DNA of 64,000 nt, from positions 21,130 through 85,129 of the forward strand of contig JAOPWC010000130.1 of NCBI GenBank assembly GCA_025965895.1, given 5' to 3'. Position numbers and translations under genes: made by a program. The stretch comes from Mycobacterium sp. Its GTDB lineage: Bacteria > Actinomycetota > Actinomycetes > Mycobacteriales > Mycobacteriaceae. Below are positions 1 through 64,000 of the stretch, in pieces (position 1 is the stretch's first letter; the number at the start of each line of letters is the position of its first letter). The notes below the pieces were generated by a model. The model was given only the letters and a program-made list of their open reading frames with translations. It ran no database searches and was not told the origin of the DNA.

Positions 1-1057
1 ACGTCGGGTAGACGGGCACCAGTTCCTTGACCGGATCCACACCCAGATAGGTGCGGGCGAACTCGGTGATGTCGGGAAGTTTCGCTTCGAGCACATCCTC
101 GCCGAGGTGGCGTACGTCGATGTAGACGTAGTCCTTGTGCGGCCCGGCGCCGCGGCCCTCCAACACCTCGCGCACCATCGCGCGGGCGACGATGTCGCGG
201 GGCGCCAGGTCGACGATCGTGGGCGCGTAGCGCTCCATGAAGCGCTCGCCTTCGCCGTTGAGCAGTCGGCCCCCCTCGCCGCGGACCGCCTCGGAGATCA
301 GGATGCCAAGTCCGGCAAGCCCTGTTGGGTGGAACTGGAAAAACTCCATGTCCTCCAACGGAAGCCCCTTACGGAACACGATGCCGATGCCGTCGCCGGT
401 CAGCGTGTGCGCGTTGGAGGTGGTCTTGTAGATCCGGCCGGATCCGCCGGTGCCGATGACGACGGCCTTGGCGTGAAAGATGTGGACATCTCCGGTGGCG
501 AACTCGTAGGCGATGACGCCGGTGGCCACCGGGCCGCTGGGCGTCTCGGTCAGCGCCAGGTCGAGTACGTAGAACTCGTTGAAGAACTTGACGTCGTGCT
601 TCACGCAGTTCTGATAGAGGGTCTGAAGGATCATGTGCCCGGTGCGGTCGGCGGCGTAACAGGCCCGGCGCACCGGCGCCTTGCCGTGGTCGCGGGTGTG
701 TCCGCCGAAGCGGCGCTGGTCGATCTTGCCTTCCGGGGTGCGGTTGAACGGCATTCCCATGTGCTCCAAGTCGAGCACCGCGTCGATGGCCTCCCGGCAC
801 ATGATCTCGACGGCGTCCTGGTCACACAGATAGTCGCCGCCCTTGACGGTGTCGAAGGTGTGCCACTCCCAGTTGTCGTCTTCGACGTTGGCCAGCGCCG
901 CACACATGCCACCCTGAGCGGCGCCGGTGTGACTTCTGGTGGGATAGAGCTTACTCAGCACCGCGGTCCGTGCGCGCGGGCCCGCCTCGACCGCGGCGCG
1001 CAACCCGGCGCCCCCGGCCCCGACGATCACCACGTCGTAGCGGTGTTCTTGAATCAT
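1..1057 (-). CDS. sdhA: Succinate dehydrogenase flavoprotein subunit, partial
   Basis: Catalytic FAD subunit of succinate dehydrogenase, oxidising succinate to fumarate and passing electrons to the iron-sulfur subunit and membrane quinone. Only about 352 of roughly 580 residues are present; the gene leaves the left edge, so it is missing from the ORF track and was read directly from the minus strand. Visible motifs are VVIVGAGGAG (FAD-binding), SHTGAAQGG (its His normally carries covalent FAD) and FHPTGLAG (substrate site). The ATG at 1057 has GAGGAGG eight bases upstream. It follows sdhD by 100 nt, a gap filled by a tandem micro-ORF repeat. sdhB is expected beyond the edge. Confidence 0.96.
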   Translation of the reverse strand, partial: MIQEHRYDVVIVGAGGAGLRAAVEAGPRARTAVLSKLYPTRSHTGAAQGGMCAALANVEDDNWEWHTFDTVKGGDYLCDQDAVEIMCREAIDAVLDLEHMGMPFNRTPEGKIDQRRFGGHTRDHGKAPVRRACYAADRTGHMILQTLYQNCVKHDVKFFNEFYVLDLALTETPSGPVATGVIAYEFATGDVHIFHAKAVVIGTGGSGRIYKTTSNAHTLTGDGIGIVFRKGLPLEDMEFFQFHPTGLAGLGILISEAVRGEGGRLLNGEGERFMERYAPTIVDLAPRDIVARAMVREVLEGRGAGPHKDYVYIDVRHLGEDVLEAKLPDITEFARTYLGVDPVKELVPVYPT

Positions 1058-1070
1058 CGTCTCGACCTCC

Positions 1071-1097
1071 TCAGCTGCTCTTCGCGCAAGCGCTCAT
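1071..1097 (-). CDS. Micro-ORF MSACAKSS, repeat copy 1, upstream of sdhA
   Basis: An eight-codon ORF (MSACAKSS, stop TGA) encoded by one 32-bp repeat unit at 1069-1100. Its stop directly abuts the AGGAGG ribosome binding site of sdhA, so a ribosome ending here would be placed to restart at the sdhA ATG 13 nt further on. A short GAGG lies just before its own ATG. Whether it is translated cannot be seen; support comes from the exact duplication and from a third copy upstream of sdhC. Confidence 0.4.
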   Translation of the reverse strand: MSACAKSS

Positions 1098-1102
1098 CGG
1101 CC

Positions 1103-1129
1103 TCAGCTGCTCTTCGCGCAAGCGCTCAT
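1103..1129 (-). CDS. Micro-ORF MSACAKSS, repeat copy 2, upstream of sdhA
   Basis: Second, identical copy of the eight-codon ORF, in the repeat unit 1101-1132. No strong Shine-Dalgarno sequence is visible before it (GTGG only), so it may be translated by reinitiation after sdhD or not at all. The 12 bases at 1140-1151 (ctgctcttcgcg) look like a decayed third unit. Confidence 0.35.
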   Translation of the reverse strand: MSACAKSS

Positions 1130-1157
1130 CGGCCACAGTCTGCTCTTCGCGGCCCTG

Positions 1158-1640
1158 TCAAGAGATGTTCGGGTTGAAGGTCAACAGCACGTAGGTGCCG
1201 AGCACAATCGTGAAGGTCACCGCCAATGCCAACAGCGAGTTCAACCAGAAACGGGTGGAACCCTTGCGCGCGTAGTCCGCGATGATCGTGCGCATGCCGT
1301 TGGCACCGTGCAGCTGTGCCAACCACAGCAGCAGCAGGTCCCAGGTTTGCCAGAACGGCGACGCCCACCGCTGCGCGACGTAGTTGAAGTCGATGCGGTA
1401 TACCCCGTTGTCCCACATCAACATCACGAACAGGTGCCCCAGCGCGAGCAAGACCAGCACGATGCCGGAGAATCGCATGAACAGCCATGCGTACTTCTCG
1501 AAGTTGGGCATGCCGGACCGCCGCCGCGGCGAGCGTGGGTTGTCCAGCGAAGCGGGCCGGTCGTGGCTGCGCTGCAGCACCGGCGCGGGCCTGCCGCGCC
1601 GGCTGTCCGGGGGGACCGACGCCGGTACCGACGCGGTCAC
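1158..1640 (-). CDS. sdhD: Succinate dehydrogenase membrane anchor subunit
   Basis: Hydrophobic anchor of succinate dehydrogenase; with SdhC it holds the catalytic dimer on the inner membrane and forms the quinone site. The 160-residue product has an Arg/Pro-rich N-terminal tail, then three hydrophobic segments (around FMRFSGIVLVLLALGHLFVM, WDLLLLWLAQLHG and SLLALAVTFTIVLGTYVLL). The track shows 198 aa, but the GTG at 1640 overlaps the sdhC stop as GTGA and is the likely start. It resembles mycobacterial SdhD, including the segment MPNFEKYAWLF. Confidence 0.9.
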   Translation of the reverse strand: MTASVPASVPPDSRRGRPAPVLQRSHDRPASLDNPRSPRRRSGMPNFEKYAWLFMRFSGIVLVLLALGHLFVMLMWDNGVYRIDFNYVAQRWASPFWQTWDLLLLWLAQLHGANGMRTIIADYARKGSTRFWLNSLLALAVTFTIVLGTYVLLTFNPNIS

Positions 1641-2062
1641 AGGAACCGCTCCGCCATGTGCACACCGAGCACGATCAGCGCGGGCACCATCACCGCGAGC
1701 CAGACCACGGCGACCACCCAGAGCATCACGCGTTGGTAGCGGGTGCCCTGCCACCAGAAGTCGATCAGGATGACCCGGATGCCGTTGAGGGCGTGGTAGA
1801 GCACCGCGGCCACCAGCCCGGCTTCCATCAGGCCGACGATGGGTGTCTTGTAGGTCGCGACAACTTCGTTGTAGGCCTGAGGGCTGACGCGGACCAGCGC
1901 CGTGTCAAGCACGTGGACGAACAGGAAGAAGAAGATGGCGGCACCGGTGATGCGGTGGAGCACCCACGACCACATGCCGGGATCGCCGCGGTACAACGTT
2001 TTGCGGGACGCGCGCGGCGCCGCAACCGCCGGCGTTCCCGTCGATGTCGACCTGGTCATCAT
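1637..2062 (-). CDS. sdhC: Succinate dehydrogenase cytochrome b556 subunit
   Basis: Membrane anchor and heme-binding subunit of succinate dehydrogenase, first gene of the operon. The 141-residue protein has the SdhC pattern WSWVLHRITGAAIFFFLF followed by FVHVLDTAL, where the His is a candidate heme ligand, and three membrane segments. The start at 2062 (ATGATG, giving MMTRS) is favoured over the longer track ORF because the family begins here. There is no good Shine-Dalgarno sequence before it; the stop of an upstream micro-ORF overlaps the ATG as ATGA, suggesting translational coupling. Confidence 0.92.
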   Translation of the reverse strand: MMTRSTSTGTPAVAAPRASRKTLYRGDPGMWSWVLHRITGAAIFFFLFVHVLDTALVRVSPQAYNEVVATYKTPIVGLMEAGLVAAVLYHALNGIRVILIDFWWQGTRYQRVMLWVVAVVWLAVMVPALIVLGVHMAERFL

Positions 2063-2091
2063 TGTTGTTTGCTCTTCGCGCAAGCGCTCAT
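2059..2091 (-). CDS. Micro-ORF MSACAKSKQQ overlapping the sdhC start
   Basis: Ten codons encoded by the third repeat copy (2070-2093) plus flanking bases. It has a strong GGAGG five bases before its ATG, whereas sdhC has none, and its TGA overlaps the sdhC ATG as ATGA. This is the arrangement expected of an upstream ORF that delivers ribosomes to sdhC. A single Cys codon is the only resemblance to the cysteine-responsive leader ORFs known in mycobacteria. Confidence 0.55.
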   Translation of the reverse strand: MSACAKSKQQ

Positions 2092-2271
2092 CGCGACCTC
2101 CAACACCGTCGGTGGACTGTCGGGTGGACTCTAAACCCACTCCTGTTCAGCAAACCACCACGGTGCAGCGGTCGCGACCAGCGCAACTGGTCATTTTCCC
2201 GACCTTTCGCCGCCCCGCGCTGATGACGGGAGACGCCCCCAACCCATTCAGATCGCGGAAAGACGGCCACG

Positions 2272-2673
2272 ATGAACCTTGACTTTGACTGGAACCTCTT
2301 GCGCGACAGGGCGGTTGCCGCTCGGGCAAACGCGTACGCGCCGTACTCGGGGTTTCCCGTCGGCGCCGCCGCACTCGTCGACGACCGGCGTATCGTGGCG
2401 GGCTGCAATGTGGAAAATGTCTCATATGGTCTTGGTCTCTGCGCCGAGTGCGCGGTGGTGTGCGCGTTGCACGCGACCGGGGGAGGCAGGCTCCTCGCCA
2501 TCAGCTGCGCCGGTGCCTCACCGGAGCCGTTGATGCCGTGCGGGCGCTGCCGCCAGGTGCTGCTCGAGCACGGCGGCCCCGAGTTGCTGGTGGACCACCG
2601 CGACGGTCCGCGCCCACTGAGCGAGTTGTTGCCCGAGCCGTTCGGCCCGGACGATCTGGAGCGCGGGCCGTGA
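2272..2673 (+). CDS. cdd: Cytidine deaminase
   Basis: Hydrolytic deamination of cytidine and deoxycytidine to uridine and deoxyuridine in pyrimidine salvage. The 133-residue length fits the small homotetrameric type. The zinc site is complete: CAE (Cys ligand and catalytic Glu, in LGLCAECAVV) and PCGRC (the two further Cys ligands). The N-terminal YAPYSGFPVGAA is family-typical. It starts a tight operon: its TGA overlaps the deoA GTG as GTGA. It is divergent from sdhC across 209 nt with no other recognised element apart from the sdhC micro-ORF. Confidence 0.95.
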   Translation: MNLDFDWNLLRDRAVAARANAYAPYSGFPVGAAALVDDRRIVAGCNVENVSYGLGLCAECAVVCALHATGGGRLLAISCAGASPEPLMPCGRCRQVLLEHGGPELLVDHRDGPRPLSELLPEPFGPDDLERGP

Positions 2674-3983
2674 CAGCCAGACACCCGATGCGGCACGTCT
2701 TCGACGCGCCGTCGGTGATCAAGACCAAGCGCGACGGCGACGCGCTCTCGGGTCCGGCGATCGACTGGGTCGTCGACGCGTACACCAATGGCGACGTCGC
2801 CGACGAGCAGATGTCGGCGTTGCTGATGGCGATCTTTCTGCGCGGCATGGACCGCGACGAGATCGCGCACTGGACAGCGGCCATGGTCGCCTCCGGAGAC
2901 CGATTCGATCTCTCCGAATTGCGCCGCGCCGGAAACCCGCTCGTGACCGTCGACAAGCACTCGACCGGCGGTGTCGGCGACAAGATCACGCTCGCGCTGG
3001 TGCCGATCGTGATGGCGTGCGGCGCCACGGTGCCGCAGGCCGCCGGGCGCGGCCTCGGTCATACCGGGGGGACGCTCGACAAGCTGGAGTCCATCTCCGG
3101 ATTTACCGCCGAGCTGCCGAAATTGCGCATCCACCAACAACTTTCCGAGATCGGCGGCGCCATGTTCGCCGCGGGCCAGCTGGCACCCGCCGACCGGAAG
3201 ATCTACGCGCTTCGCGACGTGACCGGCACGGTCGAATCACTGCCGCTGATCGCCAGTTCGGTGATGAGCAAGAAGATCGCCGAGGGCACGGCGGCGCTGG
3301 TGCTCGACGTCAAAGTCGGATCAGGCGCGTTCATGAAAGGTTTGGCCGAGGCCCGTGAGCTCGCCCACACCATGGTCGACCTCGGCGCGGCCAACGGCCT
3401 GGCCACCCGTGCGTTGCTGACCGACATGAACCGGCCTCTGGGCGCGACAGTCGGCAATTCCGTCGAGGTCGCCGAGTCGCTGGACGTGCTCGCCGGCGGA
3501 GGGCCGGCCGACGTGGTGGAACTGACGCTGCGCCTGGCCGCCGAGATGCTCGAGGTCGCCGGTCTCGATGGCCGCGACCCGGCTGACACGTTGCGCGACG
3601 GGTCGGCGATGGACGCGTTCCGCGAGCTCGTCACCGCACAGGGTGGCGATCTGTCCGCACCGCTGCCCCTGGGGGCCCACTCCGAGACCGTGGTCGCCGG
3701 GCGCGGCGGCACAATAGGGGACATCGACGCGATGGCAGTGGGTCTTGCGGCGTGGCGGCTTGGTGCCGGCCGGGCACGCCAGGGCGAACGCGTGCAGCAC
3801 GGGGCCGGCGTCCGGATCCACCGCCGCCCCGGTGACCCGGTGGCCGCAGGCGACGTCGTGTTCACGCTTTACACCGACACCGCCGACCGCATTCCGGCCG
3901 CGATGGCCACTCTCGAGTCCGGCTGGAGCATCGGCGAGCCCCCGGGGCGCACTGCGCTGGTCATCGATCGGATCGTCGCGTGA
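2670..3983 (+). CDS. deoA: Thymidine phosphorylase
   Basis: Phosphorolysis of thymidine or deoxyuridine to base and deoxyribose-1-phosphate. 437 residues, the usual length. The pyrimidine-nucleoside phosphorylase signature is seen as [11 protein letters not shown] near residue 90, followed by [16 protein letters not shown] and KVGSGAFM. The track ORF begins far upstream inside cdd; the GTG at 2670, overlapping the cdd stop, is the credible start. Its own stop overlaps the add GTG, so cdd-deoA-add should be one translationally coupled salvage operon. Confidence 0.95.
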
Positions 3984-5068
3984 CCGCACCGCTGACCCTG
4001 GACATGATCGGACAGGCACCCAAGGCGTTGCTTCACGACCACCTCGACGGGGGTCTGCGCCCGGCCACCGTGCTGGGACTGGCCGAACAGGGCGGCTACG
4101 ACAACCTGCCCGCGACCGATGCCGACGCGCTGGCCGGCTGGTTCCGCACCGCCGCGCACAGTGGCTCACTGGAGCGCTACTTGGAGCCGTTCGCGCACAC
4201 GGTGGGGGTCATGCAGACCGCGCCGGCCCTGTACCGGGTGGCCTACGAATGCGTCGAAGACCTGGCGGCTGACAACGTGGTCTACGCCGAGGTGCGCTTC
4301 GCCCCGGAGTTGCACATCGACCAGGGACTGTCGCTGGACGAAGTGGTCGACGCGGTGCTCGCGGGGTTCGCCGACGGCGAGAAGGCGGCAAGCAGCGAGG
4401 GCCGCACCATCACGGTGCGGTGCCTGGTGACCGCGATGCGCCACGCGGCGCGTTCGCAGGAGATCGCCGAGTTGGCGATCCGGTACCGCGACCAGGGTGT
4501 GGTGGGCTTCGACATCGCGGGCGCCGAGGCCGGTAACCCGCCGACGCGCCACCTCGACGCGTTCGAGTACATGCGGGACAACAACGGCCGCTTCACAATT
4601 CACGCCGGGGAGGCGTTCGGCCTTCCGTCCATCCACGACGCGATCGCCTTCTGTGGCGCCGACCGGCTCGGCCATGGCGTGCGCATTGTCGACGACATCG
4701 AGGAGCGACCGGGCGGCAGCTACCGGCTCGGACGGCTGGCGTCGCTGCTGCGGGACAAGCGCATCCCGCTGGAGCTGTGCCCGAGTTCCAACGTTCAGAC
4801 CGGAGCGGTGCGCAGCATCGCTGAGCACCCGTTCGACCTGCTGGCCAGGCTGCGGTTCCGGGTCACGGTCAATACCGACAACCGGTTGATGAGCGACACC
4901 ACGATGAGCAAGGAGATGCTGCGTCTGGTCGAGGCGTTCGGCTACGGCTGGAGTGACCTCGCGCGCTTCACGATCAACGCGATGAAGTCGGCGTTCATCC
5001 CGTTCGACGAGCGGCTCGCGTTGATCGACGAGGTGATCAAGCCGCGCTTCGCGGTCCTCATCGGCTAA
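3980..5068 (+). CDS. add: Adenosine deaminase
   Basis: Zinc enzyme converting adenosine or deoxyadenosine to inosine. 362 residues; metal and catalytic motifs HDHLDGG (residues about 14-20), [15 protein letters not shown] and CPSSN are all present. The late motif reads NTDNRLMS, where many family members have a second Asp; mycobacterial homologues as I recall them share this. The GTG start overlaps the deoA stop. It overlaps the opposing hydrolase stop by four bases. Confidence 0.95.
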
Positions 5069-5886
5069 CCGGTGAGCACCGCGGTCAGCCGGTCGGCGAA
5101 CTCCCGTGGCGCGCTCAGGAAGCCTCCGTGGTCGCCGGGGAACAGGGCGGGCGCGGAGCCGAGCAACTCGGCCAGCGCCGTCGAGGTCGCATGTGTCACC
5201 AGGTGGCCGGAATCGGCGCCGATGCCGACGAGGACCCGGGTCGGACCGTTTTTCAACGCGGCGATGTCGGGGACGTAGTGCGCGCTGGGCCGCAGCTCGT
5301 GATCGAAGAAGCGGGCGCCGTTTCTCAGCTCCTCCTCGGTGGGCTCACCGGCCGGGGCCGGCGCGCCATCGCCGCCGACGTCGAATCCGGCGTTCGCCAT
5401 GAACTTCATCCACGCCGCCGCGACCCCGTGCCGATGGAACGTCTCGACCACGTCGTCGGTTTTGGCCCGCTGCTCGGCCGCATCCGGCAGCAGCTCCAGC
5501 AGGGGCGGCTCGTGGGCGACGAGCGTGCGGATCCGGCCCGGATAGCGTGCCGCGAGCGCCAGCCCGGTCACCGCACCGCCGCTGGAACCGAACACGTCGG
5601 CGGTGTCGGCGCCCACCGCGTCCAGCAGCGCGATGACGTCGTCGGCCCGCAGCTCGGGTGTGGAGTCCTGTGACGGGTCGTCCACCCGGCTGCCGGAGAT
5701 CCCGCGCGGGTCGTACGTGATGACGGTGTGCCGCTCTGCCAGGGCGTCGGCCAGCGAGGAGAACTCGCCGGCCGCCATCGGCGATCCGATGACTGCCAGC
5801 GTGGGGCCGGCGCCGCGGACCTCGTAGTACAACCGCGCCCCGGGCACGGTCAGGGTCTGGGTGCTGCGGTGTGTGGTGTGAGTCAT
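5065..5886 (-). CDS. Alpha/beta hydrolase
   Basis: Predicted cytoplasmic alpha/beta-fold hydrolase of 273 residues; substrate unknown. The oxyanion-side strand ([14 protein letters not shown]), the strand-4 motif YDPRGISGS, the nucleophile elbow FGSSGGAV (Ser about residue 105) and a C-terminal GDHGGF His give a plausible Ser-Asp-His triad. The ATG at 5886 is preferred to 5913 because the fold begins soon after it. It is convergent with add. H37Rv has a hydrolase-like gene at the same place, but the orientation here is opposite to what I remember. Confidence 0.8.
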
Positions 5887-5951
5887 GTCGGTACAGACTG
5901 CCGTCTCGGGCACATCTCATCGCGACTCGCCGACGTGATCACCGGTAGGCC

Positions 5952-7265
5952 CTACTCGGGGCGCAGCCGCGACTCCACAAACGTCTCCAGTCGCTCCCAC
6001 TGCGCGACCGCGTCGGCGTAGGGCGCCGCAGGCTTGCGGGACGTGCCCGGGTCGAGCACATAGGCCACCAGCTTGCCGAGCGGGGTGTCGCCCTCCAACG
6101 TGTCGTCGACGAGATTTTCTTCGGCGTACACACCGGCGTCCCTGAGCAGTTCGACAGCCAGTTCGAGCTGTTCGCGGTCCAGCGCCTCGGGCCCGTCGCC
6201 GATGTCGTCGGCCAGCCCGGTCAGCACGTAGACGTTGTCCTCGGTGATATCGACCCGCAGCGAGCCGTCGGTGGCGGCTGTGCGGATGTCGTCGTAGGTG
6301 GCGAGCCCGGAGAGGTCGTGGTCATGCTCGTCGGCCAGGTAGCGCGCCAGCGCGCGCTCGGAGTTGAACACACTGATCCTGCCGTTGCGGCCCAGGAACA
6401 CCGGCTCATCGTCGAGATAGCAGCGCAATGTGTAGAAGGTGCCCGCGCCGGTGATCATCCGGATCGGATCGATGCCGACCTTCATCCAGAAGTCGTCGTC
6501 GCCGCCGAGGACGAGGTTGTCGTCGTGGCTGACGGTCTCCTCGTGCTCGTGTTCTGTGGTGTCGACATCGTCGGTGTCCGCGGTCTCGGCCTCGTTGTCG
6601 ACGTCCTCGTCGACATCGACATCCTCGACATCCTCGACCTCGTCGACATCGTCGAGCTCGTTCTCCGGTGCGGCGAGCAATTCAGCCTCTGCCTGCTTGG
6701 CGGCGTCGCTGTCCACCTTCGGTATCGAGATGATCCCCTCGATGGCGTCGACCACTTTGTCCCAGCCCTTGTCGACGGTCGCGCCGATCTCATGCCAGCG
6801 CCGCAAGCCCGCCTTGTCGGAGAAGTTCTCGACCCCACCCGACAGCGACGACAGCACCGGATTGCCGTTGAAGAACTTGGTGACTGCGGGCAGTTCGCAG
6901 ACCGACCCGATCGCCGAGACGATCGCCATCGTGCCCTGCAGCTCCTCGACGGATTCCTGTCTCGGCTTCTCCGCGAGCAGCTCGTAGACCTTGATCAGGT
7001 CGAACCGCTTGTCCTCGTCAGGGTCAAGCTCGTGGGCCGACAGCGCGGTCAGGGTCTTCCAGGACGGGTGGTCGGCAAGGTCGTTGTCGCTGTCGCCGCG
7101 GACGAAAGCGACCAGGTCAGGAACGGATTCGAATGCATACAGGTCCTCGTCCTTGCCGAGGAACGCCTCCCACTCGTCACCGGCATCGCGCCAGCGTGGG
7201 GCCCACAGCGTGAACACGTCGCGTTCGTCCAATGCCAGCCCGATGGGCACGATGTCAACAGCCAC
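5952..7265 (-). CDS. Conserved mycobacterial protein with acidic tract (Rv3311-like)
   Basis: Conserved actinobacterial protein of unknown function, 437 residues. It opens with VAVDIVPIGLALDERDVF, which matches the start I remember for Rv3311, so the GTG at 7265 is used rather than the longer track ORF. An Asp/Glu-rich low-complexity stretch at about residues 220-265 (DVDEVEDVEDVDVDEDVD) separates two folded halves. There is no signal peptide or membrane segment. It stands alone between the hydrolase and a divergent secreted-protein gene, the position of Rv3311 in H37Rv. Primosome-like or chaperone roles cannot be inferred. Confidence 0.75.
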   Translation of the reverse strand: MAVDIVPIGLALDERDVFTLWAPRWRDAGDEWEAFLGKDEDLYAFESVPDLVAFVRGDSDNDLADHPSWKTLTALSAHELDPDEDKRFDLIKVYELLAEKPRQESVEELQGTMAIVSAIGSVCELPAVTKFFNGNPVLSSLSGGVENFSDKAGLRRWHEIGATVDKGWDKVVDAIEGIISIPKVDSDAAKQAEAELLAAPENELDDVDEVEDVEDVDVDEDVDNEAETADTDDVDTTEHEHEETVSHDDNLVLGGDDDFWMKVGIDPIRMITGAGTFYTLRCYLDDEPVFLGRNGRISVFNSERALARYLADEHDHDLSGLATYDDIRTAATDGSLRVDITEDNVYVLTGLADDIGDGPEALDREQLELAVELLRDAGVYAEENLVDDTLEGDTPLGKLVAYVLDPGTSRKPAAPYADAVAQWERLETFVESRLRPE

Positions 7266-7393
7266 GCGGCACAGCTTAGCCAGCACTGTCGGCGCAGCAC
7301 CGACTGCCGCTGCTGAGCGGCTGCGCATGCCGGCTCCGCAGCGGGAGAGCTCTGCCGCCACGCCACGCCGCCGCGTCGGCACCGTGTCGTCGA

Positions 7394-7411
7394 ATTGTCA
7401 TTCGCGACAAT
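7394..7411. promoter_or_regulatory. Inverted repeat upstream of the hemophore-like gene
   Basis: ATTGTC-N6-GACAAT, a perfect 6-bp dyad in the 216-nt gap between two divergent genes, about 70 nt before the hemophore-like ATG. It has the size of a repressor operator but does not match the IdeR or Zur boxes I know. Regulator unknown. Confidence 0.35.
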
Positions 7412-7481
7412 ATAGTTCTCGGGTGTGGTTAGCTGACCGTGTCGATAGCCGTCCCGAGACTGGGATGAAGGGAGCTCATGC

Positions 7482-7865
7482 ATGTTGCTGTCAGGCGTTG
7501 GCATCCGGCGGGCACTGCTGGGAGCGATCGGTACCGGGGCGATGGTCGGTGCCACTCTGTTCGGTGGGCCCTCATGGGCGTTTGCTCAGCCCACGCCCAT
7601 ACCGCCACCTCTTCCGCCTGCGGCACCGCAGCCCGGGTGCACGGCCGGCGACCTGGCCACGGTGTCGGGCACTGTCGGGACGGCGATGGGGGACTACCTG
7701 TTCAGCCACCCGGACGTCAACAACTTCTTCACCGGTCTTCGTGGGCTGCCGAACGATGAGATTCGCGGCGACGTCCAGAACTACCTCAACGCCAACCCCC
7801 AGGTCGAGTCCGACATCAACGGGATCCGCCAACCCCTCACCGACCTGAGGAACCGCTGTCAGTAG
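7482..7865 (+). CDS. Secreted heme-binding (MHB) domain protein
   Basis: Small exported protein of the mycobacterial hemophore-like family (relatives of Rv0203), which bind heme extracellularly or in the periplasm. The 127-residue product has an N-terminal export signal (RRALLGAIGTGAMVGATLF, cleavage likely after AFA), a short Pro-rich spacer, and a helical domain framed by two cysteines (PGCTAGDL near residue 52 and NRCQ at the C-terminus). Motifs HPDVNNFFTGLRGL and YLNANPQV are typical of the domain. GGGAG-like RBS precedes the ATG. Heme binding is inferred from the family. Confidence 0.85.
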   Translation: MLLSGVGIRRALLGAIGTGAMVGATLFGGPSWAFAQPTPIPPPLPPAAPQPGCTAGDLATVSGTVGTAMGDYLFSHPDVNNFFTGLRGLPNDEIRGDVQNYLNANPQVESDINGIRQPLTDLRNRCQ

Positions 7866-7866
7866 C

Positions 7867-7906
7867 CAGATCAGTCACTGCAGATCAGTCACTGCAGATC
7901 AGTCAC
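7867..7906 (+). repeat. 14-bp direct repeat, 2.9 copies
   Basis: CAGATCAGTCACTG is repeated exactly at 7867-7880 and 7881-7894, then for 12 bases at 7895-7906, in the short gap between two secreted-protein genes. It could be a slipped-strand expansion or a regulator site; the spacing between the genes depends on copy number. Confidence 0.85.
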
Positions 7907-7927
7907 CTTGCTGAGGAGACAAGCACG

Positions 7928-8224
7928 ATGAGTCATTGGACACGGTCATGGACCGTCACGGCGGCGACAGTCTTGACGCTCGCGGCCGTTCCCGGGGCGA
8001 TAGTCACGATTCAGCTGCCCGGCGTCGCCAGGGCCGACGTATGTGCCAGTGCCGGCCGACGGGTATCCGTGAGTGGCTGCGCGAACATCGCCGACGCAGT
8101 TGCGCCCTACGTTCCGCCGCCGGCGTACTACGCGCCCATGCCGTACGACCCACCGCCGCCGCCGAACGTCAGCGGGTGTGTCAGCTACAACGGCCGGTGG
8201 GTCAGCGCCGGCGGGTGCAACTAG
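7928..8224 (+). CDS. Small secreted proline-rich protein with cysteine pairs
   Basis: Exported 98-residue protein of unknown function. Signal peptide at residues 1-36 ([18 protein letters not shown], cleavage probably after ARA), then a mature part with four cysteines ([28 protein letters not shown]) and a Tyr/Pro-rich linker ([19 protein letters not shown]). The spacing suggests two disulfides. It sits where H37Rv has the mtp pilin gene region, but I see no clear similarity to Mtp. RBS GAGGAG precedes the ATG. Confidence 0.75.
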
Positions 8225-8234
8225 GTTTTCGGCC

Positions 8235-8858
8235 ATGGATGTCCGCGTCGTCGACCACCCTCTCGCCGCGGCGCGGCTCACCACGCTGCGCGACGAGCGC
8301 ACCCAGAACGCGGCTTTCCGCGCAGCGCTGCGCGACCTGACCCTGATGCTCGTCTACGAAGCGACCCGCGACGCGCCGACCGACCCGGTGGCCGTGCGCA
8401 CGCCGCTGGCCGACACCACCGGCTGCCGGCTCGCCAACCCGCCGCTGCTCGTCCCGGTCCTGCGGGCCGGCCTCGGGATGGTCGACCAGGCACACGCCCT
8501 GATTCCCGAGGCCAGGGTCGGCTTCGTCGGCGTGGCGCGCGACGAGAAGACCCATCTGCCGACGCCATATCTCGAGTCGCTGCCCGACGACTTGAGCACC
8601 CAGCCGGTGATGGTGCTGGACCCGATGGTGGCCACGGGCGGCTCGATGGCCCACACCGTCGGGCTGCTGCAATCACGCAACGCCATGGATATCACCGCCA
8701 TCTGCGTGGTGGTCGCACCCGAGGGCATCGCGACGCTGGAGAACGTGGCGCCGGACATGCGGCTGTTCACCGCCACCATCGACGAGCGGCTTAACGACAT
8801 CGCTTACATAGTCCCCGGGCTGGGGGACGCGGGGGATCGGCAGTTCGGACCGCGCTAA
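8235..8858 (+). CDS. upp: Uracil phosphoribosyltransferase
   Basis: Pyrimidine salvage: uracil plus PRPP to UMP. 207 residues from the ATG at 8235 ([12 protein letters not shown]), the standard UPRT start; the track ORF begins further upstream out of context. PRPP-binding loop is [16 protein letters not shown] and the uracil-binding C-terminal region [14 protein letters not shown] is present. It complements the cdd-deoA-add operon about 3 kb upstream by capturing released uracil. Confidence 0.95.
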
Positions 8859-8906
8859 ATGTCGGCCGTCATGCATAGCGGCGGCCCCACTGGGTACGTC
8901 GCGAAT

Positions 8907-9311
8907 ATGACCAAACACCAACAAGACCAGGACTCCGGCGGCGGCATCCGCACGGGTCCGGAATCATCAAAGTCGCTGCAGTACGCGCAGGAGATCCGTT
9001 CCCCGGACGACAAGCCGGAGAAGCCGGGCCAGACCCTGGTGACCACCAACCACGACGTGATCCGCCAGTGGGCGGAGAAACGAAACGCGCAACCCGCGAC
9101 GGTCCCGGGGACCGAGCACGACGGCCATCTCGGTGTGCTGACCTTCGACTTCCCGGGCTACGGAGGCGAAAACCTGCGCCACGTGAGTTGGGACGAATGG
9201 TTCGAGACCTTTGATGCCCGCCACCTCAACTTCGTCTATCAGGAGTCCAAGGCGGATGGCACGCCCAGCAACTTCTTCCATCTTGAGAACCCCGACCGCG
9301 AGGACGGCTGA
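8907..9311 (+). CDS. Conserved hypothetical protein
   Basis: Unrecognised soluble protein of 134 residues if started at ATG 8907 (MTKHQQDQ). The N-terminal half is polar and probably disordered; the C-terminal half is compact and aromatic (LTFDFPGYGGENLRHVSWDEWFETFD, then FVYQESKADGTPSNFFHLE). I recall similar small proteins in actinobacteria without assigned function. No signal peptide or membrane segment. It stands between upp and the convergent pmmB. Confidence 0.65.
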   Translation: MTKHQQDQDSGGGIRTGPESSKSLQYAQEIRSPDDKPEKPGQTLVTTNHDVIRQWAEKRNAQPATVPGTEHDGHLGVLTFDFPGYGGENLRHVSWDEWFETFDARHLNFVYQESKADGTPSNFFHLENPDREDG

Positions 9312-9320
9312 GCAACTCCC

Positions 9321-10925
9321 TCAGCCCTGAACCAGGTTGGCGGCTTCTCTTTCCACGTCGGCACGTAGCGTCTCGGCGGCCTTCCGCGCAGCAGCCAGGT
9401 CTGTGTCGACCGCCTCGCGAATTTCGATGTAACCCTTGATCTTCGGTTCGGTGCCCGATGGGCGCAGGGCGAGCCGCACCGACGTGCGCCCGGTGCCGCC
9501 CGAGAGGATCAGCGCGTCAGTGCGCATCTGCCCCCGGCCCGCCAACAGGTCGGTGACGGTCACATCGCTCCCGGCCAGTCGTGCCGGAGGTTGCGCCCGC
9601 AGCCGCGTCATCACCCCCGGCGCGTCGTCCGTCCGCGCGGTGATCGAAGAGGTGGCGTGGACGCCGAATTGCCGCGCGAGGTCGTCGAGCACGGCCGGCA
9701 CCGAGCGGCCACCGGCCTTCAGCCCCGCCACCAGGTCGCTGCACAGCACAGCTGCGCTGATCCCGTCCTTGTCCCGTACCGCGGCAGGGTCGACGCAGTG
9801 CCCGATCGCCTCTTCGTACGCGTACACCAACCCGCTGCCGGCAGCGCGGGCGAGCCATTTGAACCCGGTCAGCGTTTCGACGTGGCGCGCGCCGTGCGCC
9901 GCCGCGATCGACGCGAGCATCCGCGACGAAACCACGGTGCTTGCGACCACGGAGCCAGCGGCGGCATCGGACAGAATGTAGCCGCCCAGTAGCCAGCCGG
10001 TTTCGTCGCCTGAGAGCATCCGCCAGCCGTTTGCGGTCGGGATGCCGATCGCGCAACGGTCGGCGTCGGGGTCGAGGGCGACGGCGATGTCGGCGCCAAC
10101 GTCGGCGGCCAGTTGCAGAAGCGCATCGACGACACCGGGTTCCTCGGGGTTCGGGAACGCGACGGTGGGGAATTCGGGATCGGGGTCGGATTGAGCGGCA
10201 ACGGTATGGATGTCGTCGAAGCCTGCACGGCGCAGCACTTCGACGGCGCAGGCACCGCCGACCCCGTGCAGCGCGGTCAGCGCCACTCGCGCCGAACCGG
10301 TCCCGCGCCGCACCGACGCCGCTCGGGCGACGTACTGGTGCACCAGTTCGGCACCGGAAGCCTCGACCGGCCCGCGGGCGATCTCGTCGGCGAACGGCGC
10401 GACCGCGATGGCCGCTTCGATCGCGCGATCGGTGGGCGGGACGATCTGCATGCCGCCGTCGGTGTAGACCTTGTAGCCGTTGTCCGACGCCGGGTTGTGC
10501 GACGCGGTGATCTGCACGCCCGCGGCCGCGCCGGTGTGCCGCACCGCGAACGCCACCACCGGGGTGGGCTGTGGCCCCGGCAGGAGCGTGACTAAAAAGC
10601 CCTCTGCAGCAAGCACTTCGGCAGCGGCCGTCGCGAACCGCTGGGAGCCGTGACGGGCATCGTGGCCCACGATCACCGCGGACCCGGCAAGGCAGCGGTC
10701 CTTGAGCACCCGTGACAGCGCCCAGGTGGCCCGCAACACCACGGCCAGGTTCATCCCACCCGGTCCGCCGCGCATAGGACCGCGCAGCCCGGCGGTGCCG
10801 AACGCCAGTGACCCGGCAAAGCGGGCTGCCAGCTCGCCAGGGGGACATCCGGCCAGCTCCGCGGCGGTCACCGGGTCGGGATCGTGGGCGATCCACTCTT
10901 CAGGCGTCAACCCGTGCAGCGCCAT
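9321..10925 (-). CDS. pmmB: Phosphomannomutase/phosphoglucomutase family protein
   Basis: Alpha-D-phosphohexomutase interconverting sugar-1- and sugar-6-phosphates; at 534 residues it is the large PmmB type (Rv3308), possibly acting on ribose- or deoxyribose-phosphates given its partner. Catalytic phosphoserine loop TASHNPASDNGYK, metal loop DPDADR and C-terminal phosphate clamp RPSGTEPKIKGYIE are intact. The ATG overlaps the deoD stop (ATGA), so the two are co-translated; a mutase acting on the pentose-1-phosphate released by DeoD would make sense of the pairing. Confidence 0.9.
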   Translation of the reverse strand: MALHGLTPEEWIAHDPDPVTAAELAGCPPGELAARFAGSLAFGTAGLRGPMRGGPGGMNLAVVLRATWALSRVLKDRCLAGSAVIVGHDARHGSQRFATAAAEVLAAEGFLVTLLPGPQPTPVVAFAVRHTGAAAGVQITASHNPASDNGYKVYTDGGMQIVPPTDRAIEAAIAVAPFADEIARGPVEASGAELVHQYVARAASVRRGTGSARVALTALHGVGGACAVEVLRRAGFDDIHTVAAQSDPDPEFPTVAFPNPEEPGVVDALLQLAADVGADIAVALDPDADRCAIGIPTANGWRMLSGDETGWLLGGYILSDAAAGSVVASTVVSSRMLASIAAAHGARHVETLTGFKWLARAAGSGLVYAYEEAIGHCVDPAAVRDKDGISAAVLCSDLVAGLKAGGRSVPAVLDDLARQFGVHATSSITARTDDAPGVMTRLRAQPPARLAGSDVTVTDLLAGRGQMRTDALILSGGTGRTSVRLALRPSGTEPKIKGYIEIREAVDTDLAAARKAAETLRADVEREAANLVQG

Positions 10926-11710
10926 CAGATCACGGCGAGCAGTTCGGCCAGCAGAGAACCCATCCGGGTCGCGGATTGACGGCCTGCCTGCAGCACTTCA
11001 GCGTGGGTGATCGGTTGCCCGGTCATCCCGGCGGCCAAGTTGGTGACCAGCGAGAGGCCGAGCACCTCCACGCCGGCCGCGCGTGCGGCGATCGCCTCGT
11101 GGACCGTCGACATGCCCACCAGGTCGGCGCCGAGCGTCCGCAACATCCGGATCTCCGCCGGGGTTTCGTACTGGGGTCCCGACACGCCGGCGTACACGCC
11201 TTCGGCGAGCGACGGGTCGATGCCACGGGCCAGCGCCCGCAGTCGCGGCGAGTAGGCGTCGACCATGTCGACGAACTGGGCGCCGACCAGCGGCGAGCGC
11301 CCGGTCAAGTTCAGGTGGTCGCCGATCAGCACCGGCTCGCCGATCGTGTAGTCGTCGCGGAGCCCCCCGGCGGCGTTGGTGAGCACCACCGCGCGCGCCC
11401 CGGCGGCTGCTGCCGCGCGGACCGGGCGGACGATGTCGGGCAGGTCGTGACCTTCGTAGGCGTGGATCCGCCCGAGCAGCACCAGCACCCGATTGTCCGC
11501 GACGGGAATCGACAACATCTGTCCTCGATGGCCGGCCGCGGCGGGCGGAGTGAAGCCGGGCAGCTCGGCCATCTGCAGCGTCGCCGCGGGCCGGCCCAGC
11601 GTTTCTGCCGCCGGCGCCCAGCCGGAACCCAGCACCACCGCAACCTCGTGGCGGGCGACGCCCGTGCGTTCGGCGATGAGGCGCGCCGCGCTCTCGGCGA
11701 GCTCATCCAT
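10925..11710 (-). CDS. deoD: Purine nucleoside phosphorylase (trimeric type)
   Basis: Phosphorolysis of inosine or guanosine to base and ribose-1-phosphate. 261 residues, of the trimeric PNP class seen in mycobacteria: VVLGSGWAP phosphate loop, [19 protein letters not shown] and [10 protein letters not shown] with the purine-binding Asn. The ATG at 11710 ([11 protein letters not shown]) is used; the track ORF is longer because no stop intervenes. Divergent from amiB1 over only 34 nt. Confidence 0.93.
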
Positions 11711-11744
11711 GATCGGCGAGCATAACCGCGGGTGGGATACTGCA

Positions 11745-12962
11745 ATGATGACCACCAGTTCGCCGACCCGCGGCGAGGCCGATGCCGACGCGCCGGCCGA
11801 GGTGGCTTCGGGGGTGGTGACGCGGCGGCGCGCGGACTTGATCGCGCTGTCGCACGAGATCCACGCCGAGCCGGAATTGGCGTTCCGCGAACACCGAAGC
11901 TGTGCGAAGACGCAGGCGCTGGTCGCCGAGCGCGGATTCGCCGTCACGTCGGGTCCCGGTGAGCTGGACACCGCGTTCCGCGCCGACTACGGCGGCGGCG
12001 ATCTGGTGGTCGCCGTGTGCGCGGAGTACGACGCGCTGCCGGGGCTGGGGCATGCCTGCGGTCACAACATGATTGCCGCGTCGGCGGTCGGCGCAGCGCT
12101 GGCGCTGGCCGAGGTGGCCGAGCGCCTGGGGCTGACCGTCGTGCTGATGGGCACCCCTGCGGAAGAATCGGGTGGCGGAAAAGCGTTGCTGCTCGAGGCG
12201 GGAGCGTTCGACGACGTCGCCGCCGCGGTGATGATCCACCCCGGTCCGGTCGACATCGCGGCCGCCCGCTCGCTCGCGTTGTCAGAGGTCGCGGTCGACT
12301 ACCGGGGCCGGGAATCGCACGCCGCGGTGGCGCCCCACCAGGGTGTCAACGCCGCCGACGCGGTCACTGTCGCGCAAGTGGCCATCGGGCTGTTGCGTCA
12401 GCAGCTGGTGCCCGGCCAGCTGGTGCACGGCATCGTCACCGACGGCGGCCAGGCCAGCAACGTGATCCCCGGCCGCGCCGCCATGCAGTACACGATGCGG
12501 GCCGGCGACCGGGCGTCGCTGCGCGCGCTCGAGGACCGGATGGCCGACTGTTTCCGGGCCGGCGCGATTGCGACGGGCTGCGAGTATCAGATCAACGAAA
12601 GCGCGCCCGCCTACGACGAGTTGCGGCCCGATCCGTGGCTTTCGGCGGTGTTCCGTGCCGAGATGGTCCGGTGCGGACGCAACCCGGTGTCTGAAGACCT
12701 CGAAGCCGCGCTGCCACTCGGCAGTACCGACATGGGCAATATCACTCATGTCATGGCGGGTATCCACCCCGTTGTGGGCATCGATTCTGGCGGTGCGTCG
12801 ATTCACCAGCCGGGATTCGCTGCTGCGGCGGTCGGCGCGAGTGCCGACGAAGCCGTGATCGACGGTGCGATCATGCTGGCACGCACGGTGATTCAGCTGG
12901 CTCAGACGCCCGCCGAGCGGGACCGCGTGTTGCAGGCACGGGCGGACCGGGCACCGCGATGA
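11745..12962 (+). CDS. amiB1: M20 family amidohydrolase
   Basis: Metal-dependent aminoacylase or aminobenzoyl-glutamate-type hydrolase of 405 residues. Metal ligands lie in GHACGHNM and EESGGGKA; the dimerisation domain begins near [15 protein letters not shown]. Gene position and partner match H37Rv Rv3306c/Rv3305c. Substrate is unknown. Starts at the double ATG 11745/11748 (MMTTSS); stop overlaps the amiA1 ATG as ATGA. Confidence 0.85.
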
Positions 12963-14134
12963 GCATGGTCGATACGGCGGAATCGTGGCTGGCCGCGCAC
13001 TACGACGACCTGGTCGCCTGGCGGCGGCACATCCACGCTCATCCGGAACTGGGCCGTCAGGAGTTCGGCACGACGCAGTTCGTCGCCGCGCAGCTCGCTG
13101 ACGCCGGTCTGAATCCCAAGGTGCTGCCCGCGGGCACGGGCCTGACGTGCGATCTGGGGCCGGCCCATCTGCCCAAGATCGCGTTGCGGGCCGACATGGA
13201 TGCGCTGCCGATGCCCGAACGCACCGGTGCGACGTACGCGTCGGTTGTGCCCAACATCACGCACGCCTGTGGCCACGACGCGCACACCGCGATGCTGCTC
13301 GGGGCGGCGCTGGCGCTGGCGTCGGTGCCCGATCTGCCGGTTGGTGTGCGGCTGATCTTCCAGCCGGCGGAGGAACTGATGCCGGGCGGGGCGATCGACA
13401 CGATCGCGGCCGGTGCGCTGGCCGGTGTTTCACGGATCTTCGCGCTGCACTGTGACCCGCGCCTGGATGTCGGGAAGGTGGCGGTTACCGTCGGCCCGAT
13501 CACGTCTGCGGCTGACTCGATCGAGATCACGCTGCATTCGCCCGGCGGTCACACGTCCCGGCCGCACCTGACGGCCGACTTGGTGTACGGCATCGGCACG
13601 CTGATCACCGGTTTGCCGGGGGTGCTGTCACGCCGCATCGACCCGCGCAACAGCACGGTCATGGTGTGGGGTGCGGTCAACGCGGGGGTGGCCGCCAATG
13701 CGATTCCCCAGGTCGGGACGCTGGCCGGGACGATCCGCACCGCCAGCCACGAGACTTGGCTGACGCTGGAGGCGATCGTGCGCGAAACCGTGACGTCGCT
13801 GTTGGCTCCGCTTGGTGTCGAGCACTCTCTTCAGTACCGCCGCGGCGTGCCGCCGGTGGTCAACGAGGAGATCTCGACGCGCATCCTGACGCATGCGATA
13901 GAAGCTGTGGGGCCCGATATGCTGGCGGAAACGCGCCAGTCCGGTGGTGGTGAGGACTTCTCCTGGTATCTGGAGGAAGTGCCGGGCGCAATGGCGCGGC
14001 TGGGGGTGTGGTCGGGTCGCGGGCAACAGCTCGACCTGCACCAGCCGACATTCGACCTGGACGAGCGGGCGCTCGCTGTCGGGCTGCGGGTGCTCGTCAA
14101 CATCGTCGAGCAGGCCGCCACGTTCGGGGCCTAG
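12959..14134 (+). CDS. amiA1: M20 family amidohydrolase
   Basis: Second M20 amidohydrolase of the pair, 391 residues. It has the bacterial N-acyl-amino-acid hydrolase pattern: ALRADMDALPM, HACGHDAHTAM (metal His and Asp), QPAEE (catalytic Glu) and the C-terminal GGEDFSWYL. Paralogous to but clearly diverged from amiB1; probably arisen by an old duplication. Translationally coupled to amiB1 and convergent with the LtrA gene, overlapping it by three bases. Confidence 0.88.
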   Translation: MSMVDTAESWLAAHYDDLVAWRRHIHAHPELGRQEFGTTQFVAAQLADAGLNPKVLPAGTGLTCDLGPAHLPKIALRADMDALPMPERTGATYASVVPNITHACGHDAHTAMLLGAALALASVPDLPVGVRLIFQPAEELMPGGAIDTIAAGALAGVSRIFALHCDPRLDVGKVAVTVGPITSAADSIEITLHSPGGHTSRPHLTADLVYGIGTLITGLPGVLSRRIDPRNSTVMVWGAVNAGVAANAIPQVGTLAGTIRTASHETWLTLEAIVRETVTSLLAPLGVEHSLQYRRGVPPVVNEEISTRILTHAIEAVGPDMLAETRQSGGGEDFSWYLEEVPGAMARLGVWSGRGQQLDLHQPTFDLDERALAVGLRVLVNIVEQAATFGA

Positions 14135-15291
14135 CGGATCTTTCCGGCGATGGCGGGCCCGACCCGGGGACGCCGCCACAATTCCCAGCTCAGGCGCAAC
14201 GCCCCGATCGCGCCGAGAACCACCAGCGTCAGCACGGCCGGGATGTGGACAGCGAGCGGCAATACGAGCAGGCACGCCGCACCGGTAATGAGCCGGTCGA
14301 CGGTGAGTTGGTGGTGATCGCGCCACCGGTAGGCCACATCTCCCAGGTAAAACAGCGCCACGCCGCCGGTCAGCGCAAGGGCGGGCAGCGTTTTCAGGGG
14401 CGCGTCGAATTGCGCCACCGAGGCGTGGGCGCCGACGGCGAAGAACACGATGCCGGCGACGAGCAGCAGGTGCAGATAGCTGTAGGCATCGCGGGCCAGC
14501 AACGCCCGCTCGGTGCCGTCGGCGTGCCGCAGTCTCTGCTCCGCTCCGGAGGTGAGGCCGAAGTAGGTCCACCACAGGGTGGCGGAGATCAGGACACCAA
14601 GGACCAGGCAGGCGATAACGCCGGGCTTTTGGATGTCTTTTCCACCGGTGCCCAATTCGACGATCGCCTCACCCAACGCGATGATGACGATCGAGCCGTG
14701 GCGTTCAACGAAATAGGACGGCACTACCCTGAAGCCGCCGATGCTCGTCACGAGCGGCACGCTGTAGTCGATGCAGGCCGCAGCGACCCACAGCAACTCG
14801 CGGTAGGGCGAGTCGACGAACGCGGCGGCGACGATCAATGCCGGGGCCGCGACGAAGGCCGGCGCCATCCGGCGCGCTGCGGTCCGTGTATCCAGCGCCT
14901 CACCGGACGCGCCTGCAAGCAGCTTGACGACGTGGATCAGCCGAACGACGAACAACGCCAGGCCGAACACAAGCGCTCCGCTGCCGAATGCGGTCGGCGT
15001 CGCGGTTGCCGCGACGAGCATGGCCGCCATCGCCACAATCATCACGCTGGTGTGTCTCACGTCGTTCGTGCCGAACGCGTTCCTCAGCCAGGTGTAGCGT
15101 TCCCACGCCCACCACACCGCGAGCAGAGCCAGCACCCCACGCCCAAATCCCAGCCAGCTGACATGGGAAAGCATCAGTTGGGTGACTTGGGACATCGCAA
15201 ACACGAACACGAGGTCGAAGAACAGCTCCAGGTTGCCCGGTGAGCGTTCGTCGTCCGGTTGCCGTGATCCGTCTGATCCATCCCCCGACAT
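14131..15291 (-). CDS. LtrA family membrane protein
   Basis: Low-temperature-requirement-A family integral membrane protein, function uncertain. 386 residues from ATG 15291 with about ten hydrophobic segments. The N-terminal signature NLELFFDLVFVFAMSQ, and HGSIVIIALGEAIVELG in the middle, are diagnostic for the family. The track start at 15459 is rejected because the extra sequence is Arg/Pro-rich and not conserved-looking. Confidence 0.85.
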   Translation of the reverse strand: MSGDGSDGSRQPDDERSPGNLELFFDLVFVFAMSQVTQLMLSHVSWLGFGRGVLALLAVWWAWERYTWLRNAFGTNDVRHTSVMIVAMAAMLVAATATPTAFGSGALVFGLALFVVRLIHVVKLLAGASGEALDTRTAARRMAPAFVAAPALIVAAAFVDSPYRELLWVAAACIDYSVPLVTSIGGFRVVPSYFVERHGSIVIIALGEAIVELGTGGKDIQKPGVIACLVLGVLISATLWWTYFGLTSGAEQRLRHADGTERALLARDAYSYLHLLLVAGIVFFAVGAHASVAQFDAPLKTLPALALTGGVALFYLGDVAYRWRDHHQLTVDRLITGAACLLVLPLAVHIPAVLTLVVLGAIGALRLSWELWRRPRVGPAIAGKIR

Positions 15292-15642
15292 GGTCGTGTG
15301 ATTACCCAGCCGCGGAAGCCGCAACGCAGCCGAATGCCGCGGGAATATGAGGGGCCAAAGGGTTTCAGCACATGGGCGAGGTTTTGGCGGTGCTCGAGTG
15401 GCCGGTGTGGCTGCGCCGTCGCGAACCGATCGACCACCGCCGAACAGAAGGTCGGCCACCGTCGGCGGCCAGAATAGCTATCCGCTTGCCCTGCAGTTCA
15501 TTTGCCAGGCCCAGGCCGCCCGCAAGCGCTCCGCGATAGGCCAAGCGGCGCATTCCGCGGGTTCGGCGGGCTCAACCAGGCAGAACCAATGATGATCTGG
15601 AACATGTTCCCGGCGTTGGCTTTCGCCCTACCCGCCTCGGAC
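15292..15642. other. 351-nt intergenic region without intact gene
   Basis: Apart from the PfpI-like remnant at 15450-15511 I see no coding frame with mycobacterial character and no clear hairpin or promoter here. It separates the LtrA gene from the GGCT-like gene; an ancestral pfpI gene may have been deleted from this spot. Confidence 0.6.
15450..15511 (-). pseudogene. Remnant of a DJ-1/PfpI-type gene start
   Basis: On the minus strand the bases encode ANELQGKRIAILAADG, the usual beginning of PfpI/DJ-1 family proteins (ELQGKRIAILAADG followed by VE or similar). After this the reading frame continues into unrelated Arg/Ser-rich sequence and stops, so only the first 17 or so codons survive. 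It lies within the otherwise empty 351-nt gap 15292-15642. Confidence 0.6.
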
Positions 15643-16122
15643 TTAGCCGCCGTGCCCCGGACCGACGTTACGCGCCGGTCGGGTGCGCAGAGCCTGCACA
15701 TAGTCGGGTGGTGCACCGGCGATTTCGGCTGCATCGGCCATCACGCCGAGATAGCGCGCCGAGGGCAGTCCGCCCTCCCATGCGTCCAAGACGTACAACC
15801 ACGCGAGCACCGGATCCGTGGTGGTGTCAGACGACAGCCGCTGCACTCGGCATCGGATCTTCTTGTGGACGCCCAGTTCCGAGCCTTCCCAGCGGTCCAG
15901 ATTCGTCTCGTCCGACGGGGTCATGTCGTAGAGCACGACGAACACCTTCGAGTGCGGTTCCTCAACGACCGTGGCCAGTGCGCCCTCCCAGCCAATGTCC
16001 TCGCCTCCGAAAGTGAGCCGCCAGCCGTGCAGCCAGCCCGTTCCGGCCATCGGGGAATGCGGCGCCCGCTGCAGCATCTGCTCGGGATGCATGTTCGACC
16101 CGTACGCGGCGTAGATCGGCAC
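15643..16122 (-). CDS. Gamma-glutamylcyclotransferase-like protein
   Basis: GGCT-fold protein of 159 residues (Rv3304-like position). The N-terminal YAAYGSNMHPEQM is the substrate-binding loop of the family and DRWEGSELGVHKK contains a candidate catalytic Glu. Members act on gamma-glutamyl peptides or amines, or carry AIG2-like functions; the exact substrate is not evident. Divergent from lpdA over 66 nt. Confidence 0.85.
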   Translation of the reverse strand: MPIYAAYGSNMHPEQMLQRAPHSPMAGTGWLHGWRLTFGGEDIGWEGALATVVEEPHSKVFVVLYDMTPSDETNLDRWEGSELGVHKKIRCRVQRLSSDTTTDPVLAWLYVLDAWEGGLPSARYLGVMADAAEIAGAPPDYVQALRTRPARNVGPGHGG

Positions 16123-16188
16123 GGGAAAAGCCTAAAGCGTTTCCCGGTGGCTGGGCGCCCAACTGTGCGAGTGGCTACGGTTGGGGCT

Positions 16189-17601
16189 GTGGCAACCCGC
16201 ATCGTGATCATCGGCGGCGGGCCCGCCGGGTACGAGGCGGCATTGGTCGCGGCCGCACATAGCTCCGACGTCGACGTGACCGTGGTCGACTCCGACGGCA
16301 TCGGTGGCGCCTGCGTGATGTTCGACTGCGTGCCGTCGAAAACGCTCATCGCGTCGACCGGCCTTCGCACCGACCTGCGTCGTGCTCCAGACCTCGGCTA
16401 CGACTTGAATTTCGAGGACGCCAAGGTCCTGGTGCCGAAGCTCTACCGGCGCGTCAAGACGCTGGCAGCCGCCCAGTCAGCCGACATCACCAATGCGCTG
16501 TGCGCCCACGGCGTGAAGATTCTCGACGGCCGCGGCGAACTCGTCGATGACGTGCCCGGCCTGGCTCAGCACCGTGTCAAGGTCACGTCGCCCGACAGCA
16601 GTACCTGCACCCTGCATGCAGACGTCGTGCTGATCGCCACCGGGGCCAGCCCACGAGTCCTGCCCGGCGCCGAACCCGACGGCGAGCGAATCCTGACCTG
16701 GCGGCAGCTCTACGACCAGGACGAGCTGCCTGAACACCTGGTCGTGGTCGGCTCGGGTGTCACCGGCGCCGAGTTCGTCAACGCCTACACCGAACTCGGC
16801 GTGATGGTCACCGTCGTCGCCAGCCGCGACCAGATCCTGCCGCACGAGGACTCCGACGCCGCCGCCGTGCTGGAGGACGTGTTCGCCGAACGCGGCGTGA
16901 CGCTGGTCAAGAACGCCCGCGCCGACAAGGTCCTCCGCACCGACGCCGGCGTCGTGGTGCAGATGACCGACGGCCGCTGCGTCGAAGGCAGCCACGCGCT
17001 GATGACAGTCGGATCTGTGCCCAACACCCGGGGGCTCGGCCTCGAGCGGGTCGGCATCGAGCTCGGCAAGGGCAACTACCTGGTCGTCGACCGGGTGTCG
17101 CGCACACCGGTGCCGACGATCTACGCCGCCGGCGACTGTACTGGGCTGCTGCTGTTGGCCTCGGTCGCGGCGATGCAGGGCCGCATCGCGATGTACCACG
17201 CGCTGGGTGAGGCCGTCACCCCGATCCGGCTGCGTACGGTCTCGGCGGCCGTCTTCACCCGGCCCGAGATCGCGGCCGTCGGCGTACCGCAGTCGGCAAT
17301 CGACAGCGGCAAAGTGCCTGCCCGCACGATCATGCTGCCGCTGAACACCAACGCCCGCGCCAAGATGTCCAGCCTGCGGCGCGGCTTCGTCAAGATCTTC
17401 TGCCGCCCGGCCACCGGCGTCGTGATCGGCGGCGTCGTGGTGGCGCCGGTCGCATCCGAGCTGATCCTGCCGATCGCATTGGCCGTGCAGAACCTGCTGT
17501 CGGTCACCGATCTCGCCGCGACACTGTCGGTCTACCCGTCGCTGTCCGGGTCGGTCACCGAGGCGGCCCGCCAGTTGATGGCGCACGACGACCTGGATTG
17601 A
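16189..17601 (+). CDS. lpdA: NAD(P)H quinone reductase of the lipoamide dehydrogenase fold
   Basis: Two-dinucleotide-binding flavoprotein, 470 residues from the GTG at 16189. FAD motif GGGPAGYE, NAD motif GSGVTGAEF and the ATG-type GASPR segment are present. H37Rv LpdA (Rv3303c) was shown to be an NAD(P)H quinone reductase rather than a lipoamide dehydrogenase. This copy keeps both cysteines of the redox pair, C42 and C47 in GGACVMFDC, but the C-terminal His-Glu dyad is replaced (VYPSLSG instead of HPTLSE). It precedes glpD by 75 nt, as in H37Rv. The 699-aa track ORF is an artefact of an open upstream frame. Confidence 0.9.
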   Translation: MATRIVIIGGGPAGYEAALVAAAHSSDVDVTVVDSDGIGGACVMFDCVPSKTLIASTGLRTDLRRAPDLGYDLNFEDAKVLVPKLYRRVKTLAAAQSADITNALCAHGVKILDGRGELVDDVPGLAQHRVKVTSPDSSTCTLHADVVLIATGASPRVLPGAEPDGERILTWRQLYDQDELPEHLVVVGSGVTGAEFVNAYTELGVMVTVVASRDQILPHEDSDAAAVLEDVFAERGVTLVKNARADKVLRTDAGVVVQMTDGRCVEGSHALMTVGSVPNTRGLGLERVGIELGKGNYLVVDRVSRTPVPTIYAAGDCTGLLLLASVAAMQGRIAMYHALGEAVTPIRLRTVSAAVFTRPEIAAVGVPQSAIDSGKVPARTIMLPLNTNARAKMSSLRRGFVKIFCRPATGVVIGGVVVAPVASELILPIALAVQNLLSVTDLAATLSVYPSLSGSVTEAARQLMAHDDLD

Positions 17602-17623
17602 CCCGTAATCTGAGGATAAGTGA

Positions 17624-17668
17624 CCGACCAGTAACAAACCGACCAGTAACAGACCGACCAGTAACAAG
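17624..17668 (+). repeat. Three 15-bp direct repeats before glpD
   Basis: CCGACCAGTAACAAA, CCGACCAGTAACAGA and CCGACCAGTAACAAG follow one another exactly (17624-17638, 17639-17653, 17654-17668), ending in the AAGGAG ribosome binding site of glpD. Regular spacing and conservation of GACCAGTAAC suggest operator iterons or an expandable leader; no regulator is identified. Confidence 0.9.
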
Positions 17669-17676
17669 GAGTACCT

Positions 17677-19422
17677 GTGATCGAGGCTGCCCCCGCTCCT
17701 GGCAACGGGCAGACGTTCCTGGGTCCCCGGGAGCGGGCCGTGGCATGGGAGCGGCTCGGGTCCGAGCAGTTCGACGTCGTGGTGATCGGCGGCGGCGTAG
17801 TGGGTGCGGGCGCCGCGCTGGACGCCGCCACCCGCGGGTTGAAGGTCGCGCTGGTGGAAGCGCGCGACTTCGCCTCCGGCACGTCGAGCCGGTCGTCGAA
17901 GATGTTCCACGGCGGCCTTCGCTACCTCGAACAGCTGGAGTTCGGCCTGGTGCGTGAGGCGCTGCACGAGCGTGAGCTGTCGCTGACCACGCTGGCGCCG
18001 CATCTGGTCAAGCCGCTGCCGTTCTTGTTTCCGCTGACCAAACGGTGGTGGGAGCGGCCCTACGTGGCAGCCGGCATGTTCCTCTACGACCAGCTCGGCG
18101 GCGCGAAATCAGTTCCGCCACAGAAGCACTTGACGAAGGCGGGAGCGCTGCGGCTGGCGCCGGGCCTGAAGCGCAGCTCGCTGATCGGCGGCATCCGCTA
18201 CTACGACACCGTGGTCGACGATGCGCGGCACACCATGACCGTCGCCCGCACGGCCGCACACTACGGCGCGGTGGTGCGGGCGTCGACGCAGGTCGTGTCG
18301 CTGCTGCGCGAGGGTGACCGCGTGATCGGCGTGCGCGTGCGCGACTCCGAAGACGGCGCGATGACCGGGGTGCGCGGCCACGTCGTGATCAATGCCACCG
18401 GGGTGTGGACCGACGAGATCCAAGCGTTGTCAAAGCAGCGCGGACGATTCCGGGTGCGCGCATCCAAGGGTGTGCACATCGTCGTCCCGCGCGACCGCAT
18501 CGTCAGCGAGGTGGCGATCATTCTGCGCACAGAGAAGTCGGTGCTCTTCGTGATCCCGTGGGGCACGCACTGGATCATCGGCACCACGGACACCGACTGG
18601 AACCTCGACCTGGCCCACCCGGCGGCCACGAAGGCCGACATCGACTACATCCTCGGGCACGTCAACACCGTGCTGGCCACCCCGCTGACCCACGACGACA
18701 TCGACGGCGTCTACGCCGGCCTGCGCCCGCTGCTGGCGGGGGAGAGCGACGACACTTCCAAGCTCTCACGTGAGCACGCGGTGGCGGTGCCTGCGCCCGG
18801 GCTGGTCGCGATCGCCGGCGGCAAGTACACCACCTACCGGGTGATGGGCGCGGACGCGGTGGACGCCGCCAGTGAGTTCATTCCGGCACGGGTGGCGCCG
18901 TCGATCACCGAGAAGGTGCCACTGCTGGGTGCCGACGGTTACTTCGCGCTGGTCAACCAGACCGAGCGGGTCGGTGCCTACTACGGGCTGCACCCGTATC
19001 GGGTGCGGCATCTGCTGGACCGGTACGGGTCGCTCATCGGCGAGGTGCTGGCGATGGCCGAGGACAGGCCGGAGTTGCTGACACCGATCACCGAGGCGCC
19101 GGTCTACTTGAAGGTGGAGGCGGTGTACGCGGCGGTCGCGGAGGGGGCCCTTCACCTCGAGGACATCCTGGCGCGGCGGATGCGGATCGCGATCGAATAC
19201 CCGCACCGCGGCGTCGACTGCGCTCGCGAAGTCGCCGAAGTGGTTGCGCCGGTGCTGGGTTGGGACGCGGCGGACATCAAACGCGAGGTCGACACGTACA
19301 TCGCGCGGGTGGACGCCGAGGTGCGCTCCCAACAGCAGCCCGACGACGAGTCGGCCGACGCGCTGCGGGCCGCGGCGCCGGAGGCCCGCGCCGAGATCCT
19401 CGAACCGGTACCCCTGACGTGA
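17677..19422 (+). CDS. glpD: Glycerol-3-phosphate dehydrogenase
   Basis: Membrane-associated FAD enzyme oxidising glycerol-3-phosphate to dihydroxyacetone phosphate and feeding the quinone pool. 581 residues, full length. FAD motif GGGVVGAG at about residue 32, GTSSRSSKMFHGGLRYLE and IGTTDTDW are family-typical. H37Rv glpD2 (Rv3302c) occupies the same place. The leader carries three 15-bp repeats. Its stop overlaps the GTG of the downstream pseudouridine synthase, so the two are co-translated. Confidence 0.95.
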   Translation: MIEAAPAPGNGQTFLGPRERAVAWERLGSEQFDVVVIGGGVVGAGAALDAATRGLKVALVEARDFASGTSSRSSKMFHGGLRYLEQLEFGLVREALHERELSLTTLAPHLVKPLPFLFPLTKRWWERPYVAAGMFLYDQLGGAKSVPPQKHLTKAGALRLAPGLKRSSLIGGIRYYDTVVDDARHTMTVARTAAHYGAVVRASTQVVSLLREGDRVIGVRVRDSEDGAMTGVRGHVVINATGVWTDEIQALSKQRGRFRVRASKGVHIVVPRDRIVSEVAIILRTEKSVLFVIPWGTHWIIGTTDTDWNLDLAHPAATKADIDYILGHVNTVLATPLTHDDIDGVYAGLRPLLAGESDDTSKLSREHAVAVPAPGLVAIAGGKYTTYRVMGADAVDAASEFIPARVAPSITEKVPLLGADGYFALVNQTERVGAYYGLHPYRVRHLLDRYGSLIGEVLAMAEDRPELLTPITEAPVYLKVEAVYAAVAEGALHLEDILARRMRIAIEYPHRGVDCAREVAEVVAPVLGWDAADIKREVDTYIARVDAEVRSQQQPDDESADALRAAAPEARAEILEPVPLT

Positions 19423-20294
19423 GCAGAGCCATCCGGGCTGCCCCGTTGCCGGTGCGCGACGGGCTCGGGCCGGCGCGGTTGCGGCTGCGCGGCGGCTCGG
19501 TCGTCGATGAGTTCCGGGTCAGGTTCGGTCCGGCCGCGGCGGCGAGGGTGCGGGCCGGCGAGGTCGTGGACGCCGACGGTGCCGTGCTCGACGTGGCAAG
19601 CGTGCTGCCCGCCGGGGCGCGGGTGTACTTCTACCGGGAGCTGCCCGACGAGGTGCCGGTGCCGTTTGACACTGCGGTGCTGCATCGCGACGACGGCATC
19701 GTCGTGGTGGACAAGCCACACTTCCTTGCGACGATGCCGCGGGGTCGGCACGTCGCCCAGACCGCGTTGGTGCGGCTACGCCGACAGCTCGATCTGCCGG
19801 AGCTGAGCCCCGCACACCGGCTGGACCGCCTCACCGCGGGCGTCCTGTTGTTCACCACCCGGCGCGAGCTGCGCGGGCGCTATCAATCGCTGTTTGCGCG
19901 GGGATTGGTGGCCAAGACGTATCTGGCGCGCTCGGCGGGCGTGGCGTCGGTGACGCCGCCGACTGTGGTGCGGAGCCGAATCGTGAAGCGGCGCGGTTGC
20001 CTACAGGCGGTTGTGGAGGCGGGCAAACCCAACGCGGAGACCTTGGTCGAGCCGCTCGGCGGCGCCCTCTACCGGCTCCAGCCGCGCACGGGGCGCACCC
20101 ACCAGTTGCGGGTGCACATGGCGTCGATCGGCCTGCCCATCGACGGAGACCCGTTGTACCCAACCGTTGTCGACGTCCCTGCCGACGACTTTTCGGCGCC
20201 GCTGCAGCTCCTTGCGGAGTGCCTCGAGTTCGAGGACCCCGTCAGCGCGGAGCGCCGCCGCTTCGTCAGCGGGCGCACGCTAGCCGGCCGATGA
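19419..20294 (+). CDS. RluA-family pseudouridine synthase
   Basis: Isomerises uridine to pseudouridine in rRNA or tRNA. 291 residues with the RluA active-site motif HRLDRLTAGVLLF (Asp nucleophile) and RTGRTHQLRVHMA. The N-terminal region is S4-like in position. The target site cannot be predicted. GTG start overlaps the glpD stop; its stop overlaps the ATG of the AraC-type regulator. Equivalent to Rv3300c by position. Confidence 0.88.
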   Translation: MSRAIRAAPLPVRDGLGPARLRLRGGSVVDEFRVRFGPAAAARVRAGEVVDADGAVLDVASVLPAGARVYFYRELPDEVPVPFDTAVLHRDDGIVVVDKPHFLATMPRGRHVAQTALVRLRRQLDLPELSPAHRLDRLTAGVLLFTTRRELRGRYQSLFARGLVAKTYLARSAGVASVTPPTVVRSRIVKRRGCLQAVVEAGKPNAETLVEPLGGALYRLQPRTGRTHQLRVHMASIGLPIDGDPLYPTVVDVPADDFSAPLQLLAECLEFEDPVSAERRRFVSGRTLAGR

Positions 20295-21412
20295 GAGCAC
20301 CGCAACCACCAGAACCAGAACTCTTCACCTCGTCGCCCCAGGTCCACACCACCGACGTGGACGAGGCGACCGACCTGTTGAACCGGGTTTATCTCCCGGT
20401 GAAGCTGAGCCCGAGCCGGTCCGCACGGCTGGACATGCGCATGAAGGCAGCGGAGCTCCCGATGTTGACGGCGGGCTACCTTCACTTCGGTGCCGACGTC
20501 TCGATTGGCGGAGACGACATCCCCGCTTACTACATCGAGGCGCCGTTGTCGGGAACGGCGGTGAATCGATGGCGCGACGGGTGCCTCGAGAAGACCGCCC
20601 AAGGTTCGGCCGCGGTCTTCTCGCCCGGCACTCCGTGCGACCTCAGCTGGTCGAACGACTGCGGCCAGGTCTGCCTCAAGGTGACGGAACCGCAGATGCG
20701 CCGTCATCTGGAAGGCATGCTCGGCCGGCCGGTGCGAAAGCGCATCACGTTTGCCCGGGGAATGCCGCTGAACGGCCCGACGTCAGGCAGTTGGTTCGAC
20801 TTGGTGCGAATTCTCGCGCGCGAGGCCGGCCGATCAGACGGCGTTCTAGGCCATCAGCTCGCCCTGGCGAACATGCAGCAGCTCCTGATCGATGGCCTGC
20901 TGTCGATACAACCGCACAACTACGCCGAGGCCCTCTTTGAAGACCACCGCGCGGCGAGTTCGGCGGTCGTCAAACGAGCAACTGACCTGGTCCACGCATA
21001 CCCTGAAAACCCTTGGAGCATAGCTGAACTCGCGCGCGCGACGGCTGTCAGCCCGAGTGCCCTGCAAAAAGCGTTCCAGCGGGCCGGTCAGCCGCCGCCC
21101 ATGACGTCCCTGCGACAGGTACGCCTGCGCCGGGTGCACGCCGAGCTTGCGCGCAGCTCTGCCGGCGCCACAACGGTCACGAGGACCGCGGGTCGATGGG
21201 GATTCGTTCACATGGGCCGGTTCGCTCAGCAATATCGGCAGATGTTCGGCGAGGTGCCCTCGGAAACGCTGCGCGCGGGCGTCAGCTCCGGCAACTCCGC
21301 CTTGCCCAGCGCATCGATCACGGCGCGCCGAGCGCTTCACCCCCGAGGTCGCCACCCACATGAACGTGTCGCGAACCGATCCGTTTCGCATCCACCGGGC
21401 AACGGCGGCTAA
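20291..21412 (+). CDS. AraC-family transcriptional regulator
   Basis: 373-residue regulator. Residues about 20-190 resemble the AraC-binding-like sensor domain (AELPMLTAGYLHFG, FSPGTPCDLSW), and a C-terminal AraC HTH follows (WSIAELARATAVSPSALQKAFQ and GFVHMGRFAQQYRQMFGEVPSETLR). About 45 further residues after SETLR are Arg/Ser/Pro-rich and probably not part of the fold, perhaps from loss of the original stop. Ligand and targets are unknown; the adjacent NmrA-like gene ten bases downstream is a candidate partner. Confidence 0.85.
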   Translation: MRAPQPPEPELFTSSPQVHTTDVDEATDLLNRVYLPVKLSPSRSARLDMRMKAAELPMLTAGYLHFGADVSIGGDDIPAYYIEAPLSGTAVNRWRDGCLEKTAQGSAAVFSPGTPCDLSWSNDCGQVCLKVTEPQMRRHLEGMLGRPVRKRITFARGMPLNGPTSGSWFDLVRILAREAGRSDGVLGHQLALANMQQLLIDGLLSIQPHNYAEALFEDHRAASSAVVKRATDLVHAYPENPWSIAELARATAVSPSALQKAFQRAGQPPPMTSLRQVRLRRVHAELARSSAGATTVTRTAGRWGFVHMGRFAQQYRQMFGEVPSETLRAGVSSGNSALPSASITARRALHPRGRHPHERVANRSVSHPPGNGG

Positions 21413-21421
21413 CTTTAGGGC

Positions 21422-22360
21422 ATGTACCTGATCACCGGTGCGGCCGGTGCGGTCGGCGGGGTGAGCCGGACCGTTGTCGAGCTCCTGCTCGAAAAGGGTG
21501 AGCAGGTGCGGGGGATGGTGCACCGCGACGACGTCCGCGCTGATCGGCTACGGGAACTTGGGGCCGACGTCGTGGTGGGTGACCTGACCCGGCCGGTGGA
21601 CGTCGTCGCCGCGATGGACGGCGTGACGCGGATGTTCTTCAACATGGGCGTCTCACTGGACTACCTGCAGGCCACCGCCGTGGTGTGTGCTGCAGCCCTC
21701 GATCACGGCGGCCTCGAGGTGCTGGTGAACATGTCGCAGTTGACGGTGTCGCAGATGACGCTGGCGAGCACCGAGGAGTCGCGGCAGCAGCGGCTGCACT
21801 GGCTGTCGGAGCAGATCATCAATTGGTCGGGGGCGCCCGTCACCCACATCAGGCCGACGGTGTTCCTGGACAACCCCCTCTTCACGCTGCTGGACCGGCG
21901 GTCGGTCGGCGAACGGGGAGTGCTGGCGCTGCCGTTCGGCACCGGCCGGACCTCGCCGATCGCCGCAGCGGACGTGGCACGAGTGGTCACCACCGTGCTG
22001 CAGGACCCGGCACACCGCGTCGGCAAGGTCTACGAGCTGACCGGGCCGCGAGTGCTCGATATCGCAGGCCTCGCCGAGGAGTATTCACGTGCGCTGAAGC
22101 GCCCGATCACCGCCGAGGACATCCCTTACGACGAATGGCTGCGGCACCATTTGCGACCGTCGGGGCTGCCCGACCACGTCCAGCAACACATCGCGACGAT
22201 GGCGCGACTGCATCGTGAGGACCGCTACAACCGCGCCACCGACGACGTCGAGCGCATCATCGGCGAGCCGGCCCGGACCGTCGGGCAGTACATCGCGTCC
22301 CACCCCGACCTCTTCGTCAGCCGGGCGCCTACCGCTGACATGCCGGGCACCAGTAGCTGA
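21422..22360 (+). CDS. NmrA-like NAD(P)-binding protein
   Basis: Atypical SDR/NmrA family protein of 312 residues. Rossmann start [13 protein letters not shown], then [13 protein letters not shown] typical of NmrA-type reductases or sensors. No catalytic YxxxK is evident at the usual place, fitting an NAD(P)-binding sensor or redox protein with relaxed chemistry. Overlaps the convergent nei gene by 32 nt. Function not assigned. Confidence 0.8.
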
Positions 22361-23096
22361 CGCGGTCACCGCTGCTGTCGGATTCGATCAGGGTTCCGCA
22401 GCGCCGGCACGGCTCGCCGCGTCGGCCGTAGACCCACAGCTCCTGTCCGTGGCGCCGATCGCCGGTGGTGGTGCGATTCCACCGAAACCTGTTGGCCCAC
22501 AGCATGTCATGCGCCCGCGACACTACCCGCAGCGGATCGGTGACCCGGGCCACCGGGGCAGTGGGGAGGTGGCCGGCGATGAAGCACAACTCGTTGCAGT
22601 AGACGTTGCCGACCCCCGCCATCACCCGCTGGTCCAACAGAGCCGCGGCGATCGGCCTGTCGGGCTCGGCCGTGAGGTTGGCCGCTGCACGCTGCGCATT
22701 CCAGTCGTCGCCCAGCAGATCAGGGCCAAGGTGGGCGACCCCGGACATGTCATGTTCACGGTCCAGGATCTCCAGCACGCCCAGGTCGATGCCCACCGCC
22801 TGTACATCGTTGGTTTCCAGAATGATCCGCAGCCGATGGTCGTTGACTCGCATTCGGCGTCGGCCGGCGCCCGCCACCCGCCAGCTGCCTTCCATCTTCA
22901 GATGGGAGTGAATGCTGGCCGGCCCGACGCGGATGAACAGGTGCTTGCCGCGGCTGATCACCTCGTCGACCCTGTGACCGGACAGGTCGACGGTGGCGAA
23001 CCGCGGTACCCGCACGTCGCAGCGGGTCAGCGTCTTGCCGACGAGCCCGTCGCGGAGATCGGCCGCGGTGTGCCAGACGGTGTCTCCTTCAGGCAT
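22329..23096 (-). CDS. nei: Fpg/Nei family DNA glycosylase
   Basis: Base-excision-repair glycosylase/AP lyase removing oxidised bases. 255 residues. Pro2 and Glu3 of MPEGDTV are the catalytic N-terminus; the H2TH-type segment is [15 protein letters not shown] and the C-terminal zinc finger CRRCG...CPAC is complete. Nei1 type rather than Fpg on the MPEGDT start. It lies nine bases after lhr, so the two are co-transcribed as a repair unit, as in H37Rv Rv3296-Rv3297. Confidence 0.93.
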
Positions 23097-23105
23097 CGGC
23101 CCCGG

Positions 23106-26100
23106 TCACCGCAGTCGCAGGCCGCGTGGCGTCCTGACGAAGCCCGCATCGGCGAGCGCCGCGGCCACCTCCGCACGGTCGCCCGCCGGTGACGGCTCCA
23201 GCACCGGTACCCCGTCGACCTTTTCGATCAGCAGCCCGTCGATGCGTCGCGTGCCGACCATGTCGGCCAGCGCGCCGGCAGCCGCTCGTTGGGCCTCGCG
23301 ATCGTCGCCGCCGAAGTTCAGCAGGGACCGCCCGCCGCGCTCGAGGAACCACACCAGCTCACCGTCGACCAGCACGACGAGCGCGCCCGCTTTGCGACCG
23401 GGCCGGTGAGCGGTCTCGTCGTCACCCGCGGGCGATTTCGACGGCCACGGCAGCGCGGAACCGTACGGGTTGGCCGGGTCGGACGCGGCCAGCGCCACCG
23501 CCCGGTACTGCGGCTTGTCCGGATCGACGCTGTCCTGAAACGACCGCAGCCGGTCGACCGTCGAGGCGGCGGCGAACTGCGCCCCGCCCAGCGATTCCAC
23601 GAAGTAGCCGCGTTGGCAGCGGCCCGCATCCTCGAGTGCCGTCAGCACCTTGTACATCGTCGCGAAGCCGCCCGGCACGCGCTCCGACGCGACGGCACCC
23701 TTGGTCAGCACCCCGTGGCGCCCGAGCAGCAACTCGGCGGTGAAGTGTGCTCTCAGCGTGGAATCCGGCTCGGGCACCGGCAGCGCCGACCACCGGCCCG
23801 CGACGGTCGGATCCGCCGCCCGGGTCTGCGGATGCGCAAGGCTGTAGCGGCTCAGCCGCGGCGGACGGCGCTGTTGCCGGTGAGCAGGCGACGAGCGGCG
23901 ACCGCGGTGCGAGCCGGCCAGCAGCGCGCGTACGGGCGCGAACGTGTCACCGGTGACCCAGCCCGCCCATACCAACTCCCACAGCGCCTGCTTGAACTCG
24001 TCGCTGTCGGAGCCGTCGGCCAGCTTCCTGAAGAAGAAGCCCCCGCCGGGGCTGAGCGTGTCGCGGATCATCCGGTGACGGTCAGTGAACTCGATCTCGG
24101 CGCCCGGCACCAGCGAAAGTGGCGCGGTGTCGGCGCTGTGCAACGCGATCCAGCCGTCGCTGGCCGAGATCATCCCCGCTCCCGACCAGGTGACCTCGCC
24201 GGTCGCCAGCAACTCGTCGAGCATCGCCGGTTGGTAGTCGCGGACCCGCGCAGCGAGCACCAGGGGTTCGATCGCCGACGCGGGCATCGGCACACCGGCC
24301 AGCTGCTCGATCACCGCGGCCAGTCCGTCGGTACCCGACGTTGTTTGCTCGCCCACCTGCTGCCAGGACGGCAGGAACCGGCCGTACGCGGCGGTGGTGA
24401 CCGGCTCGACCTGCGCCCGCAGCGCCGCCAGCGACCGCCGGCGCAGCATCCGCAGCACCTCGGCGTCGCACCATTGATCCGGCTCCGGCAGGTCGGTGAA
24501 CTCGCCGCGCGTGAGCTTTCCGTCGACCGCGAACCGGCCCAGCACGTCGGCGGCCACCCGCAGACCCAAGCCGAACCGTGCGGCGGCGTCGGCCGTGGTG
24601 AACGGGCCCCGGGTGCGGGCGTAGCGGCCGAGGAGCTCGGTCAGCGGGTCGGCGACCGGCTCGGCGAAACTCACCGGCACGCCGGGCGGCACCGCGATGC
24701 CGACGCCGTCGCGCAGCCGGCCGATGTCCTCGATGGCCACCCACCACGTCCGTCCGGCGTAGGACACGGTGACCGCGCGCCGCGCCGCACGCAGGCCCTC
24801 CAGCCAGCCGCCGACGTCGGCAGCGCCGGATCGCTCCGCGACTTCCTGCTCGGTCAGCGGCCCGAGCAGCCGCAAAAGGTCGGCCACGCCTTCGGCGTCG
24901 CGTGCCTGACGGTCCTGGCTCAGATGCTGCAGTTGGCGGTGCGTCGCGGCGACGACGTCGGCGTCGAGCAGTTCGCGCAGCTCGACGCGGCCGAGCAATT
25001 CGGCCAGCAGGGTGCTGTCCAGCGAGAGCGCCGCGGCGCGGCGCTCGGCCAGCGGCACGTCACCCTCGTACATGAACGCGCCGACGTAGCCGAACAGCAG
25101 CGACGCCGCGTACGGCGACGGGTTTGCGGTTTCGACCTCGACCACGCGAATCCGGCGCTGGGCGATGCGGGTCATCAGCTCGGCGAGCATCGGCACGTCG
25201 TAGACGTCCTGAAGGCATTCGCGGACGGTCTCCAGCACGATCGGGAAATCGGGGTATTTGCGGGCGACGTCGAGCAGCTGCGCGGCGCGCTGCCGCTGGT
25301 GCCACAGTGGCGAGCGCCGGCCCGGGTGGCGGCGGGGGAGCAGCAACGCGCGGGCCGCGCACTCGCGGAATCGGGATGCGAACAACGCCGAGCCGCCGAC
25401 TTCGGCGGTGACGATGGGTTCGATGTCCTCGGCCTCGAACACGAACAGGTCCGCGCCCGGAGGGGCGTCCTCGGTGTCCGGCAGCCGGACCACGATCCCG
25501 TCGTCGGAGGCGGTCGGCTTCTCGTCGATGCCGTATCGCTCCCTCATTCGCCGGCCGATCGCCAGCGCGAGCGGCCCATGCACCCGTAACCCGTATGGGG
25601 AGTGCAGGATCACCCGCCAGTCGCCCAGTTCATCGCGGAATCGCTCGATCACCAGTGTGGTGTCGGTGGGCAGCGCATTGGTGGCCTGGCGCTGGTCGTC
25701 GAGCAGCTGCCGCAGATTTTCAGTGGCATGGCCCTCGAAACCCAAATCCGCACAACGCCTCTGGAATGCCTCGTCGTCGAGTCGTGCCAGTTCGCCGGTG
25801 AACGCGCCCAGTGCGCGGCCCAGCTCGGCCGGCCGGCCCACGCCGTCGCCATGCCAGAACGGCAGCCGGGCCGGTTCCCCGAACGCCGGGATCACCAGCA
25901 CCCGGTCATGAGTGATCTCGGTGATTCGCCAGCTCGTCGCGCCGAGCGAAATGACGTCGCCCGGACGTGACTCGTAAACCATCTCCTCGTCGAGTTCGCC
26001 CACGCGCGACGGCTTCTCGGAGTCCGCGCCCGCTGCGAGGTACACCGTGAACATCCCGCGGTCAGGGATCGCCCCGCCGGACGTCACCGCCAGCCGCTGT

Positions 26101-27653
26101 GCGCCCGGTCGTCCGGAGAGCGTCGCGGTGTCACGGTCGTAGACGATCCGCGGCCGAAGCTCCGCGAACTCGGTCGACGGGTATTTCCCGCTGAGCAGGT
26201 CGAGGGTCGCTTCGAACGCGCTGCGCGGCAGGGTCGCAAACGGCGCGCTGCGCCGGACCGCGTCGAACCAGCGATCGGCGTCCAGCGGTTCCAGTGCGCA
26301 CGTGGCAACGGTGTGCTGAGCCAGCACGTCGAGCGGGTTGGCCGGAACGCTGAGCTGTTCGATCTTGCCCTCGAGCATCCGCTGCACAGTGATCCCGCAG
26401 CCGACCAGATCCGTGCGGTGCTTCGGGAACACCACACCGCGGGAGATCTCGCCGACCTGGTGGCCCGCGCGCCCGATGCGCTGCAGCCCGTTGGCCACCG
26501 ACGGCGGCGCTTCCACCTGGATCACCAAATCGACTGCACCCATGTCGATTCCGAGTTCGAGGCTCGATGTGGCGACCACCGCCTTCAGCCTCCCGCTCTT
26601 CAGGTCGTCCTCGACTGCGGCGCGCTGCTCCTTGCTCACTGAGCCGTGATGGGCCCGGGCAAGCAGCGGCTCGGCGCCGAACGCCTGGGACATACCCATG
26701 ATGTGCGCGGGCGAGCCCCCCGGCACCTGGGGATTGCGCTCGGCGGGCAGTTCAATGCCCAAGCGTTCGGCATGAATCTCGTTCAGGCGCGAGGTGAGTC
26801 GCTCGGCCAGCCGTCGGGAGTTCGCGAACACGATCGTCGACTGGTGGGCCTCGATGAGGTCGGCGATGCGTTGCTCGACGTCGGGCCAGATCGTGTTGTT
26901 CGCCAGGTTGGCCATGTCCGGCACCGGGACCACGACCGACAGGTCGAAGGTCTTGTCCGCGGGCGGCGCGACGATCGTCGTGGGCGCCTGCCCGGACAAG
27001 AACCGCGCGACCTCCTCCGCCGGCCGCACCGTGGCCGACAGGCCGATGCGCTGCGCGGGCCGCTCCAGCAGCATGTCGAGGCGCTCCAGCGACAACGCCA
27101 GGTGCGAGCCGCGCTTGGTCCCCGCGACCGCGTGCACCTCGTCGACGATGACGGTTTGCACACCCGCGAGCGTCTCGCGCGCCGCCGATGTCAGCATCAA
27201 AAACAGCGACTCCGGCGTGGTGATCAGGATGTCGGGCGGTCTGGTGATCAGCTCACGGCGACGGGCGGTCGGGGTGTCGCCGGACCGGACGCCGACGGAG
27301 ATCTCGGGATCGGGCAGGCCGAGCCGCTGCGCGGTCCGGATGATGCCGGTCAACGGGGTGCGCAGGTTCCTCTCGACGTCGACGGCCAACGCCTTGAGCG
27401 GCGAGACGTAAAGGACCCTGGTGCCGGTGCCGGGCTTCGGTTCGGCGGTGAGCCGGTCGATGGCCCACAGAAACGCCGCGAGAGTCTTGCCGGAACCGGT
27501 GGGGGCGATGACGAGCGTGTTGTCCCCGTCGGCGATTGCCGACCACGCCTGGCGTTGCGCGGGTGTCGGCTCCTCGAACGTGCCCTCAAACCACTCGCGC
27601 GTGGCGACGCCAAAACGCGCGAGCGGATGCCGGGCAGACTGATCGATCTTCAC
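23106..27653 (-). CDS. lhr: Lhr-type large ATP-dependent helicase
   Basis: Superfamily 2 DNA (RNA:DNA) helicase of 1515 residues, the full Lhr length. Walker A APTGSGKTLAAF near residue 55, DEVH box VDEVHAV, and motif VI QRIGRAGHQVG define the core at residues about 1-860; the remainder is the long Lhr C-terminal region. Mycobacterial Lhr is an ATP-dependent 3'-5' translocase induced by DNA damage. GTG start at 27653. Followed by nei in the same transcript. Confidence 0.95.
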   Translation of the reverse strand: MKIDQSARHPLARFGVATREWFEGTFEEPTPAQRQAWSAIADGDNTLVIAPTGSGKTLAAFLWAIDRLTAEPKPGTGTRVLYVSPLKALAVDVERNLRTPLTGIIRTAQRLGLPDPEISVGVRSGDTPTARRRELITRPPDILITTPESLFLMLTSAARETLAGVQTVIVDEVHAVAGTKRGSHLALSLERLDMLLERPAQRIGLSATVRPAEEVARFLSGQAPTTIVAPPADKTFDLSVVVPVPDMANLANNTIWPDVEQRIADLIEAHQSTIVFANSRRLAERLTSRLNEIHAERLGIELPAERNPQVPGGSPAHIMGMSQAFGAEPLLARAHHGSVSKEQRAAVEDDLKSGRLKAVVATSSLELGIDMGAVDLVIQVEAPPSVANGLQRIGRAGHQVGEISRGVVFPKHRTDLVGCGITVQRMLEGKIEQLSVPANPLDVLAQHTVATCALEPLDADRWFDAVRRSAPFATLPRSAFEATLDLLSGKYPSTEFAELRPRIVYDRDTATLSGRPGAQRLAVTSGGAIPDRGMFTVYLAAGADSEKPSRVGELDEEMVYESRPGDVISLGATSWRITEITHDRVLVIPAFGEPARLPFWHGDGVGRPAELGRALGAFTGELARLDDEAFQRRCADLGFEGHATENLRQLLDDQRQATNALPTDTTLVIERFRDELGDWRVILHSPYGLRVHGPLALAIGRRMRERYGIDEKPTASDDGIVVRLPDTEDAPPGADLFVFEAEDIEPIVTAEVGGSALFASRFRECAARALLLPRRHPGRRSPLWHQRQRAAQLLDVARKYPDFPIVLETVRECLQDVYDVPMLAELMTRIAQRRIRVVEVETANPSPYAASLLFGYVGAFMYEGDVPLAERRAAALSLDSTLLAELLGRVELRELLDADVVAATHRQLQHLSQDRQARDAEGVADLLRLLGPLTEQEVAERSGAADVGGWLEGLRAARRAVTVSYAGRTWWVAIEDIGRLRDGVGIAVPPGVPVSFAEPVADPLTELLGRYARTRGPFTTADAAARFGLGLRVAADVLGRFAVDGKLTRGEFTDLPEPDQWCDAEVLRMLRRRSLAALRAQVEPVTTAAYGRFLPSWQQVGEQTTSGTDGLAAVIEQLAGVPMPASAIEPLVLAARVRDYQPAMLDELLATGEVTWSGAGMISASDGWIALHSADTAPLSLVPGAEIEFTDRHRMIRDTLSPGGGFFFRKLADGSDSDEFKQALWELVWAGWVTGDTFAPVRALLAGSHRGRRSSPAHRQQRRPPRLSRYSLAHPQTRAADPTVAGRWSALPVPEPDSTLRAHFTAELLLGRHGVLTKGAVASERVPGGFATMYKVLTALEDAGRCQRGYFVESLGGAQFAAASTVDRLRSFQDSVDPDKPQYRAVALAASDPANPYGSALPWPSKSPAGDDETAHRPGRKAGALVVLVDGELVWFLERGGRSLLNFGGDDREAQRAAAGALADMVGTRRIDGLLIEKVDGVPVLEPSPAGDRAEVAAALADAGFVRTPRGLRLR

Positions 27654-27803
27654 CTACCCATGGTGCCAACAACGTCCGACAACTACCGGCCGCCCGGTCG
27701 GCAGTTCGCTGCCGGCAGAACCATCCGCGACCGTGTCGGGGGCGAATATCCTGCGCGGCGGTCGTTTGCTGGCTGCAGCCGCCTCCGCAGGTAGGATGCC
27801 GTC

Positions 27804-28484
27804 ATGCGGCTGCCGGTGTCCCTCGCGGGACTGCTCACCGCGGCGGTGCTGTTGGCCGGCTGCGCGCACCCGATCCATGGCCGTGCGGTTGCCGCGCCGG
27901 TCCATGTCGGCAAGTCGCTCTCCGGTGCCGACCTTGACTCCGTGCTGCTGAGCCCGTCGCAGATCAGCGACATGGTCGGGGCCAAGCTGGCACCGCACAC
28001 CGACGTCGGTCGCCCGGTCCGCGGGGATCCGGCGCAGGGCCCGTGCGCGGCGCTGGACAGTGCGGGCATGCAACCCTTCATCGGCGACGGGTTCGGCGCG
28101 TTCCACCTGCTTCTGCTTTCCGATGGGATCCCGACCGAGCACGACCACGTCGTCACTCAGGCCGCCGCGGTCTACCCGGATTCTGCCAGTGCCACAAAGG
28201 TTTTCACCACCGCCGCGGCAAGCGTGGCGCCATGTAACGGCAAGGAGCTCAAGACCGAGGCCGCGTGGCGGTTCGCGGTCAACGACATCACCTCCGACGC
28301 GGTGCGGTGGAACAAAGAGCAGACGGACCTGCCGATCCTGTGGGTGTGCTACGGGCAGTCGCGGGTTCGCGCAAACGCCATACTCCAGGCCATGTCGTGC
28401 CAGGGAGACGACGGCGGACAGGCCAACGCCGACGCGATCCTCAATAAGATGTCGGCGACGGTGTGGGAGCTGTCCGGCGCCTGA
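27804..28484 (+). CDS. Lipoprotein with PknH-type sensor domain
   Basis: Exported lipoprotein of 226 residues: signal LLTAAVLLAGC with lipobox LAGC (Cys about residue 20). The mature domain resembles the extracytoplasmic sensor domain of mycobacterial PknH and relatives (LLSPSQISDMVG, and paired Cys in GPCAALD, APCNGKE, WVCYGQ and MSCQG likely forming two disulfides). Many such stand-alone sensor lipoproteins occur in mycobacteria; the ligand is unknown. Divergent from lhr over 150 nt of unremarkable sequence. Confidence 0.85.
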   Translation: MRLPVSLAGLLTAAVLLAGCAHPIHGRAVAAPVHVGKSLSGADLDSVLLSPSQISDMVGAKLAPHTDVGRPVRGDPAQGPCAALDSAGMQPFIGDGFGAFHLLLLSDGIPTEHDHVVTQAAAVYPDSASATKVFTTAAASVAPCNGKELKTEAAWRFAVNDITSDAVRWNKEQTDLPILWVCYGQSRVRANAILQAMSCQGDDGGQANADAILNKMSATVWELSGA

Positions 28485-28548
28485 CCCTCGGCGGCGTAGG
28501 GCTGACCTGGGCCTCAGAATGTTCATCCGGACCAGATATTCTTCTGCC

Positions 28549-29229
28549 ATGGCCCAGGACCCGGTCGGCGACCTGGTTACATCCCCCATCGAACAGGCGT
28601 TGGCCGGTGGGGCGCCGCAGCGCGTCGGCTGGTTCCGGTTTTACTTTGCTGACGAGCGGTGGGAGTGGTCGCCACAGGTACAGCGCATGCACGGCTACGA
28701 CCCGGGCGAGGTGGAGCCGACCACCGAGATTGTGTTGTCGCATAAGCACCCCGACGACTACGGCCAGGTTGCCGCGACGCTGGAGGAGATTCGCCGTACC
28801 TCCCAGGCATTCAGCACGCGGCATCGCATCCTGGACGTCCAGGGCCGCGTCCACCACGTCGTCGTGGTGGGTGACCGGCTGTACGACGACACCGGCGCGG
28901 TGATCGGGACACACGGGTTCTACGTCGACGTGACGCCGATGATGGACCAGCGCCGCGACCAGATGGTCAGCGCGGCGGTTGCCGAGATAGCCGAGAGCCG
29001 CGGTGTGATCGAACAGGCAAAGGGAATGTTGATGTTGGTGTACCACATCAACGTGGAAACGGCCTTCGAGCTTCTACGCTGGCGCTCGCAGGAGACGAAC
29101 GTCAAGTTGAGGGTGCTGGCCGAGCAGATCGCCACCGACTTCACCGCGCAGGACTACCACGATGCGCTGCCGCCCCGGTCGGAATTCGACCGGCTGCTGC
29201 TCACCGCGCACCTGCGTGTGGGGGGCTGA
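28549..29229 (+). CDS. PAS-ANTAR regulator
   Basis: Predicted RNA-binding antitermination regulator of 226 residues. PAS-like sensor at about 25-130 (WFRFYFADERWEWSPQVQRM, HGYDPGEVEP) followed by an ANTAR domain (SRGVIEQAKGMLMLVYHI, FELLRWRSQETNVKLRVLAEQI). ANTAR proteins bind dual-hairpin RNA to prevent termination. The ATG at 28549 is preferred; 28519 in frame is possible. Its targets are not visible nearby. It opens the row of small stress-type genes. Confidence 0.88.
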   Translation: MAQDPVGDLVTSPIEQALAGGAPQRVGWFRFYFADERWEWSPQVQRMHGYDPGEVEPTTEIVLSHKHPDDYGQVAATLEEIRRTSQAFSTRHRILDVQGRVHHVVVVGDRLYDDTGAVIGTHGFYVDVTPMMDQRRDQMVSAAVAEIAESRGVIEQAKGMLMLVYHINVETAFELLRWRSQETNVKLRVLAEQIATDFTAQDYHDALPPRSEFDRLLLTAHLRVGG

Positions 29230-29235
29230 CAGCGG

Positions 29236-29262
29236 CGTTTGTCCCGCTGAGCGACAGGGAAT
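29236..29262 (+). promoter_or_regulatory. SigF-like promoter of the small Cys-rich gene
   Basis: CGTTT at 29236-29240 and GGGAAT at 29257-29262, spaced by 16 nt; consensus known for mycobacterial SigF is about GGTTT-N15-17-GGGTA. The predicted start point is only a few bases before the ATG at 29271, so the message would be nearly leaderless. Confidence 0.45.
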
Positions 29263-29270
29263 CCGATGGC

Positions 29271-29522
29271 ATGGCAATTTGCGACACCTGCGGAAACGAC
29301 TACGACAAGGCGTTCACAGTGAGCTGGGGCGGTCGCACGGCGACGTTTGACAGTATCGAGTGCGCGGCCGCCGAAGTGGCACCCGAGTGCGCCCACTGCG
29401 GCTGCCGCATTCTCGGACACGGCGTCGAAGCAGACGACACGGTCTACTGCTGCGCCCACTGTGCACGCAAGGCCAGCAACGCCGACATCAACGACAGGTA
29501 TCCGCCGCCCGCAGGCGCCTAG
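29271..29522 (+). CDS. Small cysteine-rich, metallothionein-like protein
   Basis: 83-residue soluble protein with ten cysteines: CDTCGNDYDKAF at the N-terminus, IECAAAE, then CAHCGCRILGHGVE and YCCAHCARK. The second half resembles the C-terminal zinc-binding half of bacterial metallothioneins such as SmtA (CxHCxC followed by a YC-x-HCA helix). Metal binding is likely (zinc); storage, sensing or repair cannot be told apart. It has a SigF-like promoter. Confidence 0.7.
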   Translation: MAICDTCGNDYDKAFTVSWGGRTATFDSIECAAAEVAPECAHCGCRILGHGVEADDTVYCCAHCARKASNADINDRYPPPAGA

Positions 29523-29557
29523 CGCGGAATCGGACGCCGGATCAGAAGAGGACGACC

Positions 29558-29923
29558 ATGAAGATGGCCCCCGACGCCAGCAACCCGCGGCGCGATCGGC
29601 AGACGTTTGCCGCGGCGGCCCGCTTCACAGGGATCTTCGTGGCCATCGCACTGGTGGTGTTGCTGGTCTCCCTGGCCTGGCTGAACGGCTGCAAGTCGGG
29701 CACCGGTCAGGGATCTCTGGCGCACTGCAGCGCGATACAGCGCAACACGTTGGCGATCGGGCCGCCCGCGATCCTTGCGCTCGGTGGGGTGTGGGCGTTC
29801 GTCCGGACCTTGCAGGTGTGGCGTGCACGCGGCGGCTGGTGGATCTGGCAGGGCGCCGGCTGGTTCCTGATGTTGCTGATGCTGGTCGTGCTTGCCATGA
29901 CCGTGCCTGCCGCGCTGTTGTGA
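29558..29923 (+). CDS. Small membrane protein, two to three transmembrane segments
   Basis: Unrecognised membrane protein of 121 residues from ATG 29558 (the track start lies inside the upstream gene). Hydrophobic segments FTGIFVAIALVVLLVSLAWL, LAIGPPAILALGGVWAFV and AGWFLMLLMLVVLAMTV; the loop has two Cys (GCKSG, HCSAI). It follows the Cys-rich gene by 35 nt in what looks like a stress transcript. Confidence 0.65.
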   Translation: MKMAPDASNPRRDRQTFAAAARFTGIFVAIALVVLLVSLAWLNGCKSGTGQGSLAHCSAIQRNTLAIGPPAILALGGVWAFVRTLQVWRARGGWWIWQGAGWFLMLLMLVVLAMTVPAALL

Positions 29924-30042
29924 ACCGCGCTGTGAACCGCCGCTGTGAACAGCGCCTTCCTGCCAAAACATGGCGTTCTCGGCGGTCCCGCCGACTCCTG
30001 AGCGAGGTACCCTCAGTGGTATCTCTACGAAGGAGAGATGCG

Positions 30043-30354
30043 ATGGGAGACACGCATCACGATCCGATTGATCACTCCCGCACGCACCACCAGCACGCTG
30101 GCGAGTCGATGATCGACGCCTACTTCTGGCCGGGATTCTTCCTGCTGGCGGTCGGCCTCATCGCGCTGGTTGCCTGTGTCGCGGCGGCCGCATACAAACA
30201 TCACGAGTGGATACTGACGACCGGTCTGGTCGCGCTCACAGCGGTCGCGGCCGGCTCGGCCTGGATCGCGCTCGAACACCGGCGGATACGCCGCATCGAG
30301 GCGCGCTGGCGGGCGGACCACCCGGCCGGCCACTCGCACGGGCGCGCCGTATAG
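30043..30354 (+). CDS. UsfY-like small membrane protein
   Basis: 103-residue protein with a polar His-rich N-terminus (MGDTHHDPIDHSRTHHQHAGE), two membrane segments (FFLLAVGLIALVACVAAAA and GLVALTAVAAGSAWIAL) and a basic tail. The opening MGDTxxDPxDHxRT and the two-helix layout match UsfY as I recall it, the protein encoded upstream of rsbW-sigF in H37Rv. Start ATG 30043 follows AAGGAGAG. A paralogue follows. Confidence 0.7.
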   Translation: MGDTHHDPIDHSRTHHQHAGESMIDAYFWPGFFLLAVGLIALVACVAAAAYKHHEWILTTGLVALTAVAAGSAWIALEHRRIRRIEARWRADHPAGHSHGRAV

Positions 30355-30396
30355 CGTTGGCGTGCCGCAACTCCGGTGTGTTTCGCACCGCCGGAC

Positions 30397-30423
30397 AGTT
30401 TCGTGCCGCCCCCGCCAGGGTAG
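30397..30423 (+). promoter_or_regulatory. SigF-like promoter of the second UsfY-like gene
   Basis: AGTTT (30397-30401), 16-nt spacer, GGGTAG (30418-30423). This agrees closely with the mycobacterial SigF consensus. It lies 38 nt before the ATG at 30461, leaving a short leader with its own GAGAGGAG ribosome binding site. Confidence 0.65.
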
Positions 30424-30460
30424 CCACGCTCAACGGCTTGATCGCGAGAGGAGAAAGCTG

Positions 30461-30763
30461 ATGGCAGACGTGGACCCTACCGACCACGCTCGCACCACCA
30501 TCCCGCGCGCCGGGGAGGCGATGAAGGACACCCGCAGCCTGCCCGGCTATTTCCTGATGGGTGTGGCCATCGTGGCCCTGGTGGCCTGCCTGGCCGCGGC
30601 GGCGATGGGCCAGGTCGGGTGGACGATCGGCCTCGGCGCCGCCGCGGTCCTCACCGCCATCGGCGGCTCGGTGTGGGTTTACGTGGAGCGTCGCCGCGTG
30701 GCGCGACTGGCGCGCCAGTCGCCGACCGAGGCGCAACGTCCCGGTCCGAATCCGCCTCGCTGA
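30461..30763 (+). CDS. UsfY-like small membrane protein, paralogue
   Basis: 100 residues; same plan as the preceding gene: polar head MADVDPTDHARTT, then GYFLMGVAIVALVACLAAAAM and IGLGAAAVLTAIGGSVWVYV, then an Arg-rich tail. PGYFL...IALVACLAAAA aligns with the neighbouring paralogue, so this is a local duplication. It carries its own SigF-like promoter and ends at a strong hairpin. Role unknown; UsfY is a SigF-locus protein. Confidence 0.7.
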   Translation: MADVDPTDHARTTIPRAGEAMKDTRSLPGYFLMGVAIVALVACLAAAAMGQVGWTIGLGAAAVLTAIGGSVWVYVERRRVARLARQSPTEAQRPGPNPPR

Positions 30764-30773
30764 CGGCAGGATG

Positions 30774-30806
30774 ACGATGGGCCCAGTCTCCGACTGGGCC
30801 CATCGT
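30774..30806. terminator. Strong hairpin between convergent genes
   Basis: ACGATGGGCCCAGTC and its exact complement GACTGGGCCCATCGT, 15 bp with a three-base loop, located just between the stops of the UsfY-like gene and the convergent csbD. A bidirectional terminator without a U-tract fits mycobacteria. Confidence 0.85.
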
Positions 30807-30821
30807 GTGCCAACGCACTGG

Positions 30822-31055
30822 CTACTGGTTGGACTTCTGGCGCCCTTCTGCGGCTTTGGCGCCGCCGCGAGCCGACTCAGCCTCGGCCTCTTTCTTGGCG
30901 GCATCGCGCTCCGCTTCGGCCTTGTCCTGCTGGGCCTTACCCTCGCGGACCAGGTCATCGCGACCGGTCACGGTGCCGACGGCTTCCTTGGCCTTGCCCT
31001 TGACGTCCTCGACGACGCCTCTGACGGCTTCTTCGGGTCCGCTGTTTTCCGCCAT
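30822..31055 (-). CDS. CsbD-like stress protein
   Basis: 77-residue hydrophilic, Lys/Glu/Ala-rich protein of the CsbD family, general-stress proteins of unknown biochemistry. Core segment AVRGVVEDVKGKAKEAVGTVTGRDDL is typical; the tail is highly charged and low complexity. ATG 31055 has a strong AAGGAGG. The promoter upstream is SigF-like (GGTTT-N16-GGGAAT). Convergent with the UsfY-like genes across a perfect terminator hairpin. Confidence 0.85.
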   Translation of the reverse strand: MAENSGPEEAVRGVVEDVKGKAKEAVGTVTGRDDLVREGKAQQDKAEAERDAAKKEAEAESARGGAKAAEGRQKSNQ

Positions 31056-31136
31056 GGATTCCTCCTTGTTGGCTTCCTTCGGTAGAACGGTCGCTTCCGT
31101 TCGGCGACGGGCGCCATTGCCCGTCAGTTCCGGCTG

Positions 31137-31163
31137 ATTCCCGCCGAGCACGGTGGCTAAACC
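31137..31163 (-). promoter_or_regulatory. SigF-like promoter of csbD-like gene
   Basis: Reading the minus strand: GGTTT (31163-31159), 16 nt, GGGAAT (31142-31137). The -35 matches consensus exactly; the -10 has A for T at the fourth base. It leaves a leader of about 75 nt ending in the strong csbD ribosome binding site. Confidence 0.5.
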
Positions 31164-31273
31164 TGACGGATCGCTGCTGACCTGCGGCGCCCACCGCCTA
31201 CCGGGCGTTATCCGGCCCGCGGCGTGACCGATGTCACGCCGACGGCGCGATCTCGTCGGAGCTGGCTGACGTC

Positions 31274-31513
31274 CTAGGTGATATCCGGGTCCCAGTCCTC
31301 GTCGCCGCTGTCGGCGCTGGTCAACTGCTCCTGCCAGTCCGCCGGGTCGACGTCGGTGGGTGGCGGCATCTCCGCCGCTATCTCGCTGGCCTCGGTGGGC
31401 TGGAAGTCTTCCGAGAGCTCTCGGTCCTCACCTACTGGAAGCCGTTGCTCGACCGCATCGGGTATCGGCACCTCTTCACCGATGGGCTCGTCGGAATCAG
31501 GACCAAGTGTCAC
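31274..31513 (-). CDS. Small acidic hypothetical protein
   Basis: 79 residues, strongly acidic (Glu/Asp about a third), with no membrane segment: IGEEVPIPDAVEQRLPVGEDRE and PADWQEQLTSADSGDEDWD. Similar acidic peptides with the D-x-x-EQ pattern occur near stress genes in actinobacteria, as I recall. The GTG at 31513 lies about three bases after the predicted transcription start, so the mRNA would be leaderless. Confidence 0.65.
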   Translation of the reverse strand: MTLGPDSDEPIGEEVPIPDAVEQRLPVGEDRELSEDFQPTEASEIAAEMPPPTDVDPADWQEQLTSADSGDEDWDPDIT

Positions 31514-31522
31514 ACGCGGAAG

Positions 31523-31549
31523 CTACCCGGACGGCATTCGGCCAAAACC
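31523..31549 (-). promoter_or_regulatory. SigF-like promoter of the acidic protein gene
   Basis: On the minus strand GGTTT (31549-31545), 16 nt, GGGTAG (31528-31523): full agreement with the SigF consensus. It overlaps a 13-bp triple repeat whose units each contain a GGTTT-like motif (31541-31579). Confidence 0.7.
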
Positions 31550-31579
31550 CCGTGCCGAAACCCCGTGCCAAAACCCCGC
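31541..31579. repeat. 13-bp triple repeat in a divergent promoter region
   Basis: GCCAAAACCCCGT, GCCGAAACCCCGT and GCCAAAACCCCGC in exact tandem. On the minus strand each unit presents a GGTTT or GGTTTC core like the SigF -35 element, so the -35 box is effectively triplicated. Confidence 0.85.
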
Positions 31580-31604
31580 GTTTCGTCTCCGGTGCGCCGG
31601 GTAA
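31579..31604 (+). promoter_or_regulatory. SigF-like promoter of the FAD/Rieske gene
   Basis: CGTTT (31579-31583), 15-nt spacer, GGGTAA (31599-31604), with the ATG at 31616 about five bases after the expected start point. Together with the opposite promoter at 31523-31549 it makes a divergent SigF-type pair within 80 bp. Confidence 0.6.
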
Positions 31605-31615
31605 TAAGGCAACCC

Positions 31616-33139
31616 ATGACTTCTCTGTGGTTAGCCGACCGAGTTGGCGGGCCTTGGGCTGCAAGTACCCTCGACGACGTTGACCGGGCATCCGACGTGA
31701 TCGTCGCGGGCGCGGGCATCACCGGGCTGATGACGGCGGTGTTGCTGGCCCGCGCAGGCGAGAAGGTAGTCGTGCTCGAGGCGCGCTCGGTGGGCGCCGT
31801 CACGACCGGCAACACCACCGGCAAGATCAGCCTGTTGCAGGGCGATCACCTGGCCAGGATCATCGCCAAACACGGCACCGACGTCGCCCGCGACTATGTC
31901 AGCGGCAACCGGGAGGGTCAGGAGTGGGTGCTTCACCACTGTGCGACCCACGGTGTGGCGGTGCAGCGCGAAGACGCGTACACCTACGCCCAGTCCGGCA
32001 AGGGCGTCGGCGCCGCCCGCGCCGAGCTCCAGGCATGTCAGACCGTTGGCCTGCCGGCGGAATGGGATGACGATGCCGACGTGCCGTTCCCGTATCACGG
32101 CGGCGTCCGGCTGGCCGACCAGGGGCAGTTCGACCCGATGCCGTTCCTCGACAGCCTCGCGACAGAGCTGATCGGGCGAGGGGGCAGTCTGCTCGAGGGC
32201 GCGCGGGTGCGCCGGGTCTCCGGCCAGTGCGGGAGGCTGAAGGTGCAGGTCAACGGTCCGTCGGACGGTGACATCGAGGGGGCGGTCGAACTGGGAGCCG
32301 GGCAGCTGGTGCTGGCCACCGGCATCCCGATCCTCGACCGCGGCGGCTTCTTCGCCAGGCTCAAGCCGGGCCGCTCGTACGCCATGGCCTTCCGGGTGCC
32401 CGGCAACATCACCCGACCGATGATGATCTCGACCGATTCACCGACCAGGTCCGTGCGCTACGCGCCGACCGCCGACGGCGAGCGGCTGATCGTCGGCGGC
32501 GCCGGCCATCCAGTGGGGCGCGCCAAAAGCCCTGCCGCCGCGCTTGAGGAGCTGTCGAACTGGGCGCGGGTGCACTATCCCGGCGCGGTGCGCACGCATT
32601 ACTGGTCAGCGCAGGATTACACCCCCATTGACGAATCGCCTTACGTCGGCCCGATCCTTCCCAACAGCGAATCCATATTTGTGGCAACGGGATTCAACAA
32701 GTGGGGCATGACCAATGGCGCGGCCGCCGCGCTGGCGTTGTCCAGCCGCATTCTCGGTGGCCGAATGGATTGGGCGAGCGCGTTCTCCAGTTGGAGTCCG
32801 CGCGAATTGCATGGGCTGGCCACGGCAGTCGAGGCCAATCTCGAGGTCGGTCTCAATATGGCCAAGGGCTGGATCGCTCCGCTCACCCGGTCGATTCAGC
32901 GCAATCCGGGAAAGGATGAGGGTGGCGTCGTCAGCGGGCTGCCGTGGCATCTGGAAGCCCGCTCTGTGGTGGACGGCACCGAACACCGGGTGTCGCCGGT
33001 GTGCCCGCATCTGGGCGGGATCGTGAACTGGAACGACGTCGACAGGGCCTGGGAGTGCCCGTTGCACGGATCGCGATTCGCGCCGGACGGCACATTGCTG
33101 GAGGGGCCTTCGACACGGGATCTCACCGCGTCACGCTGA
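31616..33139 (+). CDS. FAD-dependent oxidoreductase with C-terminal Rieske domain
   Basis: 507 residues. N-terminal DAO-type FAD domain (IVAGAGITGLMTAVLLARAGEKV, then GNTTGKISLLQGDHL) and a C-terminal Rieske [2Fe-2S] domain at about 425-500 (CPHLGGIVNW then CPLHGSRF, the CxH and CxxH ligands). This fusion family occurs in bacteria under stress control; the substrate is unknown, with amino-acid or amine oxidation plausible for the DAO half. It has a SigF-like promoter, is nearly leaderless, and is followed 52 nt later by the first glycosyltransferase of the glycan cluster. Confidence 0.88.
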   Translation: MTSLWLADRVGGPWAASTLDDVDRASDVIVAGAGITGLMTAVLLARAGEKVVVLEARSVGAVTTGNTTGKISLLQGDHLARIIAKHGTDVARDYVSGNREGQEWVLHHCATHGVAVQREDAYTYAQSGKGVGAARAELQACQTVGLPAEWDDDADVPFPYHGGVRLADQGQFDPMPFLDSLATELIGRGGSLLEGARVRRVSGQCGRLKVQVNGPSDGDIEGAVELGAGQLVLATGIPILDRGGFFARLKPGRSYAMAFRVPGNITRPMMISTDSPTRSVRYAPTADGERLIVGGAGHPVGRAKSPAAALEELSNWARVHYPGAVRTHYWSAQDYTPIDESPYVGPILPNSESIFVATGFNKWGMTNGAAAALALSSRILGGRMDWASAFSSWSPRELHGLATAVEANLEVGLNMAKGWIAPLTRSIQRNPGKDEGGVVSGLPWHLEARSVVDGTEHRVSPVCPHLGGIVNWNDVDRAWECPLHGSRFAPDGTLLEGPSTRDLTASR

Positions 33140-33153
33140 CCGCCGCCGGGCCA

Positions 33154-33180
33154 TGTTTGGCAGCGATAGTGCAAGGGAAG
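33154..33180 (+). promoter_or_regulatory. Possible SigF-like promoter of the first glycosyltransferase
   Basis: TGTTT (33154-33158), 16 nt, GGGAAG (33175-33180), ten bases before the ATG at 33191. The -10 departs from GGGTA in the same way as at two neighbouring genes. Readthrough from the Rieske gene is the alternative. Confidence 0.35.
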
Positions 33181-33190
33181 TACTTTTCGT

Positions 33191-34165
33191 ATGCCGACAA
33201 CAGCATCGGTGCGAACCGTTTTGCTCTGGCACGTACACGGCTCCTGGACCGAGGCTTTCGTGCAGGGCCGCCATCGCTATGTGCTGCCGCGCAACGACGC
33301 CGGCGACGCCGACGGGCGTGGACTGTGTGGGCGGCAATGGAAGCGTGCCGACGAGGTGGCGGTGGACAAGTTGGCCGACGAACCGGTCGACCTCGTCGTG
33401 TTGCAGCGCCCGGAGGAACTCGATCTGGCGGCCCGGTGGCTCGGCCGGCGCCCCGGCGAGGACGTGCCGGCCGTCTATGTCGAGCACAACGCGCCGCGAC
33501 CCTCACCGGTGAACAGCAGGCACGCGATCGCCGAGCGCTCCGACATCACGCTTGTCCACGTCACCGATTTCAACCGGCTGATGTGGGACAACGGGGTGGC
33601 GCCGACAATGGTGATCAGCCACGGCATCCCCGATCCCGGAGACCTCTACACCGGCGAACTTCCGGCCGCCGCGGCGATGATCAACGAGCCGCTGCGGCGC
33701 AACCGAGTGGTGGGCACAGACCTTCTCGGCCGGCTCTCCGCAGACGTTCCGCTCGACGTCTGGGGAATGGGAACCCACCAGCTCAACGATATCGACCTTG
33801 GCGGGCAGGTGCGCGGCCGCGGTGACGTGCACGCGCCGGAGTTGCACCGTCAAGTGGCCCGGCGCCGCGTTTATGTGCACACCGCACGCTGGACGTCGCT
33901 GGGGCTCTCGCTGATCGAGGCGATGCACCTGGCCATGCCGGTGATCGCGGTGGCCTCGACGATGGCCCCTCTGGCGGTGCCCAGCCAGGCCGGTGTGGTC
34001 AGCGCCGACGTCGACACGCTGGCGGAGGCAGTGAGGTTGTTTGTCTCCGAGCCGGAGGCGGCGAGGGCTGCGGGCAAGTCGGCCCGCCTGTTCGCCCTGC
34101 ACCACTTCGGGCTGCAGCGGTTCCTGGCCGACTGGGATCGTTTGATCGACGGCGTCTGCGCGTGA
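33191..34165 (+). CDS. Glycosyltransferase, GT4-like
   Basis: 324-residue GT-B type glycosyltransferase, first gene of the glycan cluster. The C-terminal half has the family donor-binding pattern: ARWTSLGLSLIEAMHLAMPVIAVAS with the EX7E-like Glu, and VSADVDTLAEAVRLFV. N-terminal domain short (AVYVEHNAPRPS, VISHGIPDP). No membrane segment. Donor and acceptor unknown. It precedes another GT4 enzyme by 30 nt. Confidence 0.82.
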   Translation: MPTTASVRTVLLWHVHGSWTEAFVQGRHRYVLPRNDAGDADGRGLCGRQWKRADEVAVDKLADEPVDLVVLQRPEELDLAARWLGRRPGEDVPAVYVEHNAPRPSPVNSRHAIAERSDITLVHVTDFNRLMWDNGVAPTMVISHGIPDPGDLYTGELPAAAAMINEPLRRNRVVGTDLLGRLSADVPLDVWGMGTHQLNDIDLGGQVRGRGDVHAPELHRQVARRRVYVHTARWTSLGLSLIEAMHLAMPVIAVASTMAPLAVPSQAGVVSADVDTLAEAVRLFVSEPEAARAAGKSARLFALHHFGLQRFLADWDRLIDGVCA

Positions 34166-34195
34166 ATACGGCGCGTGAATAGGGAGGGAAGCCGG

Positions 34196-35416
34196 ATGAG
34201 AATCGCAATGATTTCCGAACACGCCAGCCCGCTGGCCGTGTTGGGCGGCGTCGACGCCGGCGGCCAGAACGTGCACGTCGCCGAGTTGTCCGCGGCGATG
34301 GCGCGCCGCGGCCACGAGATTCTGGTGTTTACCCGCCGCGACGACCCCGGCCTTCCGGAACGCGTGGATACCGCGGCCGGGTACACCGTCGTGCACGTGC
34401 CGGCCGGGCCACCGACGAACCTGCCCAAGGACGACCTGCTGGAGCACATGGGGCCGTTCGGGGAGTACCTCGCCGATCAGTGGATCACCGAGCGGCCCGA
34501 CATCGCACATGCGCATTTCTGGATGTCGGGAGTCGCGACAAGGCTGGCCGCGCGCCGCCGGAACGTCCCGATGGTGCAGACATTTCACGCGCTCGGCGTT
34601 GTCAAGCGGCGTCACCAGGGCGTGCGGGACACCAGCCCACCCGCGCGGGCACAACTCGAGAAGCTGCTGGCCCGCAATACCGACTGGGTTGCGGCCACCT
34701 GCACCGACGAGGTGTTCGAGCTGGTGCGGCTCGGCCGGCCGCGCTCCCGGACATCGGTGATCCCGTGCGGCGTCGATCTGCACCGCTTCACCCCGACTGG
34801 GGCCCGCGCCGGCCGGACAGACCGCCGCAGGATCGTTTCGGTGGGAAGGCTGGTGCCGCGGAAGGGGTTTGACATTCTGATACGGGCGATGGTCGCGGTC
34901 CCCGACGCCGAACTGCTGATCGTCGGTGGTCCCGACGTCAGCGCCCTGGATTCCGACCCCGAAGCGGTCCGGCTGTCGACCCTGGCGGCCGGGCTCGGGG
35001 TGGCCGATCGGGTTCGGCTGACCGGATCGGTGTCGCGGGGCGCGATGCCCGCGCTGCTGCGATCGGCCGACGTGGTCGCCTGCACGCCGTGGTACGAGCC
35101 GTTCGGCATCGTCCCGGTCGAGGCGATGGCGTGCGGAGTGCCGGTGCTCGCCGCGGCGGTCGGCGGGATGCTCGACACGGTTGTCGACGGCGGGACGGGT
35201 GTGCTGGTGCCGCCGCGCGATCCGCAGGCCTGCGCGGAGGCGCTGAACGCGATGCTCGCAGATCCTGCGCGGCTCGCCGAGTGGGGCGCAGCCGGACGCG
35301 CGCGCGCCGAGTCACGCTACTCGTGGGACAGGATCGCCGCCGACACGCTGAAGGTCTATCAGCGGACGATGCCGGCTTCGCATGCGATGACGGTGTCGGA
35401 CCGCCAGTGGGGTTAA
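34196..35416 (+). CDS. Glycosyltransferase, GT4 family
   Basis: 406-residue retaining GT-B glycosyltransferase. The N-terminal GGVDAGGQNVHVAELSAAMARRGHE resembles MshA and sucrose-phosphate-synthase types; the C-terminal domain has SVGRLVPRKGFDILI and WYEPFGIVPVEAMACGVPV (EX7E). ATG 34196 with AGGGAGGGAAG upstream is used; the track start at 34175 is within the leader. Convergent with the next GT2 gene, whose stop overlaps. The nucleotide-sugar donor is probably UDP- or ADP-linked. Confidence 0.88.
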   Translation: MRIAMISEHASPLAVLGGVDAGGQNVHVAELSAAMARRGHEILVFTRRDDPGLPERVDTAAGYTVVHVPAGPPTNLPKDDLLEHMGPFGEYLADQWITERPDIAHAHFWMSGVATRLAARRRNVPMVQTFHALGVVKRRHQGVRDTSPPARAQLEKLLARNTDWVAATCTDEVFELVRLGRPRSRTSVIPCGVDLHRFTPTGARAGRTDRRRIVSVGRLVPRKGFDILIRAMVAVPDAELLIVGGPDVSALDSDPEAVRLSTLAAGLGVADRVRLTGSVSRGAMPALLRSADVVACTPWYEPFGIVPVEAMACGVPVLAAAVGGMLDTVVDGGTGVLVPPRDPQACAEALNAMLADPARLAEWGAAGRARAESRYSWDRIAADTLKVYQRTMPASHAMTVSDRQWG

Positions 35417-36300
35417 GCCGCCTCCAGTTGGCGCACCTTGCGCTCGAGTTCCTCAGGCAGCCGGCGACGCCGGCCCAGCGCGATGGGCAACCGGACCAAC
35501 GCCTCGGCGGCAGCGCGGGCGTGCGCGCTGTCGGCGGCGGCCGCCAGCAACAACTCGCGGGCGGTGGCCACACACCGATCGGGTGGTCGCCGCATCAAGC
35601 AGGTCAAGAAGTCGTTGCGCAGCACCCGCGCGTCCTGCGCGGCGGCCGCCGCCCGCACCGGCGAAGGCTCATGGAACGCAACGAGTTCGGGGCAGTAGCA
35701 CAGCTCCCACCCGGCGGCCGCAAGATCCAGCGCGAGCAGCTGCTCCTCGCCGCGAAAGTGCAGGACCGTACTGAATCCGCCGGCAGCAAGGAATGCCGAG
35801 GCGCGCACCATCGCCGAACACGACTGGAAGCCAAGCACAGAGGGTCCCGGCATGGCCGGCTTGCGGCCGAGCGCGCTGGACGCCAGCACGTCGCTGAACG
35901 GATCGCGGCGCCCCGACGGCCATACCACGGTCTGCGCGGCCAGCACCGCCACAGTGGGGTGCCGGTCGAACAGTTCCGTGCCGATCCGCGCCGACTCCGG
36001 AGCCCACCACGAATCGTCGTCGCAGAACGCCACATACGGCGTGTCACACGTCGCTACACCCACATTGCGGGCCACCGCACCACGATTGCGGGTCAGCGCC
36101 ACCAGCCTCAGCCGGGAGCCCTGCGGGTGCGTCCGCGCCAACGTGCCCACCGCGTCGCGCGAGTGGTCCCCAGAGTCGTTGTCCACCACGATGATAGGGC
36201 ACGGAGTGGTCTCGAGCAGGCGTGCCAACGTGTGCCCGAGTCCTTGGGCGCGGTCGCGGGTCGCGATGACAAACGACATTCGTCGGCCGGCGAGATCCAT
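35413..36300 (-). CDS. Glycosyltransferase family 2
   Basis: 295-residue inverting GT-A glycosyltransferase: SFVIATRDRAQGL start, VDNDSGD, and the metal-binding FCDDDSWWAPE. No membrane helix, so cytoplasmic or peripheral. It is the only minus-strand gene in the cluster, but its promoter region is shared with the UDP-glucuronate decarboxylase-like gene, making a divergent pair. ATG 36300 lies about three bases from the predicted SigF start point, supporting this start; 36279 (MSFVIATRDR) is an alternative. Confidence 0.85.
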   Translation of the reverse strand: MDLAGRRMSFVIATRDRAQGLGHTLARLLETTPCPIIVVDNDSGDHSRDAVGTLARTHPQGSRLRLVALTRNRGAVARNVGVATCDTPYVAFCDDDSWWAPESARIGTELFDRHPTVAVLAAQTVVWPSGRRDPFSDVLASSALGRKPAMPGPSVLGFQSCSAMVRASAFLAAGGFSTVLHFRGEEQLLALDLAAAGWELCYCPELVAFHEPSPVRAAAAAQDARVLRNDFLTCLMRRPPDRCVATARELLLAAAADSAHARAAAEALVRLPIALGRRRRLPEELERKVRQLEAA

Positions 36301-36309
36301 GCCGGCCGA

Positions 36310-36336
36310 TTACCCGCCGCGACTCGGCGACAAACC
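36310..36336 (-). promoter_or_regulatory. SigF-like promoter of GT2 gene
   Basis: On the minus strand GGTTT (36336-36332), 16 nt, GGGTAA (36315-36310): an exact SigF-type match. The -35 overlaps by one base the opposite -35 (CGTTT at 36336-36340), so the motif AAACCGTTT at 36332-36340 serves both directions. Confidence 0.75.
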
Positions 36337-36361
36337 GTTTTACCTCCCTGGATTCGGGTAC
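36336..36361 (+). promoter_or_regulatory. SigF-like promoter of the UXS-like gene
   Basis: CGTTT (36336-36340), 15 nt, GGGTAC (36356-36361). It lies downstream of the ATG at 36299 and just before the GTG at 36371, which therefore becomes the preferred, near-leaderless start. Confidence 0.65.
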
Positions 36362-36370
36362 CCGCGACCC

Positions 36371-37354
36371 GTGGCGGAATCGAATCGTGTCCTCGTCACC
36401 GGCGGAGCGGGCTTCCTCGGCAACCACCTGTGCCACCGGCTGCTCGACCGCGGTACGGAAGTGGTGTGCGTTGACGATTTGTCGACCAGTGGACCGGGCA
36501 ATGTGGCGGACCTCGGGCGACGCAGCGGGCTTCAGTTCGTCGAACACGACATCACCGAGACCTCAGGCGATCCGCGCCTGAACCACCCCTTCGATGCGGT
36601 CTTTCACCTGGCATCGCCGGCCTCCCCGCCGGATTACCAGAGGCTGCCGGTGCAGACCTTGCGGGTGGGAGCCCACGGGACGTCGGTCGCCCTGGATATC
36701 GCCGAACGCAGCGGCGCTCGCTTCGTGCTCGCCTCCACCAGTGAGGTGTACGGCGATCCCCTCGAACATCCGCAACGCGAAACCTATTGGGGCAACGTGA
36801 ATCCTGTCGGTCCCCGCAGCGTCTACGACGAAGCCAAACGGTTCGCCGAGGCGCTGGTGTTCGCCTATCACCGATCTCGTCACGGCGACGTCGCGGTGGC
36901 CCGCATCTTCAACACCTACGGTCCCCGGATGCGGGCCGACGACGGGCGGATGGTGCCGACATTCTGCCGGCAGGCGCTGTCTGACGAGCCGATCACCGTA
37001 TCCGGCAACGGTCGGCAGACCCGTTCGCTGTGCCACGTGGACGACACGGTCGCGGCGCTGCTCGCGCTCGCCGACGCCGACATCACCGGGCCGGTCAACA
37101 TCGGCAACCCGACCGAGCTCACCGTGCTCGAGGTTGCAGAGATGATTCGCGAGCTCGCACGCAGTTCCTCGCCGATTCATTATGTCGCTGCCGCGCAAGA
37201 TGATCCGCAACGCCGGTGCCCCGACATCCGGCTGGCACGAGAGCAGCTGGGTTGGGAGCCGAAGGTCCCTCCACAGGAGGGGCTCGCCGAGACCGTCGCG
37301 TGGTTCCGCGGTCGGGAGGCCGTCACGCGGCCGCACGCGGCCGAGCCTGTTTAA
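36371..37354 (+). CDS. UDP-glucuronate decarboxylase-like (UXS) enzyme
   Basis: Extended SDR of 327 residues, most like UDP-xylose synthase, which oxidises and decarboxylates UDP-glucuronate to UDP-xylose. Rossmann VLVTGGAGFLGNHL, the UXS-diagnostic HLASPASPPDYQRLP, STSEVYGDP, YDEAKRFAE (YxxxK), and RIFNTYGPRM are seen. UDP-glucuronate would come from the dehydrogenase at the far end of the cluster. The start GTG 36371 is chosen because the SigF-like promoter ends ten bases before it; the earlier ATG 36299 overlaps the divergent gene. Confidence 0.85.
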   Translation: MAESNRVLVTGGAGFLGNHLCHRLLDRGTEVVCVDDLSTSGPGNVADLGRRSGLQFVEHDITETSGDPRLNHPFDAVFHLASPASPPDYQRLPVQTLRVGAHGTSVALDIAERSGARFVLASTSEVYGDPLEHPQRETYWGNVNPVGPRSVYDEAKRFAEALVFAYHRSRHGDVAVARIFNTYGPRMRADDGRMVPTFCRQALSDEPITVSGNGRQTRSLCHVDDTVAALLALADADITGPVNIGNPTELTVLEVAEMIRELARSSSPIHYVAAAQDDPQRRCPDIRLAREQLGWEPKVPPQEGLAETVAWFRGREAVTRPHAAEPV

Positions 37355-37373
37355 CCCCGACTTCTGTGGGTAA
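37348..37373 (+). promoter_or_regulatory. SigF-like promoter of carbamoyltransferase
   Basis: TGTTT (37348-37352), 15 nt, GGGTAA (37368-37373), positioned across the stop of the UXS-like gene. The expected start lies about 30 nt before the GTG at 37413, leaving room for the CAGGAGG ribosome binding site. Confidence 0.6.
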
Positions 37374-37412
37374 GTGCTCTTTGGACGACTAACCACAGGC
37401 CAGGAGGTACGC

Positions 37413-39047
37413 GTGCGCGTTTTGGGCATCAACGCGGTGTTCCACGACCCCGCGGCCGCGCTCGTCGTCGACGGTCAGATCGTCGCGGCGGCCGAAGAGG
37501 AGCGCTTTTCCCGGCGCAAACACGGCAAGCAGGCGGTCGCGTTCTCCACGTGGGAAATGCCCACCCAGGCCGCGCGCTGGTGCCTCGAGCAGGGCGGCAT
37601 CGCGGCGTCCGACCTCGACGCCGTCGGGTACTCCTACGACCCGGCAACCGCGGAGCTCTCCGAGCCCCTGGCCGGACAGGACCGCGACTGGGAGTATCTG
37701 CGCACGCTGTACGCGCGGCGGGCCCCCCAGTTCCTCGCGGCCGCCCTGCCCGGCCTGGATCCCGGCATCGTCCGGCACGTCCGTCACCACGTCGCGCATG
37801 CCGCGTCCGCGTCACTGGCCTCGCCCGAACCCGACAGCGCCGTGCTGGTAATCGACGGTCGCGGCGAGACCACCTCGATGCTGGCGGGTGACTACCGCGA
37901 CGGAAAGCTCGATATCCTGTCGTCCCAACAACTCCCGCATTCACTCGGGCTGCTGTACGAAAGCCTGACCGAGCATCTGGGCTTCAAGCGGTCCAGCGAC
38001 GAGTACAAAGTCATGGCGATGGGCTCCTACGGGAAGCCCAGCTACGCCGACCGGCTACGGGAGTTGGTGTACTCCTGCGGCGACGGCACGTTCCGCACTG
38101 AGCCGGTGCACTGGACGCGGTTCACCGCACCGCGCGGCCGGGGCGACACGGGCCTCGACCCCGCACACGCCGACCTGGCCTGCAGCGTGCAGCGGGTTCT
38201 CGAGGAAGTGCTTTCCGACCTGGTGTCATGGCTACGCGGCCGCAGCGCCTCAGAGACGCTCTGCCTGGCAGGCGGGGTGGCGTTGAACTGCGTCGCCAAC
38301 TCGCGGCTGTACCGCAGCGGTCAGTTCCGCGACATCTGGGTGCAGCCCGCGGCCGGTGACGCGGGCACCGCGCTGGGCGCGGCGCTGGCAGTGGCGGCCG
38401 ATCTCGACGAGCCGATCAGCCCGATGCCCTCGGCGTCACTGGGCCGGGGGTGGGCGGACGACGAGCTCAGGGCGATCCTCGACGCCGCCGACGTGACCTA
38501 TGAGCGCCCCGACGATATCGCGGTGGCCATCGGAGACGCGTTGGCCGACGACAAACTCGTCGGCTGGTTCCAGGGCCGCGCCGAATTCGGCCCCCGCGCA
38601 CTGGGCAACCGGTCGTTGCTCGCCGATCCCCGGCACGCTGAAAACCTTGAGCGGATGAACGCCGTCAAGGGCCGCGAACAGTTCCGGCCGGTGGCGCCGA
38701 TGGTGCTCGCGGAGCGAGCCCCCGACATCTTCTCCGGCGGCCCGATACCCAGCCCCTACATGCTGTTCGTCCACGACGTCGATCCGGCATGGCGATCGCG
38801 AATACCCGCGGTAACCCATGTCGACGGCACCGCACGAATCCAGACCGTCGACACCGACACGCCGCTGCTGCACCAGATGATCAGCCGGTTCGCTTCGCGC
38901 ACCGGGGTACCGGTCGTGGTCAACACCAGCTTCAACACCGCGGGACGTCCCATGGTCGACAGCCCTCGTGACGCGCTCGAGTGCTTCGGCAGCGCACCAA
39001 TCGATGTACTGGCCTTGGGGCCCTTCATGATTCGGCGGCATCGGTGA
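37413..39047 (+). CDS. Carbamoyltransferase, NodU/CmcH family
   Basis: 544-residue O-carbamoyltransferase that transfers a carbamoyl group from carbamoyl phosphate, via carbamoyl-AMP, to a hydroxyl of a sugar or natural product. Both domains are present: N-terminal GINAVFHDPAAALV and the metal motif RHHVAHAASA near residue 130; C-terminal EFGPRALGNRSLLADPR and VVNTSFNTAGRP. GTG 37413 follows CAGGAGG. In this cluster the acceptor is probably a heptose or xylose residue, as in carbamoylated heptoses of other bacteria. Its stop overlaps the next gene by one base. Confidence 0.93.
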   Translation: MRVLGINAVFHDPAAALVVDGQIVAAAEEERFSRRKHGKQAVAFSTWEMPTQAARWCLEQGGIAASDLDAVGYSYDPATAELSEPLAGQDRDWEYLRTLYARRAPQFLAAALPGLDPGIVRHVRHHVAHAASASLASPEPDSAVLVIDGRGETTSMLAGDYRDGKLDILSSQQLPHSLGLLYESLTEHLGFKRSSDEYKVMAMGSYGKPSYADRLRELVYSCGDGTFRTEPVHWTRFTAPRGRGDTGLDPAHADLACSVQRVLEEVLSDLVSWLRGRSASETLCLAGGVALNCVANSRLYRSGQFRDIWVQPAAGDAGTALGAALAVAADLDEPISPMPSASLGRGWADDELRAILDAADVTYERPDDIAVAIGDALADDKLVGWFQGRAEFGPRALGNRSLLADPRHAENLERMNAVKGREQFRPVAPMVLAERAPDIFSGGPIPSPYMLFVHDVDPAWRSRIPAVTHVDGTARIQTVDTDTPLLHQMISRFASRTGVPVVVNTSFNTAGRPMVDSPRDALECFGSAPIDVLALGPFMIRRHR

Positions 39048-40558
39048 TGACGGCCGCCGAAGCGGCCAGCGTGGCGATGGTGATTCCGACGATCGGGCGC
39101 GAGTCGCTGGGGCGGCTGCTGGCCGCACTGGACCGCGGCGACGGTCCGCGGCCGTCGGCGGTGATCGTCGTCGACGACCGCGCGGCAACAGATAAGCCGC
39201 TGGATATGACCGCGACCGAACTGCCGATCACAGTGCTGCGCTCAGGGGGCCGCGGACCCGCGGCGGCGCGAAATGTGGGATGGCGCAACAGCGGCGCCAC
39301 GTGGATCTGCTTCCTGGACGACGACGTGGTCACGGGCGACGACTGGCCGGCCCGGCTGGCCGACGACGTCAAAGCCGCGGATCACTCCGTCGTCGGAATA
39401 TCGGCCCGCATGACGGTGCCCGCGCCCTCGCACCGGCGTGCCACCGACGACGAGCGCCGCACGCTGCAGCTGGCCACCTCGCGATGGATCACCGCCGACA
39501 TGGCTTACCGCCGATCCGCTTTGGTGGCGTGCGGCGGGTTCGACGAGCGGTTCCCCCGCGCCTACCGGGAAGACGCCGACATCGCGCTGCGGATAACCCG
39601 CTGCGGCGGGCGAATCGTGACGGGGACGCGGGAAACCGTGCACCCTGTTGCCGCCCGCTCGTCGTCGGTGCTCACCAGCGTGCGGGCCCAGGTCGGCAAC
39701 CGCGACGACGCGTTGATGCGGCGTAAGCACGGTCGTCGCTGGCGCGAAAAGATCGGCGGCGAGCCCGCGCGGCTGCCTGTGCACGCGACGACGACCGCGG
39801 GTGCCGCCCTCGCGACGCTGGCGGCACTCGCGCGCCGGCCGCGGCTCGCGGTTATCGCGTTGCTGTCATGGCTGGGCCTGACTACGGAGTTCGCGATACG
39901 CCGCATCGTGGCCGGCCCCCCCGCTGCGCGGGAAGTCATCGCGATGCTCATCAGCAGCGCGCTGATACCGCCGGTGGCGGTCGCTCAACGTCTTTGGGGC
40001 ACCTGGAGGTTCCGGCGCGCGCGGCCCGACCCCCCGCTCGCGGTACTGCTCGACCGCGACGACACGCTGATCGAAGACGGACCCTATCTGAACGATCCGG
40101 GTGCCGTGGTGCCGAAGTCTGACGCGGTGCACGCGCTGGGCCGCCTTCGCAAGCACGGCCTGTTGCTGGCCGTCGTGAGCAACCAGTCGGGCGTCGCGAA
40201 GGGCTTGATCAGCGCCGAGCAACTCAACGCGGTGAACGCCCGGGTCGACGAACTGCTCGGCCCATTCGACTCGTGGCAGATCTGTCTGCACGACGTCCAC
40301 GACGCGTGTGAATGTCGAAAGCCCGCTCCCGGCATGGTGATCGCGGCAGCCGACGCGCTGGGCGTCGACACCGCCCGCTGCGTGATGATCGGCGACACCG
40401 GCGGCGACGTGGAAGCCGCCCGGGCCGCCAAGGCAACGGCAATCTTGGTGCCGACCGACCGAACTCGCCGGGAGGAGATCCACGACGCCCACGTCAACGC
40501 GCGGGTGGCCGGTTCGCTCGACGAGGCGGTGTCGCTCGTCCTGAGGGCCTGGCAATGA
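39047..40558 (+). CDS. GT2 glycosyltransferase fused to GmhB-like phosphatase
   Basis: 503-residue two-domain enzyme. Residues about 10-240 are a GT2 transferase (AMVIPTIGRESL, metal motif FLDDDVV near 89, DERFPRAYREDADIAL); about 265-320 hold two hydrophobic segments that may anchor it; about 330-500 are a HAD phosphatase of the D-glycero-D-manno-heptose-1,7-bisphosphate 7-phosphatase type (LLDRDDTLIEDGPYL, VSNQSG, the Cys/His zinc loop CLHDVHDACECRKP, MIGDTGGDVEAA). The motif I second acid is DRDDT, as expected. It supplies the 7-phosphatase step between the two HldE activities. Downstream gene overlaps by ATGA. Confidence 0.85.
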   Translation: MTAAEAASVAMVIPTIGRESLGRLLAALDRGDGPRPSAVIVVDDRAATDKPLDMTATELPITVLRSGGRGPAAARNVGWRNSGATWICFLDDDVVTGDDWPARLADDVKAADHSVVGISARMTVPAPSHRRATDDERRTLQLATSRWITADMAYRRSALVACGGFDERFPRAYREDADIALRITRCGGRIVTGTRETVHPVAARSSSVLTSVRAQVGNRDDALMRRKHGRRWREKIGGEPARLPVHATTTAGAALATLAALARRPRLAVIALLSWLGLTTEFAIRRIVAGPPAAREVIAMLISSALIPPVAVAQRLWGTWRFRRARPDPPLAVLLDRDDTLIEDGPYLNDPGAVVPKSDAVHALGRLRKHGLLLAVVSNQSGVAKGLISAEQLNAVNARVDELLGPFDSWQICLHDVHDACECRKPAPGMVIAAADALGVDTARCVMIGDTGGDVEAARAAKATAILVPTDRTRREEIHDAHVNARVAGSLDEAVSLVLRAWQ

Positions 40559-41580
40559 GCACCGCGTTGGTTGCCCGGCTCGACAGCACCGGTGACGTGT
40601 TGATCACCGGTCCTGCCGTGCGGGCGGTCGCGGCGTCACACGATCGGGTGGTCTTCCTCGCCGGCCCGCGCGGCAGCGAAGCGGCACGGCTGCTGCCCGG
40701 CGTGGACCGTGTCGTGGAATGGGCCGCCGCGTGGGTGGACTTCGACGCACCCGAGCTGACCGCCGACACCGTGACGGCGCTGATGACGATGATCGCGCAG
40801 GAACAGCCGGATTCGGCGCTGATCTTCACCTCGTACCACCAGTCGCCGTTGCCGCTTGCGCTGATCTGCCGCATGGCGGGGGTCAGCTGGACCGGCGCGA
40901 TCTGCGAGGACTATCCGGGCAGCCTGCTCAACCTGCGCCACCACGTCGCCGACGGTGTACCGGAGCCCCTGCGCGCGCTGTCGCTGGCGGAGGCTGCCGG
41001 GTGGCGGTTGCCGTTCGGCGACGACGGCCGGCTTCGTCTTCGCCGGCTTCCGCCACTGCATCCGAGCCTGTCGTCGGCAACGGCCGGACACGACTACGTG
41101 GCGTTCCACCCGGGCGCCGCCGTACCGGCCCGGCGGCCGTCGGCACATTCGTCGGCCGAGATCGCGCGGGCGCTCGCCGCCGCCGGTCACTTCGTCGTGG
41201 TCACCGGCACCGAAGCCGACCGGGTACTGACGGCACAGGTGGCCGGCGACGACGGGCTCGACCTTGGCGGCCACACGACGCTGGCGGAACTGGCTTCGGT
41301 GTTCGCTTCGGCCCGGGCCGTCGTGGCGCCCAACACAGGGCCGGCGCATCTTGCCGCGGCGGTCGGGACACCGGTGGTGTCGCTGTTCGCACCAGTGGTG
41401 CCCGCCGGCCAGTGGGCGCCGTACGGAACGATCGTCGTGCTCCTGGGTGATCAGGACGCGCCGTGCCGGCTGACCCGGGCGAGGGAATGCGCGGTCCCGG
41501 GACACCCGTGCCTCAACGGCATCGCGCCGGCAGATGTCGTCGCCGCAGTCGCCGATGTACAGAGTCGAGGTGCAGCATGA
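40555..41580 (+). CDS. GT9 heptosyltransferase-type glycosyltransferase
   Basis: 341-residue GT-B enzyme of the WaaF/WaaC-like GT9 family, which in Gram-negatives transfers heptose from ADP-heptose. Features: LVARLDSTGDVLITGPAVRAV, FHPGAAVPARR, and the donor-binding APNTGPAHLAAAVGTPVVSLFAPV. It has no membrane segment; the enzyme should act at the inner face of the membrane. ATG overlaps the preceding fusion gene and the stop overlaps gmhA. Donor specificity is inferred from the adjacent heptose genes. Confidence 0.88.
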   Translation: MSTALVARLDSTGDVLITGPAVRAVAASHDRVVFLAGPRGSEAARLLPGVDRVVEWAAAWVDFDAPELTADTVTALMTMIAQEQPDSALIFTSYHQSPLPLALICRMAGVSWTGAICEDYPGSLLNLRHHVADGVPEPLRALSLAEAAGWRLPFGDDGRLRLRRLPPLHPSLSSATAGHDYVAFHPGAAVPARRPSAHSSAEIARALAAAGHFVVVTGTEADRVLTAQVAGDDGLDLGGHTTLAELASVFASARAVVAPNTGPAHLAAAVGTPVVSLFAPVVPAGQWAPYGTIVVLLGDQDAPCRLTRARECAVPGHPCLNGIAPADVVAAVADVQSRGAA

Positions 41581-42134
41581 TTGACAAACATTTCGCCGAC
41601 CTGGTCCGGGCGGCGGTCCAGGTTCGGCCGAGTGCCGTCCAGCTGCAGCAGTGGGCCGAGCACCTGGTGCGCGTCTTCGATGCAGGCGGCCGGCTGATGG
41701 CGTGCGGCAACGGCGGCAGTGCCGCCGAGGCTCAACACCTGACCGCCGAACTGGTCGGGCGGTTCAAGGATGATCGCCGACCTCTGTCGGCCATCGCATT
41801 GCACGCGGACACGTCGGCCACCACCGCGATCGTCAACGACTACGGCGCCGAGGAGATGTTCGCACGCGGGGTGCGGGCGCACGGGCGGCCCGGCGACGTG
41901 CTGGTGGCGTTGAGTACCAGCGGCACCAGCCCCAATGTGCTGAGTGCGGTCAAGGCGGCCCAAGAGGCCAACGTGACCACCTGGGCGCTGACCGGGCCGG
42001 CGCCGAATCCGCTCGCCGCGATGAGCGATGACGCGATCTGCGTGGAGGCCGGGTCCACCGCGACGGTGCAGGAGATGCATCTGGTCCTGCTGCACGCGCT
42101 GTGCATCGCGCTCGACGAGTTGCTGATCGGATGA
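41577..42134 (+). CDS. gmhA: Sedoheptulose-7-phosphate isomerase
   Basis: First step of heptose synthesis: sedoheptulose-7-phosphate to D-glycero-D-manno-heptose-7-phosphate. 185 residues, SIS fold. Phosphate-binding ACGNGGSAAEAQHLTAELVGRF, ALSTSGTSPNVLSAV and the C-terminal QEMHLVLLHALC (catalytic Glu and His) are intact. Start ATG 41577 overlaps the GT9 stop; stop overlaps hldE as ATGA. Distinct from H37Rv gmhA (Rv0113), which belongs to a GDP-heptose locus. Confidence 0.94.
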   Translation: MIDKHFADLVRAAVQVRPSAVQLQQWAEHLVRVFDAGGRLMACGNGGSAAEAQHLTAELVGRFKDDRRPLSAIALHADTSATTAIVNDYGAEEMFARGVRAHGRPGDVLVALSTSGTSPNVLSAVKAAQEANVTTWALTGPAPNPLAAMSDDAICVEAGSTATVQEMHLVLLHALCIALDELLIG

Positions 42135-43528
42135 CAGTGAAATCGCTTGTCATCGTTGGTGATTCGATGCTCGACGTCGATGTCGACGGGTCGGCCAGCC
42201 GGCTGTCCCCGGAGGCGCCCGTGCCGGTCGTCGAACCCGACCGGATCTGGCACCGTCCCGGCGGAGCCGGCCTTGCCGCGGTGCTTGCGGCGCGGGTGCA
42301 TTCCGAGGTCGTGCTGATCACGGCGACCGCCGACGACGCCGCGGGGCGTTCGCTTGCCGCGCTGTTCGCGACCGATCACCCCGAGATCCGGTTGATCGGG
42401 CTGCCGCTCACCGGCACCACGCTGAGCAAGATCCGTATCCGGGCGGGCGGGCAGTCGGTGGTCCGGGTCGACCACGGTGACGGCGCGGCCGCCGCTGACA
42501 CCCTGCCGTCGGAAGTGAGCGACGTGCTGGCAGCGGCGGGTTCGGTCTGCGTTGCCGATTACGGGCGCGGCGTCGCGGCGCACCCGCATCTGCGCGCGGC
42601 GCTGAGCGATGTCGTCGCGCGCCTGCCCGTGGTCTGGGATCCTCATCCGCGGGGTGCGCGACCGATCCCGGGATGCACACTGGCCACTCCCAATCTCGCA
42701 GAAGCCCAGCACTTTTCGCCGGGCGCCGCACACGCCGGCCAGCTGGCTACCACGTTGCGGGCCGATTGGCAGGCTCGCGCGGTCAGTGTCACGCTGGGAT
42801 CGCACGGTGCGATGTTCTCCGACGCAGATCACACCGTGGAGCACGTCGCGGCGCCAGACAACCTCGGGGCCGGCCGCCCCGACACCTGCGGCGCCGGTGA
42901 TCGGTTCGCTGTGGCGGCCGCGCTTGCGCTCGCCGACGGTGCCGGCCCGCTCGCCGCCACCACCAGCGCGGTGGAGGCGGCCTCGCGTTTCGTCGCCACC
43001 GGTGGTGCGGCCGGGGTGTCCAGCGCGATGGCGATGCCCGGCGATTTCGGGCTGGCGCCCACCGCCGGCGCGGTCACCGGCATGCCCGCGGTGCTCGACC
43101 TGGCCGATCGGCTCCGCCAGCGCGGCAAGACATTGGTCGCCACCGGCGGATGCTTCGACCTGCTGCACACCGGGCATGTGCGGCTACTGCGCCGCGCCCG
43201 CGAGCTGGGCGACGCGCTCGTGGTGCTGATCAACTCCGACGAGTCCGTGAGCGCGCTGAAGGGGCCCGGCCGCCCGGTGGTGCCCGCGGCCGACCGCGCG
43301 CGGGTGCTCGCGGCACTGGCGTGCGTCGACGGCGTCGGGATTTTCACCGAAGAGTCCCCGGTGGCCGCAGTGGAGCGGCTCAAGCCGGACATCTGGGTAA
43401 AAGGCGGCGACTACACCGGCGTGCAGCTGCCGGAAGCGGAGGCGGTGCGCAGACACGGCGGTGAGGTGGTGCTGCTGCCGACCGTGCCGGGCTACTCCTC
43501 GTCGAAGCTCATCGCCGACGCACGGTAA
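42131..43528 (+). CDS. hldE: Bifunctional heptose-7-phosphate kinase / heptose-1-phosphate adenylyltransferase
   Basis: 465-residue fusion matching E. coli HldE (RfaE) in length and order. N-terminal PfkB-type kinase (VIVGDSMLDVDVDG, SRLSPEAPVPVV, catalytic DTCGAGDRF) makes heptose-1,7-bisphosphate; C-terminal nucleotidyltransferase (GGCFDLLHTGHVRLL with HxGH, INSDESVSALKGPGRP, WVKGGDYT) makes ADP-heptose after GmhB acts. The SRxSPEAPVPVV signature is diagnostic for this type and indicates ADP- rather than GDP-heptose. Start overlaps gmhA. Confidence 0.95.
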   Translation: MTVKSLVIVGDSMLDVDVDGSASRLSPEAPVPVVEPDRIWHRPGGAGLAAVLAARVHSEVVLITATADDAAGRSLAALFATDHPEIRLIGLPLTGTTLSKIRIRAGGQSVVRVDHGDGAAAADTLPSEVSDVLAAAGSVCVADYGRGVAAHPHLRAALSDVVARLPVVWDPHPRGARPIPGCTLATPNLAEAQHFSPGAAHAGQLATTLRADWQARAVSVTLGSHGAMFSDADHTVEHVAAPDNLGAGRPDTCGAGDRFAVAAALALADGAGPLAATTSAVEAASRFVATGGAAGVSSAMAMPGDFGLAPTAGAVTGMPAVLDLADRLRQRGKTLVATGGCFDLLHTGHVRLLRRARELGDALVVLINSDESVSALKGPGRPVVPAADRARVLAALACVDGVGIFTEESPVAAVERLKPDIWVKGGDYTGVQLPEAEAVRRHGGEVVLLPTVPGYSSSKLIADAR

Positions 43529-43549
43529 ACGCAACAGGAAGGCTCACCG

Positions 43550-44254
43550 ATGACGCAGACCTCACACCCGCTGGGCAACGTTCTGATCGCCGGCGGTGCA
43601 TCCGGACTCGGCGCCGCTGCGGTGCTCGCCGTGCAGCGACACGGCGGCACCCCGCTGGTGATCGACATCGCGAAACCGCAATCCGATGAGGTCGCCTACG
43701 CGTGGGCCGACCTCGCCGACACGGCGATGGTGGACGCCGCGATTCACGAGCTCGTCGAATCCGTCGACGGTCGCTTGCAAGGCGTGTTCACCCCTGCCGG
43801 GATCGACAGCTGTGGGCGGCTGGACACCGTGGCGGTCAAGGACTGGGAACGGGTGCTGCACGTCAACCTGCTCGGCACGGCGGCCGTCGTGCGTTCCACG
43901 CTGCCCTACCTGAGAGCCTCCGGTGGCCGCATCGTCACGTGCGCGTCGACGTTGGGCATCAAGGCGGTCAGCGACGCCACCGCGTACTGCGCGTCGAAAT
44001 TCGGTGTGGTGGGCTTCACCCGCGCGCTGGCCGCGGAGCTCGCCGGTCAGGTCGGCGTGACGTTGCTGATTCCCGGCGGCATGCAGACCCCGTTCTTCGA
44101 CGGGCGCGACGAGCAGTACAAGCCGCCGCCCGACGCCAAGCTCAACGACCCCGACCACGTCGCCGAAACCGTCGTGTTCGCGCTGAGCCAGCCGCCGGGA
44201 TGTGAGATCCGCGAGATGGTGGTGTGCTCCTCTGAGGAGTCGTCGTGGCCCTGA
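43550..44254 (+). CDS. Short-chain dehydrogenase/reductase
   Basis: 234-residue classical SDR: cofactor motif IAGGASGLGAAAV, the catalytic Ser in CASTLGIK and YCASK (YxxxK). It could oxidise or reduce a sugar nucleotide or a sugar hydroxyl in the cluster. It is not an HldD-type epimerase, which would be a longer extended SDR. GGAAGG ribosome binding site. Its end overlaps the next gene by ten bases. Confidence 0.85.
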   Translation: MTQTSHPLGNVLIAGGASGLGAAAVLAVQRHGGTPLVIDIAKPQSDEVAYAWADLADTAMVDAAIHELVESVDGRLQGVFTPAGIDSCGRLDTVAVKDWERVLHVNLLGTAAVVRSTLPYLRASGGRIVTCASTLGIKAVSDATAYCASKFGVVGFTRALAAELAGQVGVTLLIPGGMQTPFFDGRDEQYKPPPDAKLNDPDHVAETVVFALSQPPGCEIREMVVCSSEESSWP

Positions 44255-45198
44255 ACCTCGCGGATCCCGCGGGAACCGTGCTGGTGCTGAGGGCGCTGGG
44301 TCTTGGTGATCTCCTGACGGGGATTCCGGCGCTGCGCGGGCTGCGCCGGGCGTTCCCGGCGGCGAGGTTGGTCTTGGCGACCCGGGCGGATCTCGCGTCG
44401 TTGGCGTTGTTCTGCGGCGCCGTCGACGAGGTGGTGCCCACCCCGGGTCTGGGCGAATTGCGTTGGAATCGGCCTCCTCCCGAGTTGGCGGTCAATCTGC
44501 ACGGGTGCGGCCCGGAAAGCATCGCCGACCTGATGGGCGCCGGACCCAGGCTTGTGATCTCGCATCGACACGCGTCGTACCCGACACTGGGCGGACCGCC
44601 GTGGCGCGACGAGGTGCATGAGGTCGACCGCTGGTGCGGTCTTCTGGGCTGGGCCGGAATCGACTGCGATGCCGAGCATTTGGGTCTGGGCCGACCCGCA
44701 GGCTACCCGTATCGCCGTGATGTCGTCGTCATCCATCCCGGCGCCGGGTACCCGTCGCGCCGCTGGCCGCCGGAGAGGTTCGCTGAAGTCGCCGCGGCGC
44801 TGCAGGCCGCGGGTCACCGCATCGTCGTCACCGGGTCGGCCGCCGAGCAGGAACTCGCCGAGACCGTGGCGCAGCACGCCGGCCTGGACGAGTCGGCGGT
44901 CCTGGCGGGACAACTCGACGTGCTCGGCATGGTCGCCCTGATCACCGACTGCCACTTGCTCATCTGCGGTGACACCGGTATCGGCCACATCGCGACAGCG
45001 ACCGGCACGCCCTCGGTGCTGTTGTTCGGTCCGACGCCACCGAGCCGGTGGGGGCCACGCGGCCGCGGACGCCACGTCACCGTCTGGGCCGGCGACCGTG
45101 GCGATCCGCACGCGGACCGGCCGCATCGCGGCCTGCTGCTTATCACGCCGTCGCGCGTGCTGGAGGCCAGCAGGCAGATCCTCGCGGAGATCGCATGA
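44245..45198 (+). CDS. GT9 heptosyltransferase-type glycosyltransferase
   Basis: Second GT9 enzyme, 317 residues, GTG start inside the SDR end. VLVLRALGLGDLLTGIPALRGLRRAFP is the strongly conserved GT9 N-terminus; VIHPGAGYPSRRWPPERFAEVAAAL and CGDTGIGHIATATGTPSVLLFGPTPP form the donor site. Diverged from the first GT9, so the cluster may add two different or successive heptoses. Stop overlaps the dehydrogenase ATG. Confidence 0.9.
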   Translation: MALNLADPAGTVLVLRALGLGDLLTGIPALRGLRRAFPAARLVLATRADLASLALFCGAVDEVVPTPGLGELRWNRPPPELAVNLHGCGPESIADLMGAGPRLVISHRHASYPTLGGPPWRDEVHEVDRWCGLLGWAGIDCDAEHLGLGRPAGYPYRRDVVVIHPGAGYPSRRWPPERFAEVAAALQAAGHRIVVTGSAAEQELAETVAQHAGLDESAVLAGQLDVLGMVALITDCHLLICGDTGIGHIATATGTPSVLLFGPTPPSRWGPRGRGRHVTVWAGDRGDPHADRPHRGLLLITPSRVLEASRQILAEIA

Positions 45199-46496
45199 GC
45201 CAGATGAGCATCAGGGCCGGCGTGGTCGGCGCGGGTTATGTTGGGCTCACGAGCGCGGTCTGCCTGGCCGCCAAGGGAATCGACACCGTGTGCGTGGACA
45301 GTGACCCTCATCGCGTCACGCAATTGTCCCGCGGCGTGCCGGTGCTCGACGAGCCGGAACTCGACGACCTCCTGCACGCCGGCTTAGAGTGCGGCACACT
45401 GAATTTCGCCGACGACTACGAGGCCTTACACGGATGCGATGTGGTATTCGTGTGCGTGCCCACCCCGACCGCGGCCGACGGCAGCGCCGAGCTCAGCGCG
45501 GTCGAATCAGCAGTCGACAAGCTCGCCGGACTGCTGCGGCGCGGATCCGTGGTCGCGATCAAGTCGACGGTGCCGGTGGGTACCTGCCGCCGGTTGAGCA
45601 CCCGGCTTGCCGCCCGCGACATCGCGACGGCCTCGAATCCCGAGTTCCTGCGGGAAGGCCACGCGATCTACGACTTCTGCCACCCGGACCGGGTCGTGAT
45701 CGGCGCGAATGACGCCGTCGCCGCCGACACCGTGGAGCAGGTGTATCGCGGGGACACCGACACGATCCTGCGGTTGAGCCTGGAAAGCGCTGAGTTGGCC
45801 AAGTACGCCAGCAACGCCTTCCTGGCCGTCAAGCTCTCCTACGCGAACTCGCTCGCCGCGCTGTGCACGCAGGTGGGCGCTGACATCCGCGACGTCACGC
45901 GCTGCATGGGCGCCGACCCGCGCATCGGCCGGGAGTTCTTGGCACCCGGGCCCGGCTGGGGCGGGTCCTGCCTGCCGAAGGACACCGCGGCGCTACTGCA
46001 CACCGGCCGTGCACACGGTGTCCCGCTGTCCGAGGTCGCGTGGGCCCGGCGCACCAACCACGCCCAGGGCGAGCGCATCATCACCACGCTGCGCCGGGCG
46101 CTCAAGCGCCCGCTGCGCGATGTCCGGGTCGCCGCGTTCGGGCTGACCTTCAAGGCCGGCACCAGCGACATCCGCGACTCTCCGGCGCTGACGATCTGCG
46201 CAGAACTTCAGCTGGCCGGCGCGCTGGTCACCGCCTACGACCCGAGATTGGACAGCATCGACCGCGCACAGCTCACGGTGGCGACCGAGGGTGACCCGTA
46301 CGTGGCGGCCAAGGACGCGGACGCGATCCTGGTGCTCACCGAGTGGCCGGACTTCGTGGAGCTGGACTGGGATTCCATCGGCCGCGATGCTGCTTCGTCA
46401 GCCGTCGTCGTCGACACTCGCAACATCCTCGACCGGAACATGATCGGCGAATCGTCGCTGGCCTACATGGGCAACGGCGTCGCGGGGGGCTACTGA
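45195..46496 (+). CDS. UDP-glucose 6-dehydrogenase
   Basis: Oxidises UDP-glucose to UDP-glucuronate with two NAD+. 433 residues, family length. AGVVGAGYVGLTSAVCLA, VPTPTAADGSAELS, and the catalytic Cys in GGSCLPKD near residue 255 are intact, with the late LTFKAGTSDIRDSPA. In this cluster it supplies the substrate of the UXS-like enzyme. Last gene of the coupled block; convergent with the topoisomerase gene, stops three bases apart. Confidence 0.93.
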   Translation: MSQMSIRAGVVGAGYVGLTSAVCLAAKGIDTVCVDSDPHRVTQLSRGVPVLDEPELDDLLHAGLECGTLNFADDYEALHGCDVVFVCVPTPTAADGSAELSAVESAVDKLAGLLRRGSVVAIKSTVPVGTCRRLSTRLAARDIATASNPEFLREGHAIYDFCHPDRVVIGANDAVAADTVEQVYRGDTDTILRLSLESAELAKYASNAFLAVKLSYANSLAALCTQVGADIRDVTRCMGADPRIGREFLAPGPGWGGSCLPKDTAALLHTGRAHGVPLSEVAWARRTNHAQGERIITTLRRALKRPLRDVRVAAFGLTFKAGTSDIRDSPALTICAELQLAGALVTAYDPRLDSIDRAQLTVATEGDPYVAAKDADAILVLTEWPDFVELDWDSIGRDAASSAVVVDTRNILDRNMIGESSLAYMGNGVAGGY

Positions 46497-46499
46497 CGC

Positions 46500-47519
46500 T
46501 CAGCGGTTCTTGTCGGCACGGGTGATCAGCCGAGCGGCGGCCTGCTCGACGATCTGCTGGCGGGTCGCCGCTGAGCGCTCCCGGTCGGCTCGGCGCAGCG
46601 CGGGGGCGATCGTCACGCCGCCCTCATATGCGCGCACCACCCGCGGATCGACATACGAGCTGCGCGCCACGGCGGGGGTGTTGCCGAGTTCTTCGGATAC
46701 GGCCTTCATCACCGCCGATGCCGCGCGGCGGCGAGCGGTTTTCGACGTCGGCTCGGGAGCGTGAGCGAACGCCTCGGCGGCCAGCACGGTGCCGTGCCAG
46801 GTTCGGAGGTCTTTGATGGTGAACTCGTCGCCGACAAGCTCCCGAAAGCGGGAGTTGACGTCGTCGGCGTGTACCTCGGCCCATCCGTCGTCCGCCCGAT
46901 ACACCAGCAGGCGCGGCAGCCGGGTGTCGGCGCGCAGCAGCGACCGCACCGCATTCACCAGCATCGGATCTTCGATCGTGATGGTGCGGCGCACCCCGCT
47001 CTTGGCGGGGTAGTCGAATTCGACGCCGCCGCGACACAGTCTGACGTGTTCGCGGCGCAGGGTGGCCAACCCGAAGCTGCCGTTCTCCTGCGCGTACTCT
47101 TCGCCGCCGGCGCGGAAGTAGCCGACGTCGAGCAACTGGTGAGCCACCGCGAGCACCCGGTCACGGTGCAGCCCGCGGGCGTTGAGATCGTCGAGCACTC
47201 GTAACCGCCAGGTCGGCAGGCGCTTGGCCATGTTCAGCGCCCGATCGTATTTCTCCTCGGCGCGTTCGGCGTGCCATTGCTCGTGATACAGGTACTGCTT
47301 GCGCCCCGCGGCATCGACGCCGACGGCCTGTATGTGGCCGCTGGGATAGGGACAGATCCAGACGTTCTTCCACGCCGGCGGGATCACCAACGCTTCGATC
47401 CGGGTAAGGGTCTCGGGGTCGTCGATCCTGTCGCCGTTCGGGTCCACGTATGAGAAGCCACGACCGCGGCGGACCCGGCGCACACCGGGGCCGCCGACCG
47501 TACTCCTGCGCAGCCTCAC
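46500..47519 (-). CDS. DNA topoisomerase IB (poxvirus type)
   Basis: Type IB topoisomerase relaxing positive and negative supercoils through a 3'-phosphotyrosyl intermediate. 339 residues; IPPAWKNVWICP and GHIQAVGVDAAGRKQYLYH are typical of the N-terminal DNA clamp; catalytic Arg/His lie in DLRTWHGTVLA and the nucleophile Tyr in SSYVDPRVV. GTG start. Known in fast-growing mycobacteria but absent from M. tuberculosis as far as I recall, hence support for a Mycolicibacterium-type host. Confidence 0.92.
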   Translation of the reverse strand: MRLRRSTVGGPGVRRVRRGRGFSYVDPNGDRIDDPETLTRIEALVIPPAWKNVWICPYPSGHIQAVGVDAAGRKQYLYHEQWHAERAEEKYDRALNMAKRLPTWRLRVLDDLNARGLHRDRVLAVAHQLLDVGYFRAGGEEYAQENGSFGLATLRREHVRLCRGGVEFDYPAKSGVRRTITIEDPMLVNAVRSLLRADTRLPRLLVYRADDGWAEVHADDVNSRFRELVGDEFTIKDLRTWHGTVLAAEAFAHAPEPTSKTARRRAASAVMKAVSEELGNTPAVARSSYVDPRVVRAYEGGVTIAPALRRADRERSAATRQQIVEQAAARLITRADKNR

Positions 47520-47570
47520 GGCCGGTTATTTACCGCTGAAATGGGTATCCCGGGATCGATGAACACCGGC

Positions 47571-47729
47571 TCACTGCATCTGTGGCATGACGTCGCCGAA
47601 TACGACGAGATATACGGCCAGTACCAGCAGGCAGAGCACCAGCACCACCACTCCCGCGACCGCGGCTATGCTTCGCACGGCCTGCGACGCCGTGGCCCGT
47701 TGCTGCGCGGTAGGCGGTGTGGGCACCAT
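47571..47729 (-). CDS. Small single-pass membrane protein
   Basis: 52 residues from ATG 47729 (62 from 47759). A polar head (MVPTPPTAQQRATASQAVRS) precedes one membrane helix (IAAVAGVVVLVLCLLVLAVYLVVF). Function unknown; its position between the topoisomerase and rsbW suggests it is a minor stress-locus protein. Moderate support: a coherent hydrophobic segment and typical codon use. Confidence 0.55.
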   Translation of the reverse strand: MVPTPPTAQQRATASQAVRSIAAVAGVVVLVLCLLVLAVYLVVFGDVMPQMQ

Positions 47730-47845
47730 GCCGGGATACCCAGCCCTGAGCAAACCCACACCTCGGGCGGCGCATCCGCAGACGGGACGAAACGATGACA
47801 GGTCGGCCAGAGGGTAACCTCGTGCAGATGACGTCGGGAGGCCAC

Positions 47846-48283
47846 ATGTCCGAGGCTCATACCGATAACCCGAAATCGCGGTCGCAGGGTCAGCCGGTCG
47901 AGTTCCGAGTGGCCGCCCGCCTGGAAAGCCTGGCCGTCATTCGGACCCTGGTAAGCGCACTCGGCACCCTCGAGGACCTCGATCTTGACGCGGTCGCGGA
48001 CCTGCGACTGGCGCTCGACGAGGCCTGCACACGGCTGATCCGTTCGGCGGCCAAGGATTCCACACTGGTGGTCAGCGTCGAGCCGCGCGAGGACGACCTT
48101 CGGATCAGTGTGTCCACCACGTGCATGGATGACGATATCCTGCGGCCGGGCACCTTCAGCTGGCATGTGATCAGCTCGTTGACCGATGATGTGCAGACGT
48201 TCCACGACGGCGCTGACGCTGATGGGCCCACCGGGGTATTCGGCATCACGATGATCGCCCGAAGGCTGGAAACCGACAGGTGA
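47846..48283 (+). CDS. rsbW: Anti-sigma-F factor, RsbW/UsfX-type
   Basis: Serine-protein-kinase-like ATP-binding protein that holds SigF inactive until an anti-anti-sigma factor competes. 145 residues from ATG 47846, which follows GGGAGG. GHKL-type segments ADLRLALDEACTRLIRSA, GTFSWHVISSLTDDVQTFHDG and GVFGITMIARR closely resemble H37Rv UsfX. Stop overlaps the sigF GTG, so the two are produced together. Confidence 0.92.
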   Translation: MSEAHTDNPKSRSQGQPVEFRVAARLESLAVIRTLVSALGTLEDLDLDAVADLRLALDEACTRLIRSAAKDSTLVVSVEPREDDLRISVSTTCMDDDILRPGTFSWHVISSLTDDVQTFHDGADADGPTGVFGITMIARRLETDR

Positions 48284-49056
48284 AAGACAGTTCGTCGCCG
48301 CGAACACGATCTGAATACGCCGACGTACCGGACATGTTCCGGGAAATGAATTCCCTCGCTGCCGAATCGGTTGAGCGGGCGCGCGCGCGCGACCGGATCG
48401 TGCGCCGCTGCATGCCGCTTGCGGAGCACATCGCTCATCGGTTCGAGGGCCGGGGTGAGCCACGCGAAGATATTGCACAGGTGGCCCGGTTGGGGTTGGT
48501 CAATGCGGTGAACCGGTTCGACGTCGAGTGCGGCAGCGATTTCGTGTCGTTCGCGGTGCCGACGATCATGGGCGAAGTCCGTCGGCATTTCCGGGACAAC
48601 AGCTGGGCCGTCAAGGTGCCCCGGCGGTTGAAGGAACTGCACCTGCAGCTTGGTAGTGCCACCGCCGAGATGTCTCAGCGGCTTGGTCGTGCGCCGACCG
48701 CGTCCGAGCTCGCCGCCGAACTGGAGCTCAACCGCGAAGAGGTGGTCGAGGCGCTGATCGCCGGCAGTGGCTACAACACGCTTTCGATGGACAGCGGTGG
48801 CAGCGGCGACGACCAGACCCCGCCGCTGACCGAGACACTTGGCAGCCATGACGCCAACCTGGACCGCATCGAAAACCACGAGGCGCTCCGCCCACTGCTG
48901 GACGGGCTGCCCGAACGGGAGCGCACGGTGATCGTGCTGCGCTTCTTCGAATCGCTTACCCAGAGCCAGATCGCCGAGCGGGTCGGCATTTCACAGATGC
49001 ACGTATCGCGCCTGCTGGCACGGACGCTAACTCGACTCCGGGACGAGCTGCAGTAA
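48280..49056 (+). CDS. sigF: Alternative sigma factor SigF
   Basis: Group 3 sigma factor for stationary-phase and stress response. 258 residues, GTG start: region 2 (HIAHRFEGRGEPREDIAQVARLGLVNAVNRFD, FVSFAVPTIMGEVRRHFRD), region 3 (MSQRLGRAPTASELAAELEL) and region 4 (LPERERTVIVLRFFESLTQSQIAERVGISQMHVSRLLARTL). The promoter motifs listed elsewhere fit its consensus. The 3' end is overlapped by the convergent STAS gene. Confidence 0.96.
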   Translation: MKDSSSPRTRSEYADVPDMFREMNSLAAESVERARARDRIVRRCMPLAEHIAHRFEGRGEPREDIAQVARLGLVNAVNRFDVECGSDFVSFAVPTIMGEVRRHFRDNSWAVKVPRRLKELHLQLGSATAEMSQRLGRAPTASELAAELELNREEVVEALIAGSGYNTLSMDSGGSGDDQTPPLTETLGSHDANLDRIENHEALRPLLDGLPERERTVIVLRFFESLTQSQIAERVGISQMHVSRLLARTLTRLRDELQ

Positions 49057-49470
49057 CGGCTGCGTGCTGTTGGAGCTCGAAAAGAGTTGCAGCGCTTGGG
49101 CGACCGACGAGACCGCCGGAAGCTGTCCGTCCGTGACGCAGATCCGCAACAGACGGCGGACCGCGCGGCCTGGCACCAGCGCCCAGTCCACTCCAGCCTC
49201 CCCGCATCTCTCATTGATCGCCAACAGAGCTGAAATTCCCTGAGCCCCAAGGAAGTCCAACTCAGTCAAGTCGACGACAACGGGCCGGTCGCCCGTCAGA
49301 TAGTGGTGCACGTAGTCACTGAGGTGGTGGATGTTACAAGCATCCATTTCCCCGGTGGCGGCGATGACGGTGGCGCCCCCCAGCGCGTGACTGGACAGGT
49401 GTACACCGTCACAGCACACGGAGAAATGGTCAAGAACGCCCGAGTTGGTTGCGTTGTGAACAACAGTCAT
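49027..49470 (-). CDS. STAS-domain anti-sigma factor antagonist
   Basis: 147-residue protein from ATG 49470, preceded by GGAG (a longer start at 49482 is possible). STAS core: VIAATGEMDACNIHHLSDYVHHYL and VVVDLTELDFLGAQGISALL, where DFLG...S is the phospho-acceptor region of SpoIIAA-type antagonists, with Gly-Ala-Gln-Gly-Ile-Ser giving a candidate Ser. It should release SigF by binding RsbW. Its 3' end overlaps sigF by 30 nt on the opposite strand. Confidence 0.85.
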   Translation of the reverse strand: MTVVHNATNSGVLDHFSVCCDGVHLSSHALGGATVIAATGEMDACNIHHLSDYVHHYLTGDRPVVVDLTELDFLGAQGISALLAINERCGEAGVDWALVPGRAVRRLLRICVTDGQLPAVSSVAQALQLFSSSNSTQPLLQLVPESS

Positions 49471-49780
49471 TGACGACTCCATCAGTCTGAATGTGTCGTA
49501 ATTCGACAGAGAGTGCCGATCGGAACATAGGACCTACGAGCAGGGAGTTCGAATCCTGCGCGCCAGGGGCGCTCTCTTTATCAGGCTGTGAACTCAACCC
49601 GATCGTGACATTACCCCCGGCACCGTCGGGTGACAACCGTCATTGATGACAAGCTGTCATTCTGAGCCAATTTTTTATCCTGCTCTCAGGTACCGGTCAT
49701 CTCGGCGAAAACGCAACGTACGGTAGCGAAAACCTTACCGAAAAGCTTTGTGCAGCCAACATTTACGTCAGCGTAAACAG
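49471..49780. other. 310-nt intergenic region sigF/STAS - accA3
   Basis: No credible gene. It contains a tRNA-like T-arm sequence at 49540-49559 (GCAGG, loop with TTCGAATC, CCTGC), a small GC hairpin at 49560-49572 followed by TCTCTTTA, and an AT-richer tract near 49670-49690. It separates the STAS gene from accA3, whose 3' end lies at 49781. Confidence 0.6.
49611..49638 (-). promoter_or_regulatory. Weak SigF-like promoter upstream of the STAS gene
   Basis: On the minus strand GGTTG (49638-49634), 17 nt, GGGTAA (49616-49611). It would leave a leader of about 135 nt. Good -10, imperfect -35; a SigF feedback loop through the antagonist would be natural, but this is a guess. Confidence 0.35.
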
Positions 49781-51577
49781 CTACTTGATCTCGGCGAGAA
49801 CCGTGCCCTGGGTGATCGCGGCGCCGGGCTCGACGGCCAGCCCGGTGATCGTCCCCTCCTTGTGCGCGGTGACCGGGTTTTCCATCTTCATCGCCTCCAG
49901 CACCACCACCAGGTCGCCCGCCGCCACCTGCTGGCCCTCCTCGACGGCTACCTTCACCACGGTGCCCTGCATCGGCGCGGTGACCGCGTCGCCGGAGGCC
50001 GCCGACGCGGTGGCGCCGCCACGCTTGCGGGGCTTGGGCTTCTTTCGAATGACACCCGGCGCGGCCCCGGCGGCGCCGTTGCCGAGTGCGAGGTCGCCGG
50101 GCAGGGACACCTCCAGCCGGCGGCCGCCGACCTCGACGACCACCTTCTGCCGGGGGGTTGTCTCGTATTCCTCAACCGGCTCACCGCCGCTGAACGGCTC
50201 GACCGTGTTGTCCCATTCGGTCTCGATCCAGCGGGTGTGCACCGAGAAGCTCTCGCCGTCGCCGATGAACGCCGGGTCGGACACGATCGCGCGGTGGAAC
50301 GGGATCACGGTGGCCAGGCCCTCGACGTCGAACTCGTCGAGCGCCCGACGGGACCGGGCCAGCGCCTCCTCGCGCGATGCGCCATAGACGATCAGCTTGG
50401 CCAGCATCGAGTCGAACTGACCGCCGATGACCGAGCCGGTCTCGACGCCCGAGTCCAGGCGCACGCCGGGGCCGCTGGGCGGCCGGAACTTCGTGACCGG
50501 GCCGGGCGCGGGCAGGAAGTTGCGGCCCGCGTCCTCGCCGTTGATCCGGAACTCGATCGCGTGGCCACGCGGCGTCGGGTCCTCGGTGATGTCCAGCTTC
50601 TCGCCGTTGGCGATCTTGAACTGCTGCAGCACCAGGTCGATGCCCGCGGTCTCCTCGGTGACCGGGTGCTCGACCTGAAGACGGGTGTTGACTTCGAGGA
50701 ACGAGATCATGCCGTCCTGGCCGACCAGATATTCGACCGTGCCCGCGCCGTAGTAGTGGGCCTCTTTGCAGATCCGCTTGGCCGACTCGTGGATTTCCTT
50801 GCGCTGCGCGTCGGTGAGGAACGGCGCGGGCGCCTCCTCGACCAGCTTCTGGTAGCGGCGCTGCAGCGAGCAGTCGCGGGTCCCGGCGACGACCACGTTG
50901 CCGTGCTGGTCGGCGATCACCTGCGCCTCCACGTGGCGTGGCTCGTCCAGGTAGCGCTCCACGAAACATTCGCCGCGGCCGAAGGCGGCGGTCGCCTCAC
51001 GTGTCGCGGAATCGAACAGTTCGGGGATCTCCTCGATGGTGCGAGCCACCTTCATGCCGCGCCCGCCGCCGCCGAACGCGGCTTTGATCGCAATCGGCAG
51101 GCCGTACTCCTGGGCGAACTCGACGACCTCGCCTGCGTCCTTGACCGGCTCGGGAGTGCCGGGCACCAGTGGGGCCTGGGCCCGCGCGGCGATGTGGCGC
51201 GCGGTCACCTTGTCGCCGAGGTCGCGGATGGACTGCGGGCTGGGGCCGATCCAGATCAGGCCCGCGTCGATGACCGCCTGTGCGAAGTCGGCGTTCTCGG
51301 AGAGGAAGCCGTATCCCGGGTGTATCGCATTTGCCCCGGACTTCTCGGCGGCGTCGAGGAGCTTCGCGAAGTCGAGGTACGACTCCGTCGACGTCTGGCC
51401 GCCGAGGGCGAAGGCCTCATCGGCCAGCCGGACGTGCGGCGCGTCGGCGTCGGGTTCGGCGTACACGGCCACGCTGGCCAGCCCGGCATCCTTGGCGGCC
51501 CTGATCACCCGGACCGCGATTTCTCCGCGGTTCGCGACGAGCACCTTGGAGATCCGTGAGCTGGCGTGACTGGGCAC
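49781..51577 (-). CDS. accA3: Acyl-CoA carboxylase alpha subunit (biotin carboxylase/BCCP)
   Basis: Carboxylates biotin on its own carrier domain and serves acetyl-, propionyl- and long-chain acyl-CoA carboxylases with AccD4/5/6 partners. 598 residues: biotin carboxylase at 1-450 ([22 protein letters not shown] loop GGGGRGMK), linker, and C-terminal BCCP with [11 protein letters not shown] (biotinyl Lys). GTG start. H37Rv Rv3285 is in the same place. Its partner subunits accD5-accE5 lie 2 kb upstream on the same strand. Confidence 0.96.
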
Positions 51578-51639
51578 TGCGCCTCCCTGATAGGCATGTC
51601 TCTAAGAGCGTCTTTAAGAAAGGTATCCGGTCACGCAGT

Positions 51640-52065
51640 TTAGGCGCTGCGCAGACGCCGCTTGATCCGGGCCAGCATGGCAGACATGCCGCGCAGCCGC
51701 AGCGGGCTGATCAGCTTGGCTAAACCCAGGTCGGAGTAGAAGTCGTCGGGCACCGCGAGGATGTCCTCGGCGGGCTGATGATCCAGACCCGCGGCCAGGA
51801 TCGATGCGAAGCCGCGGGTGGTCGGGGCCTCGGCGGGAGCGCTGAAGTACAGCCGCACCTGCTCCGGATCGGCGGCGTCGACGTGCAGAAACAGCGGCGA
51901 CTGGCATTCTGGCACCGGTTCCATCGCGGCCTCTTCGAGGTCGGGCGGCAGCGGCGGCAGCTCGTCGGCGAATTCGAGCAGCAGTGTCAGCTTGTCCCGG
52001 CCCTGCACATCCTGGAAGTCGGACACCACCTCGGCCAGGGGCGCCGGCAGTCCGATGACGGTCAC
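51640..52065 (-). CDS. SufE-like sulfur acceptor protein
   Basis: 141 residues from the GTG at 52065, overlapping the sseA stop (GTGA). SufE proteins take persulfide sulfur from a cysteine desulfurase for Fe-S assembly; the acceptor Cys is in [11 protein letters not shown]. Paired with the rhodanese SseA as in H37Rv Rv3284-Rv3283, which suggests sulfur transfer between them. Confidence 0.9.
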
Positions 52066-52946
52066 GGCGAGCCCGGCTCCTCTCCGGCGGTGATGGGTAC
52101 CCGCACGGTGTTGCCCCACTCCGTCCACGAGCCGTCGTAGTTGCGTACCCCCGGCTTTCCCAGCAGGTGGGTGAGCACGAACCAGGTGTGGCTGGACCGC
52201 TCACCGATGCGGCAGTAGACGATGGTGTTGTCCTCAGGGCGGAGGAAGCCGTAGAGCGCGTCCAGTTCCTCGCGTCCGCGGAACCGCCCGCTTTCGTCGG
52301 CCGCCTTGGCCCACGGGATCGACCTGGCGGTAGGGATGTGGCCGCCGCGCAGCGCGCCTTCCTCGGGGTAGTCGGGCATGTGGGTGCGTTCGCCCGTGTA
52401 CTCCTGGGGCGAGCGCACGTCGATCAGCGGCTGCTTGCCCAGACTTGCCAGCACCTCGTCCTTGAAAGCCCGGATCGCCGTGTCGTCGCGTTCGACTACG
52501 GGGTAGCCTCTGCTCCGCTTCTCCGGCACATCGAGTGTGGTGTCGCGGCCGGACGAGATCCACAGATCCCGGCCGCCGTCGAGGAGGCGGACGTCGCGGT
52601 GCCCGAACAGCGTGAACACCCACAGTGCATATGCGGCCCACCAATTGCTCTTGTCGCCGTAGATCACCACGGTGTCGTCGCGGGCGATGCCCTTGCGGTC
52701 CATCAGTTCGGCGAACTGCTCGCCGGTGATGTAGTCGCGGACATGCGGGTCGTTGAGGTCGGTGTGCCAGTCGACCTTCACCGCCCCGGGGATGTGCCCG
52801 ATGTCGTAGAGCAGCACGTCCTCGTCGGACTCGACGATCGCGAGACCCGGTTTGCCGATGTTGGCCGACAGCCAGTCGGCGGTGACCAGGCGCTCGGGGT
52901 GGGCGTAGGACTTGAGGGCGGGATTCGGGTCGGCAGGTAGCGGCAC
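52062..52946 (-). CDS. sseA: Thiosulfate sulfurtransferase (rhodanese)
   Basis: 294-residue two-domain rhodanese. N-terminal inactive domain ([16 protein letters not shown]) and C-terminal catalytic domain with the active-site loop [14 protein letters not shown]; the loop CRIGERS suits thiosulfate rather than mercaptopyruvate. GTG start. Part of the string accD5-accE5-maf-sseA-sufE reading leftwards. Confidence 0.92.
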
Positions 52947-52956
52947 GTCTTCGAGC

Positions 52957-53601
52957 CTACTCAGGCACCGGATTCGTTGCCCATAGTCCGGATACCGACA
53001 ATCCGGCGTGTTCGAGGAGCCGCCGGGTCAGCGGCAGGCTGATCCCGATCACGCTGGACGGGTCGCCGTCGACCGCATCGATGAACCACCCTCCAAGCCC
53101 GTCGAGCGTGAACGCCCCGGCCACTTTCAGCGGCTCGCCGCTGTCGACGTATGCGCGCAGGTCGTCCTGTTGTGGGGTACCGAAATACACTGTGGTGACG
53201 CTTGTTTCGGCATCTTTGAAGACAACGTCATTGTCACGCAGCCGGATCAGGCAGTGCCCGGTGTGCAGCTGGCCCGCCCGCCCGGCCATCCGTTGCCACT
53301 GTTGACGTGCCGCCTTCGCGGACTCCGGCTTGCCCCGCAGTTCGCGGTCGACGTAAAGCATGGAATCACAGCCGATCACAACGCAATCCGAGGTCAGCTC
53401 TGGATCGAGGCTGTTCGCGACCTGCTCGGCCTTCGCGGTGGCGAGGGCGCTGGTGACGCGGGCCGGGGGTGTGTGGGAACCGAGCTCGGCCACGATCACG
53501 TCTTCCTCGACACCCGACACGACGACCAGCGGGTCGATTCCGGCCTGACGCAGCACCTTGCGCCGTCCCGGCGAGGCCGACCCGAGGACCACCCGGGTCA
53601 T
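52957..53601 (-). CDS. Maf-like nucleotide pyrophosphatase
   Basis: 214-residue member of the Maf family, hydrolysing non-canonical or specific nucleoside triphosphates and linked to septum inhibition. [12 protein letters not shown] (substrate loop), VIGCDSMLY and [22 protein letters not shown] are typical. ATG overlaps the accE5 stop as ATGA. Confidence 0.92.
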
Positions 53602-53834
53602 CGGCGCATGTGTGTCCGTTCGAGCAGCGTCATGCGCTGCCAGCTGAAGATCGCGTACCGCAGCTTGTCGACGGGATGGCCCCAGAGATTGCGCTCCGCG
53701 GGACCGCGTTCGGTTGTGCTGCCTGCGGCGGCGTTGCCGAGCACGGCCACCAGTGCGGCCAGTTCCTCGTCGGTGGGCTGGCCGCGCTCGACGCGGATGT
53801 GCGCCTCGTGGTCGTGCTGGTCACTGAAGGTCAT
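53598..53834 (-). CDS. accE5: Acyl-CoA carboxylase epsilon subunit
   Basis: 78-residue epsilon subunit, which in actinobacteria joins the AccA3-AccD5 complex. Family features: the middle [15 protein letters not shown] and the C-terminal [18 protein letters not shown] 53834 overlaps the accD5 stop. The track ORF is longer only because no stop intervenes upstream. Confidence 0.9.
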
Positions 53835-55471
53835 AGCGGAATGTTCCCGTGCTTTTTCGGCGGCATCTGCGTGATCTTGCGCTCCAGCAGCCGCAGCGCG
53901 GTCGCGACGTATCCGCGGGTGTGCGACGGCGGGATGACCGCGTCGACGTAGCCGCGCTCGGCGGCGATGTAGGGGTTGACCAAGGTGTCCTCGTAGTCCT
54001 GCTGGAGCTTCAGGCGCAGCCCGTCGACCGCCTCGCCGTCGCGTGCGGCCTCGGCGAGCTGCTGGCGGTAGACGAAGCCGACCGCGCCGGAGGCGCCCAT
54101 CACCGCGATCTGGGCGGTCGGCCACGCGACGTTGACGTCGGCGCCCATGTGCTTGGACCCCATCACGTCGTAGGCACCGCCGTAGGCCTTGCGGGTGATC
54201 ACGGTGATCTTCGCCACCGTGGCCTCGCCATAGGCGTAGAGCAGCTTGGCGCCGCGTCGGATGATGCCGTTGTATTCCTGGTCGGTGCCGGGCAGGAAGC
54301 CCGGCACGTCGACGAGGGTGACGATCGGGATGTTGAAGCAGTCGCAGGTGCGGACGAAGCGGGCGGCCTTCTCCGAGGCGTTGATGTCGAGGCAGCCGGC
54401 GAAATGCGTCGGCTGGTTGGCGACGATGCCGACGGTGCGGCCCTCGATCCGTCCGAAGCCGACGACGATGTTTTGGGCGTAACCGCCTTGGATCTCGAGG
54501 AATTCGTCCTCGTCGAGGATCCGCCTGATGACTTCGTGCATGTCATAGGGCTGGTTCGGCGAATCCGGGATCAGCGTGTCGAGCTCGAGGTCTTCGTCGG
54601 TGAGGTTCTCCTCGATCGCACCCGTGGGCACCGGGGCCGGGTAGCGGGGTGGGTCGGAGTAGTTGTTGGGGGGCAGATAGCCGAGCAGGTCGCGGACGAA
54701 GTCGAACGCGTCTTGCTCGCCGCTGGCGGCGTAGTGGGCCAGGCCCGACTTGGCCATGTGGGTGTGTGCTCCGCCGAGCTCCTCCATCGTGACGTCCTCG
54801 CCGGTGACAGTCTTGATCACGTCGGGGCCGGTGATGAACATCTGGCTGGTCCCCTCGACCATCACGACGAAGTCGGTGAGGGCGGGGGAGTAGACGTGCC
54901 CGCCGGCCGCGGCGCCCATGATCAGGGAGATCTGCGGGATGACGCCCGAGGCGAGGATGTTTCGGTGGAAGATCTCGCCGTAGAGGCCGAGTGAGACGAC
55001 GCCTTCTTGGATGCGGGCGCCCGCGCCGTCGTTGATGCCGATGATAGGGCGCCCGGTCTTGATCGCGAGTTCCTGGACTTTGACGATCTTCTCGCCGTAG
55101 ACCTCGCCGAGGCTGCCGCCGAACACGGTGGCGTCCTGGCTGAAGACGCAGACATCGCGCCCGTCGATGGTGCCGTAGCCGGTGACCACACCGTCCCCGA
55201 CGGGACGCTTCTGCTCGAGGCCGAAGTTGCTGCTGCGGTGCTTGGCCAGCGCGTCAAGTTCCACGAAGGAGCCCTCGTCGAGCAGCGCGTAGATGCGCTC
55301 GCGCGCGGTCAGCTTGCCCTTGGCGTGGACCTTCTCGACCGCGGTTTCGCCGACCGGGTGCAGCGTCTCATCGGTGCGCTTGCGCAGGTCGGCGAGCTTG
55401 CCGGCGGTGGTGTGGATGTCGATCGTGTGCTCGGCAGCGGCCTCGGCCTTGTGCTCGGAAACGCTCGTCAT
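53831..55471 (-). CDS. accD5: Propionyl-CoA/acyl-CoA carboxylase beta subunit
   Basis: Carboxyltransferase subunit of 546 residues transferring CO2 from biotin to propionyl- or acetyl-CoA, making methylmalonyl-CoA for methyl-branched lipids. N-terminal and C-terminal carboxyltransferase domains are seen ([19 protein letters not shown]-type [17 protein letters not shown] and [25 protein letters not shown]). Forms a complex with AccA3 and AccE5. The leader has an 8-bp direct repeat. Confidence 0.96.
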
Positions 55472-55485
55472 GGTGGTCGATGGTA

Positions 55486-55500
55486 CTTACTAACTTACTA
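55486..55500. promoter_or_regulatory. Direct repeat in the accD5-birA divergent region
   Basis: CTTACTAACTTACTA, two CTTACTA units with 8-bp period, in the 39-nt gap between the accD5 and birA start codons. The TTACT core also appears, as an inverted repeat, before fadE25. Possible operator for a lipid-metabolism regulator. Confidence 0.35.
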
Positions 55501-55510
55501 GGCTTCAGCC

Positions 55511-56296
55511 ATGCGCCGCGAGCCGCTCGACGTCGAGTCCCTGCGGCGGGCCCTTGGGGCTCCTTGGGGGCGCCTCGACGTGGTCGCCGACACCGGCTCC
55601 ACGAACGCCGACCTGCTGGCGCGAGCCGCTGCCGGAGAGGACATCGACGGTGCTGTTCTGATCGCCGAGCACCAGACCGCCGGCCGTGGCCGCAACAACC
55701 GCAGCTGGTCGACCGCGCCGCGAGCGCAGCTAACCATGTCGGTCGGCGTCGGCACCGCCGACGTGCCCGCCGCGGCGTGGGGATGGCTGCCGCTGGCCAC
55801 CGGGGTGGCCGTCGTGGATGCGGTCGCCGACGTCACCGGGGTCGGGGCCGGCCTGAAATGGCCCAACGACGTGCTCGTCGGCGATCGCAAGCTGGCCGGG
55901 ATCCTCGCCGAGGTGCCCCGGCAAAGCGCCATCGTCGTGGGTATCGGGCTCAACGTCACGCTGACCCCCGAAGAAGCCGGTGACCCCGCCGCGACATCGC
56001 TCCTCGATCTCGGCGTTGATCAGGCCGACCGCAACGTCGTGGCGCGTCGGCTGCTTGGCCACCTCGCCCGCCGCGTCGCACAGTGGCGCACCGCCGACCC
56101 GGAGCTGGCGAAGGATTACCGATCGCACAGCCTGACCATCGGCACGCCGGTACGCGCGATTCTGCCTGGCGACCGCGAGGTCGTCGGCACCGCCCGATCG
56201 GTCGACGAACAAGGGCGGCTGCGTATCGGAACCGAAGACGGCCAGACCGTCGCCGTCTCGGCCGGGGACGTCGTGCATCTGCGGCCAAGCCTCTAA
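55511..56296 (+). CDS. birA: Biotin protein ligase
   Basis: 261-residue ligase attaching biotin to AccA-type carriers via biotinyl-AMP. GTGKxGRG-like loop EHQTAGRGRNNRSW, GLKWPNDVLVGDRKLAGILAE and the C-terminal SH3-like region are present. There is no N-terminal DNA-binding domain, so it is not a repressor. Divergent from the carboxylase accD5 over 39 nt: the gene pair couples carboxylase production and biotinylation. Confidence 0.95.
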   Translation: MRREPLDVESLRRALGAPWGRLDVVADTGSTNADLLARAAAGEDIDGAVLIAEHQTAGRGRNNRSWSTAPRAQLTMSVGVGTADVPAAAWGWLPLATGVAVVDAVADVTGVGAGLKWPNDVLVGDRKLAGILAEVPRQSAIVVGIGLNVTLTPEEAGDPAATSLLDLGVDQADRNVVARRLLGHLARRVAQWRTADPELAKDYRSHSLTIGTPVRAILPGDREVVGTARSVDEQGRLRIGTEDGQTVAVSAGDVVHLRPSL

Positions 56297-56305
56297 AGTC
56301 GCCTC

Positions 56306-56851
56306 GTGGGCTACCCCGACAACGTCCTGGCCGAAGACGAACAGCTGGTGCTGCACCGCCATCCGCACTGGAAGCGGCTGGTGTCGCCGGTGCTGATGCT
56401 GATCGTGATAACCGGGCTGGCGGCGTTCGGGCTCGGAGTCGTCGCGCAGACCACCTGGGATCCGACGGCCAAGAACGTGATCTTCGGTGTGCTCGGCGCG
56501 ATCTGGCTCGTGGTGGTTAGCTGGTTCACCCTGTGGCCGTTTTTGAATTGGGCGACAACGCACTTCGTGATCACCGACCGGCGGGTGATGTTTCGGCACG
56601 GGCTGTTGACCCGCACGGGCATCGACATCCCGCTGGCTCGCGTCAACAGCGTCGAGTTCCGCCACGGGTTGGTCGACAGGATGCTGCGCACGGGGACGTT
56701 GATCGTAGAGTCGGCGTCACAGGATCCGTTGGAGTTCTACGACATTCCGCGCGTCGAGCAGGTGCACTCCCTGCTGTATCACGAAGTCTTCGACACCTTG
56801 GGGGTCGAGGAGTCCGACAGCCGGTCGTCTGCCAGGCGCCGTCCGGCCTGA
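56306..56851 (+). CDS. PH (bPH2) domain membrane protein
   Basis: 181-residue conserved actinobacterial protein (Rv3278c position). Two membrane helices (LVSPVLMLIVITGLAAFGLGVV, VIFGVLGAIWLVVVSWFTLWPFL) and a cytosolic bacterial PH-like domain with YVVTDxR-type FVITDRRVMFRHGLL and IPLARVNSVEFRHGLVDRMLRTGTL. GTG start nine bases after birA. Overlaps the convergent GtrA gene by 73 nt. Confidence 0.88.
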   Translation: MGYPDNVLAEDEQLVLHRHPHWKRLVSPVLMLIVITGLAAFGLGVVAQTTWDPTAKNVIFGVLGAIWLVVVSWFTLWPFLNWATTHFVITDRRVMFRHGLLTRTGIDIPLARVNSVEFRHGLVDRMLRTGTLIVESASQDPLEFYDIPRVEQVHSLLYHEVFDTLGVEESDSRSSARRRPA

Positions 56852-57441
56852 CGGCGGCGGAACAGCGTGACCTTCCCGCTTTCCAGGCCTTCCTCGATGG
56901 CCTCGGCGATGCCGCCGTCGGTGAGCGCCGACTCGAGCGCCTTGTCCGGACTGCGGCCGCACTCGTCGGGGAAGACCCACCGGCGGAACGCCCAGAACCG
57001 GAACGCCATCTGCAGACTGTTGCCCAGCACGTAGGCGGAGATGAAGTCGGCGATGTTCTCCACGGTGAGCGACACCTGCGGCACGCGCAGTCCCAGCACA
57101 TAGCTGGAGCACCACAGCGGTGCCATGCTCAACAGCACCCCGACGCCGCTGAACGCGAAGAACAGCAGCGCTTCGTGGTGACGTTCGCGGCCGCCCCTGT
57201 CCCGGAAGCTCCACTCCCGGTTGAGGATGTATGACGCGATCACCGCGACGATGCCGGCGATGATCTTCGCGGTGACAGGCTTGGGTTCCAGCACGGTCAG
57301 CTTGAGTGTGTAGAACAGGGCCGAGTCGATGAAGAACGTGGTAGCCCCGACAATCGCGAACTTGATCAGCTCGTGATGCTGCTCGGCCACCGGTCGAATC
57401 GGGCGCGGAAGACGCCTGATCGTTGCGTCGGTAAAAGACAC
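56779..57441 (-). CDS. GtrA family membrane protein
   Basis: 220-residue GtrA-like protein with four membrane segments (FAIVGATTFFIDSALFYTL, IIAGIVAVIASYILNREWSFRDR, FFAFSGVGVLLSMAPLWCSSYV, DFISAYVLGNSLQMAFRFW). Such proteins are implicated in flipping polyprenyl-linked sugars. H37Rv Rv3277 is at this position. The cytoplasmic C-terminus is long and Arg-rich. Whether it serves the glycan cluster is unknown; it is in the conserved backbone. Confidence 0.9.
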   Translation of the reverse strand: MSFTDATIRRLPRPIRPVAEQHHELIKFAIVGATTFFIDSALFYTLKLTVLEPKPVTAKIIAGIVAVIASYILNREWSFRDRGGRERHHEALLFFAFSGVGVLLSMAPLWCSSYVLGLRVPQVSLTVENIADFISAYVLGNSLQMAFRFWAFRRWVFPDECGRSPDKALESALTDGGIAEAIEEGLESGKVTLFRRRQAGRRLADDRLSDSSTPKVSKTS

Positions 57442-57522
57442 AGCCCGCAGTGTACGGAACCTGCCTGTGCGCCGCTCATCCGGTGACGTGGATCACTCCA
57501 CCGACCGTGACACGATGAATCC

Positions 57523-58737
57523 ATGCCGAACACTTCGACCGCGTCTCCCGTGGTGGCGATGATCGGCGCCGGCCAGCTCGCCAGGATGACGCATCAGGCC
57601 GCAATCGCGCTCGGCCAGACGCTTCGGGTGCTGGCCGTCAGTCCTGACGATCCGGCCGCCCAGGTCACCCCCGACGTCGTGATCGGCTCGCACGAGAACC
57701 TCGACGATCTGCGTCGCGCCGCCGACGGCGCAACCGTGGTCACGTTCGACCACGAGCACGTCCCGATCGAGCTCCTCGAGAAGCTGATTGCCGAGGGCGC
57801 GACCGTCGCGCCGCCGCCAGGGGCCCTGGTGCACGCTCAGGACAAGCTGGTGATGCGGCGCCGGCTCGAAGCGCTGGGCGCGCCCGTGCCGAGATATTCC
57901 GTTGTCGAACGGCTCGACGACGTGGACGCGTTCTCATCTCGGGTCGGCGGTCCGGTCGTGGTCAAGACGGTGCGGGGCGGCTACGACGGTCGCGGCGTGT
58001 ACTTGACCAAGGATCTCGCCGATGCTCGTTCGGTCGCCGAACGGCTGCTCTGTGCGGGCGTGCCGGTGCTGGTGGAGGAACACGTCAGGATGCGGCGGGA
58101 ACTGTCGGCGCTGGCGGCGCGGTCACCGTTCGGGCAGGGGGCGGCGTGGCCGGTGGTACAGACGGTGCAGCGCGACGGCGTCTGTGTCGTCGTGATCGCA
58201 CCGGCGCCGGCGCTGCCGGGCAATGTGGACGCCGAGGCCGAACAACTGGCGCTGCGGATCGCCGACGAGCTCGGTGTGGTCGGCGTGCTGGCCGTCGAGC
58301 TGTTCGAGACCGCTGACGGCAAGCTTCTCGTCAACGAGTTGGCCATGCGGCCGCACAACTCCGGGCACTGGACGATGGACGGGGCCATGACCGGCCAGTT
58401 CGAGCAGCATCTGCGAGCGGTGTTGGACTATCCCCTGGGGGCCACCACAGCGACCGTGCCGTTGACCGTGATGGCCAATGTGCTGGGAGCGCCGGAGTCG
58501 CCGGCAATGCCGATGGACGAGCGGTTGCATCACCTTTTCGCGCGGATGCCCGACGCCAGGGTGCACCTCTACGGCAAAGCCGAGCGACCCGGGCGCAAGA
58601 TCGGCCACGTCAACATCCTCGGCGACGGCTCACCCGACGACGGGGAGTACGTGGCGAACGTGCGTGAACGGGCCGAGCGGGCGGCACACTGGTTGTCGCA
58701 CGCCGAGTGGACCGATGGATGGGACGTGCATGGCTGA
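57523..58737 (+). CDS. purK: N5-carboxyaminoimidazole ribonucleotide synthase
   Basis: ATP-grasp enzyme of purine synthesis converting AIR and bicarbonate to N5-CAIR. 404 residues; [48 protein letters not shown] and [17 protein letters not shown] are diagnostic. Stop overlaps the purE ATG by eight bases, coupling it with the next step of the pathway. Confidence 0.96.
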
Positions 58738-59236
58738 CGGGGCCCGGGTGGGGCTCATCATGGGCAGCGACAGCGACTGGCCGGTCATGGAGGCCGCCGC
58801 GCACGCGCTGGCCGAATTCGGCGTGCCGTTCGAGGTGGGCGTCGTTTCCGCGCACCGGACGCCGGGCCGCATGCTGGATTACGCGCGGAGCGCGGCGGGG
58901 CGCGGAATCCAGGTGATCGTCGCCGGGGCGGGCGGTGCCGCACATTTGCCGGGGATGGTCGCGTCGGCCACGCCGCTGCCGGTGATCGGTGTGCCCGTCC
59001 CGCTGGGCGCGCTCGACGGCCTCGACTCGCTGCTGTCGATCGTGCAGATGCCTGCCGGTGTGCCGGTCGCGACGGTATCGATCGCCGGTGCCCGCAACGC
59101 CGGCCTGCTCGCCGTGCGCATCCTCGGATCGTCCGATGCTGCGCTGCGCGGTCGGATCGAGGAGTTTCAGAAGCAGTTGGAGGCGTCCGTGCTGGAGAAG
59201 GATGCTTCTCTGAGAGCGCGGCTGCTCGGGCAGTAG
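58730..59236 (+). CDS. purE: N5-carboxyaminoimidazole ribonucleotide mutase
   Basis: Converts N5-CAIR to CAIR. 168 residues from ATG 58730 ([17 protein letters not shown]). GSDSDWPVM and [11 protein letters not shown] (catalytic His) and [14 protein letters not shown] are intact. Class I PurE pairs with the preceding PurK. Confidence 0.96.
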
Positions 59237-59249
59237 CCCCCGAGGTAAA

Positions 59250-59265
59250 GTTACTGGCAAGTAGC
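59250..59265. promoter_or_regulatory. Imperfect inverted repeat before fadE25
   Basis: GTTACTGGCAAGTAGC: half-sites GTTACT and AGTAGC around GGCA, just before the AAGGAG of fadE25. It has the form of a TetR-type operator; the related TTACT repeat occurs before accD5. The regulator is not identified. Confidence 0.4.
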
Positions 59266-59276
59266 AAGGAGTCCTG

Positions 59277-60437
59277 ATGGCCGGTAATCCGTCGTTTGAT
59301 GTGTTCAAGCTTCCCGATGAACACAACGAGTTGCGCGCGGTGTTGCGGGATCTCTGCGAGCAGGAGATCGCGCCGTACGCCGCCGATGTCGACGAGCATT
59401 CGCGGTTCCCGGAGGAGGCGCTGAAGGCGCTCAACGACTCCGGGTTCTCGGCGGTCCACGTGCCCGAGGAGTACGGCGGGCAGGGCGCGGACTCCGTGGC
59501 GACGTGCATTGTCATCGAGGAGGTCGCGCGGGTCGACGCGTCGGCGTCGCTGATCCCGGCGGTCAACAAGCTCGGCACGATGGGCTTGATTCTTCGGGGT
59601 TCGGAGGAACTGAAGAAGCAGGTGCTGCCGACACTGGCCGCCGGCGAGGCGATGGCGTCATATGCCCTTTCCGAGCGGGAGGCAGGCAGTGACGCGGCGG
59701 CGATGCGCACTCGCGCCCGCGCCGACGGCGACGAATGGCTGCTCAACGGCGCGAAGTGCTGGATCACCAACGGCGGCAAGTCGACCTGGTACACGGTGAT
59801 GGCGGTGACCGACCCGGATAAGGGCGCTAACGGGATCTCCGCATTCATGGTGCACAAGGATGATCCCGGTTTCACGGTCGGTCCCAAGGAGCGCAAGCTG
59901 GGCATCAAGGGCTCGCCGACCACCGAGTTGTACTTCGAGGACTGCCGCATCCCGGGCGATCGCATCATCGGCGAACCGGGAACGGGATTCAAGACCGCGT
60001 TGGCGACCCTCGATCACACCCGCCCGACGATCGGGGCGCAGGCCGTCGGCATTGCGCAGGGCGCGTTGGACGCGGCGATCGCCTACACCACCCAGCGCAA
60101 GCAGTTCGGGCAGCGCATCAGCGATTTCGAGGGTGTGCAGTTCATGCTGGCCGACATGGCGATGAAGGTCGAGGCGGCCCGGCTGATGGTGTACACCGCC
60201 GCCGCCCGCGCCGAACGCGGGGAGCCGGAACTGGGGTTCATCTCGGCGGCGTCGAAGTGTTTTGCCTCCGATGTCGCGATGGAAGTCACCACCGACGCCG
60301 TGCAACTGTTCGGCGGCTACGGCTACACCCGCGACTTCCCCGTCGAGCGGATGATGCGCGATGCGAAAATCACCCAGATCTACGAAGGCACTAACCAGAT
60401 TCAGCGCGTGGTCATGTCGCGCGCACTGCTGCGCTGA
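59277..60437 (+). CDS. fadE25: Acyl-CoA dehydrogenase
   Basis: FAD-dependent acyl-CoA dehydrogenase of beta-oxidation, 386 residues. Motifs SYALSEREAGSDAAAM (FAD and substrate), KCWITNGG, RIPGDRIIGEPGTGF, FGQRISDFEGVQF, and the C-terminal VERMMRDAKITQIYEGTNQIQRVV with catalytic Glu. The 3' end overlaps a minus-strand 13E12-type fragment by 37 nt. H37Rv Rv3274c is equivalent. Confidence 0.96.
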   Translation: MAGNPSFDVFKLPDEHNELRAVLRDLCEQEIAPYAADVDEHSRFPEEALKALNDSGFSAVHVPEEYGGQGADSVATCIVIEEVARVDASASLIPAVNKLGTMGLILRGSEELKKQVLPTLAAGEAMASYALSEREAGSDAAAMRTRARADGDEWLLNGAKCWITNGGKSTWYTVMAVTDPDKGANGISAFMVHKDDPGFTVGPKERKLGIKGSPTTELYFEDCRIPGDRIIGEPGTGFKTALATLDHTRPTIGAQAVGIAQGALDAAIAYTTQRKQFGQRISDFEGVQFMLADMAMKVEAARLMVYTAAARAERGEPELGFISAASKCFASDVAMEVTTDAVQLFGGYGYTRDFPVERMMRDAKITQIYEGTNQIQRVVMSRALLR

Positions 60438-60796
60438 TTCTCGGCGCGTTCGGCCTCGATTCGGTACCGCAGGTCCGCCGCTCTGCTGCGCCTGCGCTTG
60501 GGCATCATCGCCCCACGATGAGTGGGATTGCGCGCCGGGGACCGGGGCAGTTCCGCGGTGGGCACCGAGAATGCCGGGATGAGAAGCGCACTGCCGGGTT
60601 TGGTGGTGTAGGTGCGGCCGCTCGGTGACCGCCAGATCACCGTTCCGTCGGGAAGCTGCCGATCGTGCCAGCCGATAGCCCCCGTCCAGAATGTCTTGAG
60701 CAGATGGTGGCACCGATTACGCGAAGAACACTTTAGGTTGCGAGACCGAGACCAGTTTGGCCCGGCGTTTACGTTGCAACGGTCGCTATTCCGCAT
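60401..60796 (-). pseudogene. C-terminal fragment of a 13E12-type HNH endonuclease gene
   Basis: Only the C-terminal third (131 codons) of a REP13E12/DUF222-HNH gene: NLKCSSRNRCHHLLKTFWTG (HNH end), then DRQLPDGTVIWRSPSGRTYTT and PGSALLIPA, MMPKRRRSRAADLRYRIEAERA. The N-terminal DUF222 region is missing, so it is a remnant or recombined copy. The matching N-terminal half from another copy lies 1.8 kb away on the same strand, across a cyclase gene. Confidence 0.75.
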
Positions 60797-60839
60797 GATG
60801 TGAGGGCGAAAACCGCTTTGCGGTTCAACGCATCTCTGC

Positions 60840-62384
60840 TCATCTGCGGCCGGCGGCGGGGGCGAGGCGGGCCATCCCGCGCAGGATCCACGGTGCGCGC
60901 CTCGCCATCGCCTCCACGGCGCGGTCCGAGCGGCGCATCGCGGTCCGACGGCTGGGGGTGGGCGTGGACGCCAGTTCCGCCTCGGCCGATCCCGCCCGCG
61001 CGCCGTGGCGATCCACCGCCAACAGTTGCCAGCTGCCGGGCACGCCACGCAGCCCGACGCTGCCGCGGTCCTCGAAGCCCGTGCCCGAGCCGACGACCAA
61101 ATCACGCACGGTGCGTGAGACAAGGATGTCGCCCGCCCCTGCGTGCCCGAGGATCCGCGCCGCGATGTGTACCGCGATCCCCCCAATGTCGCAGTCCAGC
61201 AATTCGCACTCGCCGGTGTGGATACCTATGCGGATCTCGATGCCCAGGATCTCAGCGTCATCGCGCAACGCCTCCGCGCAACGGATGGCCTGCGTCGGGC
61301 CGTCGAACGTGGCGAGGTGGCCGTCGCCGGTGCTTTTGACCACCGAGCCACCGAATCGTTGCGTGAGTTCGGCAGTGATCTCACCAAAGCGGTGCAGCAC
61401 CGCCCGCCATCGCTCGTCGCCGGTCGCTGCGGCGTGTTGCGTCGACGCCACAATATCGGTGAATAGCACGGTGCGCAGGGCACGATGTGACTGCGCCGGT
61501 GCGGCATGGCGGCCGGTGAGGAACTCCTCGATCCCGGTCAGGACCTTGTCGGGCTCGGTTAAGACCGGTGTGTGGTCGGCACCTTCGACCTCGAGGTACC
61601 GCGCGCCGGGGATGTGGTCGGCGAGATACCGGCCGCCCTGCACCGGAACCGCGTTGTCCTCGCGGGCATGGATGACCAGGGTTGGCGCGGTGAGCGTCGG
61701 CAAGATCGGCCGCACGTCGATCAGAAACGCCGCTTCGAATGACGCCCGCGCCATTCCCGGGCTCGCGCTCATCCGCTCCAACATCGCGAGCTGGCGTATC
61801 GACCGGACCGACGGCGCGCTGATGCTGGCTGCCACACCGCTGCCCCACCCCGAGCGCACGGCGCGGCCGGCTTCCTGGAAGCGGGCGAGCTGCTCAATCG
61901 ACGGCGTGTAGTCCTCACCCAGCTCGGCAAGAAAACACGCCCGCAGCTCGGCCGGGTCGCGATCCATGTCGTCCCACCCCGCGAAGCCCCAATACGCGAT
62001 GGTGCCGGAGAGGATCAGCGCCCGCACTCGCTCCGGCCGTGTTGCCGCGAACATCATGGCGACCGGTCCACCGTCACTCAGACCGGCCACGACGGCCTGT
62101 TTGAAGCCGACCGCATCCATAACAGCCTCGATCTCGGCCGCTCGCTCCTCCAGCGTGCGAACTTTCGGCACCGGGTCCGACAGCCCGACCCCGGCCTTGT
62201 CGAACACGGCAACGCGACAGAACGTGGCGAGCTGCTCAAAGAACGCTTTGAATTGGGGGACGGTCCAGGCCAACTCGACGTGGCTGACGAACGGCCCGAC
62301 GATGACCAGCTCGATCGGCCCGTCGCCGAACACCTGATACGCCAGGCTCAGATCGCCGCATTTTGCGTACGACGTTTCCGCCAC
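60840..62384 (-). CDS. Alpha/beta hydrolase fused to class III nucleotide cyclase (LipJ-like)
   Basis: 514 residues. N-terminal alpha/beta hydrolase (nucleophile GLSDGGPVA near 103; late Asp/His in GADHTPVL) and C-terminal class III cyclase at about 300-440 (metal motif LFTDIVAST, STGDGHLATF, RIGIHTGE, IAVHIAARIL). This is the layout of M. tuberculosis LipJ (Rv1900c), which makes cAMP although lacking some canonical residues; here, too, the transition-state Asn position has His (VHIAAR). The tail is Arg/Ser-rich. It probably signals by cAMP. It sits between two pieces of 13E12-type genes. Confidence 0.88.
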   Translation of the reverse strand: MAETSYAKCGDLSLAYQVFGDGPIELVIVGPFVSHVELAWTVPQFKAFFEQLATFCRVAVFDKAGVGLSDPVPKVRTLEERAAEIEAVMDAVGFKQAVVAGLSDGGPVAMMFAATRPERVRALILSGTIAYWGFAGWDDMDRDPAELRACFLAELGEDYTPSIEQLARFQEAGRAVRSGWGSGVAASISAPSVRSIRQLAMLERMSASPGMARASFEAAFLIDVRPILPTLTAPTLVIHAREDNAVPVQGGRYLADHIPGARYLEVEGADHTPVLTEPDKVLTGIEEFLTGRHAAPAQSHRALRTVLFTDIVASTQHAAATGDERWRAVLHRFGEITAELTQRFGGSVVKSTGDGHLATFDGPTQAIRCAEALRDDAEILGIEIRIGIHTGECELLDCDIGGIAVHIAARILGHAGAGDILVSRTVRDLVVGSGTGFEDRGSVGLRGVPGSWQLLAVDRHGARAGSAEAELASTPTPSRRTAMRRSDRAVEAMARRAPWILRGMARLAPAAGRR

Positions 62385-62568
62385 AGGCTTGACCGTAATC
62401 GATGCCGGGCGCTAGCCGTACCGTATCCACTGCGTCGCGTCCCGGCCGTACGACAACGCCGCCATTTCCGCCCTTCGCCATTTCCGCCCTTCTAGAACTC
62501 TGCCGGGCGCGCTGATCGGCTCGGCCGCTGTGCAGCAGCAGGGTCAGGCGTGTGTGCAACTGGATGGC

Positions 62569-63927
62569 TCAATTGAATCGAGAGTCAGACTGGTGGTCAC
62601 GCGAGTCCCAAAACGTTTTCACCAAATGGTGTTTCCGGCACAGACACTTCAGGTTCGACGGATGCGTCGCCCCACCGGCGTCATATGGCACGGTGTGGTC
62701 GAGATCGCAGAGGTCCGCAGGCCGTCGGCAACCGGGGAAGCGGCACGTCAAGTCGCGGCAGCGCACGAAGGCGACGAGCGCCTCGGAAGGTCGGTAGCGC
62801 GGCTCGGGAGGTGCGTCGCCCGGGTGAGTAACCGTGCGGACCGTCGCGGCGCCCCGCGCAATGAGGTCGGTGAGCAATTCCGTTGGGATGACGGGGCCGC
62901 CGATGACGACCGCGGGCCGTGGCGGGGGATCCGGCAGCGGATCGGGCGGAGGTGGAAGCGAGCTCACCGCTGCGGTGAATTCCTCGGGCGTCCGGATCAT
63001 CAGTTGCCGCGTTGAACTCTCACCATGAGGGCTCAAGCGATCGGTGGCGGCATCGAGCGAGGCGGCTTCGGCCACCACGTGAACCACCACACCGCTCGGC
63101 GCAACCGACGGTGTTGCCCCGCAGGTAGATCCGCCACATGCACAGGTCAGCCTGGTCTGGCCGGCGGCCAGAGCGCCGAGAGCGTCAGCGCGGCGTTGTT
63201 CAACGGTCCGTGGGTCGGCCTCGCAGACTTGGTGCGCCATCGCGGTCAGTCGCCGGTCCAGCAGAGTGGCGTCGGTGGAGTAGAGCTCTCCCCATATCGA
63301 TGTGGTTTGCCCGTTAGGGGTCGTGTCGATCGTGAAGTGCCGGGAGCGCACCCTGTCGGCGGTGCGCCGCCGCGCAGCGGGATCGCGGCGTGTCACGATG
63401 ACGTCGACAGCCCGCTCGGTCTTGTCGACTGACATCGGTCCCCACCCGGTGATGGTGTCGGCGATCTCGGCGTCGATGCCGGCGAGGACATCGGGGTCGA
63501 TGGCCAGCAGCGTGCGCGCAATGATGATCTTCGCGGTCCGCAGAGAGATCTCGCCGGTGGCGAACACGGCGGCCACTTTTGGGAGCCGTTCGTCCAGGCA
63601 CGTCGCCCAGTGCAATTGAGCGGAAGCGGCCGCCGGCGTGATGCATTGCGCAGCGGCGACTTCGGCTGCTACCGCTTCCCAGGGGTCGATGCGCCACAGT
63701 TCGCGGCCGTTGCCGTCCTCGACCGGTATCTGCCGCCGCTTGTACAACTCCGCCACGGCGGCGAGTCGGCGGGCACACGCGGCGTTCTCGGCGCGCGCGG
63801 ATGTGCTGATCGCGTCCACCACCGCAGCGTCCTCCACGTCTTCGAACATACTTGCGACGCTACAGCCGTGCAGCCGCGTTGAATCGCCTTTTATGCGCGC
63901 GAAGTGGGTATTCGTTGCCTCATCCAA
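62569..63927 (-). pseudogene. DUF222-HNH endonuclease (13E12 type), C-terminally truncated
   Basis: 452 codons from ATG 63927. DUF222 region at 20-330 (EVAAAQCITPAAASAQLHWA, ARTLLAIDPDVLAG, TVEQRRADALGALAAGQ) and the HNH motif at the end (CRFPGCRRPADLCDLDHTVPYDAGG, NLKCLCRKHHLVKTFW), after which the frame ends within nine residues instead of running through the usual ~60-residue tail. It may still make a stable protein, as the HNH core is complete. The missing tail type occurs at 60401-60796. Confidence 0.8.
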
Positions 63928-63947
63928 AATGCGCGCGTGCGGCGTGC

Positions 63948-64000
63948 CTACCTGAGGGATCGTCGGAGGTCTCGGTAGGCCCAGACGATGGGGTTGACGT
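63948..64000 (-). CDS. C-terminus of an unidentified gene, partial
   Basis: The last bases on the minus strand read VNPIVWAYRDLRRSLR and stop TAG at 63948. This looks like a real protein end entering from the right edge, possibly a membrane or glycosyl-type protein, but too short to identify. Confidence 0.4.
   Translation of the reverse strand, partial: VNPIVWAYRDLRRSLR

Follow-up and report, generated by a model that had tools for sequence, protein, structure and literature searches.

A 32-bp MIRU-like repeat at the sdhC start of a Mycobacterium sp. and its probable coupling to the gene by reinitiation

We analysed a 64,000-nucleotide stretch of Mycobacterium sp. DNA (contig JAOPWC010000130.1; the window hereafter) in which a 10-codon micro-ORF precedes sdhC, and we conclude, with a probability of about 0.8, that this micro-ORF is a copy of a MIRU-like repeat inserted at the sdhC start, that it has taken over the gene's GGAGG and that sdhC is now reached by termination-reinitiation. 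In the proposed course of events a 32-bp repeat unit would have entered exactly at the sdhC start codon, and the original sdhC GGAGG would have stayed in place, where it would now serve the unit's own ATG. The length of the unit, which is 2 modulo 3, would make the micro-ORF TGA overlap the displaced sdhC start. Ribosomes would most likely load at the GGAGG, make 10 residues, stop at TGATG(A) and immediately begin again on sdhC, and such a restart would allow an insertion into a central respiratory operon to be tolerated.

The minus strand of the window carries sdhC (positions 1637–2062; Sdh_cyt, PF01127, E 3e-21), sdhD (1158–1640; Sdh_cyt), whose GTG start overlaps the sdhC stop as GTGA, and sdhA (FAD_binding_2), and a divergent cytidine deaminase gene lies upstream of sdhC. 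Translation of 2091–2059 (minus strand) gives MSACAKSKQQ and a stop, which bears out the 10-codon ORF reported in an earlier note on this DNA. The perfect GGAGG that the note placed before it is present at 2101–2097, 5 nt ahead of the micro-ORF ATG, and the TGA (2061–2059) overlaps the start of sdhC as described there, with two possible start codons, ATG 2062 (ATGA) and ATG 2059 (TGATG). Predicted pairing with the anti-Shine-Dalgarno sequence is −10.5 kcal/mol at the micro-ORF start and only −2.5 kcal/mol at either sdhC ATG, against an average of −3.6 kcal/mol for random windows, so sdhC does lack a Shine-Dalgarno sequence of its own. The first seven micro-ORF codons were also correctly traced to a repeat found before sdhA: the 20-mer ATGAGCGCTTGCGCGAAGAG occurs three times in the window (0 expected), two of them before sdhA, and the 22-bp repeat core GATGAGCGCTTGCGCGAAGAGC (2071–2092, minus strand) consists of the first 21 bases of the micro-ORF and the G that precedes them.

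Comparison with relatives identifies the sdhC start as the target site. The core is absent at sdhC from all 53 distinct relatives examined, and in 46 of them GGAGG or GGGGG lies 3–8 nt, mostly 4–6 nt, before an in-frame sdhC start, whose anti-Shine-Dalgarno energy is −9.5 kcal/mol. A typical leader in these relatives reads ..GCGTTGGAGGNNNNNATGAGTAC.., and that of the window reads GTTGGAGGTCGCG-ATGAGCGCTTGCGCGAAGAGCAAACAACA-ATGATGACC. Because the relatives' GGAGG serves the sdhC start directly, the GGAGG at 2097–2101 is ancestral to sdhC and the micro-ORF start occupies the ancestral sdhC start position, which explains why sdhC has no Shine-Dalgarno sequence now. The best relative with an empty site has about 82% DNA identity and no closer one was found, so the exact length of the insert (29 or 32 bp) is deduced; we infer 32 bp, running from ATG 2091 up to the last base ahead of ATG 2059 (2060–2091, minus strand), which equals the usual tandem period of the repeat. 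In two other species the sdhC leaders (L210, L201) contain different short ORFs (ATGAGCGGCTCGGAAAATGGCTGA; GTGAGTACCCGAACATGA) with the same Shine-Dalgarno sequence and without the core.

The copies before sdhA form a tandem array with a 32-bp period, comprising two full cores and a third, truncated unit. The truncated unit lies at 1133–1151, shortly past the sdhD stop, and the full cores at 1109–1130 and 1077–1098 (all minus strand) begin the micro-ORFs MSACAKSS* at 1129–1103 and MSACAKSS* at 1097–1071. The spacer of these units contains an earlier stop, so the ATGA overlap is not restored between them. Unlike sdhC, sdhA keeps a strong Shine-Dalgarno sequence of its own after the array, a GGAGG at 1066–1070 (minus strand) with a predicted pairing energy of −12.7 kcal/mol. 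Elsewhere in the window a perfect 14-bp tandem repeat (CAGATCAGTCACTG, 2.9 copies, 7867–7906) lies just before the Shine-Dalgarno sequence of a plus-strand gene, and a 15-bp tandem repeat (ACCGACCAGTAACAA, 3 copies, 17623–17667) lies directly before AAGGAG and a GTG start.

The repeat is dispersed, as the earlier note had supposed: a search of the whole genome with its 19-base core at up to 2 mismatches gave 72 matches, against 0 for the reversed control. Of 199 genomes of the genus, 143 contain the core, the largest copy number being about 100, and a control pattern gave 2 matches in all 199 genomes together. Most named carriers belong to Mycolicibacterium or are other mycobacteria. We also found the core in a single genome from outside the genus (G203, of a different family in the order), where assembly contamination is possible. 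A two-unit query had no match in either phage or plasmid collections, and we reject a phage or plasmid origin for the repeat. Copies are single or tandem and many adjoin unrelated genes; the 22-bp core is common to all loci, and a spacer of 8–11 bp is characteristic of each array.

The repeat has a marked orientation relative to its neighbours. Among the 39 arrays of this genome that lie outside genes (statistics that rest on stretches taken around each match), 32 have a same-strand gene upstream and 33 have one downstream, and when other species are pooled with these, 285 of 323 flanking genes are on the repeat's strand. In 18 of the 39 arrays the stop of the upstream gene, the TGA of GATGAG or TGATGAG, overlaps the core ATG, as it does in 52 of 92 arrays of other, mostly named, mycobacteria; part of this figure is automatic, because whatever gene runs in through one of the three frames will reach that TGA. 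For the downstream overlap there is a frame control: the downstream start overlaps the last micro-ORF stop (−1 or +2) in 16 arrays of this genome, against 4 and 1 in the other two frames, and in 49 of 88 arrays elsewhere, against 8 and 2. The sdhC copy overlaps a neighbouring ORF on its downstream side only, because it stands first in its operon. The two ends of an array tend to have the same type of overlap, with 44 ATGA-ATGA, 6 TGATG-TGATG and 9 mixed cases (44/2/7/6, Fisher P = 8e-4, a pooled value that overstates independence since the species share ancestry), and such agreement is expected if insertion duplicates the target junction. About half of the arrays have no overlap on one or both sides; this and the separate Shine-Dalgarno sequence of sdhA mean that coupling is not universal.

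The spacing of units accounts for the way in which overlaps are regenerated. Within arrays of this genome it is 32 bp in 13, 33 in three and 30 in two; elsewhere it is 32 (17 arrays), 33 (7), 35 (2), 31 (2) and 30 (1), and the genus-wide list shows the same preference for 32. Since 32 is 2 modulo 3, each ATG is in frame with the TGA inside the ATGA that follows it, and the ATGA or TGATG overlap is thus restored at each copy unless the spacer has an earlier stop. Distances to start codons, which the note had suggested checking, follow the same rule, the coupled start lying 32 nt from the ATG of the last core in 56 of 82 cases; coupling as defined dictates the modulo here but not the predominance of 32. 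Where the unit is 33 or 30 bp long it is instead read in frame, as in one array of this genome (L017) where two 33-bp units lie in frame at the C-terminal part of the upstream gene (DERLREEPTA repeated). A diverged core copy in the same genome (L038) lies, also in frame, at the N-terminal end of an ORF encoding a DinB-like polymerase. Only a minority of copies have a GGAGG 3–9 nt ahead of the core (4 in this genome and about 60 in 42 of the 199 genomes), and the Shine-Dalgarno takeover seen at sdhC is thus a side case of the repeat family.

The longest chain (L305; G013:C2:92400-94200, 470–1281) consists of 25.4 copies of a 32-bp unit between two genes. Its 25 near-identical units give 25 consecutive micro-ORFs, each MSACAKSRRRR or nearly so, and the chain is unbroken: each TGA overlaps the next ATG, and ATGA joins link it to the upstream stop and the downstream ATG. 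It is conceivable, though we think it doubtful, that repeat arrays act as a translational relay of variable copy number, in which each 32-bp unit adds one termination-reinitiation step and so tunes the downstream gene. Were this true, the single unit at sdhC would set the level of succinate dehydrogenase, and the 25 micro-ORFs in succession between two genes of one species would be its most extended illustration.

Empty sites were also found at two other junctions. At ahpE many relatives read ..GCGCTGATGCTG.., with two genes overlapping as TGATG, and this genome reads GCGCTGATG-AGCGCTTGCGCGAAGAAGAGAGA-GCGCTGATGCTC, a gain of 32 nt with the flank repeated. The ahpE junction is filled in 4 of 20 species, this genome and three others with other versions of the repeat, and the spacers differ among them (L245, L246, L253, L261), which suggests repeated independent insertion at one target. 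At the yfiH-yggS junction several relatives have an ATGA overlap (..GTGTGGATGGAATGACC..), and two units are inserted there in this genome.

These properties resemble those of the mycobacterial interspersed repetitive units (MIRUs), which have been known since 1997 (Supply et al., cited in PMC12548453). This 2025 review, citing Supply et al. (1997), describes MIRUs as mobile, as inserting at start codons, where they are coupled with −4 nt spacing, and as having little effect on genes. Their units are 46–101 bp long and occupy 41 loci in M. tuberculosis H37Rv (PMC3914561). Like MIRUs, the present repeat is multi-copy, dispersed and in places tandem in mycobacteria, and it is oriented as its flanking genes are. 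Its small ORF overlaps neighbouring ORFs by 4 nt in about half of the arrays on each side, well above the other frames, and it lies at start codons or stop-start overlaps that are empty in relatives (sdhC, ahpE and yfiH-yggS). It differs from MIRUs in its unit of 30–35 bp, mostly 32, and in a sequence unlike that of the 77-bp type of slow growers, as judged against a 36-nt stretch. This stretch, which we take to be part of the 77-bp MIRU type and which is supported by a 77-bp tandem spacing in several genomes, is absent from this genome when up to 3 mismatches are allowed and is found in 47 of the 199 genomes. Those 47 have at most 2 copies each of the core of the 32-bp unit, whereas 112 of the other 152 genomes have 3 or more; thus the two types occupy different parts of the genus. 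They have only short blocks in common, such as GATGAG and CGCTTGCG, which are suggestive and too short to claim common descent. In contexts of the 77-bp type, inspected by eye, gene starts follow ..GGCGC-NN-DTGA.

Because its mode agrees with that of MIRUs in all tested features other than unit length and sequence, we call the repeat MIRU-like: it appears to work like a MIRU, which is not to say that it is one. Neither the exact 16-mer nor MIRU-like short repeats outside the tuberculosis complex were found in the literature library searched. The suggestion that the family is uncharacterised therefore holds for the 32-bp sequence type, which was not found described there, and fails for the mode of insertion and coupling, which is that of MIRUs (PMC12548453); we regard the repeat as a new variant of a known mode. 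The repeat is also reminiscent of REP/BIME elements, being short, dispersed and intergenic. It differs from them in its position at stop/start overlaps and in having neither a strong palindrome nor a strong hairpin, with structure in the sdhC leader not beyond chance (z = −0.48).

Taken together, the anatomy and the comparisons lend good support to the earlier proposal of translational coupling carried by a dispersed repeat. What is observed is the repeat with its orientation, its target and empty sites and its frame rule; how it moves, and that the micro-ORF is translated and sdhC reinitiated, is deduced from sequence. By default we read the insert as tolerated and not as a sensor, any regulatory benefit being unproven, and the most economical function would be that of a mobile repeat designed so that its insertion at a start codon does no harm. 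It is improbable that the repeat has, beyond being tolerated, been co-opted as a regulatory leader in which sdhC output is tuned by the micro-ORF or by how many tandem units there are. Its place in the 5′ leader of an operon's first gene, where the micro-ORF start is strong and the sdhC start weak, would suit such a role, and a synthetic analogue, the bicistronic design, is known to shape expression. This design likewise has a strong Shine-Dalgarno sequence and a short ORF whose stop overlaps the start of the target gene; the repeat differs in being natural, in having spread as a repeat, and in being usually fed by the upstream gene and not by a Shine-Dalgarno sequence of its own. Against co-option, the insertion has no counterpart in any of the 53 relatives and so no sign of conservation at sdhC, other copies of the repeat adjoin unrelated genes, and the tail of the peptide is not conserved.

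It is very unlikely that sdhC instead starts upstream, at GTG 2140 or at a TTG within the repeat, the repeat then encoding an N-terminal extension (..DERLREEQTT-MMTRS..). The sdhC frame does stay open as far as the GTG at 2140, which would give 167 aa, and a few other copies (L017 and L038 above) lie in frame inside coding regions. The relatives' leaders weaken this reading, since 46 of 53 have a Shine-Dalgarno sequence directly before the sdhC start and 10 of those 46 have an in-frame stop within 50 nt upstream. A putative −10 box, TAGAGT (2128–2133, minus strand), lies within TTTAGAGTC, which 42 of the 46 relatives whose sdhC start was recognised have kept ahead of the gene; GTG 2140 lies just upstream of the conserved TTAGAGTC of this putative −10, so it would probably fall outside the transcript. 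No Shine-Dalgarno sequence is suitably placed for the TTG within the repeat.

Cys-responsive leader ORFs occur in mycobacteria, and the earlier note had raised Cys sensing, in which scarce charged tRNA-Cys would stall ribosomes in the micro-ORF and alter sdhC expression; we reject it as extremely improbable, because the likeness to these short Cys-containing ORFs upstream of operons comes down to one Cys codon at position 4, which varies (TGC in 27 of 39 arrays of this genome, Arg as CGC/CGG in 9 of those 39 and in 8 of 103 elsewhere, TAC in 2), the tail of the peptide changes from locus to locus and many unrelated genes adjoin. Cys-responsive leaders have conserved Cys codons, usually in a run, and here a single non-conserved codon lies in an ORF that is led by a Shine-Dalgarno sequence, has a stop overlapping the gene and comes from an apparently mobile repeat. 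An RNA structure or riboswitch is rejected as well, as there is no Rfam match and the leader RNA folds no better than shuffles (z = −0.48).

With the micro-ORF read as a tolerated MIRU-like insertion, sdhC would be a clean natural case in which a gene's only Shine-Dalgarno sequence has been taken over by a repeat. More generally, a unit of 2 modulo 3 that regenerates ATGA at both ends would be the rule by which a mobile repeat can enter important operons and leave them unbroken, and the MIRU mode of insertion would extend to a shorter sequence type that is abundant in mycobacteria without the 77-bp type. Gene starts near such repeats are easily misannotated, and the arrays are candidate VNTR typing markers for the species that carry them. 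Those of up to 25 units may offer a direct test of how often ribosomes can reinitiate in succession.
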